Below, one piece after another: positions 1 through 64,000 of a stretch of 64,000 nucleotides of DNA (position 1 is its first letter; each line of letters begins with the position of its first letter). Both the position numbers and the translations under genes were made by a program. This DNA is from Dehalococcoidia bacterium (GTDB lineage: Bacteria; Chloroflexota; Dehalococcoidia; Lucifugimonadales; Lucifugimonadaceae). The DNA lies in assembly GCA_009693115.1 (NCBI GenBank), contig SHXW01000007.1:1-64000 (forward strand), written 5' to 3'. Under the pieces are notes generated by a model. The model saw nothing but the letters and a program-made list of their open reading frames with translations, made no database searches and was not told the origin of the DNA.

Positions 1-333
1 GCCGGACACGATGCGCGGGCCGGACGAATCAAAGTTCAGGTCAAAGCCGTGATACGGGTTGCGTCCCGTCAGGCTTCCTCCACCCGCTGCGCCGGTGACG
101 GCGAACATGCCCTTGGCAAACGCCTCGTCGATGGCGCGATAGAGCGCAGGGTCGGCAAGGCCGGATATGCCTGAAGAAACAGGAAGGGCAATACCGGCCG
201 CCGGGGGCGACGGCGGAGACGCCGGGCGCAGCGCGGTTGCCAGACCGGCGATGACCACGGCCATTAGAGTGACGAGGACGAGTGCGACCAGGGGGTGACG
301 GGGGTCAACGGCGAACCGTGCACGGGGGCGCAT
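1..333 (-). CDS. Partial exported protein of unknown function (N-terminal part)
   Basis: The open frame runs leftward off the window edge, so only the first 111 codons are visible. From the ATG at 333 the product begins MRPRARFAVDPRHP and continues into a hydrophobic stretch (about residues 14-33, LVALVLVTLMAVVIAGLATA). This basic-then-hydrophobic layout suggests a signal peptide or N-terminal anchor. An Ala/Pro/Ser-rich spacer and a segment DPALYRAIDEAFAKGMFAV follow. An internal ATG at 264 would remove most of the basic region, so 333 is preferred. No family is recognised. Confidence 0.5.
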   Translation of the reverse strand, partial: MRPRARFAVDPRHPLVALVLVTLMAVVIAGLATALRPASPPSPPAAGIALPVSSGISGLADPALYRAIDEAFAKGMFAVTGAAGGGSLTGRNPYHGFDLNFDSSGPRIVSG

Positions 334-561
334 GCCGCGTACGCCAATGACAGAAGCGCCTGTGACCAAGTGTTTTCACCCGCTCGGAATGTCCGGGAAA
401 TTAGGGGACATGCAGGGGGCCATGCGGGAGGCCCGTCACGGGCGGAAGGCGCAACGCGCTCCGTCCAGACATGTGACCCGTCAGGCACAAACCGCTGCAG
501 TATGACAGGTCTGCGGGCCGTGGGTGCGCCGCCGCGACAGGCCCCCGCAATGCGATAGTCG

Positions 562-1497
562 TTAAATCCCTGCGAGCATTGCCTTGATGGCGGACTCTAG
601 TTCGTCCTGAGTCGTGAACGCCTCGAACCGGGCGAAGATAGTCCCATTGCTGCCGATCAGGAATGTCCACGGCTCGGAACCCAGGCCCCACTCGGTCACA
701 GCGCGGGACACCCTGCCGATGGAGACGTCCCCCTTCTCCAGCATTTCTCGTGGGTTATCGTAAATCTCGACGTGGAGAAAATTAACGCTGTTGCCATGTG
801 CCAGCTGAAGGTTATTGATCACGCCCAGCTGAGGGCCACAGGTCTGAGTCGTACAGAATGCCGGGGTGGAAAAGGTCACCACAGTGGGCCTGCCTGACTT
901 CACGGCAGCGGCAAGGCTCAGGCTGTAAAGGCTGGGAACCGGGCTGGCAGAGCTTGTTATCTGCAGGAGTTCGGCCGCGCTGAACGCCACCTTCGTTTCA
1001 GATGCCGGAGCTGCTTCTCCGACGGCCGGAGAGGATGTCTTTTCCTTCACTTCGACGAATGCGCTTCCGCGAAGTGTTCTGCCGCCCTCGTTGAAGGTCA
1101 CGGTGAACTCCCATGCCCCGGCCCTGTCAAACTCCGGGTAGCCCACGTATACCCCGTTCCTCACCGGCCAGGCGCGCCACTTCACATCGTCCAATCTCTT
1201 TGCGCTGCCCCCTGTGGAAAGTTGATACGTCACCTGCAGGTCCTGAGCGCGGTCGTTCACGCTCGTCATATCCAGGCGGAGGATGGCAAGAGGCAGCCGG
1301 TTCTTGCCGATTCTAAAGTCTCGCCCGACGCTGATCACGTTGAGTTCAGGGTTCTGCACCGGTGCAGCAGTGTCTGCTGCGCACGCGACGGAGAACGTGA
1401 CCGCCACGGCGGCGAACAGTCCGAAAAGTGCCTGTGTTCGAAAAATCTTGGTCTCCCCTTCGCGGGTCTGATAGTGAGTCAAGGCGCGGCGGTGCAA
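562..1497 (-). CDS. Lipoprotein with C-terminal thioredoxin-like domain
   Basis: A hydrophobic segment ends in FSVAC, a good lipobox, so the mature protein should be lipid-anchored outside the cytoplasmic membrane. The middle (about residues 50-150) looks like an immunoglobulin-like beta domain. The C-terminal part (about 185-311) has a thioredoxin-like pattern: a strand PTVVTFSTPAFC, then CTTQTC in place of a classical CxxC, then WGLGSEPWTFLIGSNGTIFARF. It may handle extracytoplasmic thiols or act as a redox-type chaperone; the substrate is unknown. The start is doubtful. The TTG at 1497 has no ribosome-binding site, while AAGGGGAG lies six bases before an ATT at 1446 that would give a compact signal peptide (MFRTQALFGLFAA). 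Confidence 0.7.
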   Translation of the reverse strand: MHRRALTHYQTREGETKIFRTQALFGLFAAVAVTFSVACAADTAAPVQNPELNVISVGRDFRIGKNRLPLAILRLDMTSVNDRAQDLQVTYQLSTGGSAKRLDDVKWRAWPVRNGVYVGYPEFDRAGAWEFTVTFNEGGRTLRGSAFVEVKEKTSSPAVGEAAPASETKVAFSAAELLQITSSASPVPSLYSLSLAAAVKSGRPTVVTFSTPAFCTTQTCGPQLGVINNLQLAHGNSVNFLHVEIYDNPREMLEKGDVSIGRVSRAVTEWGLGSEPWTFLIGSNGTIFARFEAFTTQDELESAIKAMLAGI

Positions 1498-1620
1498 AGT
1501 ATCTTTGCCGAGGACAGCGGCGATGCGGGCCCTGCCTCCAGAGAATACGGCGCGGCAGCCACCCGCGGGTGAGGGTGGAACCGCAGACAGGGCAGGCGGA
1601 CGAGCGCAGCCCCGTCGCGG

Positions 1621-2697
1621 CTACTTGAAGGTCAGCATACGCGTTGGGTTGTCCACGAAGACCATGCGCAGCAGCTCCTCGCTGAAGCCCAGTTTGCGCA
1701 TGCGCGGCGCCACGCGCGCTATCAGGTGGTCCCAGCCGTGGCCACCGTAAGTTTTCAGCCTGTGCTTGGTGCAGATGTCATGCGCCAGCAGGATGCGGTC
1801 CTGCCTGCCGAGGCCGGCCACGTACTCGATCATCTGAATCCGTTCATGGTCCGCGGGCATGTACGTGTCAGCCGCGAATGGGTAGTACGACGACTCATGA
1901 CCGAAGAGGTCGAAGTTCAGATACGCGCCCGACTGCGCGGCTTCCTTCAGCGCTCCGCGATCGTAAATCGTCCGCTCAATGTGGCCCATCACCGTGCGCT
2001 TCAGGTCACCGCCCCATCCGTCAACTGCGTTCAACAGTTCCATGGGCGCCTTCTCGTTGCGGCCGGGGTGTATGAGCAGGGGCGCACCCGTTTCTATCTG
2101 GGCGATCACCGCTGCGTGCAGGCTCTTCTTCTCGGATTCCGTCCACGGCCACGAACACCCGATCTCGCCGATGATGCCCGCTCTTATCCCGGCGCCGTCA
2201 ACACCCTTCTCCACGTCACGGATGATGCTATGTGCGACCTCGTCAACCCCGGCCTTCCTGAACCAGTCCGAGTGCGTCACTCCAACGTAGTACCCGGCGC
2301 CCATCACCACGTTCAGACCTGTCGCCCTGGAAACTCGTGCCAGCGCCTCAGGATCTCGGGCGAGGCCCACTGATGTCACATCCACGATGGTCGAGCCGCC
2401 CGCCTTGAAATACTCCGCGGCCTCCCTGATCGTGATCTCTTCGTCGAGTATCTGAAGGTTGTCCAGGCTGCCGTTCCAGTTGTAGCGGACCCAGCCCAGG
2501 TTTTCGAGCGTCACCTTTTCACGAGATACCCTCTTCCCAGTGGCGCCTTCCGGTTCTTGGAACACAGGCCGGAAGTCGATGAATAAATGCTCGTGCGTCA
2601 ACGTCACGCCGACCTTTGCCGGTTCGATGGGCCCGAGCACCGTCAGCACCTTGCCCGTGGCGCGGTTTTTGGACACGGGATGTTCGGCGGATGTCAT
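1621..2697 (-). CDS. Phosphotriesterase-family metal hydrolase (probable lactonase)
   Basis: An amidohydrolase-superfamily TIM barrel of 358 residues, close to the usual length for the phosphotriesterase/PHP family. Visible metal and active-site motifs, in order: THEHLF (His35, His37), GEIGCS (Glu bridging position in the PHP-like subgroup), LLIHPGR, MGHIERT and LLAHDIC. Having Glu in GEIG rather than a carboxylated Lys resembles lactonase-like and PTE-related members more than true organophosphate hydrolases. The context is a catabolic block with enolase-superfamily dehydratases, so hydrolysis of a sugar-acid lactone or similar ester is a reasonable inference. AGGAA lies upstream of the ATG. 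Substrate unproven. Confidence 0.88.
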   Translation of the reverse strand: MTSAEHPVSKNRATGKVLTVLGPIEPAKVGVTLTHEHLFIDFRPVFQEPEGATGKRVSREKVTLENLGWVRYNWNGSLDNLQILDEEITIREAAEYFKAGGSTIVDVTSVGLARDPEALARVSRATGLNVVMGAGYYVGVTHSDWFRKAGVDEVAHSIIRDVEKGVDGAGIRAGIIGEIGCSWPWTESEKKSLHAAVIAQIETGAPLLIHPGRNEKAPMELLNAVDGWGGDLKRTVMGHIERTIYDRGALKEAAQSGAYLNFDLFGHESSYYPFAADTYMPADHERIQMIEYVAGLGRQDRILLAHDICTKHRLKTYGGHGWDHLIARVAPRMRKLGFSEELLRMVFVDNPTRMLTFK

Positions 2698-2902
2698 TGA
2701 TCTGTTCCTGTTGATTTCAAGGGGTCACGTCAAGTCATGGGCACAACCCCGCCGGCGGCTTCAGTACCGCGACCGGGCCAAAGGGGCCAGCCCGGTGCCA
2801 GGTTTTTGGGCTGGCACACGAGGTAATCTTCCAGCGGGAGATGGCGGTTGCCAGACGCAGGTGGCCGGCCGCAGGTGGGTGGTGGGGGAGCAGCCCAACC
2901 GG

Positions 2903-3601
2903 TTATCCGAATGCCGGGTCCATGCTCACCGTGAGCCTGCCCACATCCCGTGTCTCTGCGTCGCAGAACCACAGTACGTTGTCCTTGATCGTCATCCCGT
3001 GCACCTCGGTCGGATTCGCGACGCGGAACATGTCATAAATGCGCCCGTCCGAGATGCGGACCTTGCTCACCACGCCCATCGCCGTATCCGCCGCCCACAT
3101 CATCCCCTCCTCCCTGGCCCAGGCGATGCCATGCACCCGGAACCCCGGCACGCGGCAGCGGTGGACCTCCTTCCAATTCACGGGGTCCATCACGTGGATC
3201 ATCTGGGAAGGAGGCGACGCAACGTACAGCTTCCCATCCTTCCACTCCAGGCCATGGTCACCCGTCTTGCGTGCGTCCGGCAGGCCTTCGCGCGGGGCGT
3301 TGATGCCAGCGCCGGGGCTGGGAAGAATCGCCAGGGTCTTGCCCGTCTTCAGATCGCACTTGTGGATTTCGGACGAATAGGTCGAGGCAATCCACAGGAA
3401 CCCGCCGCCGATTGTTATGCCGGACGAACGGTCCGTCGTCGTCTGCGCCTCAAACAGCGTCTTGCCTGTCTTCCAGTCGAGCTTGTATACCTTGTTGTCG
3501 CGCTGGTCTATGTACCAGAGGCCATCGGCAGCTGCCTGGAGGCCGTTCGGCTGCGGCCCTGGACTTAGAAATAGTTTTTCAACCGTGGCGATCTTGACCA
3601 T
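2903..3601 (-). CDS. Beta-propeller protein, SMP-30/virginiamycin-B-lyase-like
   Basis: A 232-residue protein of repeated blades: PNGLQAAADGLWYIDQRDNKVY, then SSGITIGGGFLWIAS, DHGLEWKDGKLYVAS, VHGIAWAREEGMMWAADT and VHGMTIKDNVLWFCDAE. The x-G-(L/I)-x(4)-D-G-x-L-(W/Y) pattern is typical of NHL, SMP-30 and Vgb-type propellers. The start at 3601 was chosen because AAGGAG lies ten bases upstream, although the frame stays open to 3679. It has no signal peptide and so is probably cytoplasmic. A gluconolactonase-like or ligand-sensing role would fit the neighbouring sugar-acid genes, but metal ligands cannot be assigned with certainty. Confidence 0.7.
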   Translation of the reverse strand: MVKIATVEKLFLSPGPQPNGLQAAADGLWYIDQRDNKVYKLDWKTGKTLFEAQTTTDRSSGITIGGGFLWIASTYSSEIHKCDLKTGKTLAILPSPGAGINAPREGLPDARKTGDHGLEWKDGKLYVASPPSQMIHVMDPVNWKEVHRCRVPGFRVHGIAWAREEGMMWAADTAMGVVSKVRISDGRIYDMFRVANPTEVHGMTIKDNVLWFCDAETRDVGRLTVSMDPAFG

Positions 3602-3729
3602 TGACCCGCTCCTTGCTTTTTGATGCGCGGGGTAGTGTAACGCTCCATGGCCGCAAAGTGGATGCCCCCCAGACGGCATACTGTTGGGAGTGAGTTCCAG
3701 CGCAAGGCGAAAATAGTGGAGGAGAGGCC

Positions 3730-4272
3730 ATGAACGGCATTGTTGAGGCTGTCAGCATCAGCCCTGCACACACCATGGCGAAGGCCACCCAACCTGGTAT
3801 CCGGCTGCTCGTGGGTCTGGGTGTCGAAGGCGATGCTCACATGGGCGCGACGGTGAAGCACCGCTCGCGTGTCCGGCGTGACCCGTTGCAGCCCAACCTG
3901 CGGCAGGTCCACCTGATGCACGGTGAGTTGCTTGACGAGTTGCGCGCGGCCGGCTTCGCCGTCGCGCCGGGCAAGATGGGTGAGAACATCACGACCCGGA
4001 GGGTTGATCTGCTGGGCCTTCCCACCGGAGCGCGGTTACATATTGGCGAACAGGCGGTGGTCGAACTGACGGGGTTGCGCAACCCCTGTGAACAGTTGAA
4101 TGGCATCCAGCCGGGCCTGATGGACCGGGTGTTGGGAAGGGACGATCAGGGCAACCTCATCCGCAAGGCCGGAGTGATGGCGGTTGTGATCGCAGGCGGC
4201 GAGGTGCGTCCCGGCGACGTCATTCGGACTGAGCTTCCGCCGACTCCGCACAGGCCGCTCTTGCCGGTCTGA
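3730..4272 (+). CDS. MOSC domain protein
   Basis: A 180-residue stand-alone MOSC domain, the fold of the molybdenum cofactor sulfurase C-terminus and of YiiM-type reductases. Supporting motifs are the early GVEGDAH, the central GENITT and the conserved cysteine in GLRNPCEQL, which in MOSC proteins binds or carries sulfur to the cofactor. GGAGGAGAGG precedes the ATG by a few bases, so the start is well supported. It is divergent from the propeller gene and shares a roughly 130-base intergenic region with it. A MoaD-MoaE fusion elsewhere in the window shows that the cell makes molybdopterin. The electron acceptor or substrate is unknown. Confidence 0.88.
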   Translation: MNGIVEAVSISPAHTMAKATQPGIRLLVGLGVEGDAHMGATVKHRSRVRRDPLQPNLRQVHLMHGELLDELRAAGFAVAPGKMGENITTRRVDLLGLPTGARLHIGEQAVVELTGLRNPCEQLNGIQPGLMDRVLGRDDQGNLIRKAGVMAVVIAGGEVRPGDVIRTELPPTPHRPLLPV

Positions 4273-4315
4273 ACACGGGCCAGTCCCGAAATAAAGATGA
4301 AGAGGATGCTTCACG

Positions 4316-4422
4316 CCCCTCACCCTCGCCCTCTCCCTCAAGGGGAGAGGGGAAACGATCACCCTCACCTGAATCCTCTCCCATCGAGGGAGAGGGGAGA
4401 CGGGCACGGCGTGCCATGCCCC
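4316..4422. repeat. Cluster of palindromic repeats (two GGGAGAGG hairpins plus a GGGCACG hairpin)
   Basis: Three hairpins lie side by side between convergent genes. The first (4329-4350) pairs CCCTCTCCC with GGGGAGAGG. The second (4375-4395) pairs CCTCTCCC with GGGAGAGG. The third (4402-4422) is an imperfect GGGCACGGCGTGCC palindrome. The first copy and its flank match the copy inside the neighbouring enolase gene (5236-5279). The cluster may also end transcription of both convergent genes. Confidence 0.8.
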
Positions 4423-4427
4423 TACGA

Positions 4428-5711
4428 CTATCGGCCTGTTTTTCGCACCCGGGTCTGCGGGTCGTTCAAGAACTGTCTCTTCAGGGCCATACCCAGCCCC
4501 GGTTCGTCAGGCGCGTACACGACACCGTCTTCGATGCGCGGCAGCCTGTCCACCACCCTTGGGTAGACCTCGCGGTTGAAGGCCCGCACGGTCTCCTGCA
4601 CGATGGCGTTCGGGGCGTGTATCGAAAGGTGCACCCCGGCCATCAGGTTCACGGGGCCTGTGCAGTCGTGCGGCGTGAGCGGGACCTTCGCAGAATGGGC
4701 CATGCCGGCAACCGCCTTCGCCTCGGTCAGGCCGCCCACCCAGCACACGTCCAGCATGCACACTCCGACGTGGCCGCGGTCGAACAGTTCTGTGTATGCC
4801 TCTTTCGTCGCGAGGGACTCACTCGCCGCGATGGGGTTCCTGCTGATGCGAGCGACCTGAGCCAGGCCCTCAACGTCCTGCGCGCCCAGCACGTCCTCCA
4901 CCCACATGAGGTCGAATTCGTTGAGCGCATGGACGATCCTCATCGCCGCGGGCAGCGACCATGTCCCGTGGATTTCAGCCGCCACCTCCATCCTGTTCCC
5001 GACGGCGTCTCTGATCTTCCGGAAGGGCTCCAGCCCCTTCTCGATGTCCGACGCGGAGATGAAGTGCCCGCCGGTGCTGTCGGCGAACTGGTCGAACGGC
5101 CATATCTTCATGCCAGTGACGCCGTCCGCCAGCAGGGACTCGGCGAGCCCGCCTGCGTCGTTGAGGAACCACTGGAGGTCGTCGAGAACGGGAAACAGGG
5201 ATTTCGCAGATTCGGGGCCGGATTTTTTGACGCCCGATGAACCCCTCACCAGCGCCCTCTCCCGCAAGGGGAGAGGGGGAAAGCCCGCCGGCTGCGAAAG
5301 CCGACCAGCCCCCTCGGACGGGCGAACGGCATACGCCGCTGAAGCGCAGGTGTTGTAGATGCGTATCGAGTCCCGCGCCTTCCCGCCCATCACCTTCCAC
5401 ACCGGCTCGCCACGCGCCTGCCCGGCGATGTCCCAGAGGGCCACATCGACAGCGGAGACCGCCCTTGTCCACGCGTCCCGCGTCCGCCATATCCTGCCGC
5501 GGCGCAGCAATGCCTCGTGCAGGCCCTCCACGTTGAGCGGGTCGGAGCCGATCAGCAGGCCCGCCATGTCGGCGTGAATGCACTCCTCGACCGCGCCCGG
5601 CCCGCCCGTCGTCTCGCCGAGCCCGACGATTCCCGAGTCTGTCCGCAGCTGCACCCACACGGGCCGCGGGTACCACGCGCACCTGACCGTTTCGACCGAG
5701 GTGATTTTCAT
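4428..5711 (-). CDS. Mandelate racemase/muconate lactonizing-type enzyme with in-frame repeat insertion
   Basis: Enolase-superfamily enzyme of 427 residues with a capping domain (1-120) and a TIM barrel. Barrel landmarks: GMKIWPFD (Lys202), AAEIHG (Glu246), WVEDV (Glu272) and AASES (Glu298) as metal ligands, and TPHDCTGP with His348 as likely acid/base. Such enzymes abstract a proton alpha to a carboxylate, usually to dehydrate or epimerise acid sugars. Between residues about 130 and 170 there is an extra Pro/Arg/Gly-rich segment (PPLPLRERALVRG) absent from normal family architecture. Its DNA is a palindromic repeat shared with the intergenic cluster at 4316. The frame stays open through it. 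GAGG precedes the ATG. Whether the enzyme still folds is unknown. Confidence 0.88.
   Translation of the reverse strand: MKITSVETVRCAWYPRPVWVQLRTDSGIVGLGETTGGPGAVEECIHADMAGLLIGSDPLNVEGLHEALLRRGRIWRTRDAWTRAVSAVDVALWDIAGQARGEPVWKVMGGKARDSIRIYNTCASAAYAVRPSEGAGRLSQPAGFPPLPLRERALVRGSSGVKKSGPESAKSLFPVLDDLQWFLNDAGGLAESLLADGVTGMKIWPFDQFADSTGGHFISASDIEKGLEPFRKIRDAVGNRMEVAAEIHGTWSLPAAMRIVHALNEFDLMWVEDVLGAQDVEGLAQVARISRNPIAASESLATKEAYTELFDRGHVGVCMLDVCWVGGLTEAKAVAGMAHSAKVPLTPHDCTGPVNLMAGVHLSIHAPNAIVQETVRAFNREVYPRVVDRLPRIEDGVVYAPDEPGLGMALKRQFLNDPQTRVRKTGR
5236..5279. repeat. Palindromic repeat inserted inside the enolase-family gene
   Basis: CCCTCTCCC (5255-5263) pairs with GGGGAGAGGG (5268-5277) around a short GCAA loop. 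The flanking CCCCTCACC and the trailing GGAAA match the first copy of the intergenic cluster at 4316-4355 at nearly every base. The copy is read through as part of residues 130-170 of the host protein. Confidence 0.85.
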
Positions 5712-5776
5712 TTCGATGCCTCGCGAATATGAGCAACCTTCGGGGGTTCCCCTCGCACATTAAGGGAGAGGATTAC

Positions 5777-5804
5777 GGGATTCTTCGCTGCGCTCAGAAT
5801 GACA
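5777..5804. repeat. Dispersed short repeat (GGGATTCTTCGCTGCGCTCAG type)
   Basis: The string GGGATTC..CGCTGC..TCAGAATGACAG occurs here and, slightly diverged, at 59862-59890. More distant relatives containing GGAATGAC, GTCATTCC or GAGAATCCCG appear near 10088, 12340, 48462 and 50990, all between genes. The function is unknown. Confidence 0.55.
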
Positions 5805-5849
5805 GAGCGGGGCCGTTCGGCGGACCCAGGGCTCGTACAGGTTCGACCT

Positions 5850-6674
5850 TCACCGCATGTCGTGAAAGGCCGAGAGCGCAGTCGTGCAGAGGGTACCGCC
5901 GTCAACGGGCAGCACCGCGCCAGTCACCCAGCGCGCTTCGTCGCTCGCGAGATAGACACACGCCCAGGCCACGTCCCACGCCGTGCCCTCGGTGCCAAGC
6001 GGAGAGGCGTTGCGGCGCGCCTCGCGCCATTCAGGCGTCATTGTCCCGGCCACCATTGGCGTGTAGAGGAACCCCGGCGCGATGCAGTTCACGCGCACGC
6101 CCTGCCTGCCGTGCTGCACAGCCATCGAGGTCGTGAGCGTCATGGCGCCGCCCTTTGAGACCGTGTACGGGACTGTTCCCGTGATGCCTATCGACCGCAG
6201 AGCGGATATGGACGAGATATTGATGATCGAGCCGCCACCGGCCGCAGCCATCACAGGCACAGCGTGCTTGCTCGTCAGCACCATGCTCTTGAGGTTCACC
6301 GTCATCACCTGGTCCCACTCGTCCTCGTCAACCGTCACGACGGTGCCCTTGCCGAGGATGCCGACGTTATTGACCAACACATGCAGGCCGCCGTACCGGG
6401 CCACCGCAGCCTCCGCCATGGCCTTGCATTCTGCGGACTTCGTCACGTCAGCAGTGAACACAGATGCCACGCCGCCCTCGGACTCGATCTGCCGTAACGT
6501 GTCCGCAGCACGCGCCGCATCGCGGTCCACCAGAAGGACGTTCGCGCCTTCACGGGCGAAAAGCGTCGAGATCGCCTGACCCGTACCGACGCCTGTCGCT
6601 CCCGACCCCGCGCCTGTCACTACGGCGACCTTGCCTTCAAGCCGACGCGTGCCTGTCAGTTGGTGTGTCACCAC
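5850..6674 (-). CDS. Short-chain dehydrogenase/reductase
   Basis: A classical SDR of 274 residues. It has the Rossmann glycine motif TGAGSGATGVG near residue 21, Asp in VLLVDRD (which favours NAD over NADP), NNVGILGKG, the catalytic serine in ISSISALRS and YTVSKGG with the Tyr-x3-Lys pair. The C-terminal VTGAVLPVDGG is typical of the family. The extra residues in the glycine loop are mildly unusual. Its GTG start overlaps the stop of the upstream serine hydrolase by one base (TAGTG), so the two are probably translationally coupled. It likely oxidises a hydroxyl on an intermediate of the same catabolic block. Confidence 0.9.
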   Translation of the reverse strand: MVTHQLTGTRRLEGKVAVVTGAGSGATGVGTGQAISTLFAREGANVLLVDRDAARAADTLRQIESEGGVASVFTADVTKSAECKAMAEAAVARYGGLHVLVNNVGILGKGTVVTVDEDEWDQVMTVNLKSMVLTSKHAVPVMAAAGGGSIINISSISALRSIGITGTVPYTVSKGGAMTLTTSMAVQHGRQGVRVNCIAPGFLYTPMVAGTMTPEWREARRNASPLGTEGTAWDVAWACVYLASDEARWVTGAVLPVDGGTLCTTALSAFHDMR

Positions 6675-7819
6675 TATCTGGCCTCTCTGCGGAGCGCCTT
6701 GCGGATTTCCTCTGCGACCAGATACGCCGACGCTTTCTTTGGGTCCGGAACCACCTTCAGCAGTGTTTTTGTGAACCCGAAGGACATTCCCATCTCAGGG
6801 TCGGCGTAACCGAGGGAGCCGCCGTAGCCTCCGTGTCCGAAAGCCCGCCTTGACCTGCCCATCGCCGGGCTGCCTCCCCCCTCGGCGCTCCCGCCAAGAC
6901 CGTAAGCCAGGCCACGCACGACACGCCGGTTGGCGACCATGTCCACCTCGTCTGTATTGACCTTGCGGACAAGATTCACCGTACGTTTGGAGAGAATGCG
7001 CGCGCCGTCGAGTTCGCCGTAGCCCGCGAACATGGCGTAGTGGCGTGCGATCGCCCGGGCGTTCATGATGCCGCCCGCGCCCGGAAGCGAAGCGCGCCGC
7101 AGGTCCGGCCGGTTCAGGGTTTCAGAATTCATGAACAGAGCCGGCATCGCCTGCCTGGTCAGGGAGCCGGGTAGGATCACCGGCGCGTCAGGAGGCGGAG
7201 GCTCGACTCGGAAGGGCGCCACCCGGTTCTCAACGCGACCGGGTATTCCCATGAAGAAGGAGTCAATGCCCAGAGGCTTGCAGATTTCATCCTGCGCGAA
7301 CTTCGCGATGGGCCGGCCGTCAATCCGCCTCACGATCTCGCCGGTCAGCCAGCCATAGGTGAAGGCGTGGTAGCCGACCTTCGTGCCAGGAGTCCACTTC
7401 GGCTTCATTCCGGCGATTGCGCTGCACATGGCGTCCCAATCGCACATCATCTCGGGCGTGGTTCCTGTGGGCAACTGCGGCACGCCGACGCGATGCGTCA
7501 GCGCGTCCAGCACCGTTGCCTTGCTCTTACCCTGCGCGGCGAACTCAGGCCAGTAGCGCGAGATGGGGTCACCGTACTGCAGTCTGCCCCGGTCGGCGAG
7601 GATGTGGACGCATGTCGCTGCCCACCCCTTCGTCGTTGACCAGCAGGTGAAAAGCGAGCCGCCATTTACCTTGCGGCCTGTCGCCTCGTCTGCGATTCCT
7701 GACCAGCAGTCAACGATCATCTCGCCGTCCAGATAGGCGGCGCACTGGAGGCCAACCTCCTGGCCTGAATCCACAAGCCTGTCCATTAGTTTCTTTACGC
7801 GGTCGTTGATCTCGGTCAA
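6674..7819 (-). CDS. Serine hydrolase of the beta-lactamase/EstB family
   Basis: A 381-residue class C beta-lactamase-fold enzyme. The nucleophile motif STTK (Ser61, Lys64) lies in FTCWSTTKG; a Tyr motif occurs in YHAFTYGW and the third motif is HGGYGGS. No signal peptide is present, so it is cytoplasmic and more likely an esterase or small-molecule hydrolase than a beta-lactamase or a penicillin-binding protein. The start is a TTG with GGAGG eight bases upstream. It is joined to the following SDR by a one-base overlap, and the upstream gene is a creatininase on the same strand, suggesting a hydrolytic operon. Confidence 0.88.
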   Translation of the reverse strand: MTEINDRVKKLMDRLVDSGQEVGLQCAAYLDGEMIVDCWSGIADEATGRKVNGGSLFTCWSTTKGWAATCVHILADRGRLQYGDPISRYWPEFAAQGKSKATVLDALTHRVGVPQLPTGTTPEMMCDWDAMCSAIAGMKPKWTPGTKVGYHAFTYGWLTGEIVRRIDGRPIAKFAQDEICKPLGIDSFFMGIPGRVENRVAPFRVEPPPPDAPVILPGSLTRQAMPALFMNSETLNRPDLRRASLPGAGGIMNARAIARHYAMFAGYGELDGARILSKRTVNLVRKVNTDEVDMVANRRVVRGLAYGLGGSAEGGGSPAMGRSRRAFGHGGYGGSLGYADPEMGMSFGFTKTLLKVVPDPKKASAYLVAEEIRKALRREAR

Positions 7820-7890
7820 TTGCTTGCCTCCGGCTTTTGAACCCTGTCCCTGACCTGCCTCGTTGGCTCAACCTGCAAGGTCGCGCTGTG

Positions 7891-8790
7891 CTATCCCGGC
7901 AGGCTGCTCAACGGCTTCGTTCCGTGGTGATCCTTCCGCACCATCGCAGGCGTCGAGTAGAACTCATCTCCGAAAGCCACCAGGTTCTTCACCGATTCCT
8001 CGAACAACATCTTCCCCTTCTCAGGGGTAGCCAGGTCTGGCCTGCCGCAGATGCCCGAATCTGTGTACTCGCTGGTCCATGAGGTGTTCATGACCGGGCC
8101 TGCGCCCCACAGGTCAACCCACTGGAACCTGGACTTCCTCTTGTTGTAGGAAACGTCCTCGTGGACAGCCTTTTCCATCTCCACCATGTCAGCGTCCAGG
8201 TGGAGAGCTAAGGACGTTTCAGCCTCGCAGGCGTGCGCGCAGCCACCCGGGAACTCAGACTCGCGCCACTTCTTCGCAAAGTTCGGGTCGGCGGCGGTCA
8301 GTCCCCACCAGGATGCCAGCGCCACCTGCGCCTGCGTCTCAATGTTCGCCCGGCGGCATGCCAGATCCAGCGGCGGCATGTTAGAGCCGTGTCCGTTCAG
8401 CACGATGATCCTCGAAAACCCGTGATACGCCAGCGACTTGACGATGTCCACGACGTACCGGATGAACGTCTCGTGGTGAATGGTGATTGAACCCGGGAAG
8501 TCCATCACATGCGTCGTGTACCCGTACGAGACCGGCGGCATGACGAGCAACCTGCCCGGCGAACGGCGTGCAGCCTCGACGGCCACCGAATTCGCTGTCC
8601 ACGCGTCCATCTTCACAGGCAGGTGCGGCCCGTGTTGCTCCATGGTGCCCACGGGCAGCACTGGAATCCGCCCCAGCCTCACCGCCTCGTTCACCTCAGG
8701 CCATGTCAGGTCCTCATACCGCCACTTCTTCAACTCGGCGCCCTTCGGGTTTCGCGAAACCTTCGCCGGTGCCTTTGATCTCGTGGTCAT
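7891..8790 (-). CDS. Creatininase-family amidohydrolase
   Basis: A 299-residue creatininase-fold protein. It shows GTMEQHGPHLPV (Glu51 and His53, metal ligands), MDAW with Asp62, VLNGHGSN, and ACEAETS near residue 190. Family members hydrolyse cyclic or linear amides, including creatinine, the formamide in riboflavin/F420 synthesis (ArfB) and mycofactocin peptide (MftE). The neighbours here are catabolic dehydratases and hydrolases, so an amide-degrading catabolic role is preferred, but the substrate cannot be read from sequence. GGAG lies about nine bases before the ATG. Confidence 0.88.
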   Translation of the reverse strand: MTTRSKAPAKVSRNPKGAELKKWRYEDLTWPEVNEAVRLGRIPVLPVGTMEQHGPHLPVKMDAWTANSVAVEAARRSPGRLLVMPPVSYGYTTHVMDFPGSITIHHETFIRYVVDIVKSLAYHGFSRIIVLNGHGSNMPPLDLACRRANIETQAQVALASWWGLTAADPNFAKKWRESEFPGGCAHACEAETSLALHLDADMVEMEKAVHEDVSYNKRKSRFQWVDLWGAGPVMNTSWTSEYTDSGICGRPDLATPEKGKMLFEESVKNLVAFGDEFYSTPAMVRKDHHGTKPLSSLPG

Positions 8791-8859
8791 ACTTTTTTAC
8801 TCCAACGTGCCACTGGGCTCAGCCAGCGGCGCTTGCCTTGTCACTGTAAAACGGTGCTC

Positions 8860-10005
8860 CTAAGCCCCGAAATCCTCCGACCCTCTGCCGTGCTGCTTCA
8901 ACGCCTCTTCATCAATCTCGATGCCCAGCCCTGGCCCATCGGGTATCGGCAGCATGCCGTCCCGATCCAGCAGAAGCGGCTCTTTCAGTATCCCGCTCAC
9001 ATACGGCGCAGGGTGCCAGTACTCCAGGTACTTCCCGTTCGGGAAGGTCGCCGAAAGTTGCAGGTCTGCCGCAGCGCCCACAGCCGTGTTCCACCCGTGC
9101 ATGATCACCTGCATGGAGTGGTCATACGCCGCCTGCCAGATCTTCTTGCACTCCGACAGCCCGCCGCATGTCGTCTGGTCCGGCTGCAAGATGTCACACG
9201 CGCCCCTTTCGATCCACGGCAGGAACGCCTCGCGCCGCTTCAAAACCTCGCCCGTTGCGATGTGTACCGGCGACTGCTCCCGCAGGGTCCGATAGCCTTC
9301 GATGTCGTCCGCTCTCAACGGCTCTTCAAACCACACCACGTTGTAGTCCCGCAGCATCTTCGAGGTCTCGATCGCCCACTTCAGGTCCCCGTGCCAGAAC
9401 ACATCAGACCCGCCTGCATCTACTATCAGGTCTGACTCGTCACCCACCGCCTTGCGCGCTGCCTTCACCAGGGCCTCATCGCGCTTGCGGTCAACCCTGC
9501 CGAACGTCCCCCACCCGAGCTTGAACGCAGCGAAATTCCCTCCCAGCCCCGATTCCAGGTTCTGCACCTGCTCTGTCACGGGCCACGAAAACAGCATCGA
9601 CGCATAAGGCTTGAGGCGTTCAACATGTCTCCCGCCCAGCAGCCTTGATACAGAAAGTCCTGTCTTTTTCCCGAGTATGTCCCACAGTGCCATGTTCACA
9701 GCGCCGATGTACGCCGTCACGTCACCGCCGCGCCCGTACCAGAACGTCCACTGGTGGAGTTTCTCCGTGACTGCCTCTGGCTGCGTCGCATCCTGGCCAA
9801 TCAGGTGCGGCCACAACACCTTCATCACCGCTTCCGTCATTTCCCACCGCACGCCTGAGCAACCCCAGCCTGAGATGCCGTCCGCGGTATCTACCCGTAT
9901 TAGCGTCTGGTCATAGCCCCACCAACTCGGGTGGATTGGATGCCCTGCCTTTAGTTTCGGCCTCTGGCTCACCAGCGGAAACACAGTTACATTCGTGATC
10001 TTCAT
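8860..10005 (-). CDS. Mandelate racemase/muconate lactonizing-type dehydratase
   Basis: Second enolase-superfamily enzyme, 381 residues and full length without insertions. The capping domain holds a GWGCSGVRWE loop. Barrel motifs are AAFKLGWG (Lys on strand 2), LIVDAGG (Asp), WFEEPL (Glu), ATGEVL (Glu) and VIMHGWNT (His, candidate acid/base). The metal set Asp-Glu-Glu is that of the mandelate-racemase group. A likely substrate is a hexonate or aldarate. GGAG precedes the ATG by six bases. It is transcribed divergently from the glucarate-dehydratase-like gene at 10314 across a 308-base region. Confidence 0.9.
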   Translation of the reverse strand: MKITNVTVFPLVSQRPKLKAGHPIHPSWWGYDQTLIRVDTADGISGWGCSGVRWEMTEAVMKVLWPHLIGQDATQPEAVTEKLHQWTFWYGRGGDVTAYIGAVNMALWDILGKKTGLSVSRLLGGRHVERLKPYASMLFSWPVTEQVQNLESGLGGNFAAFKLGWGTFGRVDRKRDEALVKAARKAVGDESDLIVDAGGSDVFWHGDLKWAIETSKMLRDYNVVWFEEPLRADDIEGYRTLREQSPVHIATGEVLKRREAFLPWIERGACDILQPDQTTCGGLSECKKIWQAAYDHSMQVIMHGWNTAVGAAADLQLSATFPNGKYLEYWHPAPYVSGILKEPLLLDRDGMLPIPDGPGLGIEIDEEALKQHGRGSEDFGA

Positions 10006-10313
10006 ACGTCGCTCCGTTGAACCCTCGCTTTCTGAAAGAGGGTACCCGTCCTGAATCGATGCTGAGGGCGAAAGTCGCTACCTGCAGCGTGCTCGTCATT
10101 CCGACCCCTGACAGAGTGAAGGGCGGGACCTGAGCCAACAGCAGAATGTACACAGACCCATACCGTCGCCGAACTTGCGGGCCAAACTTGCGGGCCAAAC
10201 TTGCGGGAAGGTATCCCCCGGCGTGGGCGATGTCAATCCAGCCCATCTCTGAGAAAATGCCTGCGCGCCCTCGACAAGCACACAACAACGTTCTGCCCGT
10301 CACGGAGCCAATC
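10006..10313. other. Divergent promoter region between two enolase-superfamily genes
   Basis: No credible gene. The region separates two divergent acid-sugar dehydratase genes, so promoters for both should lie here. It contains a GTCATTCCGACCC-type dispersed repeat near 10088 and the 13-base tandem repeat at 10172. No clear -35/-10 pair could be assigned. Confidence 0.5.
10172..10206. repeat. 13-base tandem repeat, 2.7 copies
   Basis: AACTTGCGGGCCA is repeated twice exactly (10172-10184, 10185-10197), with a third partial copy (AACTTGCGG, 10198-10206). It lies about 110 bases before the glucarate-dehydratase-like start and 170 bases before the divergent enolase start. The position would suit an operator, but this could equally be a slippage repeat. 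Confidence 0.8.
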
Positions 10314-11573
10314 ATGCGCATCGCCCGCCTCAAAGTCACACCCGTAGCCATGCACGACCAGCCGCTCCTCAACAGCACCGGCGTACATGAGTCCCACCGC
10401 GTCCGGTCAATCGTGCAGGTCTGGCTTGACAACGGCCTCACGGGCGCAGGCGAGACCTATGGCGACCAGACAAAAGAGATCGAAGCCAACCGAAATTGGA
10501 TCATCGGCTGGGACCCACGAAACATAACGCTCGCCCGGTTGAACTACGTAGGCGCTCCCTGGTCTTGGGCCGCGCTAGAGACCGCCATGCTCGACGCCGC
10601 CTCGAAGCACGCCGGCCTGCCTCTCTGCGACTACATCGGCGGCCGTGCCCGTACCCGCGTCCCATGGGCTGCATACCTTTTCTACAAATTCGCCGACGAG
10701 CAGGGCAGGGGAGAGGTCGCCACAGGAGAAGTGCTCACCCCTGCGGCCTTTGTCAAAGAGGCAGAACAGTTCGTGGCGAAATACGGATTCAAGACTCTCA
10801 AGATCAAAGGCGGTTGGTTCCACCCAGATGTCGACATCGAGACCTTTCACCTTCTCCGCAAACGATTTCCGACATCAGAGGGCTATGAGCTGCGCATAGA
10901 CCCCAACGGCGCGTGGACGCTCGAGACGGCCGCCCGCGTCGCGAAGGCCATAGCGCCGTACGCGCCGCAGTATCTAGAAGACCCCTGCGGCCCAATGGAA
11001 GATAACGCCGCTCTGAAAAAAACCACGGAAATCCCGCTTGCTTCGAACATGTGCGTCTCCGCCTTCTCCCATGTCAAGCCGAATGTCCAACAGGACGCGA
11101 TTGACATCATCCTTGGCGACCACCACCACTGGGGCGGGATCCTCGCTTATAAGGAGACCGGAGTCCTCTGCCGCGTCATGGGCTGGGGCCTGTCCGGCCA
11201 TTCCAACAACGCCCTGGGCGTTTCGCAGGCCGCCATGCTCCACGCTTGCGCTGCAACGCCCGAACTCAATTACGCACCTGACAGCCACTACCCGTGGACA
11301 GACACGGACGGCGATGTCATCAAGGGTGGAAAGTTGCAGTTTCGCGACGGCTTCATGGATGTGCCCGATGCACCCGGCCTGGGTGTCGAAATAGACGAAG
11401 GCGCCCTCGCCGCCCGCCATGATGAATTCTTGACACTAAAGTTGAACAACCGCGCCGCTCTCGTACGCCGCCTGGACCCCAAGGCGACTGGCAGGCCCGG
11501 CGGCTGGACCGGAGGGCCATGGGCCGAGGAGAGCGTCACCAACTTCCCCAACCACTCTCTCCCGCGCTGGTAA
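10314..11573 (+). CDS. Glucarate-dehydratase-like enolase-superfamily enzyme
   Basis: A 419-residue acid-sugar dehydratase. Active-site residues match the glucarate dehydratase subgroup: LKIKGG (Lys163 and Lys165), RIDPNGAW (Asp196), YLEDPCGP (Glu222), LASNMCV with Asn245 as third metal ligand (Asn is diagnostic for this subgroup), LGDHHHWGG (Asp269) and LSGHSNNALG (His296). It should remove water from D-glucarate or a similar aldarate to give a 2-keto-3-deoxy acid. The start was placed at the ATG at 10314, which begins the family N-terminus MRIARLKVTP. The frame is open further upstream but only through repeat DNA. It carries a long Gly/Pro-rich C-terminal tail. Confidence 0.9.
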   Translation: MRIARLKVTPVAMHDQPLLNSTGVHESHRVRSIVQVWLDNGLTGAGETYGDQTKEIEANRNWIIGWDPRNITLARLNYVGAPWSWAALETAMLDAASKHAGLPLCDYIGGRARTRVPWAAYLFYKFADEQGRGEVATGEVLTPAAFVKEAEQFVAKYGFKTLKIKGGWFHPDVDIETFHLLRKRFPTSEGYELRIDPNGAWTLETAARVAKAIAPYAPQYLEDPCGPMEDNAALKKTTEIPLASNMCVSAFSHVKPNVQQDAIDIILGDHHHWGGILAYKETGVLCRVMGWGLSGHSNNALGVSQAAMLHACAATPELNYAPDSHYPWTDTDGDVIKGGKLQFRDGFMDVPDAPGLGVEIDEGALAARHDEFLTLKLNNRAALVRRLDPKATGRPGGWTGGPWAEESVTNFPNHSLPRW

Positions 11574-11748
11574 GGGCATACCATGCATTTTGAACAGCTC
11601 GCTGGCTGAAAGACTTTTGATTTTCAGGCCACAGTCTTGGCTGGCCGCAAAAAGAGGCGTGTGTTCCCCTCTCCCATCAGGAGATAGCCGGGGCGGGGGT
11701 GTGGATCTGAGCCTGTGACTTCTCAACAGCCTTCAGGGAGGTACATAC

Positions 11749-12249
11749 ATGAGCGGCGAACTTATCGTTCTTCGCGTCCTGCACATCGTGGCTGGCGCCA
11801 TGTGGGTGGGCACAGCGGTCTTCATGACCCTTGTGTTGGAGCCAGTTCTGAGAGGCTCAGGGCCAGAGGTGGCAAAGGCAATCGGCCCGAAACTGTGGCG
11901 CAGAATGACAGCCCTCATGCACGGTTCGGCACTAACGACTATCGTGTTTGGCTTGGTTCTCATCGCCCGCACAACGGGCCGGGGGTTTGACCAGCTCTTC
12001 GTGAACGCCTGGGGATGGGCCATCGGTCTCGGCATGATCACAGCCATCGTCGGATACGGGTGCGGGATCACAAGCGGATTGGCGTTGAAGAAGGCGATTG
12101 ACATTTCAACAGGCATTCAAGGTCCGCCTCCGCCTGAAACAATCGCCAAGATCACCGCTTTGCGCGGCCGAAACCGCACCTTCCTGAGGATCGCCACCGT
12201 GCTGATCATCCTATCCGTAGGCACTATGGCCTCAGCTCGGTACGTCTAG
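11749..12249 (+). CDS. Four-helix membrane protein (CopD/DUF2269-like)
   Basis: A 166-residue integral membrane protein with about four predicted helices. It starts VLRVLHIVAGAMWVGTAVFM, whose HIxxGxxWxG motif is typical of CopD/DUF2269-type proteins that may bind heme or copper through helix-borne histidines. A second candidate ligand is His in TALMHGSAL. GGGAGG lies about seven bases upstream of the ATG. It is monocistronic and followed by a strong hairpin. No partner gene indicates its role. Confidence 0.65.
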   Translation: MSGELIVLRVLHIVAGAMWVGTAVFMTLVLEPVLRGSGPEVAKAIGPKLWRRMTALMHGSALTTIVFGLVLIARTTGRGFDQLFVNAWGWAIGLGMITAIVGYGCGITSGLALKKAIDISTGIQGPPPPETIAKITALRGRNRTFLRIATVLIILSVGTMASARYV

Positions 12250-12258
12250 CAGGCGACG

Positions 12259-12288
12259 CGACCCCCTGCGCTCTGGAGCAGGGGGTCG
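12259..12288 (+). terminator. Hairpin terminator after the CopD-like gene
   Basis: CGACCCCCTGC (12259-12269) pairs perfectly with GCAGGGGGTCG (12278-12288) around an eight-base loop, starting ten bases after the stop. There is no downstream T-run, so it may act by another route or only stabilise the 3' end. Confidence 0.65.
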
Positions 12289-12417
12289 GGAATAGCGGTC
12301 CATGATGTGAGCGCCATGGGCTGGTTCAAGTGCGCATGTCATTCCCAGCGTGGAGGAGAATCCCGCGAGCAAAGCCCGGAATGTGTCTGGGTGACCTCTG
12401 TAGTCATGTGCGCAAAC

Positions 12418-13980
12418 TTATCCCTGCCTCACGCGGCTGGGCGGGCGCGCCGGCCTGGATTGCCGTTCACGCGCCGATTGCTCACTGCCCCTGTAGCGAT
12501 AGTCAGGCCCTGGCAACAGTACTTCGGTTACAACTGAACTGTCCCTCAACCTGGACGCGATCGCATCCGAATACCGCCTCCCGAAACGCATGTCGCCCTG
12601 AGAGTTCGCATCATCCACGTCATCTAGCAGCACGCGGCTCGTGATCACAGTCGGCAGGGCGGCGTTGTGTCGGTGTACCACCAGTTGGTACATCTTTTCC
12701 TCTGCCCACTGTGTCCACGCCTGCGCCCCGAAGTCATCCAGGATCAACAGTTCCGAATTTTTCGTCCGTTCAAAGAGCCTGTCGTAGGAGGTCGCGCTGT
12801 CAGGGCTGAAGGTCCGCCTCATGTGGTCGAGCAGGTCCGGTACGAACCTGAACAACACTGGCCTTTTCTGCGACATCCTCGCCACCGCGATCGCCACAGC
12901 CAGGTGTGTCTTCCCGGTCCCAGTTGGCCCCGAAAGGTATAGCCACCCGTGCGGGTCTGAGGAAAACGCCTGGGCCAACTTCAGTGCCTCGTGCAGCTGC
13001 TCTCGCTGGTCAGCCGTCGCCCCTGCGCCCCCGCGCGGCTCAAACCGCTCGAACGTCATCACTTGACGCAACCGGGGTTCGACTCCGATGTCCGTCAGGT
13101 CGGCATTCATCGCACCGGCCTTGACTTGCACGAGCCGCACGAACGAGGGGTCCATCAGGCGTGACTTCAGCCATTCGTCCATGGCTTCCGGAGCGGTGCG
13201 AGTCGTCACAACTGTCGGAAGGCGGTTGTCGTACCTGTACGCAATGATCTGGCGTAGTTTTTCGTCCGCCCAGGGCGTCGCTGTCTGCGCTCCCAGGTCA
13301 TCAAGCACAAGCAGGGGAGCGGCGGCGGCCAGCGTCAGCAAGTCCTCGAACGACGACGGTGATTTGTCCGTCTCCGTTCGCATTGAGTCCAGTTTTGCAT
13401 GGAAGGGGCCATGTTCAGCCTCGGACAATTTCGGCGGCGCTCCACCTTCGCCAAAACTTGCGCGTAACCTATCGAGGAACTCCGGCACAAACACAAATTT
13501 AGCCGGCTTCCCGAGCCGCATGGCATGGTTTGCAATCGCCGCACCCAAGTGCGTCTTGCCCACCCCGCTCGGACCGTAAATCACAAGCCAGCCGGCCGGG
13601 TCAGCCGCGTAGATCTTGGCTGTCTCATTCGCCTTCCTGAATGTCAGAGGGTCGGCAAATGGCTCGCGCCCCTGCGAGTCCATATTCTCGAACGTCTGCC
13701 GCGCCAATGCCCCCAGTTCCGAATAGTCCTGCAACCGTTCGACGCGCCTTATAGCGTGCGCCCGCAAAAGGCACTGGCAGGGCACAAGCTTCCCGAAATC
13801 AGGTGACCCCACGGGAGCACGCAAACTTAGCCAACGCGCATCGTCGCAGACATCGCAATGACCTTCGAAGCCAGCCTCAGTTCCCTGACCCTGGCTGCCC
13901 GCGGGCACGCTGTCTTTCAACGTATTTGCGAATGAATTCGTCTGTAAGGCCTTGCGGAGAATTTCGTCCAGGCTTTCCAT
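12418..13980 (-). CDS. Tandem-AAA+ DnaC/DnaI-like helicase loader
   Basis: 520 residues carrying two complete AAA+ ATPase modules of the DnaC/DnaI/IstB type, about twice the usual length. An N-terminal Cys cluster (CDVC at 42-45 and CQC at 68-70) resembles the zinc finger of helicase loaders. Module 1: Walker A GPSGVGKTH (136-144), Walker B LLVLDD (223-228). Module 2: Walker A GPTGTGKTH (351-359), Walker B LLILDD (411-416), and SRLRD near 476 as possible arginine finger. It is last in the rplI-dnaB-dnaD-like cluster, so loading of DnaB at replication forks is the natural role. Its start lies 104 bases inside the preceding gene. The tail is Arg/Ser-rich. Confidence 0.88.
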   Translation of the reverse strand: MESLDEILRKALQTNSFANTLKDSVPAGSQGQGTEAGFEGHCDVCDDARWLSLRAPVGSPDFGKLVPCQCLLRAHAIRRVERLQDYSELGALARQTFENMDSQGREPFADPLTFRKANETAKIYAADPAGWLVIYGPSGVGKTHLGAAIANHAMRLGKPAKFVFVPEFLDRLRASFGEGGAPPKLSEAEHGPFHAKLDSMRTETDKSPSSFEDLLTLAAAAPLLVLDDLGAQTATPWADEKLRQIIAYRYDNRLPTVVTTRTAPEAMDEWLKSRLMDPSFVRLVQVKAGAMNADLTDIGVEPRLRQVMTFERFEPRGGAGATADQREQLHEALKLAQAFSSDPHGWLYLSGPTGTGKTHLAVAIAVARMSQKRPVLFRFVPDLLDHMRRTFSPDSATSYDRLFERTKNSELLILDDFGAQAWTQWAEEKMYQLVVHRHNAALPTVITSRVLLDDVDDANSQGDMRFGRRYSDAIASRLRDSSVVTEVLLPGPDYRYRGSEQSARERQSRPARPPSRVRQG

Positions 13981-14671
13981 CTTTGCCTCGCTGTCCCGGT
14001 GCTGCTTGCCCTGATCCCTGGGTTCTTGGAGAGGTGGTAGTCCCCCTCGCCCTTAGCACCGCTGATATGTAGTTCCAGTTTCTGGCATTCGCCGTCACCG
14101 CCGCCCGGATTGCACCGATCACATCCTCTTCAGAGTGGTCGATCAGTACATCTGCCATCCGCCCGATCACCACAGGTGTCAGGGGTCCGATATTTTCCTC
14201 GTACTCGGTAAACGCCCCGCCACTAGCCATGGCCTCTGACCCCTGCCATGTCTCCGGTGGCTGTTCAACGACACTCGGCCCCGACAAATCGCCACTGCGC
14301 GTCAATTCCCGCCGGTTTTCCTCGGTGTTCAGATAAAACCTTGCCCCAGCATGATCCTGTGCGCCCCCGGCTCTCAAAAACGTACCACGCTTCGCTGATG
14401 CCTCCAGCTTTGCGTTCACAACGCGTTCCAACTCTTGGCCTGTGGCCCCGAGCATCCGCGCCACCGTTTGATCTGACGACATGTCGGAAGCCGTCACAAA
14501 CTTCGGGAACCCGCGCTGACGGTTCAACGCCCACACCACCCGGAGGGTCAGTTTCAGCTCTCCGACATCCTCAATTTCCTCGAGCAAGTCAGCGAGCAAC
14601 GGGTTCGGCACCGGCGTGAACCTCACACCTGCCGGAAAGCCTTTCGAACCGCCAATGTCTGCCATAGTCAT
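13877..14671 (-). CDS. DnaD-domain replication protein
   Basis: 264 residues. The N-terminal half (about 1-110) looks like a winged-helix region, with VWALNRQRGFPKFVTASDM. The C-terminal part has the DnaD/DnaB_2-type motif: PVVIGRMADVLIDHSEEDVIG, then IRAAVTANARNWNYISAVL. This domain is known in primosome proteins of Gram-positive bacteria and phages, where it helps remodel the origin and recruit helicase. Its position between dnaB and a helicase loader supports that role. The basic, disordered C-terminus is encoded by the 104-base stretch that also encodes the start of the loader in another frame. Confidence 0.8.
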   Translation of the reverse strand: MTMADIGGSKGFPAGVRFTPVPNPLLADLLEEIEDVGELKLTLRVVWALNRQRGFPKFVTASDMSSDQTVARMLGATGQELERVVNAKLEASAKRGTFLRAGGAQDHAGARFYLNTEENRRELTRSGDLSGPSVVEQPPETWQGSEAMASGGAFTEYEENIGPLTPVVIGRMADVLIDHSEEDVIGAIRAAVTANARNWNYISAVLRARGTTTSPRTQGSGQAAPGQRGKDGKPGRNSPQGLTDEFIRKYVERQRARGQPGSGN

Positions 14672-14832
14672 CTCTGTCCGAGATAGCGTTCTGGGCGAGG
14701 GATCGGTTCCGTGGCTTCAGCCCTCATTCTGCTACCCGCTTGATCTGGTACTCGTCCCCCCAAGGGAGGGGGTCTCACCCACAGCGTCATATTTGCGGCT
14801 GTGTCATTCGTGCCACCTGAAGACCATGGGCT

Positions 14833-16218
14833 TTACCTCCGCTCGTACGAAGCGGTCTCCGCAGGCACGGGCCGGTCTATGAACTGCCCGAAGTTATCCC
14901 GCACAGCCATCGACAGGTTCGCAGTGGGCCCGTGTCGGTGTTTGGCCACAACGATCTCCGCTACTCCCCGCGGGAACGGCAGTTGTGGGTTCGTCCTGTT
15001 CCACTCCTCTTCAGACATCGTCTTGTCCACGCGGTGGATGAACATGACCACATCGGCATCCTGCTCGATACTCCCGCTCTCCCGCAGGTCCGAAAGTATT
15101 GGCAGCCGCGACTCTCGCCGTTCGATCGCACGGGACAATTGCGACACCGCCAGCACCGGCACCTTCAGATCGCGAGCCATGCCCTTCAACTGACGAGAAA
15201 TCTCGCTCACTTCTTGCGTCCTGTTCCCGTCTCCCCCTCGTGATGATCCATTCAGAAGCTGCATATAGTCCACCACGACAAAGTCCAGCCCGTGCTCCAG
15301 TTGCAGTCGTCTGGCCTTGCCCCGCAGTTCCGACACAGTTTGCATAGGCGTGTCGTCCACATAAATCGGCAGGTCAGACAGGAATCCGATCGAGTTCACC
15401 ACGCGCGCCTGCTCGTCATCAGTCACAAGCCGGGTACGAATGCGGTGCATGTCCACCCGTGCCTCCGCCGCCAGCAGCCGCATCGCGATCTGCTCCCGCC
15501 CCATCTCAAGAGAAAAGATGCCCACCACGGCCCGGCTCGTCGCCGCGTTCCTCGCCAGATTCAACGCCAGCGTGCTTTTGCCCACACTAGGACGCGCCGC
15601 CAGCACGATCATGTCGGACCTCTGCAGCCCCCCGAGCAGTGCATCCAGATTCCTGAATCCTGAATTGATGGGCTGACCTGCCTGATCGTCCGCCGCCAAC
15701 GGCCCCGTCGCTTCCAGATACGGCTCCAGGGCATCCCTTATCGGTACAAAATCCCGGTTCCGGTTCCCTGCCCGGATCCCGAACAGCATGTCCTCCGCTC
15801 TGGACAGCGCGTTGTTTACATCAGCTTCGTTTTCAAACCCGATTTGCGCGATCCCGTCGGCCGCCCGGATCAGCCTTCGCATCGTCGCCGTGCGGTTCAC
15901 AATGCGCCCGTAATGCTCTAGGTGCACCGAAGTCGGCACGACAGATACCACATGGCTCAGGTAGGCACTGCCTCCCGCATCCTCCAAGACGCCCCTGCGC
16001 TCAAGCTCGTGCGCCACCGTCACCTGATTAATCGCCTCGCTCCGGTTAAGCAGCGCGATGCACGCCTCGTAGCACCAGCGATTGCGCTCCCGATAAAAAT
16101 CCTCCGCCTTCAGGAACCCCGAGATCCGCGTCACCGCCTCGCCGTCTATCAGCAGCGACCCGACAACCGACTCCTCCGCCTGGATATCGTGTGGCGGGAG
16201 CTTCTCAGTCTGTACCAA
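14833..16218 (-). CDS. dnaB: Replicative DNA helicase DnaB
   Basis: A 461-residue replicative helicase. The N-terminal domain begins PPHDIQAEESVVGSLLID; the RecA-like motor has Walker A ARPSVGKST, IFSLEMGREQIAMRLL, Walker B VVVDYMQLL and VSQLSRAIERR, followed by SDLRESGSIEQDADVVMF and KHRHGPT. It unwinds the fork as a hexamer. A TTG start with GAGG eight bases upstream is used. It lies downstream of rplI with an unusually long 490-base gap, and upstream of the DnaD-like and loader genes on the same strand, forming a primosome cluster. Confidence 0.96.
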   Translation of the reverse strand: MVQTEKLPPHDIQAEESVVGSLLIDGEAVTRISGFLKAEDFYRERNRWCYEACIALLNRSEAINQVTVAHELERRGVLEDAGGSAYLSHVVSVVPTSVHLEHYGRIVNRTATMRRLIRAADGIAQIGFENEADVNNALSRAEDMLFGIRAGNRNRDFVPIRDALEPYLEATGPLAADDQAGQPINSGFRNLDALLGGLQRSDMIVLAARPSVGKSTLALNLARNAATSRAVVGIFSLEMGREQIAMRLLAAEARVDMHRIRTRLVTDDEQARVVNSIGFLSDLPIYVDDTPMQTVSELRGKARRLQLEHGLDFVVVDYMQLLNGSSRGGDGNRTQEVSEISRQLKGMARDLKVPVLAVSQLSRAIERRESRLPILSDLRESGSIEQDADVVMFIHRVDKTMSEEEWNRTNPQLPFPRGVAEIVVAKHRHGPTANLSMAVRDNFGQFIDRPVPAETASYERR

Positions 16219-16708
16219 CGGACTAACCTCGGTCAGCCCCGCGTCAACCTCTCGGTGGCAGCAGGGGAACTGTCCCAGCGAGCCGGGATCATGCAGGGAT
16301 ATGAGAGCTTATGACATCTGTACGCGATCTCAGGACAAGATGTCACATGTCGTGAGCGCGGGAGTGTATCTAGGGAAACCCTGCCGGGAAAGATGGTTGC
16401 TGGGAAATTGGGGAGAACTTCACGAGTGCATGTGGAGAACCCTGTCCAGCAGCTAGGGGAGTGGGCCTCCGTCCCTCTCCGTTTGGGATTCTCTGGGCGC
16501 AGGAGAGCAAGGGTCGAGGTCGAAGATTGGTCATGATCTTCCAACTTCGCTGCGCACCAGAAGCTCACCGGCAAGTGGGCGTCCGAATCCCTGTTTGGTG
16601 TTCGTCTAGGGACGCCATTAAGCAGACACGGCCCCGGTAGAACCGGGGCCGTGTGGCGATCACATCTGACCAAGAGACGCAGGCCCGTTCTTACGCCTTC
16701 GCCTTTTC
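16219..16708. other. Gap between rplI and dnaB; no gene seen
   Basis: About 490 bases without a convincing coding frame. It holds the hairpin at 16626-16654 just downstream of rplI, and probably the dnaB promoter. The open frames here have no recognisable protein character. Confidence 0.5.
16626..16654 (-). terminator. Hairpin after rplI
   Basis: ACACGGCCCCGGT (16626-16638) pairs perfectly with ACCGGGGCCGTGT (16642-16654) around a three-base loop, about 55 bases past the rplI stop. No strong T-run follows. It would separate rplI transcription from dnaB. Confidence 0.65.
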
Positions 16709-17212
16709 CTAAACAACCGGTGCGTCGTCGGCTTTCTCACCCGAAGGCGCATCTGTCACAGACCCGCCTTCTGGCTTCACCTGCACACGCACTTCAGTCT
16801 CAACACCCTCAACCAGACGCAGGCCCACCATATAGGTGCCAAGCTGCCGGATGGGCGTGGGAATGCGTACTCCGCGCCTGTCAATCGTCTTGCCTGTAGA
16901 GACGGATATCTGCTGGGCGATCATCGTCGTAGTTACAGACCCGAACAGGCGCCCATTGGGGCCAGCCTTCGCCAGCACTGTCACAGGCGTCCCACGGATC
17001 CCCGCAACCAGCTTCCGCCACTCATCAAGCTCTCTCATACGGCGCTCTTCAGCGCTCTTGCGGAGCCCTTCAGTCCTCTTCAACTGCACAGGCGAAGCAA
17101 GCATTGCCAGACCGCGGGGTAGCAGGTAGTTCCGGCCGAAGCCGTTCTTAACCACCTTCACATCCCCGGACTGGGCGGTAGGGAGGACATCCTTTAAGAA
17201 AATAACTTTCAC
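16709..17212 (-). CDS. rplI: Ribosomal protein bL9
   Basis: 167 residues. The N-terminal rRNA-binding domain MKVIFLKDVLPTAQSGDVKV with NGFGRNYLLPRGLA is the family signature. A helix rich in Glu/Arg/Lys connects it to the C-terminal domain, with GRLFGSVTTTMIAQQ. The acidic tail past about residue 150 is extra. The GTG start is preceded by AAGGTGA. It lies upstream of dnaB, as in many bacteria where rplI and dnaB are neighbours. Confidence 0.96.
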   Translation of the reverse strand: MKVIFLKDVLPTAQSGDVKVVKNGFGRNYLLPRGLAMLASPVQLKRTEGLRKSAEERRMRELDEWRKLVAGIRGTPVTVLAKAGPNGRLFGSVTTTMIAQQISVSTGKTIDRRGVRIPTPIRQLGTYMVGLRLVEGVETEVRVQVKPEGGSVTDAPSGEKADDAPVV

Positions 17213-17300
17213 TTCAAATCACCTTGTGAGTCTGCCCGGCACAGCGTATCCGCCATCGGGAGACACAACCTGAACTTCCCGTTCCTGCCAAACATCCATA

Positions 17301-17756
17301 TTACTTCAGACGCATCTGGGAGGCTAGCGTTGATCTCAACTTGCTCCCCAACCTCACGCCGCGCCCCCTATAAAGCAGGGCTTGTTGAACTTGGCCATCG
17401 CGTCGTGTCCTGGTATGGACGCGTTCCAGATCGGCATCGCACTGCAGCGTTTCGAGATACGTTTGTGTGCCTCGCCAAACGCCCTGCCACATTGCTCGGA
17501 CAGCCCCGACATCCGGATAGTTCCCAACAGGGAACTCCCTGCGCCGCGACTCCTCACCTGACATGCTCCCATCCCACCACTACAGATGGATGATCTGCGC
17601 GTGGCAGGAGTGCCCAAGCGTGTCCCGCAGCGCGGGCTGGCCGGGCACGACGACCGCGGTGAACTGTTTCGCGGTCAGGGCCCCGGCAGTCCGCAGGACT
17701 TTCTCTGTGGCCCCTGCGTGGTATTCGTTCAACCGCTTCACGGCCTGCCAAAACAT
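17301..17756 (-). pseudogene. Decayed DinB-family protein
   Basis: From the ATG at 17756, with AAGGAG nine bases upstream, the frame reads MFWQAVKRLNEYHAGATEKV, then LRTAGALTAKQFTAVVVPGQ and LRDTLGHSCHAQIIHL. It meets a TAG at 17580-17582 and continues in the same frame as WWDGSMSGEESRRREFPVG and VRAMWQGVWRGTQTYLETL. This is the helical-bundle pattern of DinB-type proteins (about 155-170 residues), in which LRDTLxHxxxAExxW supplies a metal-binding His. Toward the end the frame loses family character, consistent with a frameshift. An intact start with a broken body marks a recent pseudogene. Confidence 0.65.
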
Positions 17757-18020
17757 TCCCGATCTCTCCTTCAGTCTGGCGGACGGAAACGGCTTGTTTT
17801 CAGAACGGGGTGGCCGCGAGAGGCAATCGTATCTAGCGGTTGTTCCGAATCCTCCGGTGAACGTTCACGTTCATGCCCTCACACTCCACGGGTGGGAGAA
17901 GGTGTTTCTGCGTCGCCCGTCGAGGCCATCCCCCTGAAACTTCGCTCTAGTCTTGGCTATCCCCCGCCGAGTGAGTTATAGTCCCGTTTCTCAACTGCTT
18001 TTCAGGCAGGAGGATCACAA

Positions 18021-19772
<1,752 letters not shown>

Positions 19773-19841
19773 AGGGGACATCAGTCGTCTTAGCCGACCA
19801 CAGTGGACAACCGACTGTTCACATTCCTCCGTTGCCAACCC

Positions 19842-19870
19842 AAAGGGCGGCCCTGAATGGGCCGCCCTTT
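19842..19870 (+). terminator. Hairpin terminator after acsA
   Basis: AAAGGGCGGCCC (19842-19853) pairs perfectly with GGGCCGCCCTTT (19859-19870) across a five-base loop. Short A/T ends flank the stem. It lies 70 bases after the acsA stop and 45 bases before the next start. Confidence 0.8.
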
Positions 19871-19915
19871 GTGCTATCAATCACCCGGCAGGCACGAACC
19901 TCTCAAGGAGGCTAG

Positions 19916-20638
19916 ATGAACACCCCAAAGACGCCCATCGCACGCGACGCCACATCAAAAAAACCCCTGACATGGAGGGAGAAGGCGGGGGCGTTCTTGC
20001 GCGGCCGGTTCAGTGGCGGCCTCCTTTTTATAGCTCCCTTCGCCATCACCTACCTCATCTTCAAATGGCTATACGACACGGCGGCGGGAGTCTTCGAACC
20101 CGTCGTGACCCGGATATTCGGGCATGACGTCCCCGGCCTCAGCGTCGCAATACTCATTGCCCTCATCTTCGCAATAGGCCTCATTGCCATACAGGTGCTC
20201 GGACAACGGCTCCTTTACTCTCTGGAGGCTGGCCTCATACGCGTCCCGGTCGTCGGCCCAGCCTTCGGCATGATCAAACAACTCACGGCCACGTTCGAGC
20301 AGGGTTCTGGAATAGGCTTCAGCCGCGTGGTTGAAGTGGAATACCCGGGCAAGGGCCTCTGGTCCATAGGCTTCCTCACGTCAATCATCACAAGGGGAAC
20401 CGACGAGAAATTCGCAACCGTTTACATCCCCACATCGCCTACTCCCAATTCCGGTTATCTGGCCATCATCCGGGTTGAAGACGTATATGACCTTGACATG
20501 ACCGCCAACGAAGCCCTCCGAATGATCATCTCCGCGGGCATCGCTTCGCCAGCCAGACTCACGCGGGACACTCTGTTCTCTGCTGCACAATACCCCGATC
20601 GAGACCCCGGGACGAAACCTCTGCCCAAGGGTCCCTGA
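19916..20638 (+). CDS. DUF502 family membrane protein
   Basis: 240 residues. A basic cytoplasmic N-terminus is followed by two transmembrane segments (about 35-55, GLLFIAPFAITYLIFKWLY; and about 78-100, VAILIALIFAIGLIAIQVLG). Next come the family signature IRVPVVGPAFGMIKQLTATF and a soluble beta-rich C-terminus containing FLTSIITRGTDEKFATVYIPT. This is the standard DUF502 layout. The function is not established. AAGGAGG lies five bases before the ATG. No co-transcribed partner is visible. Confidence 0.9.
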   Translation: MNTPKTPIARDATSKKPLTWREKAGAFLRGRFSGGLLFIAPFAITYLIFKWLYDTAAGVFEPVVTRIFGHDVPGLSVAILIALIFAIGLIAIQVLGQRLLYSLEAGLIRVPVVGPAFGMIKQLTATFEQGSGIGFSRVVEVEYPGKGLWSIGFLTSIITRGTDEKFATVYIPTSPTPNSGYLAIIRVEDVYDLDMTANEALRMIISAGIASPARLTRDTLFSAAQYPDRDPGTKPLPKGP

Positions 20639-20732
20639 GATCGGAACCACCGAGTGCAACGGCAGACGCCTCTGGAACCCTTCAGGTCTGCTCCCGCGCC
20701 CCAACCGTGACAGGAGATGCGGACACGCTGAG

Positions 20733-22787
20733 TTACCGGGTCACCAGATCGAGCGATACGTAGCTGGCCCGTTTCGCATCGTGGAACACGGTGTTGGTCG
20801 CCACCATCACCTCGGACGAGTCAAACCCTTTCCCCGTATTCAGGTTCCGGTCAAAGCGCGGGAAGTTACTAGACGAAACCTCTACTCGTATCCGGTGGCC
20901 CTTCTTGAACAGGTTGCTCGTCGCAACGAGGTCGATCTCAAACTTCTCCGCCTGCCCCGGTTTCAGTGGTTCCGCTATTGAGCGCGACTTTCTCCACCTC
21001 CCCCTCACAATCCCGTCGCACAGGTTCAACGCCTGACCACCTGGCGAGACATCCAGCAGCATCGCCGTGAAGTCCGTGTCAACACATGAACTTGAAGCCC
21101 ACAGTGTCACCTTCACGGGTCCCGTGACCTCCGTGTCCTCCTTCAATAGCGGAGTCGAATACACCAAGACATCCGGCCGCTCCTCCTTCGATGCTTGGTC
21201 CAATGGCCCGGCCGGCAGCCCTCCAGGCCACGGGGCGCAGCAGAGAGGCCCGCCGCGCGTTGGCACCGGTTCCAGCGGGTCGTAGAGGAACGAATCCGGC
21301 CTCTCCGCGTCCGGCGCCTCAGTTGAGAGTGTCCCATCGCCTCGGCGGGTGTTCGCCCGTCCGCTCGAATGCAGGTAATACCTGGTTCGCTTCGCTCTCT
21401 TGAGTGGCCACTCTTTTTCATCCCGCCAAACATTCGCTCCCATCACAAAGATCCGGACAGGGGAGGCCTCTGTTATCCCCGGTCCTTTGGCAGCGGAGCC
21501 GCCCTGAGTCTGAGAGAGAGGGCCGGGTGATGGCAGCGCTTTAACCCCCTTCACGGCGGGAAGGGCCCTGCGTGAGGACATGGTGGACTGCGCGGCCGGC
21601 TTCGGTTCAACCTTCCCCATCAGCCACCGCTCGTAATACCGGATGAGCAACTCATCAAGGTCAAGGCCGGTCGTCCCGGCCCTCTGGCCGTAATCAACAA
21701 GACCCGAAGCGTTACCGGCCAGCCCCGTGTGCGTCCACGGACCGATCACCAGTTGCGCCCCTGCGCGCGCATCACCGCTTCCTCCCGCCTCTCGCATCCG
21801 CTCGAAATTGCGTATGGTCCCCATCAGGAAAATGTCGTACCACCCGCCGAGGTTCAAAGACGGCGTCATCACTTTCTGGTGAAAGTCCTCGATCCTCAGC
21901 CTCTTCCAGTATGTATCGTCCGACGGGTGCGACAGCCAGTCGTAGTAGTACTTGGCCTCTTCCTTCCGCACGTCCGGATGCGGCAACAGGGGCAGTTTCC
22001 GAAACGCTGCCGACATGTCATCCGCAGCGTCCACCATCGCCTCCACACGCTCGTCAGACAATTGCAACCGGCGCTGCAAGTTGTCCCGGTTCCTTCCGGT
22101 CAACGCCCACAGCGTCCACGAAAGGTTGAACCCCAAAGAGAATGCGCCGCCCTGGTATGCCCACCCCTCGTGATAGTCCGAAGCTGTGACAAACGGCGCG
22201 ATCGCCGTCAGGTGCGGCGGACGCTCCCTAGCCGCCAGCCACTGCGTAGCACCCACGTATGATCCGCCGTACATGCCGACCTTGCCGTCACACCACGCCT
22301 GTTTGGCAATCCACTCGACAGTGTCGTACCCATCCTGCGCCTCATTGACGAACGCGTTGAACTCACCTTCGGACGAGAACCGCCCACGTGTGTCCTGAAC
22401 AACGATCGCGAACCCGCGAAGCACCGCCGTCATCCCTAGGCCACCCGTCCCCGCTGCACGTGCGAATGCCTGTGACTTGTCATACGGCGTCCGCATCAAG
22501 ATCACCGGATACCGGCGCTTACCAGCACCGGAGGTTTTGGGAGGAACCGGAGTGCCCGGACCAGCGCTGGCTCGCGGTGTGCCCTGAGCCCCTCGGATAT
22601 CTTCTGTTTTATCCGCAAATTTCCCAGCCCGCCCAGAGACTGTTTGGGATCCCCGGGCGGCGGCCTTCACGGCCCCACCTGCCACCGCTTCTCCCCCCGG
22701 CAGGTACACATCCGCATAAAGCGTCACGCCGTCCCGCATCTTTACCGGCAGGTCAAACAGGGCACGGGCACTGGTGACGGAAGACAT
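20733..22787 (-). CDS. CocE/NonD family hydrolase with two low-complexity insertions
   Basis: 684 residues from the ATG at 22787 (AGGAG eight bases upstream; an earlier start is possible but unsupported). It is an X-Pro dipeptidyl-peptidase/cocaine-esterase-type alpha/beta hydrolase: LPVKMRDGVTLYADVYLP, QDTRGRF, nucleophile elbow GGSYVG (Ser176), GPWTHTG with the catalytic His, and a C-terminal jelly-roll domain (VTLWASSSCVDTDFTAMLLD). Two segments are foreign to the fold: about 33-90 (Ala/Gly/Pro/Thr-rich) and about 410-450 (including LPSPGPLSQTQGGSAAKGPG). The second resembles translated repeat DNA. It probably hydrolyses an acyl ester or amide, and no signal peptide is present. Confidence 0.88.
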   Translation of the reverse strand: MSSVTSARALFDLPVKMRDGVTLYADVYLPGGEAVAGGAVKAAARGSQTVSGRAGKFADKTEDIRGAQGTPRASAGPGTPVPPKTSGAGKRRYPVILMRTPYDKSQAFARAAGTGGLGMTAVLRGFAIVVQDTRGRFSSEGEFNAFVNEAQDGYDTVEWIAKQAWCDGKVGMYGGSYVGATQWLAARERPPHLTAIAPFVTASDYHEGWAYQGGAFSLGFNLSWTLWALTGRNRDNLQRRLQLSDERVEAMVDAADDMSAAFRKLPLLPHPDVRKEEAKYYYDWLSHPSDDTYWKRLRIEDFHQKVMTPSLNLGGWYDIFLMGTIRNFERMREAGGSGDARAGAQLVIGPWTHTGLAGNASGLVDYGQRAGTTGLDLDELLIRYYERWLMGKVEPKPAAQSTMSSRRALPAVKGVKALPSPGPLSQTQGGSAAKGPGITEASPVRIFVMGANVWRDEKEWPLKRAKRTRYYLHSSGRANTRRGDGTLSTEAPDAERPDSFLYDPLEPVPTRGGPLCCAPWPGGLPAGPLDQASKEERPDVLVYSTPLLKEDTEVTGPVKVTLWASSSCVDTDFTAMLLDVSPGGQALNLCDGIVRGRWRKSRSIAEPLKPGQAEKFEIDLVATSNLFKKGHRIRVEVSSSNFPRFDRNLNTGKGFDSSEVMVATNTVFHDAKRASYVSLDLVTR

Positions 22788-23144
22788 GCACAAGCTCCTC
22801 ACGCGGTCCACATTCTCGATAGGCCGACCCTGCCACACAATACATCATCGTAGGGAACCCGAAGAATTGGCCTCAGTGGAACTGTCGGTGCGGGGCGGCA
22901 CCTTATATTTCCTCAGACATGGGTACGGGGCACGCCAATCCCAGACCCACACCATGCGCATTTTGAGGTGCTCTGAACCGGACGGCGACGGTGGGGCCTT
23001 CAGGGTCGTTGGACAGTGCGGACGACTGGTGTCCACGCTGCGCCAATTACGCCACTTCACGTCCTCAATCGAAAAGTTCAACCCGGCCAAACGCGGAGGC
23101 TCGCGTGTCCGGCCTGCCAGCCTGACGAACCTGCGTGCCCTGTA
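22788..23144. other. Intergenic stretch; nothing recognised
   Basis: About 360 bases between two minus-strand genes. Open frames exist on both strands but none shows a ribosome-binding site or family-like sequence. A promoter for the CocE gene is expected near its right edge and was not located. Confidence 0.4.
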
Positions 23145-23783
23145 TCAGCGGTCTCTGTTGCGGTTTCGCCCGTCACCCTTCGGTTTAGGATCCACAGGCT
23201 CCCGCTCACCTTCCACTACAAATTGCATGAATGGTGACGATAGCTCTGATAGAAACCAATTCACTGCAGTCGCACACGCCTCCGGACATGACCCGAACGG
23301 CCAGTCACCACAATCCTCTGGCTCAATCAGCCTGCTTCCCGGCATTGCCACATGAAGGGCGACCGCGTCAGCATGCGGCAGGAGCCTGCTCTGTCGCCCT
23401 CGCAGAACCATCGCAGGTACAGAGACCGCCTCGTGTTGCGACTGACCTGGCACAGGACTGTAGTCCGCCAGGACGAGGGCGGCGAGAGAATCGGGATAGG
23501 CAGCAGCCACCGCGCACGCCTGCCGGGCGGCGTCCCCGTGCGCCACAAGCACAGGCGCATCGCCCGCCACTCGCAAGACACTCAGCAAATCCACGGACGA
23601 CGTATTTTCTAGAGCGATGACGTGGTACTTCTGGCCCATGGCCTCTGCGAACATGCCCCATTCAACTGGCAACCTGTCAGATGCGATTAATACCATCACG
23701 GGAGACGCCTGCTCATGCCCCCACTCCAAACCCTTTGACAGCGTCTTCCCGCCGGATTTCAACGTAATGTGCCGTGCTGCCAT
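23145..23783 (-). CDS. Alpha/beta-hydrolase-like protein lacking the usual nucleophile
   Basis: A 212-residue protein with the strand-elbow-helix pattern of small alpha/beta hydrolases: PVMVLIASDRLPVEWGMFAE, then PVLVAHGDAARQACAVAAAYP followed by LAALVLADYSPVPG. In active relatives the elbow reads GHSxGG; here it is AHGDAARQ, so Gly replaces the Ser and Asp follows. The later acid and His are also not clear. The C-terminus is basic and low-complexity. It may be a catalytically dead, binding-only member, an enzyme with Asp as nucleophile in a shifted register, or a decaying gene. Confidence 0.6.
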   Translation of the reverse strand: MAARHITLKSGGKTLSKGLEWGHEQASPVMVLIASDRLPVEWGMFAEAMGQKYHVIALENTSSVDLLSVLRVAGDAPVLVAHGDAARQACAVAAAYPDSLAALVLADYSPVPGQSQHEAVSVPAMVLRGRQSRLLPHADAVALHVAMPGSRLIEPEDCGDWPFGSCPEACATAVNWFLSELSSPFMQFVVEGEREPVDPKPKGDGRNRNRDR

Positions 23784-24179
23784 GAAACCTCCACTTCTTT
23801 CACGCTCTCCCCGGGGATTGAGCGGACCGGCATTGAGGGATGTGACCCCTCCTCATTAACTTTGCACTTGGATCTGGTTTCCCTGTATTCAGTGCGCTTG
23901 GACTGGGCCTGTCAGAGGGCTACGCCCCGCTTAAGTAGCAGTTTGCGTTGCGTCTTTCGGGGTGGCAACCGAGCAATGTCCAATGCGACGGCCTCGATTA
24001 TCCCCCTCGTCGCTCCTTCCTGCGGCCGCACGTCTCAATGACGCCCGGTCATACGCCCTATCTCGCTCAGGCGTATTATTGCCGCGCCCTTCGGCCGCGG
24101 CAGTTGTTGCATGGCCCACGGTGCGAGTTATCAGAAACCGTTCAGACCTTGAACGCATTTAACGGCAGAGGAGAAATAC
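23784..24179. other. Divergent intergenic region upstream of the SelA-like gene
   Basis: About 400 bases with no convincing gene. TGCCGCG and CGCGGCA around 24080-24101 form a seven-base-pair stem some 80 bases before the SelA-like start and could sit in its leader. No recognised riboswitch class. Confidence 0.4.
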
Positions 24180-25376
24180 ATGGCAGGCAAAGCCCAGACT
24201 GTGGCGAAAGGAAAGTCACCTGACTGGGGTGACATTTATAAAGAGCTTGGCGCCAAACCGATCATCAACGCCATTGGTTCCGTCACACTCCTCGGCGGCT
24301 CAACCCCCGTTCCCGAGGTCAAGGAAGCCATGGAAAGGGCCGATTCGGCCTATGTCCCCCTCTGGGAACTGGAAGAGAAGGCCGGGGATTTCATCGCCCG
24401 CCTCGTAGGTGTGCCCGCCGCATACGTCACTTCGGGCGCAGGGTCGGCCCTCACCCTCGCCACAGCCGCCTTCATGGCCGGCGAGGACGACAAGAAGATC
24501 GAGCAGTTGCCTGACACTACTGGCATGAAGAACGAAATCCTCATCCAGAAGCGGCAGCGCTACTGGTATGACCGCTGTCTTCAACTCGCTGGCGCAAAGC
24601 TTGTTGAGTTCGGGTCGGCTGAGAAGACCACCGAGGCAGACCTCGAAAAGGCCATTGGTCCCAAGACCGTCGCCGTCCACTACTTCATGGTCAGCCAGAA
24701 CCCGGACGCGAACGCCCTCTCCCTGAAAAATACAATCAAGATCGCAAAAAAATACAAACTGAAGGTTCTCGTAGACTCTGCCGGGCAGATCTATCCTCTC
24801 AACCTCCTCAGCGAGCCGGTCAACATGGGCGCAGACATCGCCTGCTACGCAGCCAAGTACATGTATGCTCCCCAGTCCACTGGCTTCGCGTTCGGCACAA
24901 AGGAATCCATTAACGCCCTCGCCAAGCAGTCGTTCATCGGCTACGAGACGCGTCGCGTCCGTGGTGTGGGGCGGCCGCAGAAGATTGACCGCCAGGAGAT
25001 CATGGGAGCGGTGGCCGCTGTCCAGCGTTGGGTGACCATGGACCACGAGGAACGCCTTGGCTCGATCGAGAGCCGGAGCCTGGCAATGCTGAAGCCCCTG
25101 AAGGGCCTGGCAGGCGTTAATGCCTCGCTCATTAACAATGTCGTCGGGCAGCAACCGTATGGCGTTCAGGTCACGCTCGACCCCAAAACCGCCGGCCTGA
25201 CGTCCCAGCAGCTTGTAGACGCGCTCAAGGCCGGAGACCCGCCGATCTGGACTAGGACAGGCACCGATGCGGGCCAGACCATCAACCTACACATCTTCGG
25301 ACTTAACGAAGGCGAAGAATTGATCGTCGGAAACCGCATCGCTCAGATCGTGAAAAAGGCCTCCGCGCAAAAGTAA
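24180..25376 (+). CDS. SelA-like PLP-dependent enzyme
   Basis: A 398-residue fold-type I PLP enzyme of the SelA/DgaE-like group. Features: PIINAIGSVTLLGGSTPVP at the N-terminus, substrate/cofactor loop TSGAGSALTLATAAF, LVDSAGQIYP with Asp199 to the pyridine nitrogen, and CYAAKYMYAPQSTG with Lys226 as the Schiff-base lysine. True SelA proteins carry a longer N-terminal tRNA-binding domain; this one begins almost directly at the catalytic core. A lyase or aminotransferase acting on an amino sugar or amino acid is therefore more likely than seryl-tRNA selenation. GAGG precedes the ATG. It is monocistronic with a downstream hairpin. Confidence 0.82.
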   Translation: MAGKAQTVAKGKSPDWGDIYKELGAKPIINAIGSVTLLGGSTPVPEVKEAMERADSAYVPLWELEEKAGDFIARLVGVPAAYVTSGAGSALTLATAAFMAGEDDKKIEQLPDTTGMKNEILIQKRQRYWYDRCLQLAGAKLVEFGSAEKTTEADLEKAIGPKTVAVHYFMVSQNPDANALSLKNTIKIAKKYKLKVLVDSAGQIYPLNLLSEPVNMGADIACYAAKYMYAPQSTGFAFGTKESINALAKQSFIGYETRRVRGVGRPQKIDRQEIMGAVAAVQRWVTMDHEERLGSIESRSLAMLKPLKGLAGVNASLINNVVGQQPYGVQVTLDPKTAGLTSQQLVDALKAGDPPIWTRTGTDAGQTINLHIFGLNEGEELIVGNRIAQIVKKASAQK

Positions 25377-25384
25377 TCAGACCT

Positions 25385-25423
25385 GCAACACCGGCCATCT
25401 TTCTTTGAGATGGCCGGTGTTGC
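25385..25423 (+). terminator. Strong hairpin between convergent genes
   Basis: GCAACACCGGCCATCT (25385-25400) pairs perfectly over 16 bases with AGATGGCCGGTGTTGC (25408-25423) around a seven-base T-rich loop. It starts nine bases after the SelA-like stop and could serve as a bidirectional terminator for the convergent MFS gene. Confidence 0.85.
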
Positions 25424-25560
25424 GTTAAGTGCCACTGTCTGCACTGCTCCCCGCATCTTAGGGTGCCCTCAGGCACAACAGCGTTAGGACATGGGTAGGA
25501 TCCTGACCTGTCACTGAATCACCGTGGCGGAGTGCTCCCTAGGCCTGCATTGGCTCACGC

Positions 25561-27648
25561 TCAGGCCGGCCCGCCACCCGTCCGCCCCTCCGAGTTCAGC
25601 AGCCACTGCCTGGACACCGGGTCGGACCACAACGCCGTCCTGACTTGCTCGATGCACTTCTCACTCTGTATGGCGCGCGCCGCTTCGACAGAGGCACGCG
25701 CAGCGGACAGGACTGAGCCATTCTGGTCCGCCCCTGCCTTCACAGCTGCTTTCCGCGCCGCCTCTATCACCGCCCGGGTTGCATCCCCCGGATGCCCTCC
25801 GGCTTCGGCGACGCCATGCACAAACCCAAAGGCCACGGCGTGCACCAGCTCCTCACTGAACTCATCAGCCCGTGCCAGGGACCGCAACACGGCCTCCGTC
25901 GAAGCATCTGCCACATGGCGGATGTCGGCCCGCTGCTGGTGTCCCGCCCGACCCGCGCCGTGTGATGCCGCTTTGGCCAGTTCAACCGCCTGCACGCTGA
26001 GATGTCCGCCCTCGCGCGCCGCTTTTTGTAGGACGTTCTCCAAACCGTGCACCAGGAGCACGGTCGTCCGTGCGCTGCGTGTCGCCGCCACTGTCGCCGC
26101 GTGCGCCGCCTGCGAAACCTCATAAGCCGCTACGCCCACGGCTACGTCGAGGCCAGGCAGGGGATAGCGGATGTGCGACAGGGGGAAGCTCGCCAGCATG
26201 CTGTTGCCGGGCACAGTGCTCATTGGACGGGTGTGATGTGAAGATGCCAACAGCTCATGCATCACCATGTCCTTCGATGTTTCACCCTCTTCTTTCACCT
26301 TGTTCAACTGGCTCAAAGTCAGTACCCCAAGGATGAAGGCCACCCCGAACAGGAAATCAAACCCCGTCAGGTCCAATGGCGAAAAACCGAACGAAGAATC
26401 GGCAGATGAATAGTTCAGGTTTATGGTGAAATGACGGTTGGCGAAGAAATCAGCGAATTGACCGCCCAGCAGAGGCCCGAGCGCAGCACCGAAGTTCACC
26501 GCCAGACTAGCCGCCGCCAGATACGCCGTCCCCTCGCCGCGCGGAGCCAGCTTGAACGCCAATGTCCCGTCCGCGACATTAATGCCTGCCGTCGCCACCC
26601 CCGCCATGATGTGCAGAAGCACCAGCAGAGGAATAGTCAGCAGGTACTTGTCCGGCTGTGTTGTGAAGATCCACCCAAGCACAACCAGCACATACAGGGA
26701 GCAGCAGACGACCAGGATGCCCTTCGCCCCCAGCCGGTCGACCATCTTCCCCCATATCGGCAGGAACAGGATGTTCGAAGCCTGGCTGACCGCCGTCAAC
26801 GCCATCACCATCGAGACCGAAAGCCCAATCTCATTCAGCATGTATACCGCGAAGAATGGGACCGCCAGGTTCAACGCCAGCGCCCACAGGAACCTGAAAC
26901 GGATCAACACGCGGTAGTTCGGGTCCCTCATTGGGCTTGCCAACGCCTTCACGAGCGACCTCCGCCCCCCCGGTGGCGCCACCATTGCCGGCTCGGGCAT
27001 CCCCAGCAAGGCGAGAGGGGTCATTATCCCGAGGGTCAAAGCCCCAACGAGAATGGGGATGGCGTAACCGAGAGATGCGCCTTGCGGTCCGGCGTGGCTC
27101 CTCTGCCAGATATCCGCGAACACTCCAGCCCCGATCGACAGGCCTATTCCCACTACCGACGCGAACACGAGCCTGCGCGCGAAATACTGCCCCATTATCT
27201 TTTGCGGAACGAGATCCTTGAGCCACCCGTTCCAAGCCGCGTTTAGCGGCGCTGTGATCAAGCTCCTCAATGCTATGAATCCCAGCAAGAGAGCCATCGC
27301 CCCAGGACTCGGTACATCCAGCCAGAAAGGGATAAGCGCGATGGGAACCCAGAGCAACTGAATCGCCGCGAACGTCACCAACGACATCGCTTTGCGCATC
27401 CCCAGGCGCTCAATCAGGATGATCGCCGGCAACTGCAGCGGCTGCATCAGGAAAGGGAGGGCGGCAAGTATGCCTATCTGCATGTTGTTCGCACCCAGCG
27501 CGATCGCGTATGCCGCCAGGAACCCGCCCGACGTGATCGCGTCAAGCCCCATCGCCACCGTTCCCTGCACGGTCAACCACTTCAACCCACTCTGGAGTTG
27601 CGCCTCGTCAAGAGACGCGCTGGGCCTCAGGATCTTAGGAAGCATCAT
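25561..27648 (-). CDS. MFS transporter with a 240-residue C-terminal extension
   Basis: 695 residues. The first 450 or so form a twelve-helix major-facilitator carrier (for example LAALPFLMQPLQLPAIILIE, VGALTLGIMTPLALLGMP, LLVLLHIMAGVATAGINVAD). After the last helix, ending in FLFGVAFILGVLTLSQLNKV, there is a further tail of about 240 residues. It is soluble, Ala/His/Glu-rich and strongly helical, with blocks such as VAAYEVSQAAHAATVAATRS and AVIEAARKAAVKAGADQNGS. Typical MFS proteins stop near 400-450 residues, so the tail is an unusual fusion. Substrate unknown. The gene stands alone. Confidence 0.85.
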   Translation of the reverse strand: MMLPKILRPSASLDEAQLQSGLKWLTVQGTVAMGLDAITSGGFLAAYAIALGANNMQIGILAALPFLMQPLQLPAIILIERLGMRKAMSLVTFAAIQLLWVPIALIPFWLDVPSPGAMALLLGFIALRSLITAPLNAAWNGWLKDLVPQKIMGQYFARRLVFASVVGIGLSIGAGVFADIWQRSHAGPQGASLGYAIPILVGALTLGIMTPLALLGMPEPAMVAPPGGRRSLVKALASPMRDPNYRVLIRFRFLWALALNLAVPFFAVYMLNEIGLSVSMVMALTAVSQASNILFLPIWGKMVDRLGAKGILVVCCSLYVLVVLGWIFTTQPDKYLLTIPLLVLLHIMAGVATAGINVADGTLAFKLAPRGEGTAYLAAASLAVNFGAALGPLLGGQFADFFANRHFTINLNYSSADSSFGFSPLDLTGFDFLFGVAFILGVLTLSQLNKVKEEGETSKDMVMHELLASSHHTRPMSTVPGNSMLASFPLSHIRYPLPGLDVAVGVAAYEVSQAAHAATVAATRSARTTVLLVHGLENVLQKAAREGGHLSVQAVELAKAASHGAGRAGHQQRADIRHVADASTEAVLRSLARADEFSEELVHAVAFGFVHGVAEAGGHPGDATRAVIEAARKAAVKAGADQNGSVLSAARASVEAARAIQSEKCIEQVRTALWSDPVSRQWLLNSEGRTGGGPA

Positions 27649-28106
27649 GTGAGAATCGCCTTGGGGTTACGTTTACTGTCGCAACACCGGGTACCATACC
27701 GGTGTTACGTCGGGTGATGGAGAAACCGTGGCTCGAAAGTTCAGGTTCGGAAGCTATTCCGCCGCGTTCTGGGGCAGTCACCTAGTGGGCCGTCAGCCGG
27801 AATGTGACCTGACAGACGGTCAACATTAGAAAGATAAACCGTCCCCAACACAACCTCAGCATCAACCGCACGCGCCGAAACACTGAATTCAGTGCCCCGG
27901 GCCTCGGCGCTCCTCTCGAACGCCACTTCTACAACACAAAGGGATCTTTGCCACCGTGGCTTGCCCCCCTGAGACGGGTTGATATCCCGTCCAGATAGGC
28001 TGCTTCTAAGTACTACTGCACCGTTTGACAGTAATTACTACACCCGTGCCAACTGTGTCGCTTTGGGCCTGTCAAAGGATGGATTCGCTGGTTTTGCCGG
28101 GCCCGC
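27649..28106. other. Intergenic stretch; nothing recognised
   Basis: About 460 bases between two minus-strand genes with no protein-like frame, no RNA gene and no clear hairpin. It is somewhat less GC-rich than its surroundings. Confidence 0.4.
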
Positions 28107-28955
28107 CTACCCCACCCCGATCACCCGGCGCAGGTTCTTCGTGATCTCCTGATACTCATCAGCTATGGCGTCCAAAACCAACACAGGCGGCTTGTTGGCG
28201 TTGACATATTCCCGGCGCATCGCGACGCGGCCCAGGAACGGCACGCCTGTCTCGGCCGCCAAGTCCTCCCCTGCGCCCGACCCAAACAGGTCGCCTGAGA
28301 AGTTTTCCACGACCCCGAGCACATTCAGTTTCATCTTCTTGACCATGTTTATTGAACGCTTGGCGTCCAGCACCGCCAACTCCTGCGGCGTGGCAACTAT
28401 GACAAACCCGTCCAGGTTGAGCGTCTGCATGACGGTGAGGGGAGCGTCCGAAGTCCCCGGCGGCAGGTCACACACCAACCAGTCCAGATCCCCCCACTCA
28501 GTGTTCTGCAGGAACTGGTTGATCGCGTTGTGGATCATCGGCCCACGCCAGATGATCGCCTCCTCCTCATTCGATTGAAAGAACGCCATGGACATCACCT
28601 TCACGCCGAAAGCCTGAGGCGGGTAAAAGACTTCATTCTCGTGCGTCGGACCTTCTGAAACCCGCAGGACGCGCGTCACATTGGGACAATCAATGTCGCA
28701 ATCAAACAGCCCCACATTTCCCCCCTCCTGCGCCAGCGTCACTGCGAGGTTCACCGCCACTGTTGTCTTCCCCACGCCCCCCTTGCCCGAATACACCCCG
28801 ATGCGCTTCTTGATGCGTCCCAGCTTCTCTGATAACGCCTTCCTCTGTTGAAACTGCTGCTTCATCTGCGCAAGGCGTGCCTCTTCCTGCGGCGTGAGCT
28901 TCCTCGGCCCGACCTGTCCCGGGGTTCCCGGTTGCCCTGGCTGCCCTGTCGTCAT
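28107..28955 (-). CDS. Mrp/NBP35-type P-loop ATPase (Fe-S carrier family)
   Basis: 282 residues. A Gln/Gly/Pro-rich N-terminus is followed by the deviant Walker A SGKGGVGKTTVAVNLA near residue 55, DCDIDCPN, IIWRGPMIHNAI and the switch-like DWLVCDLPPGTSDAPLT, the hallmark of the Mrp/ApbC family. After the VVENFS motif, where Mrp proteins normally carry CxxC for bridging Fe-S binding, the sequence is GDLFGSGAGEDL with no cysteine. The DUF59 domain often fused to Mrp is encoded separately just upstream. It may have lost cluster transfer or use other cysteines (two in DCDIDC). Confidence 0.88.
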   Translation of the reverse strand: MTTGQPGQPGTPGQVGPRKLTPQEEARLAQMKQQFQQRKALSEKLGRIKKRIGVYSGKGGVGKTTVAVNLAVTLAQEGGNVGLFDCDIDCPNVTRVLRVSEGPTHENEVFYPPQAFGVKVMSMAFFQSNEEEAIIWRGPMIHNAINQFLQNTEWGDLDWLVCDLPPGTSDAPLTVMQTLNLDGFVIVATPQELAVLDAKRSINMVKKMKLNVLGVVENFSGDLFGSGAGEDLAAETGVPFLGRVAMRREYVNANKPPVLVLDAIADEYQEITKNLRRVIGVG

Positions 28956-29012
28956 GTCACACTTGCTCCGGACGTATTGTCTGAATGGCGCCGTTGCCCG
29001 GCTTCAAAAGCA

Positions 29013-29034
29013 GGGGCACGAAACATCGTGCCCC
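29013..29034. repeat. Palindromic repeat GGGGCACGA/TCGTGCCCC
   Basis: Nine-base arms (29013-29021 and 29026-29034) with a four-base loop, between the DUF59 gene and the Mrp gene. The same arms and the preceding CAAAA occur at 37321-37342, and a related imperfect form at 4402-4422. Confidence 0.8.
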
Positions 29035-29149
29035 AATGGAAACTCGTTCTTTGCGTAATTGAGGAGCCTGATGGCACCCCTCTGCCTGTGTGCGAACTAA
29101 GCCTGACGGACGGCCACGGGAATGGCGGAGCGCAGAGCTTCAGCCCGAC

Positions 29150-29470
29150 TTAGTCGATCCCGAGCAGTTTCTTTCCGTCATCGGAAATGCGGTCAGGCGT
29201 CCACTGAGGTTCGAAAACCACATCCACTTGCACGTCATCCACGCCCTCCAGCTCCGCGATGCGCCACTCAGCCTGCTGCGCAATGTACGGCCCCATGCCG
29301 CAACCCGCCGCGGTCAGAGTCATCTCCACGTGCACATCGCCGTCCTCAACCTCAACACCGTAGATCAACCCCAGATCGACGACATTCACCGGGATCTCGG
29401 GGTCATAAACCTCTTTTAGGGCGCCAAGCACCTGTTCTTTCGTTACTGTTGGCGTCTTGGTCTCAGTCAT
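29150..29470 (-). CDS. DUF59/MIP18-family Fe-S assembly factor (SufT/PaaD-like)
   Basis: A 106-residue single-domain protein. It shows YDPEIPVNVVDLGLIYGVEV and VEMTLTAAGCGMGPYIAQQ, where the single conserved Cys and TLTxxGC motif are diagnostic of the MIP18/SufT family. These proteins help mature iron-sulfur proteins in the cytoplasm. It lies 194 bases upstream of the Mrp-type ATPase on the same strand, supporting a shared role; the two domains are fused in many Mrp proteins. GAGG lies before the ATG. Confidence 0.9.
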   Translation of the reverse strand: MTETKTPTVTKEQVLGALKEVYDPEIPVNVVDLGLIYGVEVEDGDVHVEMTLTAAGCGMGPYIAQQAEWRIAELEGVDDVQVDVVFEPQWTPDRISDDGKKLLGID

Positions 29471-29965
29471 GAGAGCCTCATCTCAACCGTCACACTGAAG
29501 ACGGTTCAGTAAAGTGGCGCACCTGCGCCTTCTCAAAGCCATCTTGCTCGCAGTTTATCGCCCTTCGGAATCCAACGTCAATGTGATGCTTTACGCGAAG
29601 CCATGCGCGCAAAGGTGGGCGGCATGCAGGGATTCACTCCATTCCATCGGGTACCCGTGTGAAGGAACGGGCTTTGAGCGGTTACTAGCTTTCCCCGCCA
29701 GCTTGGGGAACGCCTGTCGGGTCAACACCTGCTCTCTCGCCCCTGCTTTGGCCATGCTTGTACCCCTTTAACGACTGTATAAACACCTTCACGCCCATTT
29801 AGTTCATGGCAAAATGGCGAAATTCAGACGGGAAAGCGCCCCCTATCAAGTGGCGCAAGCATGTAATCACGCTGGCCGAGGCGGTGTTGGCATGGTCTGC
29901 GGTAACCTCTCTGCGAGATAGAGAAGAATCCCGCTTCCCAGATCCTTCCAGACAGCGAGGTCTCG
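29471..29965. other. Divergent intergenic region; no gene seen
   Basis: About 495 bases separating the minus-strand DUF59 gene from a plus-strand dehydrogenase. One plus-strand frame (29514-29771) is open but lacks a ribosome-binding site or recognisable motifs. A GAAGAATCCCG fragment near 29920 resembles the dispersed short repeat family. Confidence 0.4.
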
Positions 29966-30895
29966 ATGTCCCTCAGGAAAAAAGTGCTCATCACAGGCGC
30001 AAGTGGATATGTCGCATCCCTCCTCCTCCCGGAGTTCCGCGACCGCTATGACCTCGTCCTGGTTGATAACCGCAACAAGGACCGCACAGGCAAACTCGTC
30101 CCCGGAATAACCATTGCAGATGTCGCAGATTCCGACCGTTCGAAATACCAGTCCCTTTTCGCAGGCGTGGATGCCGTAGTCCACCTCGCCTACCGCCACT
30201 CCAGCCGTACATCAGACGTAAGTTGGGGGGCGGATGTACCGCCGATAGAACGGTTTGACGTCGAACTCTCGAACGTCCAGATGGCCCAGAACATCTATCG
30301 TGCCGCGTATGACGCTGGCGTGCGCCGTGTTGTCGTCGCTAGCTCCAACCACGCCGCCGACTGGTACGAACACGCCCTGGTTCATGCCGGCCGGAAGGAC
30401 ATGGTCTTCCCACACGAAGTCCCAATTTCGGACAATTTCTACGGCTGGGCGAAAGCCGCATACGAGCTCCTGGCCTTTCCTTACGCCTCCGGCATCTTTG
30501 GCCGCAAATTGCAATGTGTCCTCGTTCGCATAGGTAACCCTTACGAGACCGACGGCCCCGGCCACATCGCCGGTGAAAATCCCTCCCGCCAACACGGCGG
30601 CACGGGCGAGTCCAATTTCAAACGAAACCTCGGAGCCCACTTATCTGCACGTGATTGTCGCCAGCTCTTCACGAAATCGATAGACGCCCCGGCCATTGAA
30701 AACGAGCACGGCGTGCCATGGCTCGTTGTTTACGGCATCAGCGGCAACACCCGCGCCTTCTGGTCACTTGAAACTGCCCGCCGTGCCCTCGGTTATGCCC
30801 CGCAGGACGACTCCGAAATCAAGTTCGCCACCGACGTGTACAAATACCTAACCGGTCCTGGCTCCTCCGCTGGCCCAGATAACGTCGGCTTGTGA
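29966..30895 (+). CDS. NAD-dependent epimerase/dehydrogenase, uronate-dehydrogenase-like
   Basis: A 309-residue extended SDR. The Rossmann motif is GASGYVA, where the usual third Gly is Ala. VVLVDNRNKD-like residues favour NAD, VVHLAYRHSS follows strand 4, and the active site has YGWAKAAYE (Tyr-x3-Lys). VVASSNHAADWYEHA matches the SSNHxxGFY-type element seen in bacterial uronate dehydrogenases. Such enzymes oxidise glucuronate or galacturonate to the aldarolactone, the step before the lactonase and glucarate dehydratase activities found elsewhere in the window. GAGG lies five bases before the ATG. Substrate assignment is inference. Confidence 0.78.
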   Translation: MSLRKKVLITGASGYVASLLLPEFRDRYDLVLVDNRNKDRTGKLVPGITIADVADSDRSKYQSLFAGVDAVVHLAYRHSSRTSDVSWGADVPPIERFDVELSNVQMAQNIYRAAYDAGVRRVVVASSNHAADWYEHALVHAGRKDMVFPHEVPISDNFYGWAKAAYELLAFPYASGIFGRKLQCVLVRIGNPYETDGPGHIAGENPSRQHGGTGESNFKRNLGAHLSARDCRQLFTKSIDAPAIENEHGVPWLVVYGISGNTRAFWSLETARRALGYAPQDDSEIKFATDVYKYLTGPGSSAGPDNVGL

Positions 30896-31058
30896 CTTTG
30901 CCCGCATATTTCTCCCGACGGACGAGGTGGCTTCCGGGCACAGCCCGCAGCTGGAGACGAGTGCCCTTCTTTGCCGTTTCGTTCGGGGCGTAAGATCACT
31001 CGAAACACGTCCAACCCTTCAACAGCAACTCGTCTGCGGCGGCTGATAGCTTCGGGCC

Positions 31059-32420
31059 ATGCAACGCTCCATGGATCAGCCTGACCGCCCCGGTCTCTTC
31101 TCAGGCCTCGGCCGGGTCTTCAAAGTCAGGGGACTTTTCGGTCGCGGCCCTGCCGGGTCAGACCCGGAGATGCCGCCGCGCATGCGCGAACGGGCTCCCG
31201 GTTTCGACAATGACCGCCGGAACATCAATGCAGTCGCACTACTGAACTCCGCGCACGGCGACTCCGCCATCGCCCATGCCCTTGCAGAAGCCCTTCGTCT
31301 ATCCACAGGAAGCGCCATTGCCGTAGTTCTGCTCCCGGTTCATAACACGCGAGCCTTTGCAATCACCTCCTTCAGCACGGAAGGGGACAACCTCAGTCTC
31401 AACATACTGCGCGGGACGGTGGACACCTCCGCAGCTGCACGGCAGGCCGTTGAGCACGGGGCCGCCATTGGCATCGGTGAAAATCTGCCAGCCGACGCTC
31501 TCCCAGCATGGGCGAAGGCGAGGAAGTACACCGTCGGACTTGTCGCCCCCGTCACATCCGGAGACCACACCTTCGCTATCGTCTACACCCTCAGCCAGGG
31601 CACGACACCGGCCTCCGTTGAACAGATCGAAGGCGTGGAACTCCTCCTCAGCATCGCCGCCCGCCACATGGGCCGACCGCCTGTCCCGACAGAACCTCGT
31701 AACGACACAGTGCCCTCAATCGGCGCACCACAACCGGCCGCGGTCAACCCAGCCCGGCCACATGCGCCGGTCAATATGCCTGTATCTTCGCCGCAAACCA
31801 AAGTTGAAGTTGAACGTCCTGTCGTCAGGCCAGAGCCAGTTGGTCAGCCGTCGGCTGCACCCACTGGTTCCGTCCCACCGGTACAGTCAGCAGTGGCGCC
31901 CCCGTCGGGGACTTCGCCAATCCCACGGGTTATCCCAGCTATCCACCAGTTCGGCGGTGCACCGCTCGCGTCTGGCTCCGCTCCCACCCCCACCCCTATT
32001 GCCAGATTTCTCCCGGATCGCCCGTCGCAACGCTTTCCGTTAACTGCCGCCGGGTTGAACCTCGACCCTGTGCGGGAGAGCGTGGAAATCTTGGGCACGC
32101 GTGTTTCCCTCTCTTCAACAGAGTTTTCCCTACTTCACGCGCTTGCCTCAGCGGCCCATAGTCCGGTCACACTCAGCCATCTCACTCAGGCATGCTGGGG
32201 GGAAACCGGAACGCCCTCCGCCAACGCTGTTGAAGTCGCCCTCTCCCGTCTCAGAAAGAGACTCGCCCGCGTACCCGGTGGCGAGGGTGTCATATGCACC
32301 CTCAAAGGTCAGGGTTACCATCTCGGTGCCCCTCATGCGACAGCGTCCGCAGCGCCATCTCAAGAAAAACACCCTGGCTCACTTAACCGCACGATGGAGA
32401 CCGCAGCGGCAGCCGACTAG
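31059..32420 (+). CDS. Regulator with GAF-like N-terminus and OmpR-type winged helix
   Basis: 453 residues. A GAF-like domain (about 45-195: AIAHALAEALRLSTGSAIAV, VGLVAPVTSGDHTFAIVYTL) is followed by a long Pro/Ala/Ser-rich linker (about 205-325). The C-terminal trans_reg_C winged helix (about 340-430) has LSSTEFSLLHALASAAHSPV, ANAVEVALSRLRKRLA and VICTLKGQGYHLG. No receiver domain or phospho-acceptor Asp is present, so ligand or redox sensing by the GAF part is likely. A second in-frame ATG at 31071 could be the start. Nothing nearby marks its target genes. Confidence 0.75.
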   Translation: MQRSMDQPDRPGLFSGLGRVFKVRGLFGRGPAGSDPEMPPRMRERAPGFDNDRRNINAVALLNSAHGDSAIAHALAEALRLSTGSAIAVVLLPVHNTRAFAITSFSTEGDNLSLNILRGTVDTSAAARQAVEHGAAIGIGENLPADALPAWAKARKYTVGLVAPVTSGDHTFAIVYTLSQGTTPASVEQIEGVELLLSIAARHMGRPPVPTEPRNDTVPSIGAPQPAAVNPARPHAPVNMPVSSPQTKVEVERPVVRPEPVGQPSAAPTGSVPPVQSAVAPPSGTSPIPRVIPAIHQFGGAPLASGSAPTPTPIARFLPDRPSQRFPLTAAGLNLDPVRESVEILGTRVSLSSTEFSLLHALASAAHSPVTLSHLTQACWGETGTPSANAVEVALSRLRKRLARVPGGEGVICTLKGQGYHLGAPHATASAAPSQEKHPGSLNRTMETAAAAD

Positions 32421-32580
32421 AAACCCATTCGCCTGCGGAGGGGATTATTGGGAGGTAGTGGCAGGCATTCTGGCCCGCCGCGGATTTCACCTGTGTGACA
32501 TCGCGACGCCTTTACATGCCCGGACGCGCGATCATCTCGTCACCCACATCCCGTGTTCCCACCTCACCAGCTTCCGCACC

Positions 32581-33366
32581 ATGCCTGCCGACCTTTCAAC
32601 GACCAACCACGTCCCCGGCCGCCTGCTCCTCCTAAAACGCGGTAATGAAAGTCAACTGACCTACAGCCTCAAATGGGCCGCATGGCAGTGGTTACACGAA
32701 TATGCCGGGTGTCGCGTCATCGCTTTCGAAGTCCAACTCGAAGGCCCAGGCGGACGCGTATCTGATGTCGTCGGCCTGGGTCCGGAGAACCGTGTTCACA
32801 TCATTGAAGTGAAGGCCTCACGCTCGGATGCTTCCCGCGACGACAAGACTCGGCCGGACGCCGAGAAACTAGGCAGGAAGACGGCTTCCCTTGATGAAGC
32901 TGTTGACCTCGCTGCGGGCGTACTAGAAGCCGCAGCGAGACTGGCACGAGAACGATTCGGTGACACATGGCGCAACGACCCCGCTTGCGCGAAGGCCGAA
33001 ACAGACCACCGTGCCGCGCTGAACAATAGAGGCTCCCATTCCCGCCGCATCGCCACGCTCAGCACCAAATTTCATGACCCCGCCTACTTGAGAGCCGCTG
33101 ACTGCCACTACATCATGGCCCCTGCGAAACTCCTCAAACCCTCAACCCTACCGCCATTTTGGGGCCTCTTGGACGAACGCCCCGCCCTCATCGTTGAAGC
33201 CCCCGTCAAGCAGGTCCGTAAAGCGACCGCCCACGTCCTGCGCGCCATCGCCCGCGCCAACACCCGGGACCTGGCACTCGCGCGGAACAGGGCAGAAGCA
33301 GTGTCTTTTCCCGAAGCGGCTTCTCGTCCTGAGACCGTCCAGCGTCCAACGGGCTGGACTTTGTAG
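32581..33366 (+). CDS. PD-(D/E)XK nuclease-like protein (MmcB-like)
   Basis: 261 residues from the ATG at 32581. The core GGRVSDVVGLGPENRVHIIE followed by VKAS gives the restriction-endonuclease-fold motif (Asp, then Glu-x-Lys), as in MmcB-type DNA repair proteins. Upstream, LTYSLKWAAWQWLHEYAGCR supplies the first helix. A coiled helical segment (about 95-130) and a C-terminal arginine-rich tail follow. The frame is open further upstream but that part overlaps the winged-helix gene and lacks protein character. A DNA-repair or DNA-processing role is inferred from fold only. Confidence 0.7.
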   Translation: MPADLSTTNHVPGRLLLLKRGNESQLTYSLKWAAWQWLHEYAGCRVIAFEVQLEGPGGRVSDVVGLGPENRVHIIEVKASRSDASRDDKTRPDAEKLGRKTASLDEAVDLAAGVLEAAARLARERFGDTWRNDPACAKAETDHRAALNNRGSHSRRIATLSTKFHDPAYLRAADCHYIMAPAKLLKPSTLPPFWGLLDERPALIVEAPVKQVRKATAHVLRAIARANTRDLALARNRAEAVSFPEAASRPETVQRPTGWTL

Positions 33367-34043
33367 ATGTCAGGCAACCCGCGCCACATCACCTTCAGTT
33401 GTCCACAGCGAAATTTGTTAAATCTTTCGCTTCTGCCTGCCACAAGCATTGACTGCCAGCCGGGTCCGTCATAACCTCCGCGGTATGTGGCGCGTCTGTG
33501 CCACTCTCCGTCTTGAGGCCGGGCCGTGACAAGCGGCCACAACTTGAGGTTCTGCCTATTCGAGTGAAGCTTCTGCCATGATGCTGTCCTGCCAGCAGCG
33601 GGACCATCCGCGTGGAAATTCACCACTGGCTTGCGCGCCATTCGTGCTTGAGCCTCGGTCTGCCGGGGCTTAAAGAGTTGAACACCAATGGATCAACCGA
33701 CCGGAAGCGCTGCCGGCCCCCACGGCAAGGACGGATCGCACCTCCAGCAACCAGCGCCACCAGGCGCAATGCGGGAGTGTGTTTGAACCTTCAACCTATT
33801 TAAATTGGCGATGTAGCGCGCCGCGAATCGATTGCCCATGCGGGGAGAGGGTTAACGTATCGGAAGACTGCGCCATGACTTGGATTGCTATGGGAGAGTC
33901 TTACTAGGAATTAGCCAACGGGCAATAGTCAAGTAACCGATGTGGCCAGCTTCGCGCTGATTTCCAGCGTGAGGTCTGCCACGAGCAAGACCTTAGGGTT
34001 TCCGGACCACCACCGCGCGCCCCGGACGCGCAGAAGAGGAGAG
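33367..34043. other. Long intergenic stretch; nothing recognised
   Basis: About 680 bases. A minus-strand open frame (33108-33641) mostly mirrors the nuclease-like gene and is a shadow. The region from about 33780 to 33930 is relatively AT-rich (for instance ATTTAAATTGG) and probably holds the promoter of the fusion gene that follows. No RNA gene seen. Confidence 0.4.
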
Positions 34044-36296
34044 ATGACTACCAAACCCCCCGATAGTCCTCGCAGGACCTCAACAACACGCCGCCCACGG
34101 GCGCTCGGAGCCGTCACGAACCTCGAGCACCATGTCAGTCCGCAGTGGTGGCAGGAAATATTCAACTCCACCTATCTCAAGACTGATGCTGATGTCGTGG
34201 ACGACCCGGCCCTCACTCAGGCCGAAGTTGACCTATTCTCACTCGCCCTTGGTATCCAGCCGGATCACCGGATACTTGATCTGTGTTGCGGTCAGGGTCG
34301 TCATGCACTGGAACTCGCCAGGCGAGGCTTCAAATCCGTGGACGGCTTCGATAGGTCCAGGTACCTCGTAGGCCGCGCCCGTAAGACTGCCATCAGCGAA
34401 CGCCTGCACGTCCGTTTCCTTGAAGGCGACGCCCGCAAGCTCCGCTATCCCGATTCCAGCTTTGACCGCGCCTATATCGCCGGCAACAGCTTCGGCTACT
34501 TCTCAGAAGATAACGGCGACGCCGCTGTTCTTGCTGAGGCCCGCCGAGTCCTCGCCGCAGGTGGACGCCTGCTCCTTGATATTTCGGACGGAGACTGGGT
34601 TCGCGCCAACTTTGATCCCCGCTCCTGGGAGTGGATCAGCCCTAAGGAATACGTCTGCCGCGAACGCCAGTTCTCCGCCGACGGCCAAAAGGTCATCTCC
34701 CGCGAAATGGTCGGGCATATCGAAAAGGGCGTCCAGGTGGACCAGTTCTATTCTGCCCGCCTCTATAACCATGAAACCATCAAGGTGCTCCTTGAAAACA
34801 ACGGTTTCACCGCGGTCAGCTTCGCCGGTGACTACGAAACAAAGTCGCAGAAAAATCAGGATCTTGGCTTGATGGGCCAGAGGATCATCGTTACCGCCGA
34901 GGTCAAGAAGGCTGGCGCCCCTCTTCCCTCCCCCTCTCAGAGCGAGCGCAAGAGTGTGGGTGCGATCCATGCTTCAAACGGCAACGGAAATGGCTATGCC
35001 TCCAATGGGAATGGCTATTCCAACGGCAAGACCAACGGCGTAGCCGTCAACGGCAACGGGCATTCAAACGGCCACTCCTTGGTTCCCTCTCCGTCGCAGG
35101 GAGAGGATGAGAGAGCGGGTACAGGCCACGCTCCAAACGGCAACGGCCGGCACTCTAACGGCAGCACTAACGGGGTCAATGGCAATGGCCACGCGGCTCT
35201 CCGCAAGATACGCGTCGGCGTCGTACAGGGAGACCCCACCCGCGTTGACCTGGTCAAACCAAATGGCACGTTCGACGAAGACGATATGGAGACGATCGGC
35301 CTCCTCAAGACCGCTCTGTCGCGCCTGGACGGACGGTATGAATTCACCTATTTCGACCGCCACGGCGCCCTTCTAGAAACACTCACCGCAAACGCGGCGC
35401 GGCTCGACCTCGTCCTCAATCTCTGTGATGAGGGATATAACAACGAGGCGCGCCTTGAGCTTCACATCCCGGCCTTGCTCGACATCCTGAACATCCCCTA
35501 CACCGGCGCCGGTCCGCAGGGCCTCGCCCACTGCTACGACAAGTCCCTTGTCCGGGGGGTCGCACGCGAACTTGGCATCCCAGTAGCCCCCGGCATTTTC
35601 GTCAACCCCGGCGAACCACCGCCTGCGGTACTTCCGTTTCCATTCCCCGTCATAGTCAAACCCAACTGCGGAGACTCCTCGTTCGGCATCACTCAGAAGA
35701 GCGTGGCGAACGACGCTGCGGAACTTGCCCTGTCCATTGCCAACGTGCGAAAACTCACAGGTGGGCAGAGGCCAGTCATCATCGAACGCCTACTCACAGG
35801 CGCAGATATGAGCGTTGGCCTCATGGGCAACCCGGGCGCGTTCCACGTCCTCCCGGTCACTCAGGAGGACTACTCCGCCGTCCCCGACAACATGCCCAAG
35901 ATCTGCGGGTATGAGGCCAAGTGGGATCCCAACTCACCCTACTGGAACATCCTGTCAGTTCCTGCGAAAGCCCCTGACAAAACTGTGAACACGATCGTCG
36001 AACACTGCAAAGTCATGTTCCAGCGTCTGGGGTGCCGCGACTACGCCCGCTTTGACTGGAGGCTTGATGCTGGGGGCAATCCGTACATGCTTGAGGTCAA
36101 CCCCAACCCCGGCTGGTGCTGGGACGGTCATCTCGCCAAGATGTGCAAACTTGCCGGCATGAGCTATCCGCAGATGCTTGGCCTCATCCTGAAGTCGGCT
36201 GAGCAGCGCTACGGCCTGGGCCCGGTTCACCACGGCGACAGAACATGGCCGGTCGCCTCCTCCTCTACCGAACTCGCCGCGCTCAAGGCGTTTTAG
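34044..36296 (+). CDS. Fusion of SAM methyltransferase and D-Ala-D-Ala-ligase-like ATP-grasp enzyme
   Basis: 750 residues from the ATG at 34044 (AGAGGAGAG just upstream). Residues 35-285 are a class I methyltransferase: motif I ILDLCCGQGRH (77-87), GFDRSRYLV, FLEGDARKL and [17 protein letters not shown]. Residues about 290-385 form a linker dominated by Asn-Gly repeats and containing two repeat-derived pieces (LPSPSQSER, LVPSPSQGEDERAG). Residues 388-750 are an ATP-grasp ligase of the D-Ala-D-Ala ligase family: LLDILNIPYTGAGP, PVIVKPNCGDSSFGI (536-549), VIIERLLTGADMSVG, and metal ligands in RFDWRL and LEVNPNPG (683-690). It probably forms an amide or dipeptide bond to a small substrate that it also methylates. 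No close function is known to me. Confidence 0.88.
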   Translation: MTTKPPDSPRRTSTTRRPRALGAVTNLEHHVSPQWWQEIFNSTYLKTDADVVDDPALTQAEVDLFSLALGIQPDHRILDLCCGQGRHALELARRGFKSVDGFDRSRYLVGRARKTAISERLHVRFLEGDARKLRYPDSSFDRAYIAGNSFGYFSEDNGDAAVLAEARRVLAAGGRLLLDISDGDWVRANFDPRSWEWISPKEYVCRERQFSADGQKVISREMVGHIEKGVQVDQFYSARLYNHETIKVLLENNGFTAVSFAGDYETKSQKNQDLGLMGQRIIVTAEVKKAGAPLPSPSQSERKSVGAIHASNGNGNGYASNGNGYSNGKTNGVAVNGNGHSNGHSLVPSPSQGEDERAGTGHAPNGNGRHSNGSTNGVNGNGHAALRKIRVGVVQGDPTRVDLVKPNGTFDEDDMETIGLLKTALSRLDGRYEFTYFDRHGALLETLTANAARLDLVLNLCDEGYNNEARLELHIPALLDILNIPYTGAGPQGLAHCYDKSLVRGVARELGIPVAPGIFVNPGEPPPAVLPFPFPVIVKPNCGDSSFGITQKSVANDAAELALSIANVRKLTGGQRPVIIERLLTGADMSVGLMGNPGAFHVLPVTQEDYSAVPDNMPKICGYEAKWDPNSPYWNILSVPAKAPDKTVNTIVEHCKVMFQRLGCRDYARFDWRLDAGGNPYMLEVNPNPGWCWDGHLAKMCKLAGMSYPQMLGLILKSAEQRYGLGPVHHGDRTWPVASSSTELAALKAF
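35086..35106. repeat. Palindromic repeat remnant inside the fusion gene linker
   Basis: CCTCTCC (35086-35092) pairs with GGAGAGG (35100-35106). The arm sequence matches the CCTCTCCC/GGGAGAGG family at 4329, 4375, 5255 and 62646. It is translated as PSPSQGEDERAG. A second, more diverged remnant lies at about 34920-34950 (CCCTCCCCCTCTCAGAGCGA). Confidence 0.7.
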
Positions 36297-36319
36297 TCAG
36301 AACCGACGGTTGTCGAATT

Positions 36320-36350
36320 GAAGAGGGCCGCACGATGTGCGGCCCTCTTC
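36320..36350 (+). terminator. Strong hairpin terminator after the fusion gene
   Basis: GAAGAGGGCCGCAC (36320-36333) pairs perfectly over 14 bases with GTGCGGCCCTCTTC (36337-36350) around a three-base loop, 24 bases past the stop. GTCTTGTC follows, a weak T-tract. Confidence 0.85.
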
Positions 36351-36491
36351 GTCTTGTCATTCAGAAAGATAATGAGAATCCTGTTACCCCAATCATTGGA
36401 GCATGGCCTCTGCGATCAACCGTGTCTTTCCTGTTGCCGGAGTGATCTGTTCCACCCGTCCCGATCCACGGATTGGTGGCTTCTGCCTGCG

Positions 36492-37265
36492 CTATCCGTT
36501 CAGGGTCTTGAACACATCCCTGTGGTGTTGAAGTGCTCGAACGTCTGGTTCAAACCGTGAGGGGCGCATCAATTCCTTCCCGTCTATTTCCAGGAACGCT
36601 GTCTGGTGGAATGCGGACACGCTCTCTCTCCTGAGTTTGGGCGATATCACAACCCGCATTCGGGGATCAAACGTAATCAGATAGCGATCAAATGCACGGT
36701 CGTACAGCGTGTTTAGAGCGATGCCGTTGGCAGGTTCAGCTCGTAGCTTCTCGTCTACGCTCCACTGGATGATATGGGATGCGTTCAATAGCTCAGGCAC
36801 TGCCAGTCCCGATATCGCACAAGTCTCTCCATAGGCGGCCAAGACCGCTTTTCTGAAGAATGACTGCGCTACTCTCACCTTGATTTCGGCAAACCTCTCG
36901 GTCGGGACGTCGCGCGGCATGTCCTTTGCCGAGACCGCTTCACTGCCTGGCAAGCCCCGTTGAATTGCCGCCCGTTCGCTCTCTTCTGCAAACCACTGTT
37001 TGTCTTGATCCATCTGTTCCCAAAGCCCGCGATCAGCTTCACTTGCGCCTGTCAGACCCTTCAATCCACGCTCGTGTATTTTTGGATCTAGACTCGCGAA
37101 GTTCGATGCCTTCATGGCAACAGAACTGCCGCTACGGTCAAGCCGTTTTGCTATGGCAATGATGTCCGGATTGCCTGTGTGGATTCGTCCAAATGGCGTC
37201 TGAAGATAGAACCGCAACACGATGAGGCGTTCCTCATCGGTCCATGGACGACCGCTTGCAGCCAA
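36492..37265 (-). CDS. HNH endonuclease-like protein
   Basis: 257 residues when started at the TTG at 37265, which has AAGGAG seven bases upstream; the frame is open to 37361 but that part is repeat DNA. The N-terminal region resembles a helix-turn-helix-like module (WTDEERLIVLRFYLQTPFGR). The C-terminal HNH domain (about 150-225) has YGETCAISGLAVPELLNASH, IIQWS, NGIALNTLYDRAFDRYLITF, matching the HNH restriction-type family (His-Asn-His core around SHI, NGI, DRAFD). No methyltransferase partner is adjacent, so a solitary restriction-like or phage-defence nuclease is possible. Confidence 0.82.
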   Translation of the reverse strand: MAASGRPWTDEERLIVLRFYLQTPFGRIHTGNPDIIAIAKRLDRSGSSVAMKASNFASLDPKIHERGLKGLTGASEADRGLWEQMDQDKQWFAEESERAAIQRGLPGSEAVSAKDMPRDVPTERFAEIKVRVAQSFFRKAVLAAYGETCAISGLAVPELLNASHIIQWSVDEKLRAEPANGIALNTLYDRAFDRYLITFDPRMRVVISPKLRRESVSAFHQTAFLEIDGKELMRPSRFEPDVRALQHHRDVFKTLNG

Positions 37266-37320
37266 TGCCGATCTCCTTGTGCCGTGTGTGTATGCGCCCC
37301 GCTCAATTCCCAAAAACACA

Positions 37321-37342
37321 GGGGCACGACTAATCGTGCCCC
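37321..37342. repeat. Palindromic repeat GGGGCACGA/TCGTGCCCC, second copy
   Basis: Nine-base arms (37321-37329, 37334-37342) identical to the copy at 29013-29034, with a different four-base loop. It lies between the HNH gene start and the end of the aminotransferase gene. Confidence 0.8.
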
Positions 37343-37379
37343 TGCATGTTCTCACGCCCAATTTATCCGGTCAGCGCGG

Positions 37380-38573
37380 CTACTTCCTCGTCGCGAGGTA
37401 CTCCCGCATCCGGCGCAAAGCCTCCTCAAGGTTCGGCACTGAATTCGCAAATGAAATCCTGATGTACCCTTCACCGAATGCCCCGAACGCCGTCCCAGAA
37501 AGCAGCGCGACGCCTGCCTTTTCAAGCATCTCGTTGGCAAAGTCGCGGCTCGTTATCCCGGTCCCGCTGATATTCGGGAAGGCGTAAAACGCCCCCTTGG
37601 GCACGGGGCACCGTATCCCTGGGATCGAGTTCAGCCCCTCCACGATGACCTCTCGCCTCTTTTTGAATTCAGCCACCATCTTGTGGACAGGCTCCTGCGA
37701 AGAGTCCAGGGCCTTGATCGCCGCTATCTGCGAAAACGACGCCGTGCATGACACGCTGTTCGTCATCAGTCGTGAGACCGGCTCCACCAGCTGCTCTGGG
37801 AACACACCGTACCCCAGGCGCCAGCCCGTCATCGCGTAAGACTTCGAGAACCCGTCAAGGATGATCGTCCGCTCCTTCATCCCCGGGAAGCGGCTGATCG
37901 AAGTGTGCTGGCCCTCGTAGTAAAAGTCCTTGTAAATCTCATCCGACATCACATAGCAGTCGTTCGCAATTGCGATCTCGGAGATCTTCTTCAGGTCCGA
38001 ATCCGGTATCACGCTGCCGCAGGGGTTGTTTGGCGAGTTGACGATGATCAGCTTCGTCTTCTTTGTGACCTTGCGCCGGATCTCCTCGATGTCCGCGTTA
38101 AAGCCGCTCTCCTCGTTCAACCGCATCGGCACCGGCTTCCCGCCGACGAAGTTGATCATGGACTCATAAATCGGGAACCCCGGGTTCGGGTAGATGACCT
38201 CGTCCCCCTCGTCCACAAGGGCCATGATGGCGAAGAACATGACCGGCTTGCCGCCCGGCGTGATTACTATCCGTCCCGGCTCAATTGGATAACCCTGCCG
38301 CAGAGTCTGGTGCCGTGCCACAGCCTCGCGCGCCTCGGGCAGCCCCGGTGACGGCCCATAGTGCGTGTAGCCGTGATCTATGGCGTCCTTCGCAGCCTGC
38401 CGGATGTGTTCTGGCGTGTCGAAATCAGGCTCCCCGATCGACAGGTGCACGATGCTGCGGCCCTGCCGCTCCAGCGCCTTCGCCTTTGCCAATGTTTCAA
38501 ACGCCGTCTCCGTCCCCAGACGGCTCATCCTCTGCGCTAACTGTTTCAACTTGAATCCCCCTGTTGGAGTCAT
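37380..38573 (-). CDS. Class I/II PLP aminotransferase
   Basis: 397 residues, standard for aspartate-aminotransferase-like enzymes. Motifs: SIGEPDFDTPEHI, GYTHYGPSPGLPEAREA, ITPGGKPVMFFAIMAL, NSPNNPCGSV with the conserved Asn, DEIYKDFYYEG, and GFSKSYAMTGWRLGYG with the Schiff-base Lys; the Arg binding the substrate carboxylate is in GYIRISFANS. It transfers amino groups between an amino acid and a 2-oxo acid in the cytoplasm. The exact amino acid is uncertain (aspartate, alanine or aromatic types share these motifs). It stands alone. Confidence 0.92.
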   Translation of the reverse strand: MTPTGGFKLKQLAQRMSRLGTETAFETLAKAKALERQGRSIVHLSIGEPDFDTPEHIRQAAKDAIDHGYTHYGPSPGLPEAREAVARHQTLRQGYPIEPGRIVITPGGKPVMFFAIMALVDEGDEVIYPNPGFPIYESMINFVGGKPVPMRLNEESGFNADIEEIRRKVTKKTKLIIVNSPNNPCGSVIPDSDLKKISEIAIANDCYVMSDEIYKDFYYEGQHTSISRFPGMKERTIILDGFSKSYAMTGWRLGYGVFPEQLVEPVSRLMTNSVSCTASFSQIAAIKALDSSQEPVHKMVAEFKKRREVIVEGLNSIPGIRCPVPKGAFYAFPNISGTGITSRDFANEMLEKAGVALLSGTAFGAFGEGYIRISFANSVPNLEEALRRMREYLATRK

Positions 38574-38860
38574 CGAGAGTGGAATGCGGAGTCTTTGCCT
38601 GTCATCGTGGTTAGAGTGAAGAAACCTGCCCTGATGGCAAGAAAAGCCTCACCCAACCGTGACTATCATCGAAGTTAATCTGACGAGTCTCACTCCGGCC
38701 AGACCCGGTGTCAATGGCTTGTGGCGAAGCCCTGAAACGTTCCTGAATATTGCCCGATAAAGTCGCCAGATCGGCGCACGGTTGCCTGGCGGCGTCCGCT
38801 TGATGTCAAACTCTTCCGGTGCACGCCTATGCCAGAGCGTCAAAAAGGTGCTGCCACACC

Positions 38861-39189
38861 ATGTTCAGGCACACCCGGCAATTTAGACTTCCCATCCCAC
38901 TCAGTATCTCATTCACTGCCGTCGCCGCCCTCGCATGCTCATCCGCCCACAGAGACCCTTCCAGCAGAAGGACTCCTCGACAACAGCTCCCCTTTCCGTG
39001 GACGCAGTCTCACCTGCTCAGCGCCCAGCAAAGAACAGCAAACCTGTCCCAGGAGCGTGGCTGGACTTCCCGCAGGTCGATTCCACCGTCACTTACGACA
39101 CGACAGTGTTTCTGCTGAGGGGCTCCCAGAATGCCGACACTTTTGGCGATAGAGTCGCTACGTTCAACGTCGTACTCCACCTGAAGTGA
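38861..39189 (+). pseudogene. Possible frameshifted small lipoprotein
   Basis: From the ATG at 38861 the frame gives MFRHTRQFRLPIPLSISFTA then VAALACSSAHRDPSS, a plausible lipoprotein signal with the lipobox AALAC. The family-like continuation is in another frame: GAWLDFPQVDSTVTYDTTVF, then LLRGSQNADTFGDRVATFNV up to a TGA at 39187. Read together these suggest one small exported protein broken by a frameshift around 38935-39050. No ribosome-binding site is evident. It could be chance. The rest of 38574-39258 shows nothing. Confidence 0.3.
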
Positions 39190-39258
39190 GACTTGCCACG
39201 GGCGTTCTGTATGCGCAAACTGGCGAGACACAGGCGCCAATCCACAGGAGCCAGTCTC

Positions 39259-40020
39259 TTGCAGCCCAACCGCATGAAAGCCCTCATCAAGTCCGGGAAA
39301 CCCGCATACGGCGTCTCGGTAATGTTCCCCGCTGCCGAACTTGTCGAAATGATCGGCCAGCTCGGCTTTGACTGGGTCATGCTCGACGCCGAGCACGGCT
39401 CAATCACTCCGGACACGATCACGCCCCTTATCCTTGCCTGTGAAGTCCGCGGCGTCACCCCAATTGTCAGGCCCGAGCGCAATGACCCCGCGCTCATCAA
39501 TCGCTATCTCGACCGCGGCGCGATGGGCGTCCAGGTCCCTCACGTTAACACCAAGGCCGAGGCTGAGGCCGCCGTCCGGGCCTGCCGCTACTACCCCGAA
39601 GGCGAACGCGGTCTTGCTGGCGGCCGTATGGCGGACTTCGGGTACGGCGCAACGACAAAGGACTACGTCGCGCAGGCCAACCGGGAGACCCTCGTCTGTA
39701 TCCAGATCGAAGATATAGCCGCCGTTCGCAACCTTGATGAGATCCTCACCGTCAAGGGCGTCGACGTCTTCTTCGTCGGTCCCACAGACCTCGCTCAGTC
39801 CATGGGACACCCCGGAGACAACGCTCACCCTGACGTGCAACGCACCGTACACGATGTATTCACGCGTATCCATGCCGCAGGCAAAGCATCAGGCACTCCC
39901 GGCAACGCCGAAGCCTGCGCTAAGAACGCCGCTAACGGCATCTTGTACCACTACACCCACGTCCCGACCTTCATGTCCTACTATGGCAAACACTTTATGA
40001 AGACGGTGGGCCGGTCGTGA
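39259..40020 (+). CDS. HpcH/HpaI-family class II aldolase
   Basis: 253 residues from the TTG at 39259, chosen because AGGAG lies eight bases upstream and the resulting start (QPNRMKALIKSGKPAYGV) is the family N-terminus. Active-site motifs: MLDAEHG with metal-site residues, PIVRPERND, GAMGVQVPHVNT, VCIQIEDIAAV (Glu metal ligand) and VFFVGPTDLAQSMG (Asp). The family cleaves 2-keto-3-deoxy acids such as 4-hydroxy-2-oxoheptanedioate or keto-deoxyglucarate to pyruvate plus an aldehyde. Its stop overlaps the next gene by four bases. With the aldarate dehydratases in this window, a sugar-acid aldolase role is reasonable. Confidence 0.9.
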   Translation: MQPNRMKALIKSGKPAYGVSVMFPAAELVEMIGQLGFDWVMLDAEHGSITPDTITPLILACEVRGVTPIVRPERNDPALINRYLDRGAMGVQVPHVNTKAEAEAAVRACRYYPEGERGLAGGRMADFGYGATTKDYVAQANRETLVCIQIEDIAAVRNLDEILTVKGVDVFFVGPTDLAQSMGHPGDNAHPDVQRTVHDVFTRIHAAGKASGTPGNAEACAKNAANGILYHYTHVPTFMSYYGKHFMKTVGRS

Positions 40021-40649
40021 CCGTCAGGACTGAGGACGCTGTGCCCGTTCCACGTTTTTGCAGGACACTTGCACTGGCCATCGGCATTGTGTTGCTAACG
40101 GCTGCCGGGGCATCCGCTGTCGCTTGTGGTGGGGGAATTGATCGCGGCGGCAATTCAGCCGCGCCGCAGCCTGCATCCCAGAGGGTGATCTCTTTTGACA
40201 GGGTCCTCACCATAGACGATGTCACCGCCGCTGGAGCCAAGAGGTCCAAGGAGTATGACGTCACCGGCCTGGCGTCAGCCACAGGCGCATGGCTAGCTTT
40301 CTTCGGGCCGGCCGGAGCGGAACGCAGTGACTTTGAACTCCGCTTCTATCCTTCACATGGCGTCGCTGTCCGTGATGGGACGGCGCTGGCGGATCAGGGC
40401 GTAGGTGATGGTATGCGCGCACACAAAGACACGCAGACCTGGAATGAAGGAATGCGAGAACGCTGGTTCGCTGGTGGCGTCACCGACGTATCGAGTCCGG
40501 GGTCCCGGCAGGCGCCCGGGCCGAAATATGGTGACTACGTTATCTTGGGCAATTTGATCATGCTTTGTCAGGGCGCCGATTCCAACCAGTCTCTTGAACG
40601 TTGCGCGGGCCTTGTTGAAGCGCTCAGGGGCCCGAAAGCGGAGAAGTAG
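40017..40649 (+). CDS. Hypothetical lipoprotein
   Basis: 210 residues. The signal sequence TLALAIGIVLLTAAGASAVAC ends in a lipobox with the acceptor Cys followed by GGG, a typical lipoprotein start. The mature part has no family I recognise; it contains TGAWLAFFGPAGAERSDFEL and a Trp-rich middle (WNEGMRERWFAGG). The GTG start overlaps the aldolase stop (GTGA), so the two genes are translationally coupled, and the methyltransferase begins six bases after its stop. Confidence 0.75.
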   Translation: MTVRTEDAVPVPRFCRTLALAIGIVLLTAAGASAVACGGGIDRGGNSAAPQPASQRVISFDRVLTIDDVTAAGAKRSKEYDVTGLASATGAWLAFFGPAGAERSDFELRFYPSHGVAVRDGTALADQGVGDGMRAHKDTQTWNEGMRERWFAGGVTDVSSPGSRQAPGPKYGDYVILGNLIMLCQGADSNQSLERCAGLVEALRGPKAEK

Positions 40650-40655
40650 CCAAGT

Positions 40656-41630
40656 TTGGACTACACCGTCTGGGCTTACTGGTACGACCTCATATACTCC
40701 CTTGCTCCGTCAGGCGATATGGACTTCTATGCCAGACTCGCCCGAGAGGCCGTTGGACGGCCTCTTTCTTCCCGCCGCCCTGAGGCGCGGACTGCCAGCG
40801 CCGAAGGGCCAAGTTCCATACGCTCGCGCAATAGTGATGTCTCCATACTCGAGCTCGGCGTGGGCACGGGGCGTATCGCCATCCCAATCGCTCTCGCTGG
40901 TGCGAATATCACGGCCATAGACCTGCAGACAACAATGCTCGACATGGCCGAGGCAAAGGCCCTCTCCTCCGGATTGGCGGTACGCAGAAACGGCCGTCGT
41001 CGAACTCCGAAAGACACTCTCAGGCCGCAGTTGGACCCGCCCGCCACAATTGAATTCATCCAGGCCGACATGCGCACCCTCGAGCTTGGCAGGTCGTTCC
41101 CGCTCATCACCATCCCCTCTAACACACTCCTCCTTGCGACAACAAAAAGGGACCAACTTTCCACACTGAAACGTGCCGCCGCCCACCTTTTCCCAGGCGG
41201 CCTCCTCACCTTCGACATCTTCAACCCCACCTCCGATCTACTTTCGGACCGCGAGGAGGCGCCCTTCTTCTGGGGTGAAACCGTCAACCCTGAGAATGGG
41301 CGCACCTGCCGTGTCTATGCCATAAACCGCATTGACATCCGCCGACAGCTCAATCGGGGCACACAGATCATCGAAGAACTTCCCGGGGACCTGGCCCTTC
41401 CCGCAATGCGGCGCCCGTATCCTGTCGAAGGAGAGAGGGCTGGGGCCAGTGGAGAAGCTGTCCGCCGCATCGAACTTGACATCCTCATACGCTACCTCCA
41501 CCCGGCTGAAGCACACCTCCTCATCGAATCCGCAGGCCTCGCCGTGACAGCGCTCTATGGTGACTTTGACCTCTCGCCCTTCACTATCTCCAGCCCCCGC
41601 ATGGTCTTCGTTTGTGTGCGACGACGCTGA
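40656..41630 (+). CDS. Class I SAM-dependent methyltransferase
   Basis: 324 residues from a TTG, with GGAGAAG upstream in the end of the previous gene. The N-terminal WAYWYDLIYSLAPSGDMDFY matches small-molecule methyltransferases; motif I is ILELGVGTGRIAIPIAL and the acidic loop is ITAIDLQTTMLDMA. Later FIQADMRTL and FPGGLLTFDIFNP follow. Two stretches look inserted: about residues 38-58 (GRPLSSRRPEARTASAEGPS) and PYPVEGERAGASGEA near 260, the latter resembling half of the GGGAGAGG repeat in translation. Substrate unknown. It is the third gene of a compact operon with the aldolase and lipoprotein. Confidence 0.85.
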   Translation: MDYTVWAYWYDLIYSLAPSGDMDFYARLAREAVGRPLSSRRPEARTASAEGPSSIRSRNSDVSILELGVGTGRIAIPIALAGANITAIDLQTTMLDMAEAKALSSGLAVRRNGRRRTPKDTLRPQLDPPATIEFIQADMRTLELGRSFPLITIPSNTLLLATTKRDQLSTLKRAAAHLFPGGLLTFDIFNPTSDLLSDREEAPFFWGETVNPENGRTCRVYAINRIDIRRQLNRGTQIIEELPGDLALPAMRRPYPVEGERAGASGEAVRRIELDILIRYLHPAEAHLLIESAGLAVTALYGDFDLSPFTISSPRMVFVCVRRR

Positions 41631-41645
41631 CCCATCAGGGGGCCT

Positions 41646-42611
41646 CTAGAACCCCGCGCGCTTATCGCAGAGGTGCAGCAGCTCGTCACCCACTATGAAC
41701 CGGCGGACGTTTTCGCGGAATATCCTTCGGCGGCCTTCGTACATCTCCGGGCTGAGCGCTGAAACGTGCGGCGTGATTATCACGTTTGGCATGTCCCAGA
41801 GCGGTGACGCAGCGTCTAGCGGCTCGGGCTCCGTGGCGTCGAGTGCCGCTCCCGCCAGACGGCCCTCCTTCAGCGCATCAACGAGCGCTGGTTGGTCAAC
41901 AACCCCGCCGCGCGAAACGACGATTACATACGCGTCCCGTTTCATCAAGGCCAGCCTGCGTCGGTCCATAGAGCGTCGAGTTTCGACGGTCAACGGTGCG
42001 GTGATGATGATCCAGTCTGCAATCTGGCACATCTGGTCGAGACCGGACATAGGCCAGCACGCCTTCACATTGGCAGGCACTTCAGCCGGGTGCGGATCCA
42101 CCGCGTACAGCGTCATGTCGAACCCCGCAGCACGTTTCGCGATCGCCCGGCCTATCGCGCCAAGGCCGTACAGCCCAATAGTCTTTCCGGCGAGTTCGAC
42201 GATCTTTCTCTCATACCTGGCTGTGTTCCATTCCCGCTTTTCCTGCTCCTTCACCGACTGCGGCAGCCTGTGCGCCAGTGCGAGCATCACGCCGAGCGTG
42301 TAGTCCGCCATGGGAGCGACATGCGGGCCCGGTGCATTCGTCAGCAATACAGTCGAATTCACGATTTCCTCGATTGCCACGATCCGGTCCACCCCTGCGC
42401 CGGGGCAGGCGATCCACTGGAGCTTACGCGCCGTTTCGAACGTGCGTTTGTCCGGCCAACCGAAGAAAACGTCTGCGTCCCGCGCCTCGCGTGCGGCGTC
42501 CGCCGGCGAATATGCCGGGGCGAAGGCGACGCCTGGGAAATCGGCCCGTAGGTCGTTGATAAAACGCTCGCCGAGGTGAGTCGAAGCGATGACGACTTTC
42601 AAAGCAGGCAT
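41646..42611 (-). CDS. D-2-hydroxyacid dehydrogenase
   Basis: 321 residues from the ATG at 42611 (GAGG six bases upstream). It has the NAD-binding GLYGLGAIGRAIAKRA with Asp in AVDPHP, then VSRGGVVDQPALVDAL (Arg), LDATEPEPLDAASPLWD (Glu) and ITPHVSALSPEM (His), the catalytic triad of the D-isomer-specific family. It reduces 2-oxo acids or oxidises D-2-hydroxy acids such as glyoxylate or tartronate derivatives. It is convergent with the methyltransferase, with only 15 bases between stops. A glyoxylate or hydroxypyruvate reductase role would fit the aldolase product, but is unproven. Confidence 0.9.
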   Translation of the reverse strand: MPALKVVIASTHLGERFINDLRADFPGVAFAPAYSPADAAREARDADVFFGWPDKRTFETARKLQWIACPGAGVDRIVAIEEIVNSTVLLTNAPGPHVAPMADYTLGVMLALAHRLPQSVKEQEKREWNTARYERKIVELAGKTIGLYGLGAIGRAIAKRAAGFDMTLYAVDPHPAEVPANVKACWPMSGLDQMCQIADWIIITAPLTVETRRSMDRRRLALMKRDAYVIVVSRGGVVDQPALVDALKEGRLAGAALDATEPEPLDAASPLWDMPNVIITPHVSALSPEMYEGRRRIFRENVRRFIVGDELLHLCDKRAGF

Positions 42612-42921
42612 GGCAGTCCTCAAGTCATCCTGGGCCTTTGATTGGGCCGAAGGACTCCGATGATGCGATGCGGCACACTAGAATATGCCTCTGCGGCGAT
42701 AGACTGACAGTGCGCGTGTCCGGGTATATGTTGCACCCTCCCCCTTCGAGCAGGAGCGGAGTTCAACACTACCTTCAATATGGATAAGCGGTCACCGGGG
42801 TTCAGTTTGTGTGCGGGCATCCGCTCCTTCCACAAGTTCTGCGTCATCAGGCACGGTGCGGATCACGAAACGGAAACCAACGGCGCGGCGTGTTGACCAG
42901 CCCTGTTCAGGTTCACTGAAA
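42612..42921. other. Divergent region upstream of uvrB
   Basis: About 310 bases. No plus-strand gene before uvrB. On the minus strand a frame ends with [20 protein letters not shown], which faintly resembles the C-terminus of formylglycine-generating-type proteins but overlaps uvrB and is probably chance. Confidence 0.4.
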
Positions 42922-45135
42922 ATGCCGGATTTCAAGATCGTTTCCAGCTTCAATCCCACGGGCGACCAGCCGGCCGCCATAGAAACACTCGCAGCCGGGC
43001 TCATTCGCGGCCTCAAGCACCAGACGCTTCTGGGCGTCACCGGCTCAGGCAAGACGTTCACGATGGCGGGCGTGATCGAAAAGCTGCAGCGGCCCACGCT
43101 GGTTCTTGCCCACAACAAGACGCTGGCGGCGCAGCTTTGCACTGAGTTTCAGGACTACTTTCCGGAGAACTCGGTCCAGTACTTCGTCTCCTACTACGAC
43201 TACTACCAGCCCGAGGCCTACGTTCCGCAGTCCGATACCTATATTGAGAAGGAATCGGACATCAATGAAGAGATAGACCGCATGCGGCACGCAGCCACTC
43301 GGTCGCTCCTGACTCGGCGCGACACGCTCATAGTGGCGTCTGTCTCATGTATCTACGGCCTGGGCTCCCCGGAGGAGTACCGGAATATCGTCATCAAACT
43401 GCGGAAAGGGGAGGGCGCAGGGCTGAGGAAGGTCGTGCGGCGGCTGATTGACCTGTATTACGAGCGCAACGACCTTGAAATGACGCGCGGCCGTTTCCGT
43501 GTGCGCGGAGACACGCTGGAACTGATGCCAGCCTATGAAGAGCTTGCCCTTCGCATCCAGTTCTTCGGGGACGAGGTGGAGCGCATCGTCGAGGTCGACC
43601 CGCTAACAGGCGAAATACTTTCAGATAAGGACGAAATAGATATCTTTCCCGCCAAGCACTTCGTCACTCCAGAGGACGAGCTTGGAGAGGCGTTGAGGGA
43701 TATAGAGAACGAACTGGCGGCGCGTCTTGAAGAGTTGCGCGGCGGGGGCAGGCTGCTGGAGGCGGAACGGCTGGAGCAGCGGACGCGCTTCGATATCGAA
43801 ATGCTCACCGAGACGGGGACATGCCCCGGTATTGAGAACTACTCACGCCCACTGGCCCGCCGCCCGGCAGGATCCGCCCCGTACACCCTCCTAGACTACT
43901 TTCCGGACGACTACCTGGTATTCATAGACGAGTCGCACATCACCCTGCCTCAGGTCCGCGGCATGTACCACGGCGACGTGGCACGCAAAAAGAACCTGGT
44001 GGACTACGGGTTCCGCCTACCCTCGGCAATGGACAACCGGCCCCTCTCATTCGGCGAATTTGAGGAGCGTGTCGGTCAGATCGTGTACGTCTCGGCGACG
44101 CCCGGCCCCTACGAAGGCGAACACGAGCAGCAGCGTGTGCAGCAGGTCATCCGTCCCACCGGGGTTGTAGACCCGATCATCGAGCTGAAACCGACAGCTG
44201 GGCAGATTGACGATCTTATGGAGCGCATACAGGAGCGCATCAAGCGCAATGAGCGCGTGCTGATCACGACCCTGACGAAACGCATGGCCGAGGAGCTTTC
44301 AGACTATCTGCGAGAAATGGGGATCAAGGTCCACTACCTTCACTCTGAAATCCAGACGCTGGAGCGAACCGAAATCCTGCGCGACCTGCGGCTGGGAGTG
44401 TATGACGTTGTAGTGGGTATCAACCTCCTGCGCGAGGGGCTTGACTTGCCTGAAGTGTCGCTCGTTGCCATCCTGGACGCTGACAAGGAGGGCTACCTGC
44501 GCTCCGGCACATCACTCATCCAGACGATAGGCCGCGCTGCCCGCCACGTTGAAGGGCGCGTGGTCATGTACGCCGACAGGGTGACGGATTCGATGAAGCT
44601 GGCGATAGGGGAGACGGACCGACGAAGAGAAATCCAGCGGGCCCATAACGCAGAGCACGGCATCACCCCGATGTCCATTGTCAAGGAAGTCAAGGACATC
44701 ACGGACCGTGTCCGGCAGGCAGCAGGCGTGGATCGCGTGTCCGAGACTAGGACACCCTATGTGGCCGCTTCCAATCTGCCGAAGGACGACCTGACGCGTC
44801 TTGTGAAGGATCTAGAGAAGCAGATGAAGCAGGCTGCGAAGGAACTGGAGTACGAGAAGGCGGCGATGCTGCGAGATCAAATAGGTGACCTGAGGCGCGT
44901 GCTGGCAGCAGGCGGGCGGGGACTTGTCGAGAAGGACCTGGCGGGTGTCGGTGCAGAAGACGACACAACTTACGCTGAACCTCAGTACAACGCAGGGGGA
45001 GTGCCTCCAGAACCTTTGAGGGTCGGCCCCGGTGCGTTGGACGCCCCCGTTTCTGCCGAGCAATCTGAGCCGCGCCCATACCAGGTCAGGCGCCCGTCTC
45101 GGAATCCGGGCCAGCGTTCCGGCGGTAAACGTTAA
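42922..45135 (+). CDS. uvrB: UvrABC system protein B
   Basis: 737 residues from the ATG at 42922; the frame is open 37 codons further but [20 protein letters not shown] is the family N-terminus. It has Walker [26 protein letters not shown], the beta-hairpin [20 protein letters not shown], the DEAD-like [37 protein letters not shown] and TIGRAARHV, plus the UvrC-binding UVR motif at about 640-675. It verifies DNA damage and hands it to UvrC in nucleotide excision repair. The C-terminus is about 60 residues longer than usual and low in complexity. No strong ribosome-binding site. Confidence 0.97.
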
Positions 45136-45392
45136 TCTTGCGACAATCCTCCCCTCTCTGTTCCGGCCAGCCGGTACGAAGTTAGCCGAGGGCCGCGAAT
45201 CCCCTCTCCTCTTGCATCGTGCCCTCCGGGTGTGGGCCAGAGTGAGGGGTGATTGGTCTGGCGCATGAGATCAATTCTCCCCCGCTTTCCGGAACCCTTT
45301 CCTGCTGGGACATGGGCCGCTGGGGCGTTCTTTAGCCGAGGCCGTGTACCATCCCTCGTCAAGATAGGGGCAATACTTCACAGGGGGTAAGA

Positions 45393-46295
45393 ATGCGCTG
45401 GGCCAAAGGGAACCTCCACACACATTCGACGCGGTCTGATGGAGACATCGCGCCCGAACACGTCTCCGAGTGGTATGCCGCACACGGGTATGACTTCCTT
45501 TGCCTCTCAGACCACGACCACCTGACCGTTCTGGAAGCCCCCGCCTCCGTGCAAAAGAAATGGCCCCTGCTCATACGGGGGCAGGAGGTGACGTCAAGGT
45601 CAGTGAACGTTCACGTGAATGGGTACGGGTTGGGGAAGGAAGTGGAGGCTCTTGAAGGCCACGATGACGTGTTGCAGACTCTGCAGACGAACATCGACCG
45701 CATCCACGCTGCGGGCGGGCTGGCTTCGGTGAACCACCCCAACTTCAGGTGGGCGGTTTCGGAAAACGACCTGAAACGGGCATCCGGATATACCTTCATG
45801 GAGGTATATAACGGACACAGCCAGGCGAACAATTCCGGCGGCGGCGGACGTGCAGGAACTGTTGAGGTGTGGGACCGCTTATTGAGTGAGGGCAGGCGTG
45901 TGTGGGGTATCGCCGTTGACGATGCTCACCATTTCACAGGCGAGTTTTCGTCAGAGCGTTCCAACCCAGGACGTGGTTGGGTCCAGGTACGGGCCCCGAA
46001 ACTCACAGAGGCGGCGGTCCTTGAGGCGATGGAGAAGGGTGACTTCTATTCCTCGACCGGCGTCAAGCTGCCGGAGCTGCGTGTGTCGAAGGACGAGATC
46101 GTATTGGAGATCGATCCTGAGGCGGACGCGCGCTACACGACGGTGTTCACCTGTCAGAACGGGAATGAGGTGAGCAGCGCTGACGGTCTAACGGCGCGGT
46201 ACAAGCCCTCACGGCTGGACAGGTATGTGCGGGCGACGGTTCTCTCATCCCGTGGGACTCGGGCATGGACCCAGCCGTTGTTCCTGAGCGAGTAA
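45393..46295 (+). CDS. PHP-domain metal-dependent phosphoesterase
   Basis: 300 residues. The PHP domain has GNLHTHSTRSDG with the first His pair and Asp, FLCLSDHDHLT, HVNGYG, and ASVNHPNFRWA and DDAHHF as later metal ligands. The family uses a trinuclear metal site to hydrolyse phosphoesters (for example nucleotides or histidinol phosphate). After about residue 200 there is a beta-rich extension (TTVFTCQNGNEVSSADGLTA) that may bind a ligand. GGGGG lies about eight bases before the ATG. It lies downstream of uvrB in the same direction with 257 bases between, so co-transcription is uncertain. Confidence 0.88.
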   Translation: MRWAKGNLHTHSTRSDGDIAPEHVSEWYAAHGYDFLCLSDHDHLTVLEAPASVQKKWPLLIRGQEVTSRSVNVHVNGYGLGKEVEALEGHDDVLQTLQTNIDRIHAAGGLASVNHPNFRWAVSENDLKRASGYTFMEVYNGHSQANNSGGGGRAGTVEVWDRLLSEGRRVWGIAVDDAHHFTGEFSSERSNPGRGWVQVRAPKLTEAAVLEAMEKGDFYSSTGVKLPELRVSKDEIVLEIDPEADARYTTVFTCQNGNEVSSADGLTARYKPSRLDRYVRATVLSSRGTRAWTQPLFLSE

Positions 46296-46376
46296 GGGGA
46301 TCTCCTGACCCTGCAACGGAGAGGGCCAGGGTGTAGGTCGCGTCGTCGCTCCTCCTCCATCGGGCGGGCACATTCG

Positions 46377-47237
46377 TCACCGCAGTGGCACGAACCTGTC
46401 GCCGCATGACGAGCAATAAGACGCGACCGGCCGGTTTACGACGGCGCAGCGGCTGCACGTGATCTCGCCCGTCGTGCCCTGCGTGATGACCCCGCAGGAG
46501 CCGCAGAACTTCGCGCCTAGACGATAGGGGTTGTCGCACCGTGGACACGCCAGAACAGGCACATTGCGCCGCAGCCGGAAGGGCGACACCTGCCTGCCCC
46601 ACACAAACAGCCTCGAAACTCTGAACGCACCAAAGACTACCAGGAGAACCGAAACCCACCAGTAGCCTGTGACGATGGCGAAATTGAATACCCCGTGTGC
46701 CCCCGCGGCGAACAAGAGGCCGGTGATGATGATGTCACGCCGTTTCGGGGCAAGGTGTGCTCTGGCTAGTGCAACCCCCCAGAACGATCCGAACACGACA
46801 TGGGCCACTGTGCTGAGCGGGCCGCGGACGACCATCACCTCAGGGCCGTACTGGAGCGCGTAGAACACGTTTTCGGCAGTGGCGAACCCGAGGCTCGCCG
46901 CTGCGGCGAAAACAAGCCCGTCCAGAGGCTCGTCGAAGTGGAGGGACTTCGCGGCCCAGAGGCGCACGGCGAAGAACTTCGATAGCTCCTCGACCGGCCC
47001 GACGACTAGGAACATGACGCCCGCCGCCGCGCCGACGGACGCGCCTATGTCGTCGGGCACGTCCGGGGCCAGGACGAACTCGATCAGCCCTGCCGGTATT
47101 ACCGAAACCATCCCCAGAAAGAACGTGCCCGCGACGAGGCGCCGAGGGTTGGGGCGGTAAGAACGGCCGCGCAGGAAGAACCAGAGCCAGAAGATGCCAG
47201 GCGCCAGCGCGGAGATGAGGATGGCAGGGACAGACAC
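46377..47237 (-). CDS. PrsW-type membrane protease with C-terminal zinc ribbons
   Basis: 286 residues, GTG start. About seven membrane segments carry PrsW/Abi-like motifs: VGPVEELSKFFAV (Glu-Glu), ATAENVFYAL (Glu-Asn), VAHVVFGSFWG and AAGAHGVFNF (His residues). PrsW proteins are intramembrane metalloproteases that can cleave anti-sigma factors. The C-terminal 60 residues form two zinc ribbons (CPRCDNPYRLGAKFCGSCG and CSRCAVVNRPVASYCSSCG), an uncommon addition for this family. The next gene on the strand also carries zinc ribbons, hinting at shared recruitment. Confidence 0.85.
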   Translation of the reverse strand: MSVPAILISALAPGIFWLWFFLRGRSYRPNPRRLVAGTFFLGMVSVIPAGLIEFVLAPDVPDDIGASVGAAAGVMFLVVGPVEELSKFFAVRLWAAKSLHFDEPLDGLVFAAAASLGFATAENVFYALQYGPEVMVVRGPLSTVAHVVFGSFWGVALARAHLAPKRRDIIITGLLFAAGAHGVFNFAIVTGYWWVSVLLVVFGAFRVSRLFVWGRQVSPFRLRRNVPVLACPRCDNPYRLGAKFCGSCGVITQGTTGEITCSRCAVVNRPVASYCSSCGDRFVPLR

Positions 47238-47357
47238 GAGCGCAGTTTAACGGCTATCTGGCTCTGTACACATTTCCGCTTGCTCGCCCCGAGCATCCCG
47301 AGATTGTCGAAGGAGGGGGGCATCGTTATCTACGCGTAGAGATGACCGCACCGAAGG

Positions 47358-48347
47358 TTACCTTGACCTTCGAACGACCCACGTCTCAGCGATGAGGTCA
47401 TGCAGGGCGCGTTTGTCAGCGCGCACGCCGATCATGATGTAGCCGATGCCGATGATGATTCCAGAGACCCACGTTGCGAAGTAGCGGCCCAGTGATCGTG
47501 CCACCGAAAGACGCTGCCCATCGTCCCCGACCACGTAAAGATTGAACACCCGCTTTCCCAGGGTCGTGCCCCACAGGCTAGTGGTCAGTGTGAAATACGC
47601 GGCCTGGATGAAAATATCGAGAAGGTTCTCGCCTGCGGACTTGTCGAGCCCGAAACCCAATGCCATGTCGAAATTACCGGCCGCCGAGTCCATGTCGATG
47701 TACGGCACGCCGAAGATTGAAGGCCATATTGCGAAGAACACCGCTATGAGGAACGTGATATCGATGACGAACGCGATCAGGCGTACCCAGAACCCTGCTG
47801 GGTGGTCGTGAAATGCCGCTTCTTGTGAGATTGGTGATGTCGGCAGTTCCGCCTTGCGCGTCTCGTCCAGAGGCAAGCCGCATGAGTAGCAGTAGCGGGC
47901 TGACTGCTCATTGGCTTTGTGGCATCGGGGGCAGGAGACTGAGCCGTAAGGTGTGACTTCGTCGGTCGGAGAGGGAGTCGGCGCAGACGAGGACGGTGGG
48001 GATGTTGCAGGCGTGACGTCGGAGTGGGGTGACGCCGGATCTGGGATGGGTTGTGCAGCAGCGGCAGTGGCTGTCTCTGCCTGAGCACCGAGCGGATGGC
48101 CGCAAGTCATGCAAAACGTGCTTCCGGGGCTGTTTGCCGCCCGGCAGGAGCCGCATAGGACTTCGATGGGAGTCCCGCATCGGGGGCAGAACATCGCTCC
48201 CTCAGGCGGATCCTGCTCGCACCGGCGGCAGCGCATGATCCGTCCCTGAGAGGCATCGCCTGATGCAGATTCGGACCCGCTGGTTATTTCCGCGAAGGGC
48301 TGTTGGCCCTGAGGTGTTTCACTTGGCGATTCGGGCGGGAGAGTCAT
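47358..48347 (-). CDS. RDD-family membrane protein with N-terminal zinc ribbons
   Basis: 329 residues. Three zinc-ribbon halves come first (CRRCEQDPPEGAMFCPRCG, CGSCRAANSPGSTFCMTCG and CPRCHKANEQSARYCYSCG), separated by a Pro/Ser/Thr-rich linker. A C-terminal RDD domain follows, with GFWVRLIAFVIDITFLIAVF and three to four membrane helices ending in GIGYIMIGVRADKRALHDLI. RDD proteins are poorly understood integral membrane proteins, some tied to stress or ion balance. It pairs on the strand with the zinc-ribbon PrsW protein 120 bases downstream. Confidence 0.88.
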   Translation of the reverse strand: MTLPPESPSETPQGQQPFAEITSGSESASGDASQGRIMRCRRCEQDPPEGAMFCPRCGTPIEVLCGSCRAANSPGSTFCMTCGHPLGAQAETATAAAAQPIPDPASPHSDVTPATSPPSSSAPTPSPTDEVTPYGSVSCPRCHKANEQSARYCYSCGLPLDETRKAELPTSPISQEAAFHDHPAGFWVRLIAFVIDITFLIAVFFAIWPSIFGVPYIDMDSAAGNFDMALGFGLDKSAGENLLDIFIQAAYFTLTTSLWGTTLGKRVFNLYVVGDDGQRLSVARSLGRYFATWVSGIIIGIGYIMIGVRADKRALHDLIAETWVVRRSR

Positions 48348-48618
48348 CGTAGGAGGTTATCTTACGGCCCCGGCGCATACGGGTACAGGGATTCTTCTCT
48401 CTCAGCGGGAGATGTGATGTTAGGTGAGGAGGAAGTACGGGCTCAAACTACGAGCCTCCGATTTGAGCGTCATTCCGACCCTGAGCCAAGCGAAGGGGAG
48501 AGATCTGCGGTGGTCGCGTACCCTTGTCTCCCCCCTGATCCCTCGGCGACCCATCTGCGGAGGGGACTACGGCCTTGGGAAGACCGATCGCTGCAAGAAG
48601 TGACAGGCGGGACATCCT
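48348..48618. other. Intergenic region with a dispersed repeat
   Basis: Contains GTCATTCCGACCCTGAGC followed by AAGCGAAGGGG (about 48466-48500), the same kind of short dispersed repeat seen near 10088 and 50990. No gene seen. Confidence 0.4.
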
Positions 48619-49083
48619 CTACGCCTTGCGCCCATGCGTGCGGGGTGGCGTGCCGGGGTGCAGCGAAAAGTGAGTGTGGACGGCGAGCCAGCCACTCTCT
48701 TGTGAAACAGGGAGCGGCCGGCGTTCGAGGATTACCGTCCCACGGCCCGGGCGGTCGAAGGTCTCCCCGCTCTCGTGGAAGCCGGTCGAGGTCCAAAGGG
48801 TGATGCCCCAGGCGATGTTCCCATGCCCGCCGCCCCGCACGCTCGCCATGTCTATCTTGAAGTTTGCGATATTGGGCCAGATGCCCTCCCACTGGTATTT
48901 CTGGAGGAGATCCAGGCCGGTGACAATGTCTGCTCTCGTTCCGAACGAAGCTACGTCATGGGCGAAGATGGCACTTGCGCTTGCGTAGTCAATGCGGGCG
49001 CAACAGTCGCTGAGTATGGCGAACCATTCGCGGACGGCCGCGACAGGGTTCTGCTCTGTGATGGCTGTGTTTGGATATGGCAT
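48619..49083 (-). CDS. SnoaL/NTF2-like fold protein
   Basis: 154 residues of one alpha+beta barrel: VREWFAILSDCCARIDYASA followed by ASAIFAHDVASFGTRADIVT, GLDLLQKYQWEGIWPNIANF, GNIAWGITLWTSTG and a C-terminal VHTHFSLHPG. This is the calcium/calmodulin-dependent kinase II-association or SnoaL-like subtype of NTF2 folds, found as small-molecule isomerases, hydrolases or in hypothetical proteins. No catalytic residue can be named with confidence. Not clearly in an operon. Confidence 0.75.
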   Translation of the reverse strand: MPYPNTAITEQNPVAAVREWFAILSDCCARIDYASASAIFAHDVASFGTRADIVTGLDLLQKYQWEGIWPNIANFKIDMASVRGGGHGNIAWGITLWTSTGFHESGETFDRPGRGTVILERRPLPVSQESGWLAVHTHFSLHPGTPPRTHGRKA

Positions 49084-49173
49084 GTGATGGCAGGGTTGGG
49101 CCCGTGCAGTGTGGCCGAGGGGGCGCCCAAGTGTGACACAATCGCTTGCCTTGGTGTGATGATGTTGTTCTAG

Positions 49174-50799
49174 ATGCCATCACCTTTGATCCTCTGCCGG
49201 CGGGTGAGATTGCTTTTGGCGGTGGCACGACTTCGGCAGGCGGAGCGACAGTTGACCAGCAAGTACGCAGGCAGGGTTAATGCGCCGGATTTCACCGTTG
49301 GCCTTGAGTGGCTGAATACGAAGTCGCCGATTTCGTTGGTGGCGTTGCGCGGCAAGATTGTGGTTCTGGACTTTTGGACCTACTGCTGAATCAACTGCAT
49401 GCACATACTTCCGCAGTTGCGGAAGCTGGAGCGCAGATACTGGGACACTCTGGCCGTTATCGGCGTCCATTCGGCAAAGTTCCCTGGCGAGAAAGAGACG
49501 GCCAATGTGCGTGAGGCCGTCGTTCGTTACGGGATCGAACACCCAGTCGTCAACGACCATGCTTTCTCAGTCTGGCGCGCGTATTCGGTCCGCGCCTGGC
49601 CGACTTTGGTGTTCATTGACCCGCAGGGCAAGGTCATCGGCAAGCACGAAGGCGAATTCGAGGCCGAAGCTCTCGGAAACGTGATCGACAGCATGGTGGC
49701 CGAATTCGACGCTGCCAAGCTGCTGGACCGCAGGCTGCTGGAATACCGGCTTGAAGCTGCTGAGGTCAGTAACAGGCCTCTTTCGTTTCCAGGCAAGGTT
49801 GTTGCCGATGCCCCGAATGAGCGGCTGTTCATTGCAGACTCGGGCCATAACCGCGTGCTTGTGGCGGACATGACCGGGAGGGTGTTGTCGGCCATCGGCT
49901 CAGGGGATCCCGGGCAACGGGACGGTGCCTTCGCTGACGCCCAGTTCAATGGGCCGCAAGGCATGGCGGTGGACGGTGACGCTATATATGTGGCTGATGC
50001 CGGAAACCACACCATTCGCAGGATTGACCTCGTTGAGCGGACCGTGAGCACGATAGCGGGGTCAGGAGAACAGTCGCTCTTCAGACATCAGGGGGGAGAC
50101 GCTCTCTCGGTGGCGTTGAACTCTCCGTATGACCTGGCGTTGGGGTCTGCTCTGGACGGAGGGGGTGGCCCTTTGGCGAGTTCGGGGCGTTCGTTCAAGA
50201 GTGCGCTTTATGTTGCGATGGCCGGGTTCCACCAGATATGGGAGATGGACCTGCGTACCGGCACGATAGTGGCCTTCGCCGGCGATGGCCGGGAGGACAT
50301 TGTTGACGGCCCGCGGCTTCAGGCGCGTCTGGCGCAGCCGTATGGCCTGACGCTGCAGGGAGACAGGTTGTACTTCGCCGACAGTGAGACGAGTGCCGTG
50401 CGGGTGGTTACGACGGATCCGGACGGTACCGTCGGCACCATCGTGGGAACGGGCCTGTTTGACTTTGGCGACCGTGACGGCGCAGGTCGGTCGGCCCTAT
50501 TGCAGCACGTGCAGGGCATCGCTGCGGGCGACGGTGTCATCTATGTGGCCGACACGTACAACAACAAGATCAAGGAGATCAGGCCTGAGACTGGGGAGGT
50601 CATAACCATTGCAGGGTCGGGAAAGACTGGTAGGCAAGATGGCCCGGCCCGCGATGCCTCGTTTAATGAACCGGCCGGCCTCTCATACGCTGATGGCAGG
50701 GTTTACATCGCCGACACGAACAACCACCTCGTCCGTGTGCTGGACCTGATGACCGGGACGGTCTCGACACTTGAGATCTCCCGCCAGGATGGGAGATGA
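49174..50799 (+). CDS. Thioredoxin/NHL-repeat protein with in-frame TGA (candidate selenoprotein)
   Basis: One continuous frame of 542 codons, interrupted only by TGA at 49387-49389 (codon 72). Reading it as selenocysteine gives [20 protein letters not shown]; relatives such as NHLRC2-type proteins have TYCCINCMH, so Sec replaces the first Cys of the CxxC redox pair (UxxC). Residues 35-175 are a TlpA-like thioredoxin domain (PDF.., [20 protein letters not shown]). Residues 190-540 are about six NHL blades (for example [20 protein letters not shown]). A SECIS-like hairpin lies 19 bases past the TGA. Start uncertain: the ATG at 49174 lacks a ribosome-binding site, and a TTG after GGCGGAG at about 49252 is an alternative. 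Probable thiol/selenol oxidoreductase; no signal peptide. Confidence 0.82.
49408..49425 (+). promoter_or_regulatory. Candidate bacterial SECIS hairpin
   Basis: CTTCCGC (49408-49414) pairs perfectly with GCGGAAG (49419-49425) around the loop AGTT. The loop starts 25 bases after the TGA and has G in its second position followed by U. Bacterial SECIS rules call for a stem-loop directly downstream within the coding region, an apical loop with G in the first two positions and about 16-37 bases of spacing. It fits all three. Confidence 0.65.
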
Positions 50800-51057
50800 G
50801 ATGCCACCGCAGGACCCCCTCTCACCCGGGTGCGCGCTGGTATCCACCGATGCCCTTGACAAGCAGGGGATCCCTGACTCGAAAGACAGCGTTCAACTTC
50901 TGCATGGCGACGCCGGGATACTCGCAACCTGGAGGGTCGTAGGGATATCTGTGTCGGTGGTCGAACGTGAGCCGCTCCCCCAGACTCCTCACTTCGCTCT
51001 CTGATGGTGGTCGGAATGACGCTCAAGTCGAAGACCGCACATGGAGCAGGATGGTCA

Positions 51058-52290
51058 CTACCGCACCGACACCCTTAGCCACAGCCACAGGCCGGCAACC
51101 AGGAGGGTCAGCAGGGTTATCGGCACGCCGGTACGTGCGTGTTGAACCCAGTTGATTTTGATGCCCAGGCGGCCTGCCTGGTCTATCACGATGATATTGG
51201 CGATGCTGCTGACGATGATCAGGTTGCCGGCAAGAGTGCTGAACAGCGCCAGTCCTGGCCCGGATATCACGTGGTCTGCAAAGGGCAGTAGGAGCATGAC
51301 CGCGGGGACGTTTGAGACTAGGTTGGACAGGATAGAGACCGCGGCGAATAACCAGCCCGGAGAGTGCAGGTCTGCTCCGGCGTTCAGCATCCACCGGGCA
51401 ACTTCATCGAGCGCGCCGGTGTCGCGGAAGGCGTCATTGACTACGAAGAGGCCGGCGAACAGGACGAGCAGGTGCCAGTCAACCTGCTCCAGATACGCCC
51501 GGTTGGTGAGCTTGCGGTTGACGAGGATGAGGCCGGCCGCGCCGATGGCGACAAGGTCGCGTGGCCACGTCGTGAACAGGAATATGGTGATGACTCCGAC
51601 GAGCACGACGACACCATGCGCCGTTTCGACTTTGTTGAACGGCACCTTCTCGAAGTGCGGCGCGTTGAACTTCATCTCCCACTTGCCCCTGAAGGCCCAG
51701 ATGAGCACGCCCCACGCGATGACCAGCCCAAAGGCCGCGGGCACCAGGGAGTAGCTCATGTAGCCGGGGAAGGAGAGGTTTAGGCTTTCGCCGATGAGGA
51801 TGTTCTGCGGGTTGCCAACGAGTGTGGCGGCAGAGCCGATGTTTGCGCCAGCGGCGATGCCCAGCAGGTAGGGGACGGGGTTCAGGCCGCGGATGGCGGC
51901 CATCTCGATTATCAGGGGTGCGGTCGCAAGGACTATGACGTCGTTGGTGAGGAGGGCCGAGAGCAGCCCGACCGTCGCGACGAGTAGCAGCAGGAGTGTC
52001 TGCGGACTGACGTTTGCTGCACCGAGCCTGCCGGCGACCCATGTGTAGAAGCCGCTGACACGAAATTGCGCTGATACGATCATCAAGCCGAATAGAAGGG
52101 AGAGCGTCGGGATGTCGAACGCCTTCGCCGCTTCAGCCGGCTCCTCCCTCGTGATGGCAAGCATGGCGATTGCGCCAATCAGGGCTATGCCCGTGCGGTC
52201 AAGGGCGAGCCATGGCAGGCGCCCGGCGATCATGCCGACGTAGACGATGCCGAATGTGACGAGGACCCATGTGCCCGTTGTGAAGTGCAC
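51058..52290 (-). CDS. Anion/Na+ transporter of the ArsB/NhaD superfamily
   Basis: About 410 residues from a GTG at 52290, eleven to twelve membrane helices. Signature stretches: ALDRTGIALIGAIAML, LLTNDVIVLATAPLIIE with the conserved Asn-Asp loop, GIAAGANIGSAATLVGNPQN (the re-entrant GNPQN motif), and the mirrored ILSNLVSNVPAVMLLLPFAD near the C-terminus. It is in the ion-transporter superfamily that includes ArsB, NhaD and citrate or sulfate carriers; the transported ion is undetermined. An ATG at 52440 is another possible start but lies inside the divergent promoter region of the YyaL-like gene. Confidence 0.85.
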   Translation of the reverse strand: MHFTTGTWVLVTFGIVYVGMIAGRLPWLALDRTGIALIGAIAMLAITREEPAEAAKAFDIPTLSLLFGLMIVSAQFRVSGFYTWVAGRLGAANVSPQTLLLLLVATVGLLSALLTNDVIVLATAPLIIEMAAIRGLNPVPYLLGIAAGANIGSAATLVGNPQNILIGESLNLSFPGYMSYSLVPAAFGLVIAWGVLIWAFRGKWEMKFNAPHFEKVPFNKVETAHGVVVLVGVITIFLFTTWPRDLVAIGAAGLILVNRKLTNRAYLEQVDWHLLVLFAGLFVVNDAFRDTGALDEVARWMLNAGADLHSPGWLFAAVSILSNLVSNVPAVMLLLPFADHVISGPGLALFSTLAGNLIIVSSIANIIVIDQAGRLGIKINWVQHARTGVPITLLTLLVAGLWLWLRVSVR

Positions 52291-52477
52291 TGCAGTTTGT
52301 CCGTGGGGAGCCGGGAGTGGGATGGGGCGTGAGGTCTGCGGTGGAGTCTGTTTTCGTTCTATGACTGAAGCTCTCGTAAGAACGTGCCCGACGGGGCCTG
52401 AGTATGATTTTGACCATCTCCCTGCGTGGCGCGTTGCCATGCGCCGCAGGTAGCGCCGGTCAGGCGAAAGGCCATGC

Positions 52478-54616
52478 ATGTCCAACCACCTTGCGAACGA
52501 GACCAGCCCGTATCTGCAACAGCACAGGGACAACCCGGTTGATTGGTATCCGTGGGGACCGGAGGCGTTCGCCGCGGCGAAGCTCCTCGACAGGCCGATC
52601 CTATTGAGCATCGGGTATTCGGCGTGCCACTGGTGTCACGTCATGGCCCACGAGTCGTTCGAGAACCCGGGCATTGCGGCTGTGATGAACCGCTTGTTCG
52701 TGAGCATCAAGGTTGACCGGGAAGAGCGTCCTGACATAGATGCCATTTACATGGCGGCGGTGCAGGCCATGAACGGCTCAGGCGGCTGGCCGTTGACCGT
52801 GTTCATGACGGCGGAAGGGGAACCGTTTTTCGGCGGGACGTACTTCCCGCCTGAGGACAGGCGAGGCATGGCCGGGTTTCCGCGCGTGCTTGAGTCGATC
52901 GCAGACGCGTACGCGACAAAGCGCGGTGATCTGCTCTCGAACTCCTCCAAGGTCATCACCGCCATACAGTCGCAGGGGGCGCCTCACAGAAGCAGCGAGC
53001 CGCTGGGCAGAAACGTTCTCGGTCTTGCCTTTCTGGGCCTCGCGGGACAAGCGGACGAGGTTGAAGGCGGATTCGGAATGCAACCGAAATTCCCGCAGCC
53101 CATGACCTATGAATTCCTTCTGCGCTACTGGAAGATGGCGGGCGCGAACCAGGCAAGGGACACCGTGACCCTGACTTTGACGAAGATGGCTCAGGGCGGC
53201 ATCAACGACCAGGTCGGTGGCGGGTTCCACAGATACTCGACGGACGCCTACTGGCTCGTCCCGCATTTCGAGAAAATGCTTTATGACAATGCACAACTGG
53301 CGACGCTTTACCTGCACGGGTGGCAGGCAACACAGGAGCCGCTATTTGCGCGAGTCGTAGAGGGTACTCTGGGCTACCTCCTTAAGGAGATGCGGCACCC
53401 GTCCGGAGGGTTCTATTCGGCCACGGACGCGGACTCCGAGGGCGATGAGGGCAAGTTCTTCGTCTGGCTGGAACAGGAGATGGACGCTGTTCTCGGCCAT
53501 GATCTTTCGCGTGTGGCGAAGGCGTACTGGGGCGTGACTCGGGACGGGAACTTCGAGGGCCGGAACATTCTGCACGTGGCGCGGCCTGACGCAGAGGCGC
53601 TCGCAGCCGAATTGGGCATGTCGGTCGAGCAAATGCAGGGAGGCGTCGAGCTTGCCCGCCAGAAGTTGTACGAGGAACGTAAGAAACGGGTATCTCCGGG
53701 ACTTGATGACAAGGTGCTGACGGCGTGGAACGCGCTGGCGATGCGAGCTTTCGCCGGGTGCGGCGCAGCAATGGGCAGGCCCGAGTGGGTTGAGGCGGCG
53801 CGCAAGAACGCTGACTTTATATTGCGTGAACTGTTCGTCGGAGGGCGGTTGAAACGGACATGGAAGGCATCAACGCCAGTTGGACATGGCACGGAGCCGG
53901 GGCGGGCGGAGGGTGTCGCCAAGCAGAACGCCTTCCTCGAGGATCATGCCTGCTTTGTGGACGCTCTGCTTACGCTTTATGAAGCCACATTCGAGGCGCG
54001 TTGGCTTGGTGAGGCGCAGCGCATCGCAGACGAGATGGTGAGGCTGTTTTGGTCGGAGTCCGACGGAGCGTTCTTTGATACGCCGGGCGATCACGAGAGC
54101 CTGATCTTCCGGCCGCGTGACATTTTCGATAACGCCACGCCATCGGGTGGATCGGTGGCTGTTACAGCGCTATTAAGGCTCGCGGTCTTCACAGGCAACA
54201 GTTCGTACGAAGAGAAGGCAGTGTTGTCGCTCCGGACGGTGCGGGACTATATGCCGCAGGCGGCGCAGGGGTTCGCGCAGTGGCTGTGCGCCCTGGACTT
54301 CCACCTGGCGAGGCGGCAGGAAGTGGTAATCATGGGACCACAGGACGACCCGGCAACAAAGGCTCTGGCCGAAACGGCGAGGCGTGGTTATGCCCCGAAC
54401 ATGGTCTTGGCGGGAGCAGAGTGGCCCGTGCCGTTGTCTGCCAAAGGTGGGATGGCTGCGCCGGACCGGGCTGCGTCGCCTCAGGGCGGTGTGGAATCCC
54501 CATTGCTTGCCGGTAAGGGGCTGGTCAACGGACGACCTGCAGCTTACGTTTGTGAAAACTATGCCTGCCAGACGCCTGTGACGGATCCTGATGCGCTCGC
54601 TTTGCAGTTGCGCTGA
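52478..54616 (+). CDS. YyaL/DUF255-type thioredoxin-domain protein
   Basis: 712 residues. The N-terminal thioredoxin-like domain (1-165) has [40 protein letters not shown] with its CHWCH motif, [11 protein letters not shown] and [20 protein letters not shown]. The rest is an alpha/alpha toroid of the glycosidase/cellulase type ([19 protein letters not shown], and [13 protein letters not shown]). This is the SSP411/YyaL family, whose biochemical role remains undefined; redox-linked sugar epimerase or hydrolase roles have been suggested. Near the C-terminus (about 655-690) a Gly/Pro-rich stretch interrupts the fold. It is divergent from the transporter gene. Confidence 0.92.
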
Positions 54617-54641
54617 TGATCCCGTAGGCGGACATGCGGTC

Positions 54642-55403
54642 TTACGAAGCCCTTGCGTACTCGGCAAGCGCTGAGTCCGGGAAATCAGCGTTGGAATAGA
54701 CCTTCTGGACATCATCTAGGTCTTCGAGCGCATCCAGCAGCCGGAGCATCTGCATGGATTTGGATTGATCGAGGGGGACGGTCGTCTTCGAGATCATCGC
54801 GACCTCAGCCTGATCCACCTGCACACCGTTGATCTGGGCGACCTTCTGACGAACCTGCTCGAAGCCGTGGAACGGCGCCGTAACCGTAATGTGGCTGCCC
54901 TGAACATCTACGTCGTCAGCGCCCACGTCCACCGCCTGCAGGGCTATTTCGTCTGGTTCGCCTTCAGTCACAGTGACGGAAATCTGGCCCTTTTTCTCGA
55001 AGTTCCATGCAACCGCGTTGGAAGCCGCCATGTTGCCACCGCCCTTGGCGAGGCGAGAGCGCACGTCTGAAGCAGTGCGGTTCTTGTTATCTGTGAGGGT
55101 CTGGATGATGATGCCCGCACCGCCCGGACCATAGCCCTCGTACACGACCTCTTCAAGCTGTCCGCCGTCCGCCCCTGTACCCGCGCCTTTGGCGATGGCG
55201 CGCTCTATGTTTTCCTTGGGCATGTTCTGGGCGCGGGCGTTTTCCACGGCGAGGCGAAGCCGGAAGTTCATGTCAGTGTCGCTGCCGCCCGAGCGGGAGG
55301 CGACGATGATTTCACGCGAAAGTTTGGTGAAAGCCTGGCCGCGTTTCTGGTCTGCAGCGCCCTTCTTGTGCTTGATCGTGCTCCACTTAGAGTGACCTGA
55401 CAT
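54642..55403 (-). CDS. yebC: YebC/PmpR-family translation or transcription factor
   Basis: 253 residues, full length for the family: MSGHSKWSTIKHKKGAADQK, GPGGAGIIIQTLTDNKNRTA, GGNMAASNAVAWNFEKKGQI and the last domain with LLDALEDLDDVQKVYSNADF. Recent work places YebC at ribosomes stalled on proline stretches; others regulate transcription. The ATG overlaps the rimM stop by one base (TAATG), so the two are co-translated at the end of the rpsP operon. Confidence 0.96.
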   Translation of the reverse strand: MSGHSKWSTIKHKKGAADQKRGQAFTKLSREIIVASRSGGSDTDMNFRLRLAVENARAQNMPKENIERAIAKGAGTGADGGQLEEVVYEGYGPGGAGIIIQTLTDNKNRTASDVRSRLAKGGGNMAASNAVAWNFEKKGQISVTVTEGEPDEIALQAVDVGADDVDVQGSHITVTAPFHGFEQVRQKVAQINGVQVDQAEVAMISKTTVPLDQSKSMQMLRLLDALEDLDDVQKVYSNADFPDSALAEYARAS

Positions 55404-55909
55404 TAAAGAGCCTCCGGCGGGTCAGCGGTGATGACCCCGGCCTTGACGTCTATCTCTTTGATGACGTCCCCTATGGCGGGGACGAGGATTTCGTTGCCTC
55501 CCGCCTCGGGCACGACGACATATACATCGTTACCGGGCGTCTCAAGTATCTCTTTGACCCTTCCCAGTGTCCTGCCTTCAGTGGTTACGACGAGAAGCCC
55601 GATGATCTGATAGTGGTAATAAATCCCCTCTGGGGCAGGCGGCAGGGCACTTTCGAGGATCTCCAGGTCCAACCCACGAAATGTTTCAGCCTGTTCGGGT
55701 GTCTCGATCCCTGCGAAGGTCAGGGCAAGCCCGCTTCCCACTTTCCGCACTCTTGCGATTTCGTACTGTTCAACTCCTGCGAATACCTTTGAACCTGCCA
55801 TCAGGGCAGGGGAGTTGTGCGAATACGGCGTGACAATAACAGATCCGTCCAAGCCCCATGGCCTGCGAGCCTTCGCGATGGCCACGCGTTGGCCTGTGGA
55901 TGCAGTCAT
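55403..55909 (-). CDS. rimM: Ribosome maturation factor RimM
   Basis: 168 residues. The N-terminal RimM barrel has VAIAKARRPWGLDGSVIVTP (family GxxGxxG-like element is altered) and VFAGVEQYEIARVRKVGSGL, ending in the central GLDLEILESALP. The C-terminal PRC barrel has YYHYQIIGLLVVTTEGRTLG and NDVYVVVPEAGGNEILVPAI. RimM binds uS19 and helps assemble the 30S head. It lies third in rpsP-khpA-rimM-yebC. The usual next genes trmD and rplS are not here. Confidence 0.92.
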   Translation of the reverse strand: MTASTGQRVAIAKARRPWGLDGSVIVTPYSHNSPALMAGSKVFAGVEQYEIARVRKVGSGLALTFAGIETPEQAETFRGLDLEILESALPPAPEGIYYHYQIIGLLVVTTEGRTLGRVKEILETPGNDVYVVVPEAGGNEILVPAIGDVIKEIDVKAGVITADPPEAL

Positions 55910-55987
55910 AATTGTGCATGGCCTGCCACCGGTCGGGCTCGCTTGTTGTGGGGCCCGGGCGTCCTGGTGCGAGTCGTGCTGTTTGGG

Positions 55988-56230
55988 CTAGACGATTTCG
56001 AGGGTCACTCTCTCGCCAGCCTTGACGGCGGCTACACGCAACAGGGATCGGAGCGCCTGCGCCACGCGCCCATCGCGCCCGATCACCTTGCCCTTATCCT
56101 TCTCGTCAACCTCGAGGATGATCATCCTGTGGTTGGCGTCCAACTGTTCTGTGACCTTGACGGCGTCCGGGTTGCTTGCGAGAGCTCTGGCGACGTACTC
56201 AACCATCTCGCGCATCACTATCTCAGCCAA
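55988..56230 (-). CDS. khpA: KH-domain RNA-binding protein KhpA
   Basis: 80 residues of a single KH domain: MVEYVARALASNPDAVKVTE, then KDKGKVIGRDGRVAQALRSL, with the GxxG loop GRDG. This is the KhpA/YlqC family, which acts with KhpB in RNA binding and cell-size control in Gram-positive bacteria. It lies ten bases downstream of rpsP, the usual neighbour. Confidence 0.93.
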   Translation of the reverse strand: MAEIVMREMVEYVARALASNPDAVKVTEQLDANHRMIILEVDEKDKGKVIGRDGRVAQALRSLLRVAAVKAGERVTLEIV

Positions 56231-56240
56231 CGGTCTACAC

Positions 56241-56483
56241 CTACTTCAGGATGCCTTGCTTCTTAAGGAGCATGGCGACAGACTCTGATGGCTGGGCTCC
56301 GTTTTTGAGCCACTTCTGCACCTTGTCAGAGTCAATGTTGATCAGGGGCGGGTTGGGGATGGGGTCATATGTGCCAACCAGTTCAATGAACGCGCCATCG
56401 CGGGCAGCCTGCTGGTTGGCGACAACGATGCGGTAGAAGGGGCGGCTGTTGGTGCCATGCCGCCGAAGCCTGATTCGGACCAT
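56241..56483 (-). CDS. rpsP: Ribosomal protein bS16
   Basis: 80 residues with the full family sequence: MVRIRLRRHGTNSRPFYRIV, VANQQAARDGAFIELVGTYD and SDKVQKWLKNGAQPSESVA. A small-subunit protein and first gene of the rpsP-khpA-rimM-yebC cluster. It diverges from the molybdopterin gene across 265 bases. Confidence 0.97.
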   Translation of the reverse strand: MVRIRLRRHGTNSRPFYRIVVANQQAARDGAFIELVGTYDPIPNPPLINIDSDKVQKWLKNGAQPSESVAMLLKKQGILK

Positions 56484-56748
56484 TCTTGAGAGTCTCCGGT
56501 GATATCCGCCGCCCTGAGCCGAAAGTGAATATCAAGACCGAGCGTGGTTTGTGGGCGGCTGGTTTGCCAGCGCTGCGGCCAAACACCAATTCTATTTGGC
56601 GGTGTTCCAAGGTGTCAAAGGTGAGCGGCGGATTTCGTCACCTGACTATCCTGTCACATGTGCGCCGAGGGGGATCCTTCGATACGGATGTTATACTCAG
56701 CCCGAGTTCAAATTGAATTCAGTAATAGTCTAGTGCGGGCTGTCTGGG

Positions 56749-57510
56749 ATGCCTTCTGTCAAGTCTCGACGCCCGGCTGTGCGTACAGGATCTGCCACGT
56801 CTGGGATGCGTGTCAGCGTGCGTCTGTTCGCAGGCCTCCGTGAACGCGCGGGTACGTCCAACGTCGAAGTGGAGCTCCTGGACGGCGCGACCGTAAGTGA
56901 CGCCCTCAATGCGGCGCAGAGTGCGGTGCCTGGCGAGTGGAGATTACCAACGAAGGTCATGCTGGCTGTCAATGGGGAGTACGCGGAGGCGGGGACCCTT
57001 TTGAAGGCAGGCGATGAGGTTGCCGTTATTCCGCCCGTGAGCGGTGGCAGCCCGGATCTGCCTGTAGGGGATGGGGAAATGGTCTTGATCACAAGCCAGC
57101 CCCTTGACCCTGCGCCTCTGGCATCGCTTGTCCGCACAGACCGGGACGGGGCCGTCGTGACTTTCCTGGGTATGACTCGCGACCACAACGATGGGCGGAA
57201 GGTGGAGTACCTCGAATATGAGGCCTACCAGCCGATGGCTGGACGGAAGATCGCGGAGATCATCGTTGAGATGAAGGTGAAGTGGGAGATCGGCCGTGTG
57301 GCCGTCGCCCACAGGACGGGTCGTGTGGGCATCGGCGAGACGAGCATGGTATTGGCGGTGAGCGCTCCTCACCGCAGGCCAGCGTTTGAGGCTGCCTTGT
57401 ATTTTGTTGACCGTTTGAAGGAAGTTGTCCCGATTTGGAAAAAAGAATACTTCGAGGGCGGCGAGATGTGGGTTGGCGATACACCAGGAGCAGGAAGCCA
57501 GGCCAAATAG
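56749..57510 (+). CDS. MoaD-MoaE fusion (molybdopterin synthase)
   Basis: 253 residues from the first ATG, or 234 from the ATG at 56806, where the MoaD domain starts (MRVSVRLFAGLRERAG). MoaD, a ubiquitin-like sulfur carrier, spans about 20-100 and ends in VIPPVSGG (Gly99-Gly100). MoaE spans about 110-245 and has FLGMTRDHNDGRKVEYLEYE, VAVAHRTGRVGIGE and VPIWKKEYFEGGEMWVG, with the Lys-Lys implicated in catalysis. The pair converts precursor Z to molybdopterin. In this fusion the Gly-Gly is internal, so release of MoaD by cleavage, as reported for mycobacterial MoaX, is expected before thiocarboxylate formation. Confidence 0.92.
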   Translation: MPSVKSRRPAVRTGSATSGMRVSVRLFAGLRERAGTSNVEVELLDGATVSDALNAAQSAVPGEWRLPTKVMLAVNGEYAEAGTLLKAGDEVAVIPPVSGGSPDLPVGDGEMVLITSQPLDPAPLASLVRTDRDGAVVTFLGMTRDHNDGRKVEYLEYEAYQPMAGRKIAEIIVEMKVKWEIGRVAVAHRTGRVGIGETSMVLAVSAPHRRPAFEAALYFVDRLKEVVPIWKKEYFEGGEMWVGDTPGAGSQAK

Positions 57511-57711
57511 CGCGGGGGACAAGCGACTTGAAGCGCTTTCAGACTACCGCCTGGCGATTGGCCCTACGGTCACTTTTGCCGTCGTCCATTCCAACAGTGT
57601 GTCCTGGATCATGATTCGTTCTCCCTCACCGTCGCCCGGGCCAAAGGGCACCCTGCTGGCAAAGGGGACTTAGGGGAATATCTAGGGATTTGACCGGTCA
57701 GTGAGCAGAAC

Positions 57712-58671
57712 ATGACCCCCAAGCCGTCCCTGACTCTCAACAACGGCGTGCCTGCCGGGGTGATCAGCGTCCGCAACGTCGTGAAGCGATACGGCAATAT
57801 CACCGTGGTGGACGGCGTTTCGTTCGATGTTGGCCGGGGCGAGACGTATGGCCTGCTCGGGCCGAACGGCGCGGGCAAGACGAGCACGATGCGGATGCTT
57901 GGCGCTGCCTCGCCGTTGACCTCCGGGAGCATGTCTGTCGCCGGGTTTGACGTGGTGTCTCAAGGCAGGGATGCCCGCCAGGTGATGGGGATTGTGACGC
58001 AGAGAGACGGGTTGGACAGCGATCTGCCGGTCCGCCACAACCTTGAGGTCTACGGATACATGTCAGGCTTAAGTCGCGGGGCGGCGCGCTCCCGTGCAAC
58101 CGAGGTATTGGAGTTCTTTGGCCTGTTGGAACGGGAGAAGGATGACATTGACGCTCTCTCGGGTGGTATGAAAAGGCGGCTGGCGATTGCGCGGGCCTTC
58201 ATGCCCAGACCGCGCGTGATGGTGCTGGACGAGCCGACGACGGGGCTGGATCCGCAGAGCAGGAACCGGGTCTGGGAGCAGTTGACAGTCCTCAAGTCGT
58301 CTGGAGTAACGATATTGATGTCCACGCACTATATGGAGGAAGCGGCGACGCTCTGCGACCGCGTGGCGGTGATGGATCACGGCCGCATACTCGATGAAGG
58401 GACCCCGGATGAGCTGATCGCCCGGCATGCGGGGTCGGAGGTGGCTCAGGTGCGGACGAACGCGTCATCGCGCCTTGCGGTGCTCGACGCGCTCAAAGCG
58501 TCCGGATATCAGTTTTTTGAGGTGGGCGCGGTGATTAACGTCAGTTCCAAGAACGGCGAGCGTGCTGGATTGGACTTTTCGGAGCTGAACGGTGTCAGGC
58601 TGTCGTACAGGGCCGCGACGCTTGAAGATGTCTTCCTCGCACTTACCGGGCGTGAATTGAGGGACGAATGA
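57712..58671 (+). CDS. ABC transporter ATP-binding protein (NodI/DrrA type)
   Basis: 319 residues. Walker A LLGPNGAGKTSTMRML (about 50-64), Q-loop VTQRDGLD, signature LSGGMKRRLAIARA (about 147-160), Walker B VMVLDEPTTGLDPQ, and H-loop MSTHYMEEA. After about residue 230 comes a C-terminal region of the DrrA type. It energises the ABC-2 permease whose ATG overlaps its stop (ATGA). Known relatives export drugs, polysaccharide or nodulation factors; the substrate here is not shown. Confidence 0.94.
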   Translation: MTPKPSLTLNNGVPAGVISVRNVVKRYGNITVVDGVSFDVGRGETYGLLGPNGAGKTSTMRMLGAASPLTSGSMSVAGFDVVSQGRDARQVMGIVTQRDGLDSDLPVRHNLEVYGYMSGLSRGAARSRATEVLEFFGLLEREKDDIDALSGGMKRRLAIARAFMPRPRVMVLDEPTTGLDPQSRNRVWEQLTVLKSSGVTILMSTHYMEEAATLCDRVAVMDHGRILDEGTPDELIARHAGSEVAQVRTNASSRLAVLDALKASGYQFFEVGAVINVSSKNGERAGLDFSELNGVRLSYRAATLEDVFLALTGRELRDE

Positions 58672-59483
58672 ACCCAGTTGCTGTGCTCATCCGGCCGCAG
58701 GGCACGGGCGCAGTGTTTGCCGGCGTGCGCCTGCGGACCGTGGCCGCCGTTTGGCTGCGGCACGGCCTGGTATTTGCGCGCTTGTGGCGCCTCGTCGTCA
58801 CGTGGGTGCTGGTCGAGCCGCTGTTTGTGCTGGCTGCGATGACCCTCGGCGTCGGGAAACTGGTGGGTGATGTTGAGCCGGGCTTGAGCTACGCAGTGTT
58901 CGTCGCGCCCGGGGTGATCATCGGCAACGCCATGTTTCACGCCATATTCACAGCATCGTGGGACCTTTACCACCGGGTCTCAGGGGGCCAGTGCGAGGCG
59001 CAGTTGACCGCGCCTGTGACCATCACGGAGATCGCTCTGGGGGAGATGGCGTGGGCCACGACCCGTGCACTGCTCACGACTGCCTCCGTGGGAGCGGTCG
59101 CCGCGCTAATGGGGCAATTCGACTCGCCATGGGCCGTGGGGATCTTGGTCGCGGCGTTCCTCGTCGGTCTGGAGTTCGGAGCGCTCGGGATGATCTTCGC
59201 CGCGGTCTCCCCGAATACGCACATGCTCTCGCTGGTCTTCACAGTGATCGCTACGCCGATGTTCTTCTTCAGCGGAGGGTTCTTTCCCATAGTGAATTTG
59301 CCAGGCTGGCTGCAACCTTTGGCCTGGGCGTTACCGTTGACGCCAGGCGTGCATCTGGCCCGTGGCTTTACAACTGGGGACTTCTCAGTCACTCACTTAT
59401 GGTCGGCGCTTTACATGCTCGGCTTTACGGCGGCGGTATTCCCGGTATCGGTCTGGCTGCTGAAGCGGCGGCTGATCAAGTGA
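58668..59483 (+). CDS. ABC-2 type permease (NodJ/DrrB type)
   Basis: 271 residues with six membrane helices: WRLVVTWVLVEPLFVLAAM, GLSYAVFVAPGVIIGNAMFH, PWAVGILVAAFLVGLEFGAL, FTVIATPMFFFSGGFFPIVN, followed by LPGWLQPLAWALPLTPGVHL, the ABC2-membrane signature of NodJ-like exporters. It forms the membrane half of the exporter with the preceding ATPase, to which it is translationally coupled. Confidence 0.94.
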   Translation: MNPVAVLIRPQGTGAVFAGVRLRTVAAVWLRHGLVFARLWRLVVTWVLVEPLFVLAAMTLGVGKLVGDVEPGLSYAVFVAPGVIIGNAMFHAIFTASWDLYHRVSGGQCEAQLTAPVTITEIALGEMAWATTRALLTTASVGAVAALMGQFDSPWAVGILVAAFLVGLEFGALGMIFAAVSPNTHMLSLVFTVIATPMFFFSGGFFPIVNLPGWLQPLAWALPLTPGVHLARGFTTGDFSVTHLWSALYMLGFTAAVFPVSVWLLKRRLIK

Positions 59484-59692
59484 TGTGTGCCCGGCTGGCA
59501 GCCTTTTGGTGTACGGGTTATGCAACGGATGCACTTCCCATCAGTATTGGAGGAAAAATGAGAGGATCCGGCACGGGCCTGCTCGACAATTCGTGCATGA
59601 CTCTCCTGCCGCGATGTTGCGGCCGAATTCGCAGGGCGGCTATGCTTGAGGGGTGAGGCTCCGTGGGACGCTGCCTCGGACTTGACCGGAGC

Positions 59693-59786
59693 GGAGGGGT
59701 CGCATAGTGGTCTAGTGCGCCCGCCTGCTAAGTGGGTTGGGGTAAGTAATTGCCCCTCGCGGGTTCGAATCCCGCTCCCTCCGCCA
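59693..59786 (+). tRNA. tRNA-Ser (GCU anticodon)
   Basis: Acceptor GGAGGGG pairs with TCCCTCC (one G-U) and the 3' CCA is encoded. The anticodon arm CCCGC/GTGGG carries GCT at 59727-59729. A long variable arm (GGGG..CCCC) marks a class II serine tRNA. The T arm is GCGGG-TTCGAAT-CCCGC. It decodes AGC/AGU and lies upstream of miaB. Confidence 0.95.
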
Positions 59787-59861
59787 GTACCAATCCGGCC
59801 CCCGGCACCATCCATATATAGCGCAGAGGAACACAGATTGGATCGGCGGGGGATACGGAAA

Positions 59862-59890
59862 GGGATTCTGCGCTGCTTTCAGAATGACAG
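59862..59890. repeat. Dispersed short repeat, second copy (GGGATTCTGCGCTGC type)
   Basis: Matches 5777-5804 at most positions (GGGATTC, CGCTGC, TTTCAGAATGACAGG). It lies between the tRNA and miaB. Function unknown. Confidence 0.5.
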
Positions 59891-59970
59891 GGTCGGGACT
59901 TTTCGAGCATCCTTGACCCTCTACCGTAGGCAGGGGGCACCGAGATGCAGCAGCCCAAATTAGCGGGAAG

Positions 59971-61365
59971 ATGACTACCTATCACGTCTGGACAGTAGGG
60001 TGTCAGATGAACAAGTCCGACTCCGAGCGACTGGAGAGCGGACTGAAGCAACTTGGCCTCGAAGCGGTCGAGTTGCCAGAGCAGGCTGATGTGGTTGTGA
60101 TGAATACGTGCGTGGTGCGGCAGGCGGCGGAAGATACGGCGACAGGGATGCTGGGCAAGCTGAAGCCGGTCAAGCAGGCGCACCCGGACAGAATCATCGC
60201 CGTGATGGGGTGCATGGTCGGGCCGAAGCACGACGACTTGAAGCGGCGCTTTCCTCAGGTTGACGTCTGGGCCAGGCCGCAGGAGTTTGATGCCATCTTG
60301 CGCGCTGTGGGCGGCAAGGTTGGAGTTGATGCCGAAGGGTGTCTGTCGAACCTTGTCCCGGCAGAGCCGCACATCGCCACGTATGTGCCGATCGTCCACG
60401 GGTGCGACAAGTTCTGCACCTTCTGCATCATCCCCTATCGCCGCGGCCGCGAGGTCAGCCGGAGCGTGGACGAACTCGTGCATGAGTGCGGTGTTCTTGT
60501 GGCACGCGGGGTGCGAGAAGTCACTCTCCTTGGCCAGAACGTGGACTCGTACGGGCACGACCTCCGGCCACGCCAGGACCTGGCGGACCTCCTAGAAGCA
60601 ATCGAGGCCGTTGACGGGCTGGAACGCATCCGGTTTTTGACTTCGCACCCCAACGATATGTCGTCGCGCATCATCCAGGCGGTGCGCGACCTGCCCAAGG
60701 TGTGCGAGAACGTGAACCTGCCGTTCCAGGCGGGTGATGACAAGGTGCTGGCGGACATGCGCCGCGGGTACACACGCGGGCAGTTCATGGACAAGATCGC
60801 CGAGATCAGACAGACGGTGCCAGGGGTGACGCTGACGACGGACTTGATCGTCGGCTTCCCCGGCGAGACAGCGGCACAATTTGAGCAGTCTCTTGATCTG
60901 CTAGAGGCGGTGCGCTTCGACAAGGTGCATGCCGCGATGTATTCGGAGCGGCCGGGTACGGTGGCTTCCCGCCGAATGCCGGACGTACTTCCGCAGGCCG
61001 AAAAGAAGCGGCGGCTCGCGGCTGTTAATGATGTACAGGAGCGCGTGCAGACGGAATTGAACGCCGCATATATGGGGCGTGAATACGATGTCCTGATCGA
61101 CGGCCGGACCCGGGGCAGAATGCAGGGGCGTACGAGAGGCGATAAACTCGTTTATATAAATCCTGAGCCTGCAGGTCAGGAAATAGCCACCCGCAATGGC
61201 GGTGGCGCACATGAAATTGGCGATATGGTGCGTTTGAAGATCACGGCTTCTTCGCCGTGGTCTCTTGAGGGGACAGACGTGGGCCTCGCCCGCTCCTTAG
61301 CTCCTGACCTGCGGAAATCAGAGTGCGTGGGCGAAAAGAGCAAAGTGGGGGCGACGGCCGTATGA
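59971..61365 (+). CDS. miaB: tRNA-2-methylthio-N6-isopentenyladenosine synthase MiaB
   Basis: 464 residues. The N-terminal UPF0004 domain has cluster cysteines C11, C47 and C81 (TVGCQMN, MNTCVVR, VMGCMVG). The radical-SAM triad is C145, C149 and C152 (HGCDKFCTFC). TLLGQNVDSYG, TSHPNDMS, LPFQAGDDKVLADMRRGYTR and a C-terminal TRAM domain (about 375-435) follow. It methylthiolates A37 of tRNAs reading U-start codons, using two [4Fe-4S] clusters. The C-terminal 25 residues are non-conserved. Its stop overlaps nadA (ATGA). Confidence 0.95.
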   Translation: MTTYHVWTVGCQMNKSDSERLESGLKQLGLEAVELPEQADVVVMNTCVVRQAAEDTATGMLGKLKPVKQAHPDRIIAVMGCMVGPKHDDLKRRFPQVDVWARPQEFDAILRAVGGKVGVDAEGCLSNLVPAEPHIATYVPIVHGCDKFCTFCIIPYRRGREVSRSVDELVHECGVLVARGVREVTLLGQNVDSYGHDLRPRQDLADLLEAIEAVDGLERIRFLTSHPNDMSSRIIQAVRDLPKVCENVNLPFQAGDDKVLADMRRGYTRGQFMDKIAEIRQTVPGVTLTTDLIVGFPGETAAQFEQSLDLLEAVRFDKVHAAMYSERPGTVASRRMPDVLPQAEKKRRLAAVNDVQERVQTELNAAYMGREYDVLIDGRTRGRMQGRTRGDKLVYINPEPAGQEIATRNGGGAHEIGDMVRLKITASSPWSLEGTDVGLARSLAPDLRKSECVGEKSKVGATAV

Positions 61366-62570
61366 CCACTCAGAAGACTGTGATTCCGATCACGGAGCTT
61401 GAGCAGTCTGCATTCTGCCAGACAGAAGGCAACCTGCGGACGAAGACTCTAGAAGAGGAGTTCCGTGCAGGTGTTCGTTGGCAGAAGGTCCCTGCACGCT
61501 ACCTGAAACTCTCTGTGGCCGAACTGGACCGTGGCATTGCCGAGGCGCGCTCCGCACTGGGCGGGACAACCATAGTTCTCGGACACCATTACCAGCGCGA
61601 GGACATAATCAAGTACGCCGACTTCCGCGGCGACTCTTACAAGCTCTCCAAGATGGCCGCACAGACGCGGGATGCCCGTGTGATTGTGTTCTGTGGCGTT
61701 CACTTCATGGCCGAGACGGCGGACATCCTGGCCGGGTCTGGCCAGACGGTGATCCTGCCGAACATGGCCGCCGGCTGCTCGATGGCCGATATGGCCCGCA
61801 CGGATGACGCCGAGGACTGTTGGGCCGACCTCGCCTCTGTTCTTGGCGGAGTTGCTGGCGAGATCATTCCTGTCACCTATATGAACTCGACTGCCGCCAT
61901 CAAGGCACTTTGTGGCCGCAACGGCGGTCTGGTCTGTACCTCCAGCAACGCCGCCGAGGCCTTCAAATGGGCCTTCGCCCGCGGCAAACGCATCCTATTT
62001 CTGCCCGACCAACATCTGGGCCGTAATACCGGTTTCAAGATGGGCATACCACTTGACGAGATGGTTCTGTGGAGCCCGTTCCGCCCGATGGGCGGCCTGG
62101 CGCCCGACCAGATCAGGAAGGCGAAGGTCATCCTTTGGCAGGGCCACTGCTCAGTGCATACCCGCTTCACGGTAGAGCAAATCAGGATGGCCCGCGAGCA
62201 ATACCCAGGCGTGAAGGTATTGGTCCACCCAGAGTGCACACTCGATGTGATCAAGGCGGCGGATCTAAATGGGTCGACCGAGTTCATCGCGAAGACCATT
62301 GGCGCCGCGCCTCCAGGGTCCATCTGGGCTATCGGAACCGAGATCAACCTCGTTAACCGGCTTGCTCATGAATATCCCGACAGGAAGATCTTCTGTCTGG
62401 ACCCGATAGTGTGCCCCTGCGCAACGATGTACCGAATACACCCGGCTTACCTGCTATGGGTATTGGAAGGCCTGATGACCGGCCTGGTGATTAACAGGGT
62501 GCATGTGTCTGAACCTACCCGCGGGCAGGCGTTGCTTGCCCTTGAACGGATGCTTGAAGTAGGCGGATAA
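61362..62570 (+). CDS. nadA: Quinolinate synthase A
   Basis: 402 residues from the ATG at 61362 that overlaps the miaB stop; the frame is open upstream but only as miaB shadow. A full-length NadA: TIVLGHHYQREDIIKYADFR, VFCGVHFMAETADIL with the first cluster Cys, VTYMNSTAAIKALCG with the next, VLVHPECTLDV, TEFIAKTIGAAPPGSIWAIG, and a last cysteine motif DPIVCPCATMYRIHPAYLLW. It condenses iminoaspartate with dihydroxyacetone phosphate to quinolinate, using a [4Fe-4S] cluster. The partner nadB is not in the window. Confidence 0.95.
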   Translation: MTTQKTVIPITELEQSAFCQTEGNLRTKTLEEEFRAGVRWQKVPARYLKLSVAELDRGIAEARSALGGTTIVLGHHYQREDIIKYADFRGDSYKLSKMAAQTRDARVIVFCGVHFMAETADILAGSGQTVILPNMAAGCSMADMARTDDAEDCWADLASVLGGVAGEIIPVTYMNSTAAIKALCGRNGGLVCTSSNAAEAFKWAFARGKRILFLPDQHLGRNTGFKMGIPLDEMVLWSPFRPMGGLAPDQIRKAKVILWQGHCSVHTRFTVEQIRMAREQYPGVKVLVHPECTLDVIKAADLNGSTEFIAKTIGAAPPGSIWAIGTEINLVNRLAHEYPDRKIFCLDPIVCPCATMYRIHPAYLLWVLEGLMTGLVINRVHVSEPTRGQALLALERMLEVGG

Positions 62571-62645
62571 CCGTCCCCAAACGGAAACGTTCCGGTATTC
62601 AGGGGAGGCTATCTTTTCAGTTTGGGCTTCTCCCTCACCCTGCAT

Positions 62646-62664
62646 CCTCTCCCAGAGGGAGAGG
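62646..62664. repeat. Palindromic repeat CCTCTCCC/GGGAGAGG between nadA and nadC
   Basis: CCTCTCCC (62646-62653) and GGGAGAGG (62657-62664) with a three-base loop, preceded by CTCCCTCACCC. Same family as the copies at 4329, 4375, 5255 and 35086. It sits 35 bases before the nadC start, so it may affect mRNA between the two genes. Confidence 0.8.
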
Positions 62665-62697
62665 AGATTATCCCGCCATGACAGGACGAAGACGAGA

Positions 62698-63549
62698 TTG
62701 CTGATACCGGCCCGCATCCTTGAAGAGGTCATTGACCGCGCTCTGGCGGAGGACACCGCCAACGGCGATGTCACCACGTCCGCCCTCGTATCGCGGCTCA
62801 TCGAGGGCAACGCCAGCTTCACCGCCCGTGAGCCGGGGATCCTTGCGGGCGTGGATGTGGCTCTGGCTGTGTGCCGCCGAGTGGACGCCAAACTGGCGGT
62901 CTCCGCAAAGCTATTGGACGGGCAACGGCTCGAGGGCGGTGAGACGGTTGCCACAGTCTCCGGCTCGATGGCTTCAATCCTCATGGCTGAGCGCACGGCG
63001 CTGAACTTCATCCAGCGCATGAGCGGCATCGCAACAATGACGGCAGGCTTTGTGGATGCAGTGAAAGGCACGGATGCGGCAATAGTTGACACGCGCAAGA
63101 CGGCGCCCGGTCTACGGACACTGGACAAATACGCGGTGACGATGGGCGGCGGCAGGAACCACAGGATGAATCTGGCCGATGGTGTGCTGATCAAAGACAA
63201 CCACATCGCCGCTCTCCAGAAGGAAGGGTTCACACTGGAGCAGATCATCAAGTTGGCGAGGGCCAAGGCGCCGCACACAGTGAAGGTGGAGGTGGAAGTG
63301 GAATCCATCGCCGCGGTCAGGGTGGCGGTGAATGCGGGCGCTGACATCATCATGCTGGATAACATGACGATCCCGCAGATGCGGGAGGCGGTGAGGTTGG
63401 TGAACGGGAAGTGCCTGGTCGAGGCGTCTGGCGGGGTGAAGTTGGAGAAAGTACGCCAGATCGCAGAGACAGGCGTGGACCTGATCTCGGTCGGTGCGCT
63501 AACGCACTCAGTGATGGCGCTGGACATCGGCCTCGATTACGAGGAATAG
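62698..63549 (+). CDS. nadC: Quinolinate phosphoribosyltransferase
   Basis: 283 residues with a TTG start. N-terminal AEDTANGDVTTSALV and FTAREPGILAGVDVA, then LNFIQRMSGIATMTAGFVDA and the core DTRKTAPGLRTLDKYAVTMG with GGRNHRMNLADGVLIKDNHI, followed by KVEVEVES, MLDNMTIPQMREAV and ISVGALTHSVMALDIGLDY. It makes nicotinate mononucleotide from quinolinate and PRPP. It follows nadA in the same direction with 127 bases between, holding one palindromic repeat. Confidence 0.95.
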   Translation: MLIPARILEEVIDRALAEDTANGDVTTSALVSRLIEGNASFTAREPGILAGVDVALAVCRRVDAKLAVSAKLLDGQRLEGGETVATVSGSMASILMAERTALNFIQRMSGIATMTAGFVDAVKGTDAAIVDTRKTAPGLRTLDKYAVTMGGGRNHRMNLADGVLIKDNHIAALQKEGFTLEQIIKLARAKAPHTVKVEVEVESIAAVRVAVNAGADIIMLDNMTIPQMREAVRLVNGKCLVEASGGVKLEKVRQIAETGVDLISVGALTHSVMALDIGLDYEE

Positions 63550-63646
63550 GCGATGTAAGATCGGCCTTACATTCACCACCCGCCTTGGAGAAGGTGTTTC
63601 AAGTGGAGGCGTGAACGGGCCTCCGTTGCTGTGGAACGAGCGGCAT

Positions 63647-64000
63647 ATGAATGTGTTGAGGCCGTTGCTGCCATCTTTGGCAGCCGCAATATGGGTGCTG
63701 TCCGCGGCGTGCACCGGACAGAATGACATGGCCACCGCCTCCCCGGCGCCTCAGTTTGGTGCCATTACTACGCCGGTTAAGGCAACGACCACAACCCAGC
63801 CACCCTCCTCTGCCGTCCTTGTCCCCACGATTTCTCCGACGAGTGGGCCTTTCACTCTGTCCACCTCGACGCCTTTGCCGGAGCGCGTGGTCGCCACGGG
63901 TACGGTAAACCGCGTGGTGGTCGCCGGCACTGACGGGCATATCTACACGGTCAGGCCCGATGGCAATGACCGAACAAGCGTATCGCCACCGACCGGCCCC
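63647..64000 (+). CDS. Partial lipoprotein with TolB-like propeller start
   Basis: The frame runs off the right edge after 118 codons. From the ATG at 63647 it reads MNVLRPLLPSLAAAIWVLSA and then ACTGQNDMA, a lipoprotein signal with lipobox LSAAC. A Thr/Pro/Ser-rich linker follows. At the end VNRVVVAGTDGHIYTVRPDG resembles the first blade of a TolB/WD40-type propeller (DGxIYxxxPDG). A GTG at 63611 is an alternative start. Likely a cell-surface binding or scaffold protein; the full fold is not visible. Confidence 0.7.
   Translation, partial: MNVLRPLLPSLAAAIWVLSAACTGQNDMATASPAPQFGAITTPVKATTTTQPPSSAVLVPTISPTSGPFTLSTSTPLPERVVATGTVNRVVVAGTDGHIYTVRPDGNDRTSVSPPTGP

Follow-up and report, generated by a model that had tools for sequence, protein, structure and literature searches.

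Amide ligation and methylation are known to meet in one pathway through separate proteins. Mycosporine Mys genes presumably likewise place a methyltransferase and an ATP-grasp enzyme in one pathway, each as a separate gene. The cystargolide and belactosin pathways also combine the two reactions (PMC11427300); there the activities reside on separate proteins, whereas the enzyme described here is one fused protein, and the likeness is drawn at the pathway level. Each half can be compared with described enzymes: the ligase half with Ddl (E. coli DdlB, VanA), and the methyltransferase half with NmbA (9RI2), a standalone bacterial enzyme that occurs with BshABC and N-methylates the cysteine of bacillithiol (PMC12719100). 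No paper describing the methyltransferase plus ATP-grasp architecture was found in the open-access literature, and we found no curated family that names the two-domain enzyme; the known domains are apparently joined in a conserved combination as yet undescribed. The original prediction had not recognized this architecture, which the literature bears out, although it proved to be widespread rather than peculiar to this genome.

The window, a stretch of 64,000 nt from a Dehalococcoidia bacterium, contains a frame of 750 codons at 34044–36296 (+) whose sole stop is terminal, whereas the remaining five frames of the interval carry 10–41 stops each. AGGAGAG lies just 5′ of the ATG at 34044, and an alternative upstream start, GTG at 33942, would give 784 aa. 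The source genome (2.02 Mb, 40 contigs, 95.6% complete) holds a single copy. Translation and Pfam confirmed the predicted single 750-residue frame with both domains, which is laid out as follows.

34044–36296 (stop included), + strand: 750-aa fused enzyme, class I SAM methyltransferase plus Ddl-fold ATP-grasp ligase (translation, Pfam, model, relatives)
34101–34919, + strand: methyltransferase domain, residues 20–292, Rossmann core with antiparallel beta cap (Pfam, fold)
34920–35207, + strand: Asn/Gly-rich linker, residues 293–388 (96 residues), with two degenerate 64-nt repeat copies
35083–35146, + strand: second 64-nt repeat copy in the linker, with an in-frame palindromic element at 35085–35107
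35208–36221, + strand: ATP-grasp domain, residues 389–726, complete Ddl fold, ATP/Mg residues kept and D-Ala pocket replaced

The fused gene is present as one ORF in four genomes of the same family, with 55–57% identity to the window protein. Scanning of GTDB species genomes with an alignment of the window protein's family relatives yielded at least 506 confirmed relatives. Both halves lie in one ORF at 158 of the 160 loci examined for fusion (some being the same gene reached twice), with the methyltransferase always N-terminal; the two exceptions are L069, which runs off a contig edge, and L147, which is frameshifted, as are L146 and L089. Halves encoded as separate genes in homologues, named beforehand by the original prediction as the sign of an artefact, were not found among these 160 loci. 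An assembly or annotation artefact merging two genes could be suspected from the odd, repeat-derived linker of the window copy, but is refuted by the same fusion in the four same-family relatives and about 150 further loci, and its probability is negligible.

Among the best 80 of the at least 506 relatives, the archaeal carriers were Methanosarcina, Methanoculleus, Loki-, Odin-, Jord- and Freyarchaeota, Aigarchaeota and Altiarchaeota, and the bacterial ones Chloroflexi (including SAR202), Planctomycetes, deltaproteobacteria, Atribacteria, TA06, Zixibacteria, KSB1, Verrucomicrobia, Patescibacteria and others; named Methanosarcina and Methanoculleus strains are among the carriers. Across methanogens, Asgard archaea and many bacterial phyla, the two-domain enzyme is ~50–60% identical. 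Its distribution is patchy: at a cut-off of E <= 1e-110, carrier genomes numbered 2/400 in Chloroflexota, 5/343 in Planctomycetota, 6/198 and 9/147 in the phyla of the Desulfobacteraceae and Stahlbacteria loci, and 36/247 and 26/148 in the phyla of Methanosarcina and Lokiarchaeota, respectively. The fused methyltransferases are monophyletic (support 100/99). In a 61-sequence tree built by a quick method, archaea and bacteria are intermixed; it needs 8 archaea/bacteria changes, of which well-supported branches enforce at least 3, so the fused gene has crossed between archaea and bacteria.

The linker sets the window copy apart, with 96 residues versus 11–18 in nearly all relatives (160 loci), and residues 297–381 were modeled with pLDDT <50. 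Its palindromic element, CCCTCTCC-N7-GGAGAGGG, occurs at 112 sites in the 2.02-Mb genome, compared with 5 for a reversed-pattern control. Window coordinates for the repeat or palindromic element are 35083–35146, 5255–5277 and 4329–4396. Two of the window copies sit in frame within genes: one in the linker of the fused enzyme and one in an enolase-superfamily-like ORF at 4428–5711 (−), where the element is translated as PPLPLRERALVRG. Such in-frame copies recall Rickettsia palindromic elements, and the long linker is a lineage-specific decoration outside the design of the enzyme. Elsewhere in the window, a standalone SAM methyltransferase ORF at 40656–41630 (+) contains stretches rich in Arg and Ser, with the look of low-complexity or repeat DNA inserted in frame.

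The ligase half has the fold, the conserved Lys and the Mg-ligand Asp/Glu/Asn residues of the ATP-grasp superfamily. Pfam Dala_Dala_lig_C matched residues 532–715 (E=3e-23, above the curated cut-off), and residues 386–726 of the model matched Ddl/VanA structures over the entire fold (Z 25–29, rmsd 2.5–4.1). ATP/Mg residues K500, K539, E581, R669, D671, E684 and N686 are invariant in 76 relatives; in the alignment to E. coli DdlB, all 76 sequences keep K97, K144, E180, R255, D257, E270 and N272. The pocket is different. Among the DdlB positions that we take to bind D-Ala (E15, Y210, Y216, S281 and L282), four are changed in 76/76 (Y210C, Y216W, S281G, L282H) and E15 falls in a variable, non-conserved column of the 76 aligned sequences. 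The enzyme thus resembles Ddl in its whole fold, its ATP/Mg-binding residues and the R255 equivalent, and differs in its altered D-Ala pocket, its attached methyltransferase and its occurrence in archaea. With the ATP/Mg site kept and the D-Ala pocket changed, the ligase half should, judging from its residues, activate a carboxylate with ATP and is not expected to bind D-Ala in the manner of Ddl. The "intact motifs" of the original prediction therefore hold for the catalytic residues and fail for those of D-Ala recognition, while its doubt about peptidoglycan synthesis is reinforced both by the replaced pocket and by the frequency of the enzyme in archaea, which lack murein; on these two grounds a murein role was rejected. 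A true D-Ala-D-Ala (or D-Ala-X) ligase with an acquired methyltransferase would account for the complete Ddl fold and for the best NCBIfam models being Ddl, yet the score of 109 bits falls below their cut-offs (243–246), all five contact positions examined are changed and the archaeal carriers have no murein, making this reading highly improbable.

Standalone relatives of the ligase half share 28–33% identity. The COG1181-type ligases at L028, L030 and on the Thioflavicoccus plasmid pTHIMO01 belong to the same fold family and have a similar segment before IPY(T/S)G, R.E..(V/I)P..L..L.IPY, but are without a methyltransferase domain and sit in gene clusters. Those of Chloroflexota (L028/L008, L030, L029) form tandem pairs of Ddl-like ATP-grasp genes beside GNAT and KamA-like radical SAM genes, possibly a beta-amino-acid peptide pathway, and the pTHIMO01 relative adjoins diaminobutyrate/diaminopropionate genes and KamA. 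This context hints at amino-acid amide ligases.

The methyltransferase half displays the Rossmann fold, motif I (LDLCCGQG) and the acidic SAM-ribose residue (D103) of class I SAM methyltransferases, together with NSFGYF. Pfam Methyltransf_25 matched residues 77–174 (E=1e-19, above the curated cut-off), and in the METHYLTRANSFERASE half (methyltransferase) SAM residues D79, G83, G85 and D103 are invariant in 76 relatives. Because a fold search with the whole model listed mainly ligases, the domain was folded alone (pLDDT 90, pTM 0.87). Its fold neighbors at Z 20–24 include YunM, KedS8, CcbJ, TylM1, CypM, CgnL, NmbA and glycine/sarcosine N-methyltransferases, most of which are amine N-methyltransferases; the same lists also hold the C- and O-methyltransferases PsmD, SgMT and TleD. 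Nitrogen is our best guess for the methyl acceptor. NmbA is the best sequence match among solved chains (profile E 3.6e-31; next methyltransferase 2.9e-21), with about 30% identity and shared FGYFET and F.PR segments. By fold it ranks only 25th (Z 21.9). Unlike the standalone NmbA, the domain here is attached to a ligase and occurs in archaea as well. In the tree NmbA joins the fused clade at 89/88 support, with standalone methyltransferases equally close (33%, 123 bits to NmbA, versus 32%, 105 bits for the fused domain).

A bifunctional, two-step enzyme, as the original prediction proposed, remains the best reading, given fusion at 158/160 loci and invariant catalytic residues, and we consider it somewhat more probable than its negation that the enzyme combines amide ligation with amine N-methylation to make an N-methylated aminoacyl amide or dipeptide-like metabolite. 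The C-terminal ATP-grasp half would phosphorylate a carboxylate with ATP/Mg to an acyl phosphate, as in Ddl, and couple this to an amine to give an amide; the N-terminal half would methylate the free amine of a building block or of the product. The resulting small metabolite would be common to many mostly anaerobic archaea and bacteria. We infer amide formation, a nitrogen acceptor, the order of the steps and the placing of both halves in one pathway; each domain could instead have a substrate of its own, or the domains could regulate one another. Structure modeling, which had been suggested as a check, returned a complete Ddl fold and a class I methyltransferase fold; the full-length model has a mean pLDDT of 81 and a pTM of 0.61, too low to define how the domains pack.

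Across the neighborhoods of 82 locus groups, formed at 80% identity, the fused gene is mostly solitary, with no conserved biosynthetic cluster. The most recurrent neighbor, noticed post hoc, is a codirectional CitMHS/ArsB-type permease within two genes: in Methanosarcinaceae it lies directly upstream, in L133 and the altiarchaeote L039 it is the second gene downstream, and in the Asgard loci L166, L170 and L184 a member of a different subfamily adjoins the fused gene. In L133, L147, L069 and L102 (three independent groups) the adjoining gene encodes a related standalone SAM methyltransferase, and a RimK-like ligase is a rare extra (L076). In an uncultured bacterium (L074 5780–10204), a small membrane protein precedes the fused gene, which lies between two ATP-grasp-like genes, possibly a multi-ligase operon. 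In the Lokiarchaeota-type loci L166, L182 and L184 the fused gene is surrounded by genes for cysteine desulfurase and for IscU-like and Suf-like proteins. MoeA, GTPase, NifB and Suf neighbors were rejected as functional leads, being limited to single lineages and taken as synteny.

Three other products were weighed against this two-step reading. An osmolyte or polyamine-conjugate enzyme, making an N-methylated compatible-solute dipeptide or an aminoacyl-polyamine, is unlikely, if the least so of the three. A Methanohalophilus glycine/sarcosine N-methyltransferase among the fold neighbors fits the former, and polyamine genes near the fused gene in 5/82 groups, such as L102 with its agmatinase-like gene 7 bp upstream, fit the latter; pyruvoyl arginine decarboxylase, however, is absent from the window's genome and occurs in 11/27 bacterial carriers versus 21/53 same-phyla non-carriers, and this lack of co-occurrence led us to drop that route as a lead. 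Slightly less probable is a low-molecular-weight (LMW) thiol synthase, a one-protein analogue of BshC plus NmbA in which the ATP-grasp half joins cysteine to a scaffold and the methyltransferase half N-methylates the cysteine amine. It would suit NmbA as the closest solved relative, the cysteine desulfurase/IscU/Suf-like surroundings of the Lokiarchaeota-type loci, and the carriage of the gene by Verrucomicrobia and Planctomycetes, phyla in which no LMW thiol is known (PMC6282198). Against it, NmbA is one of many fold neighbors, it groups with the fused clade only at 89/88, and a standalone methyltransferase is as close to it as the fused domain. BshC, sought in 53 carrier genomes, was present in 1 and missing in 52, and the classical bacillithiol route (scored on BshC) was rejected on this count.

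Improbable, too, is a cryptic-methylation ligase, in which a temporary carboxylate methyl ester steers later steps and is then removed: the fold neighbors are mostly N-directed and no esterase neighbor is conserved, an AstE/AspA-like hydrolase lying near the fused gene in only 2/82 groups (L060, L103). Its appeal lies in the cystargolide/belactosin warhead assembly, where a methyltransferase and ligases share one cryptic-methylation pathway (PMC11427300).

For the two-step enzyme, conservation at ~50–60% and transfer between archaea and bacteria, for the most part with no fixed gene cluster, imply that the product should be both useful and specific. It is tentatively conceivable that an undescribed N-methylated metabolite, possibly an LMW thiol or a solute, is common to methanogens, Asgards and many mostly anaerobic phyla, with one transferable gene sufficient for ligation and methylation. 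Automatic annotation would label such an enzyme Ddl or methyltransferase; if the reading is true, a single gene would provide ligation and methylation of a small metabolite across domains of life.
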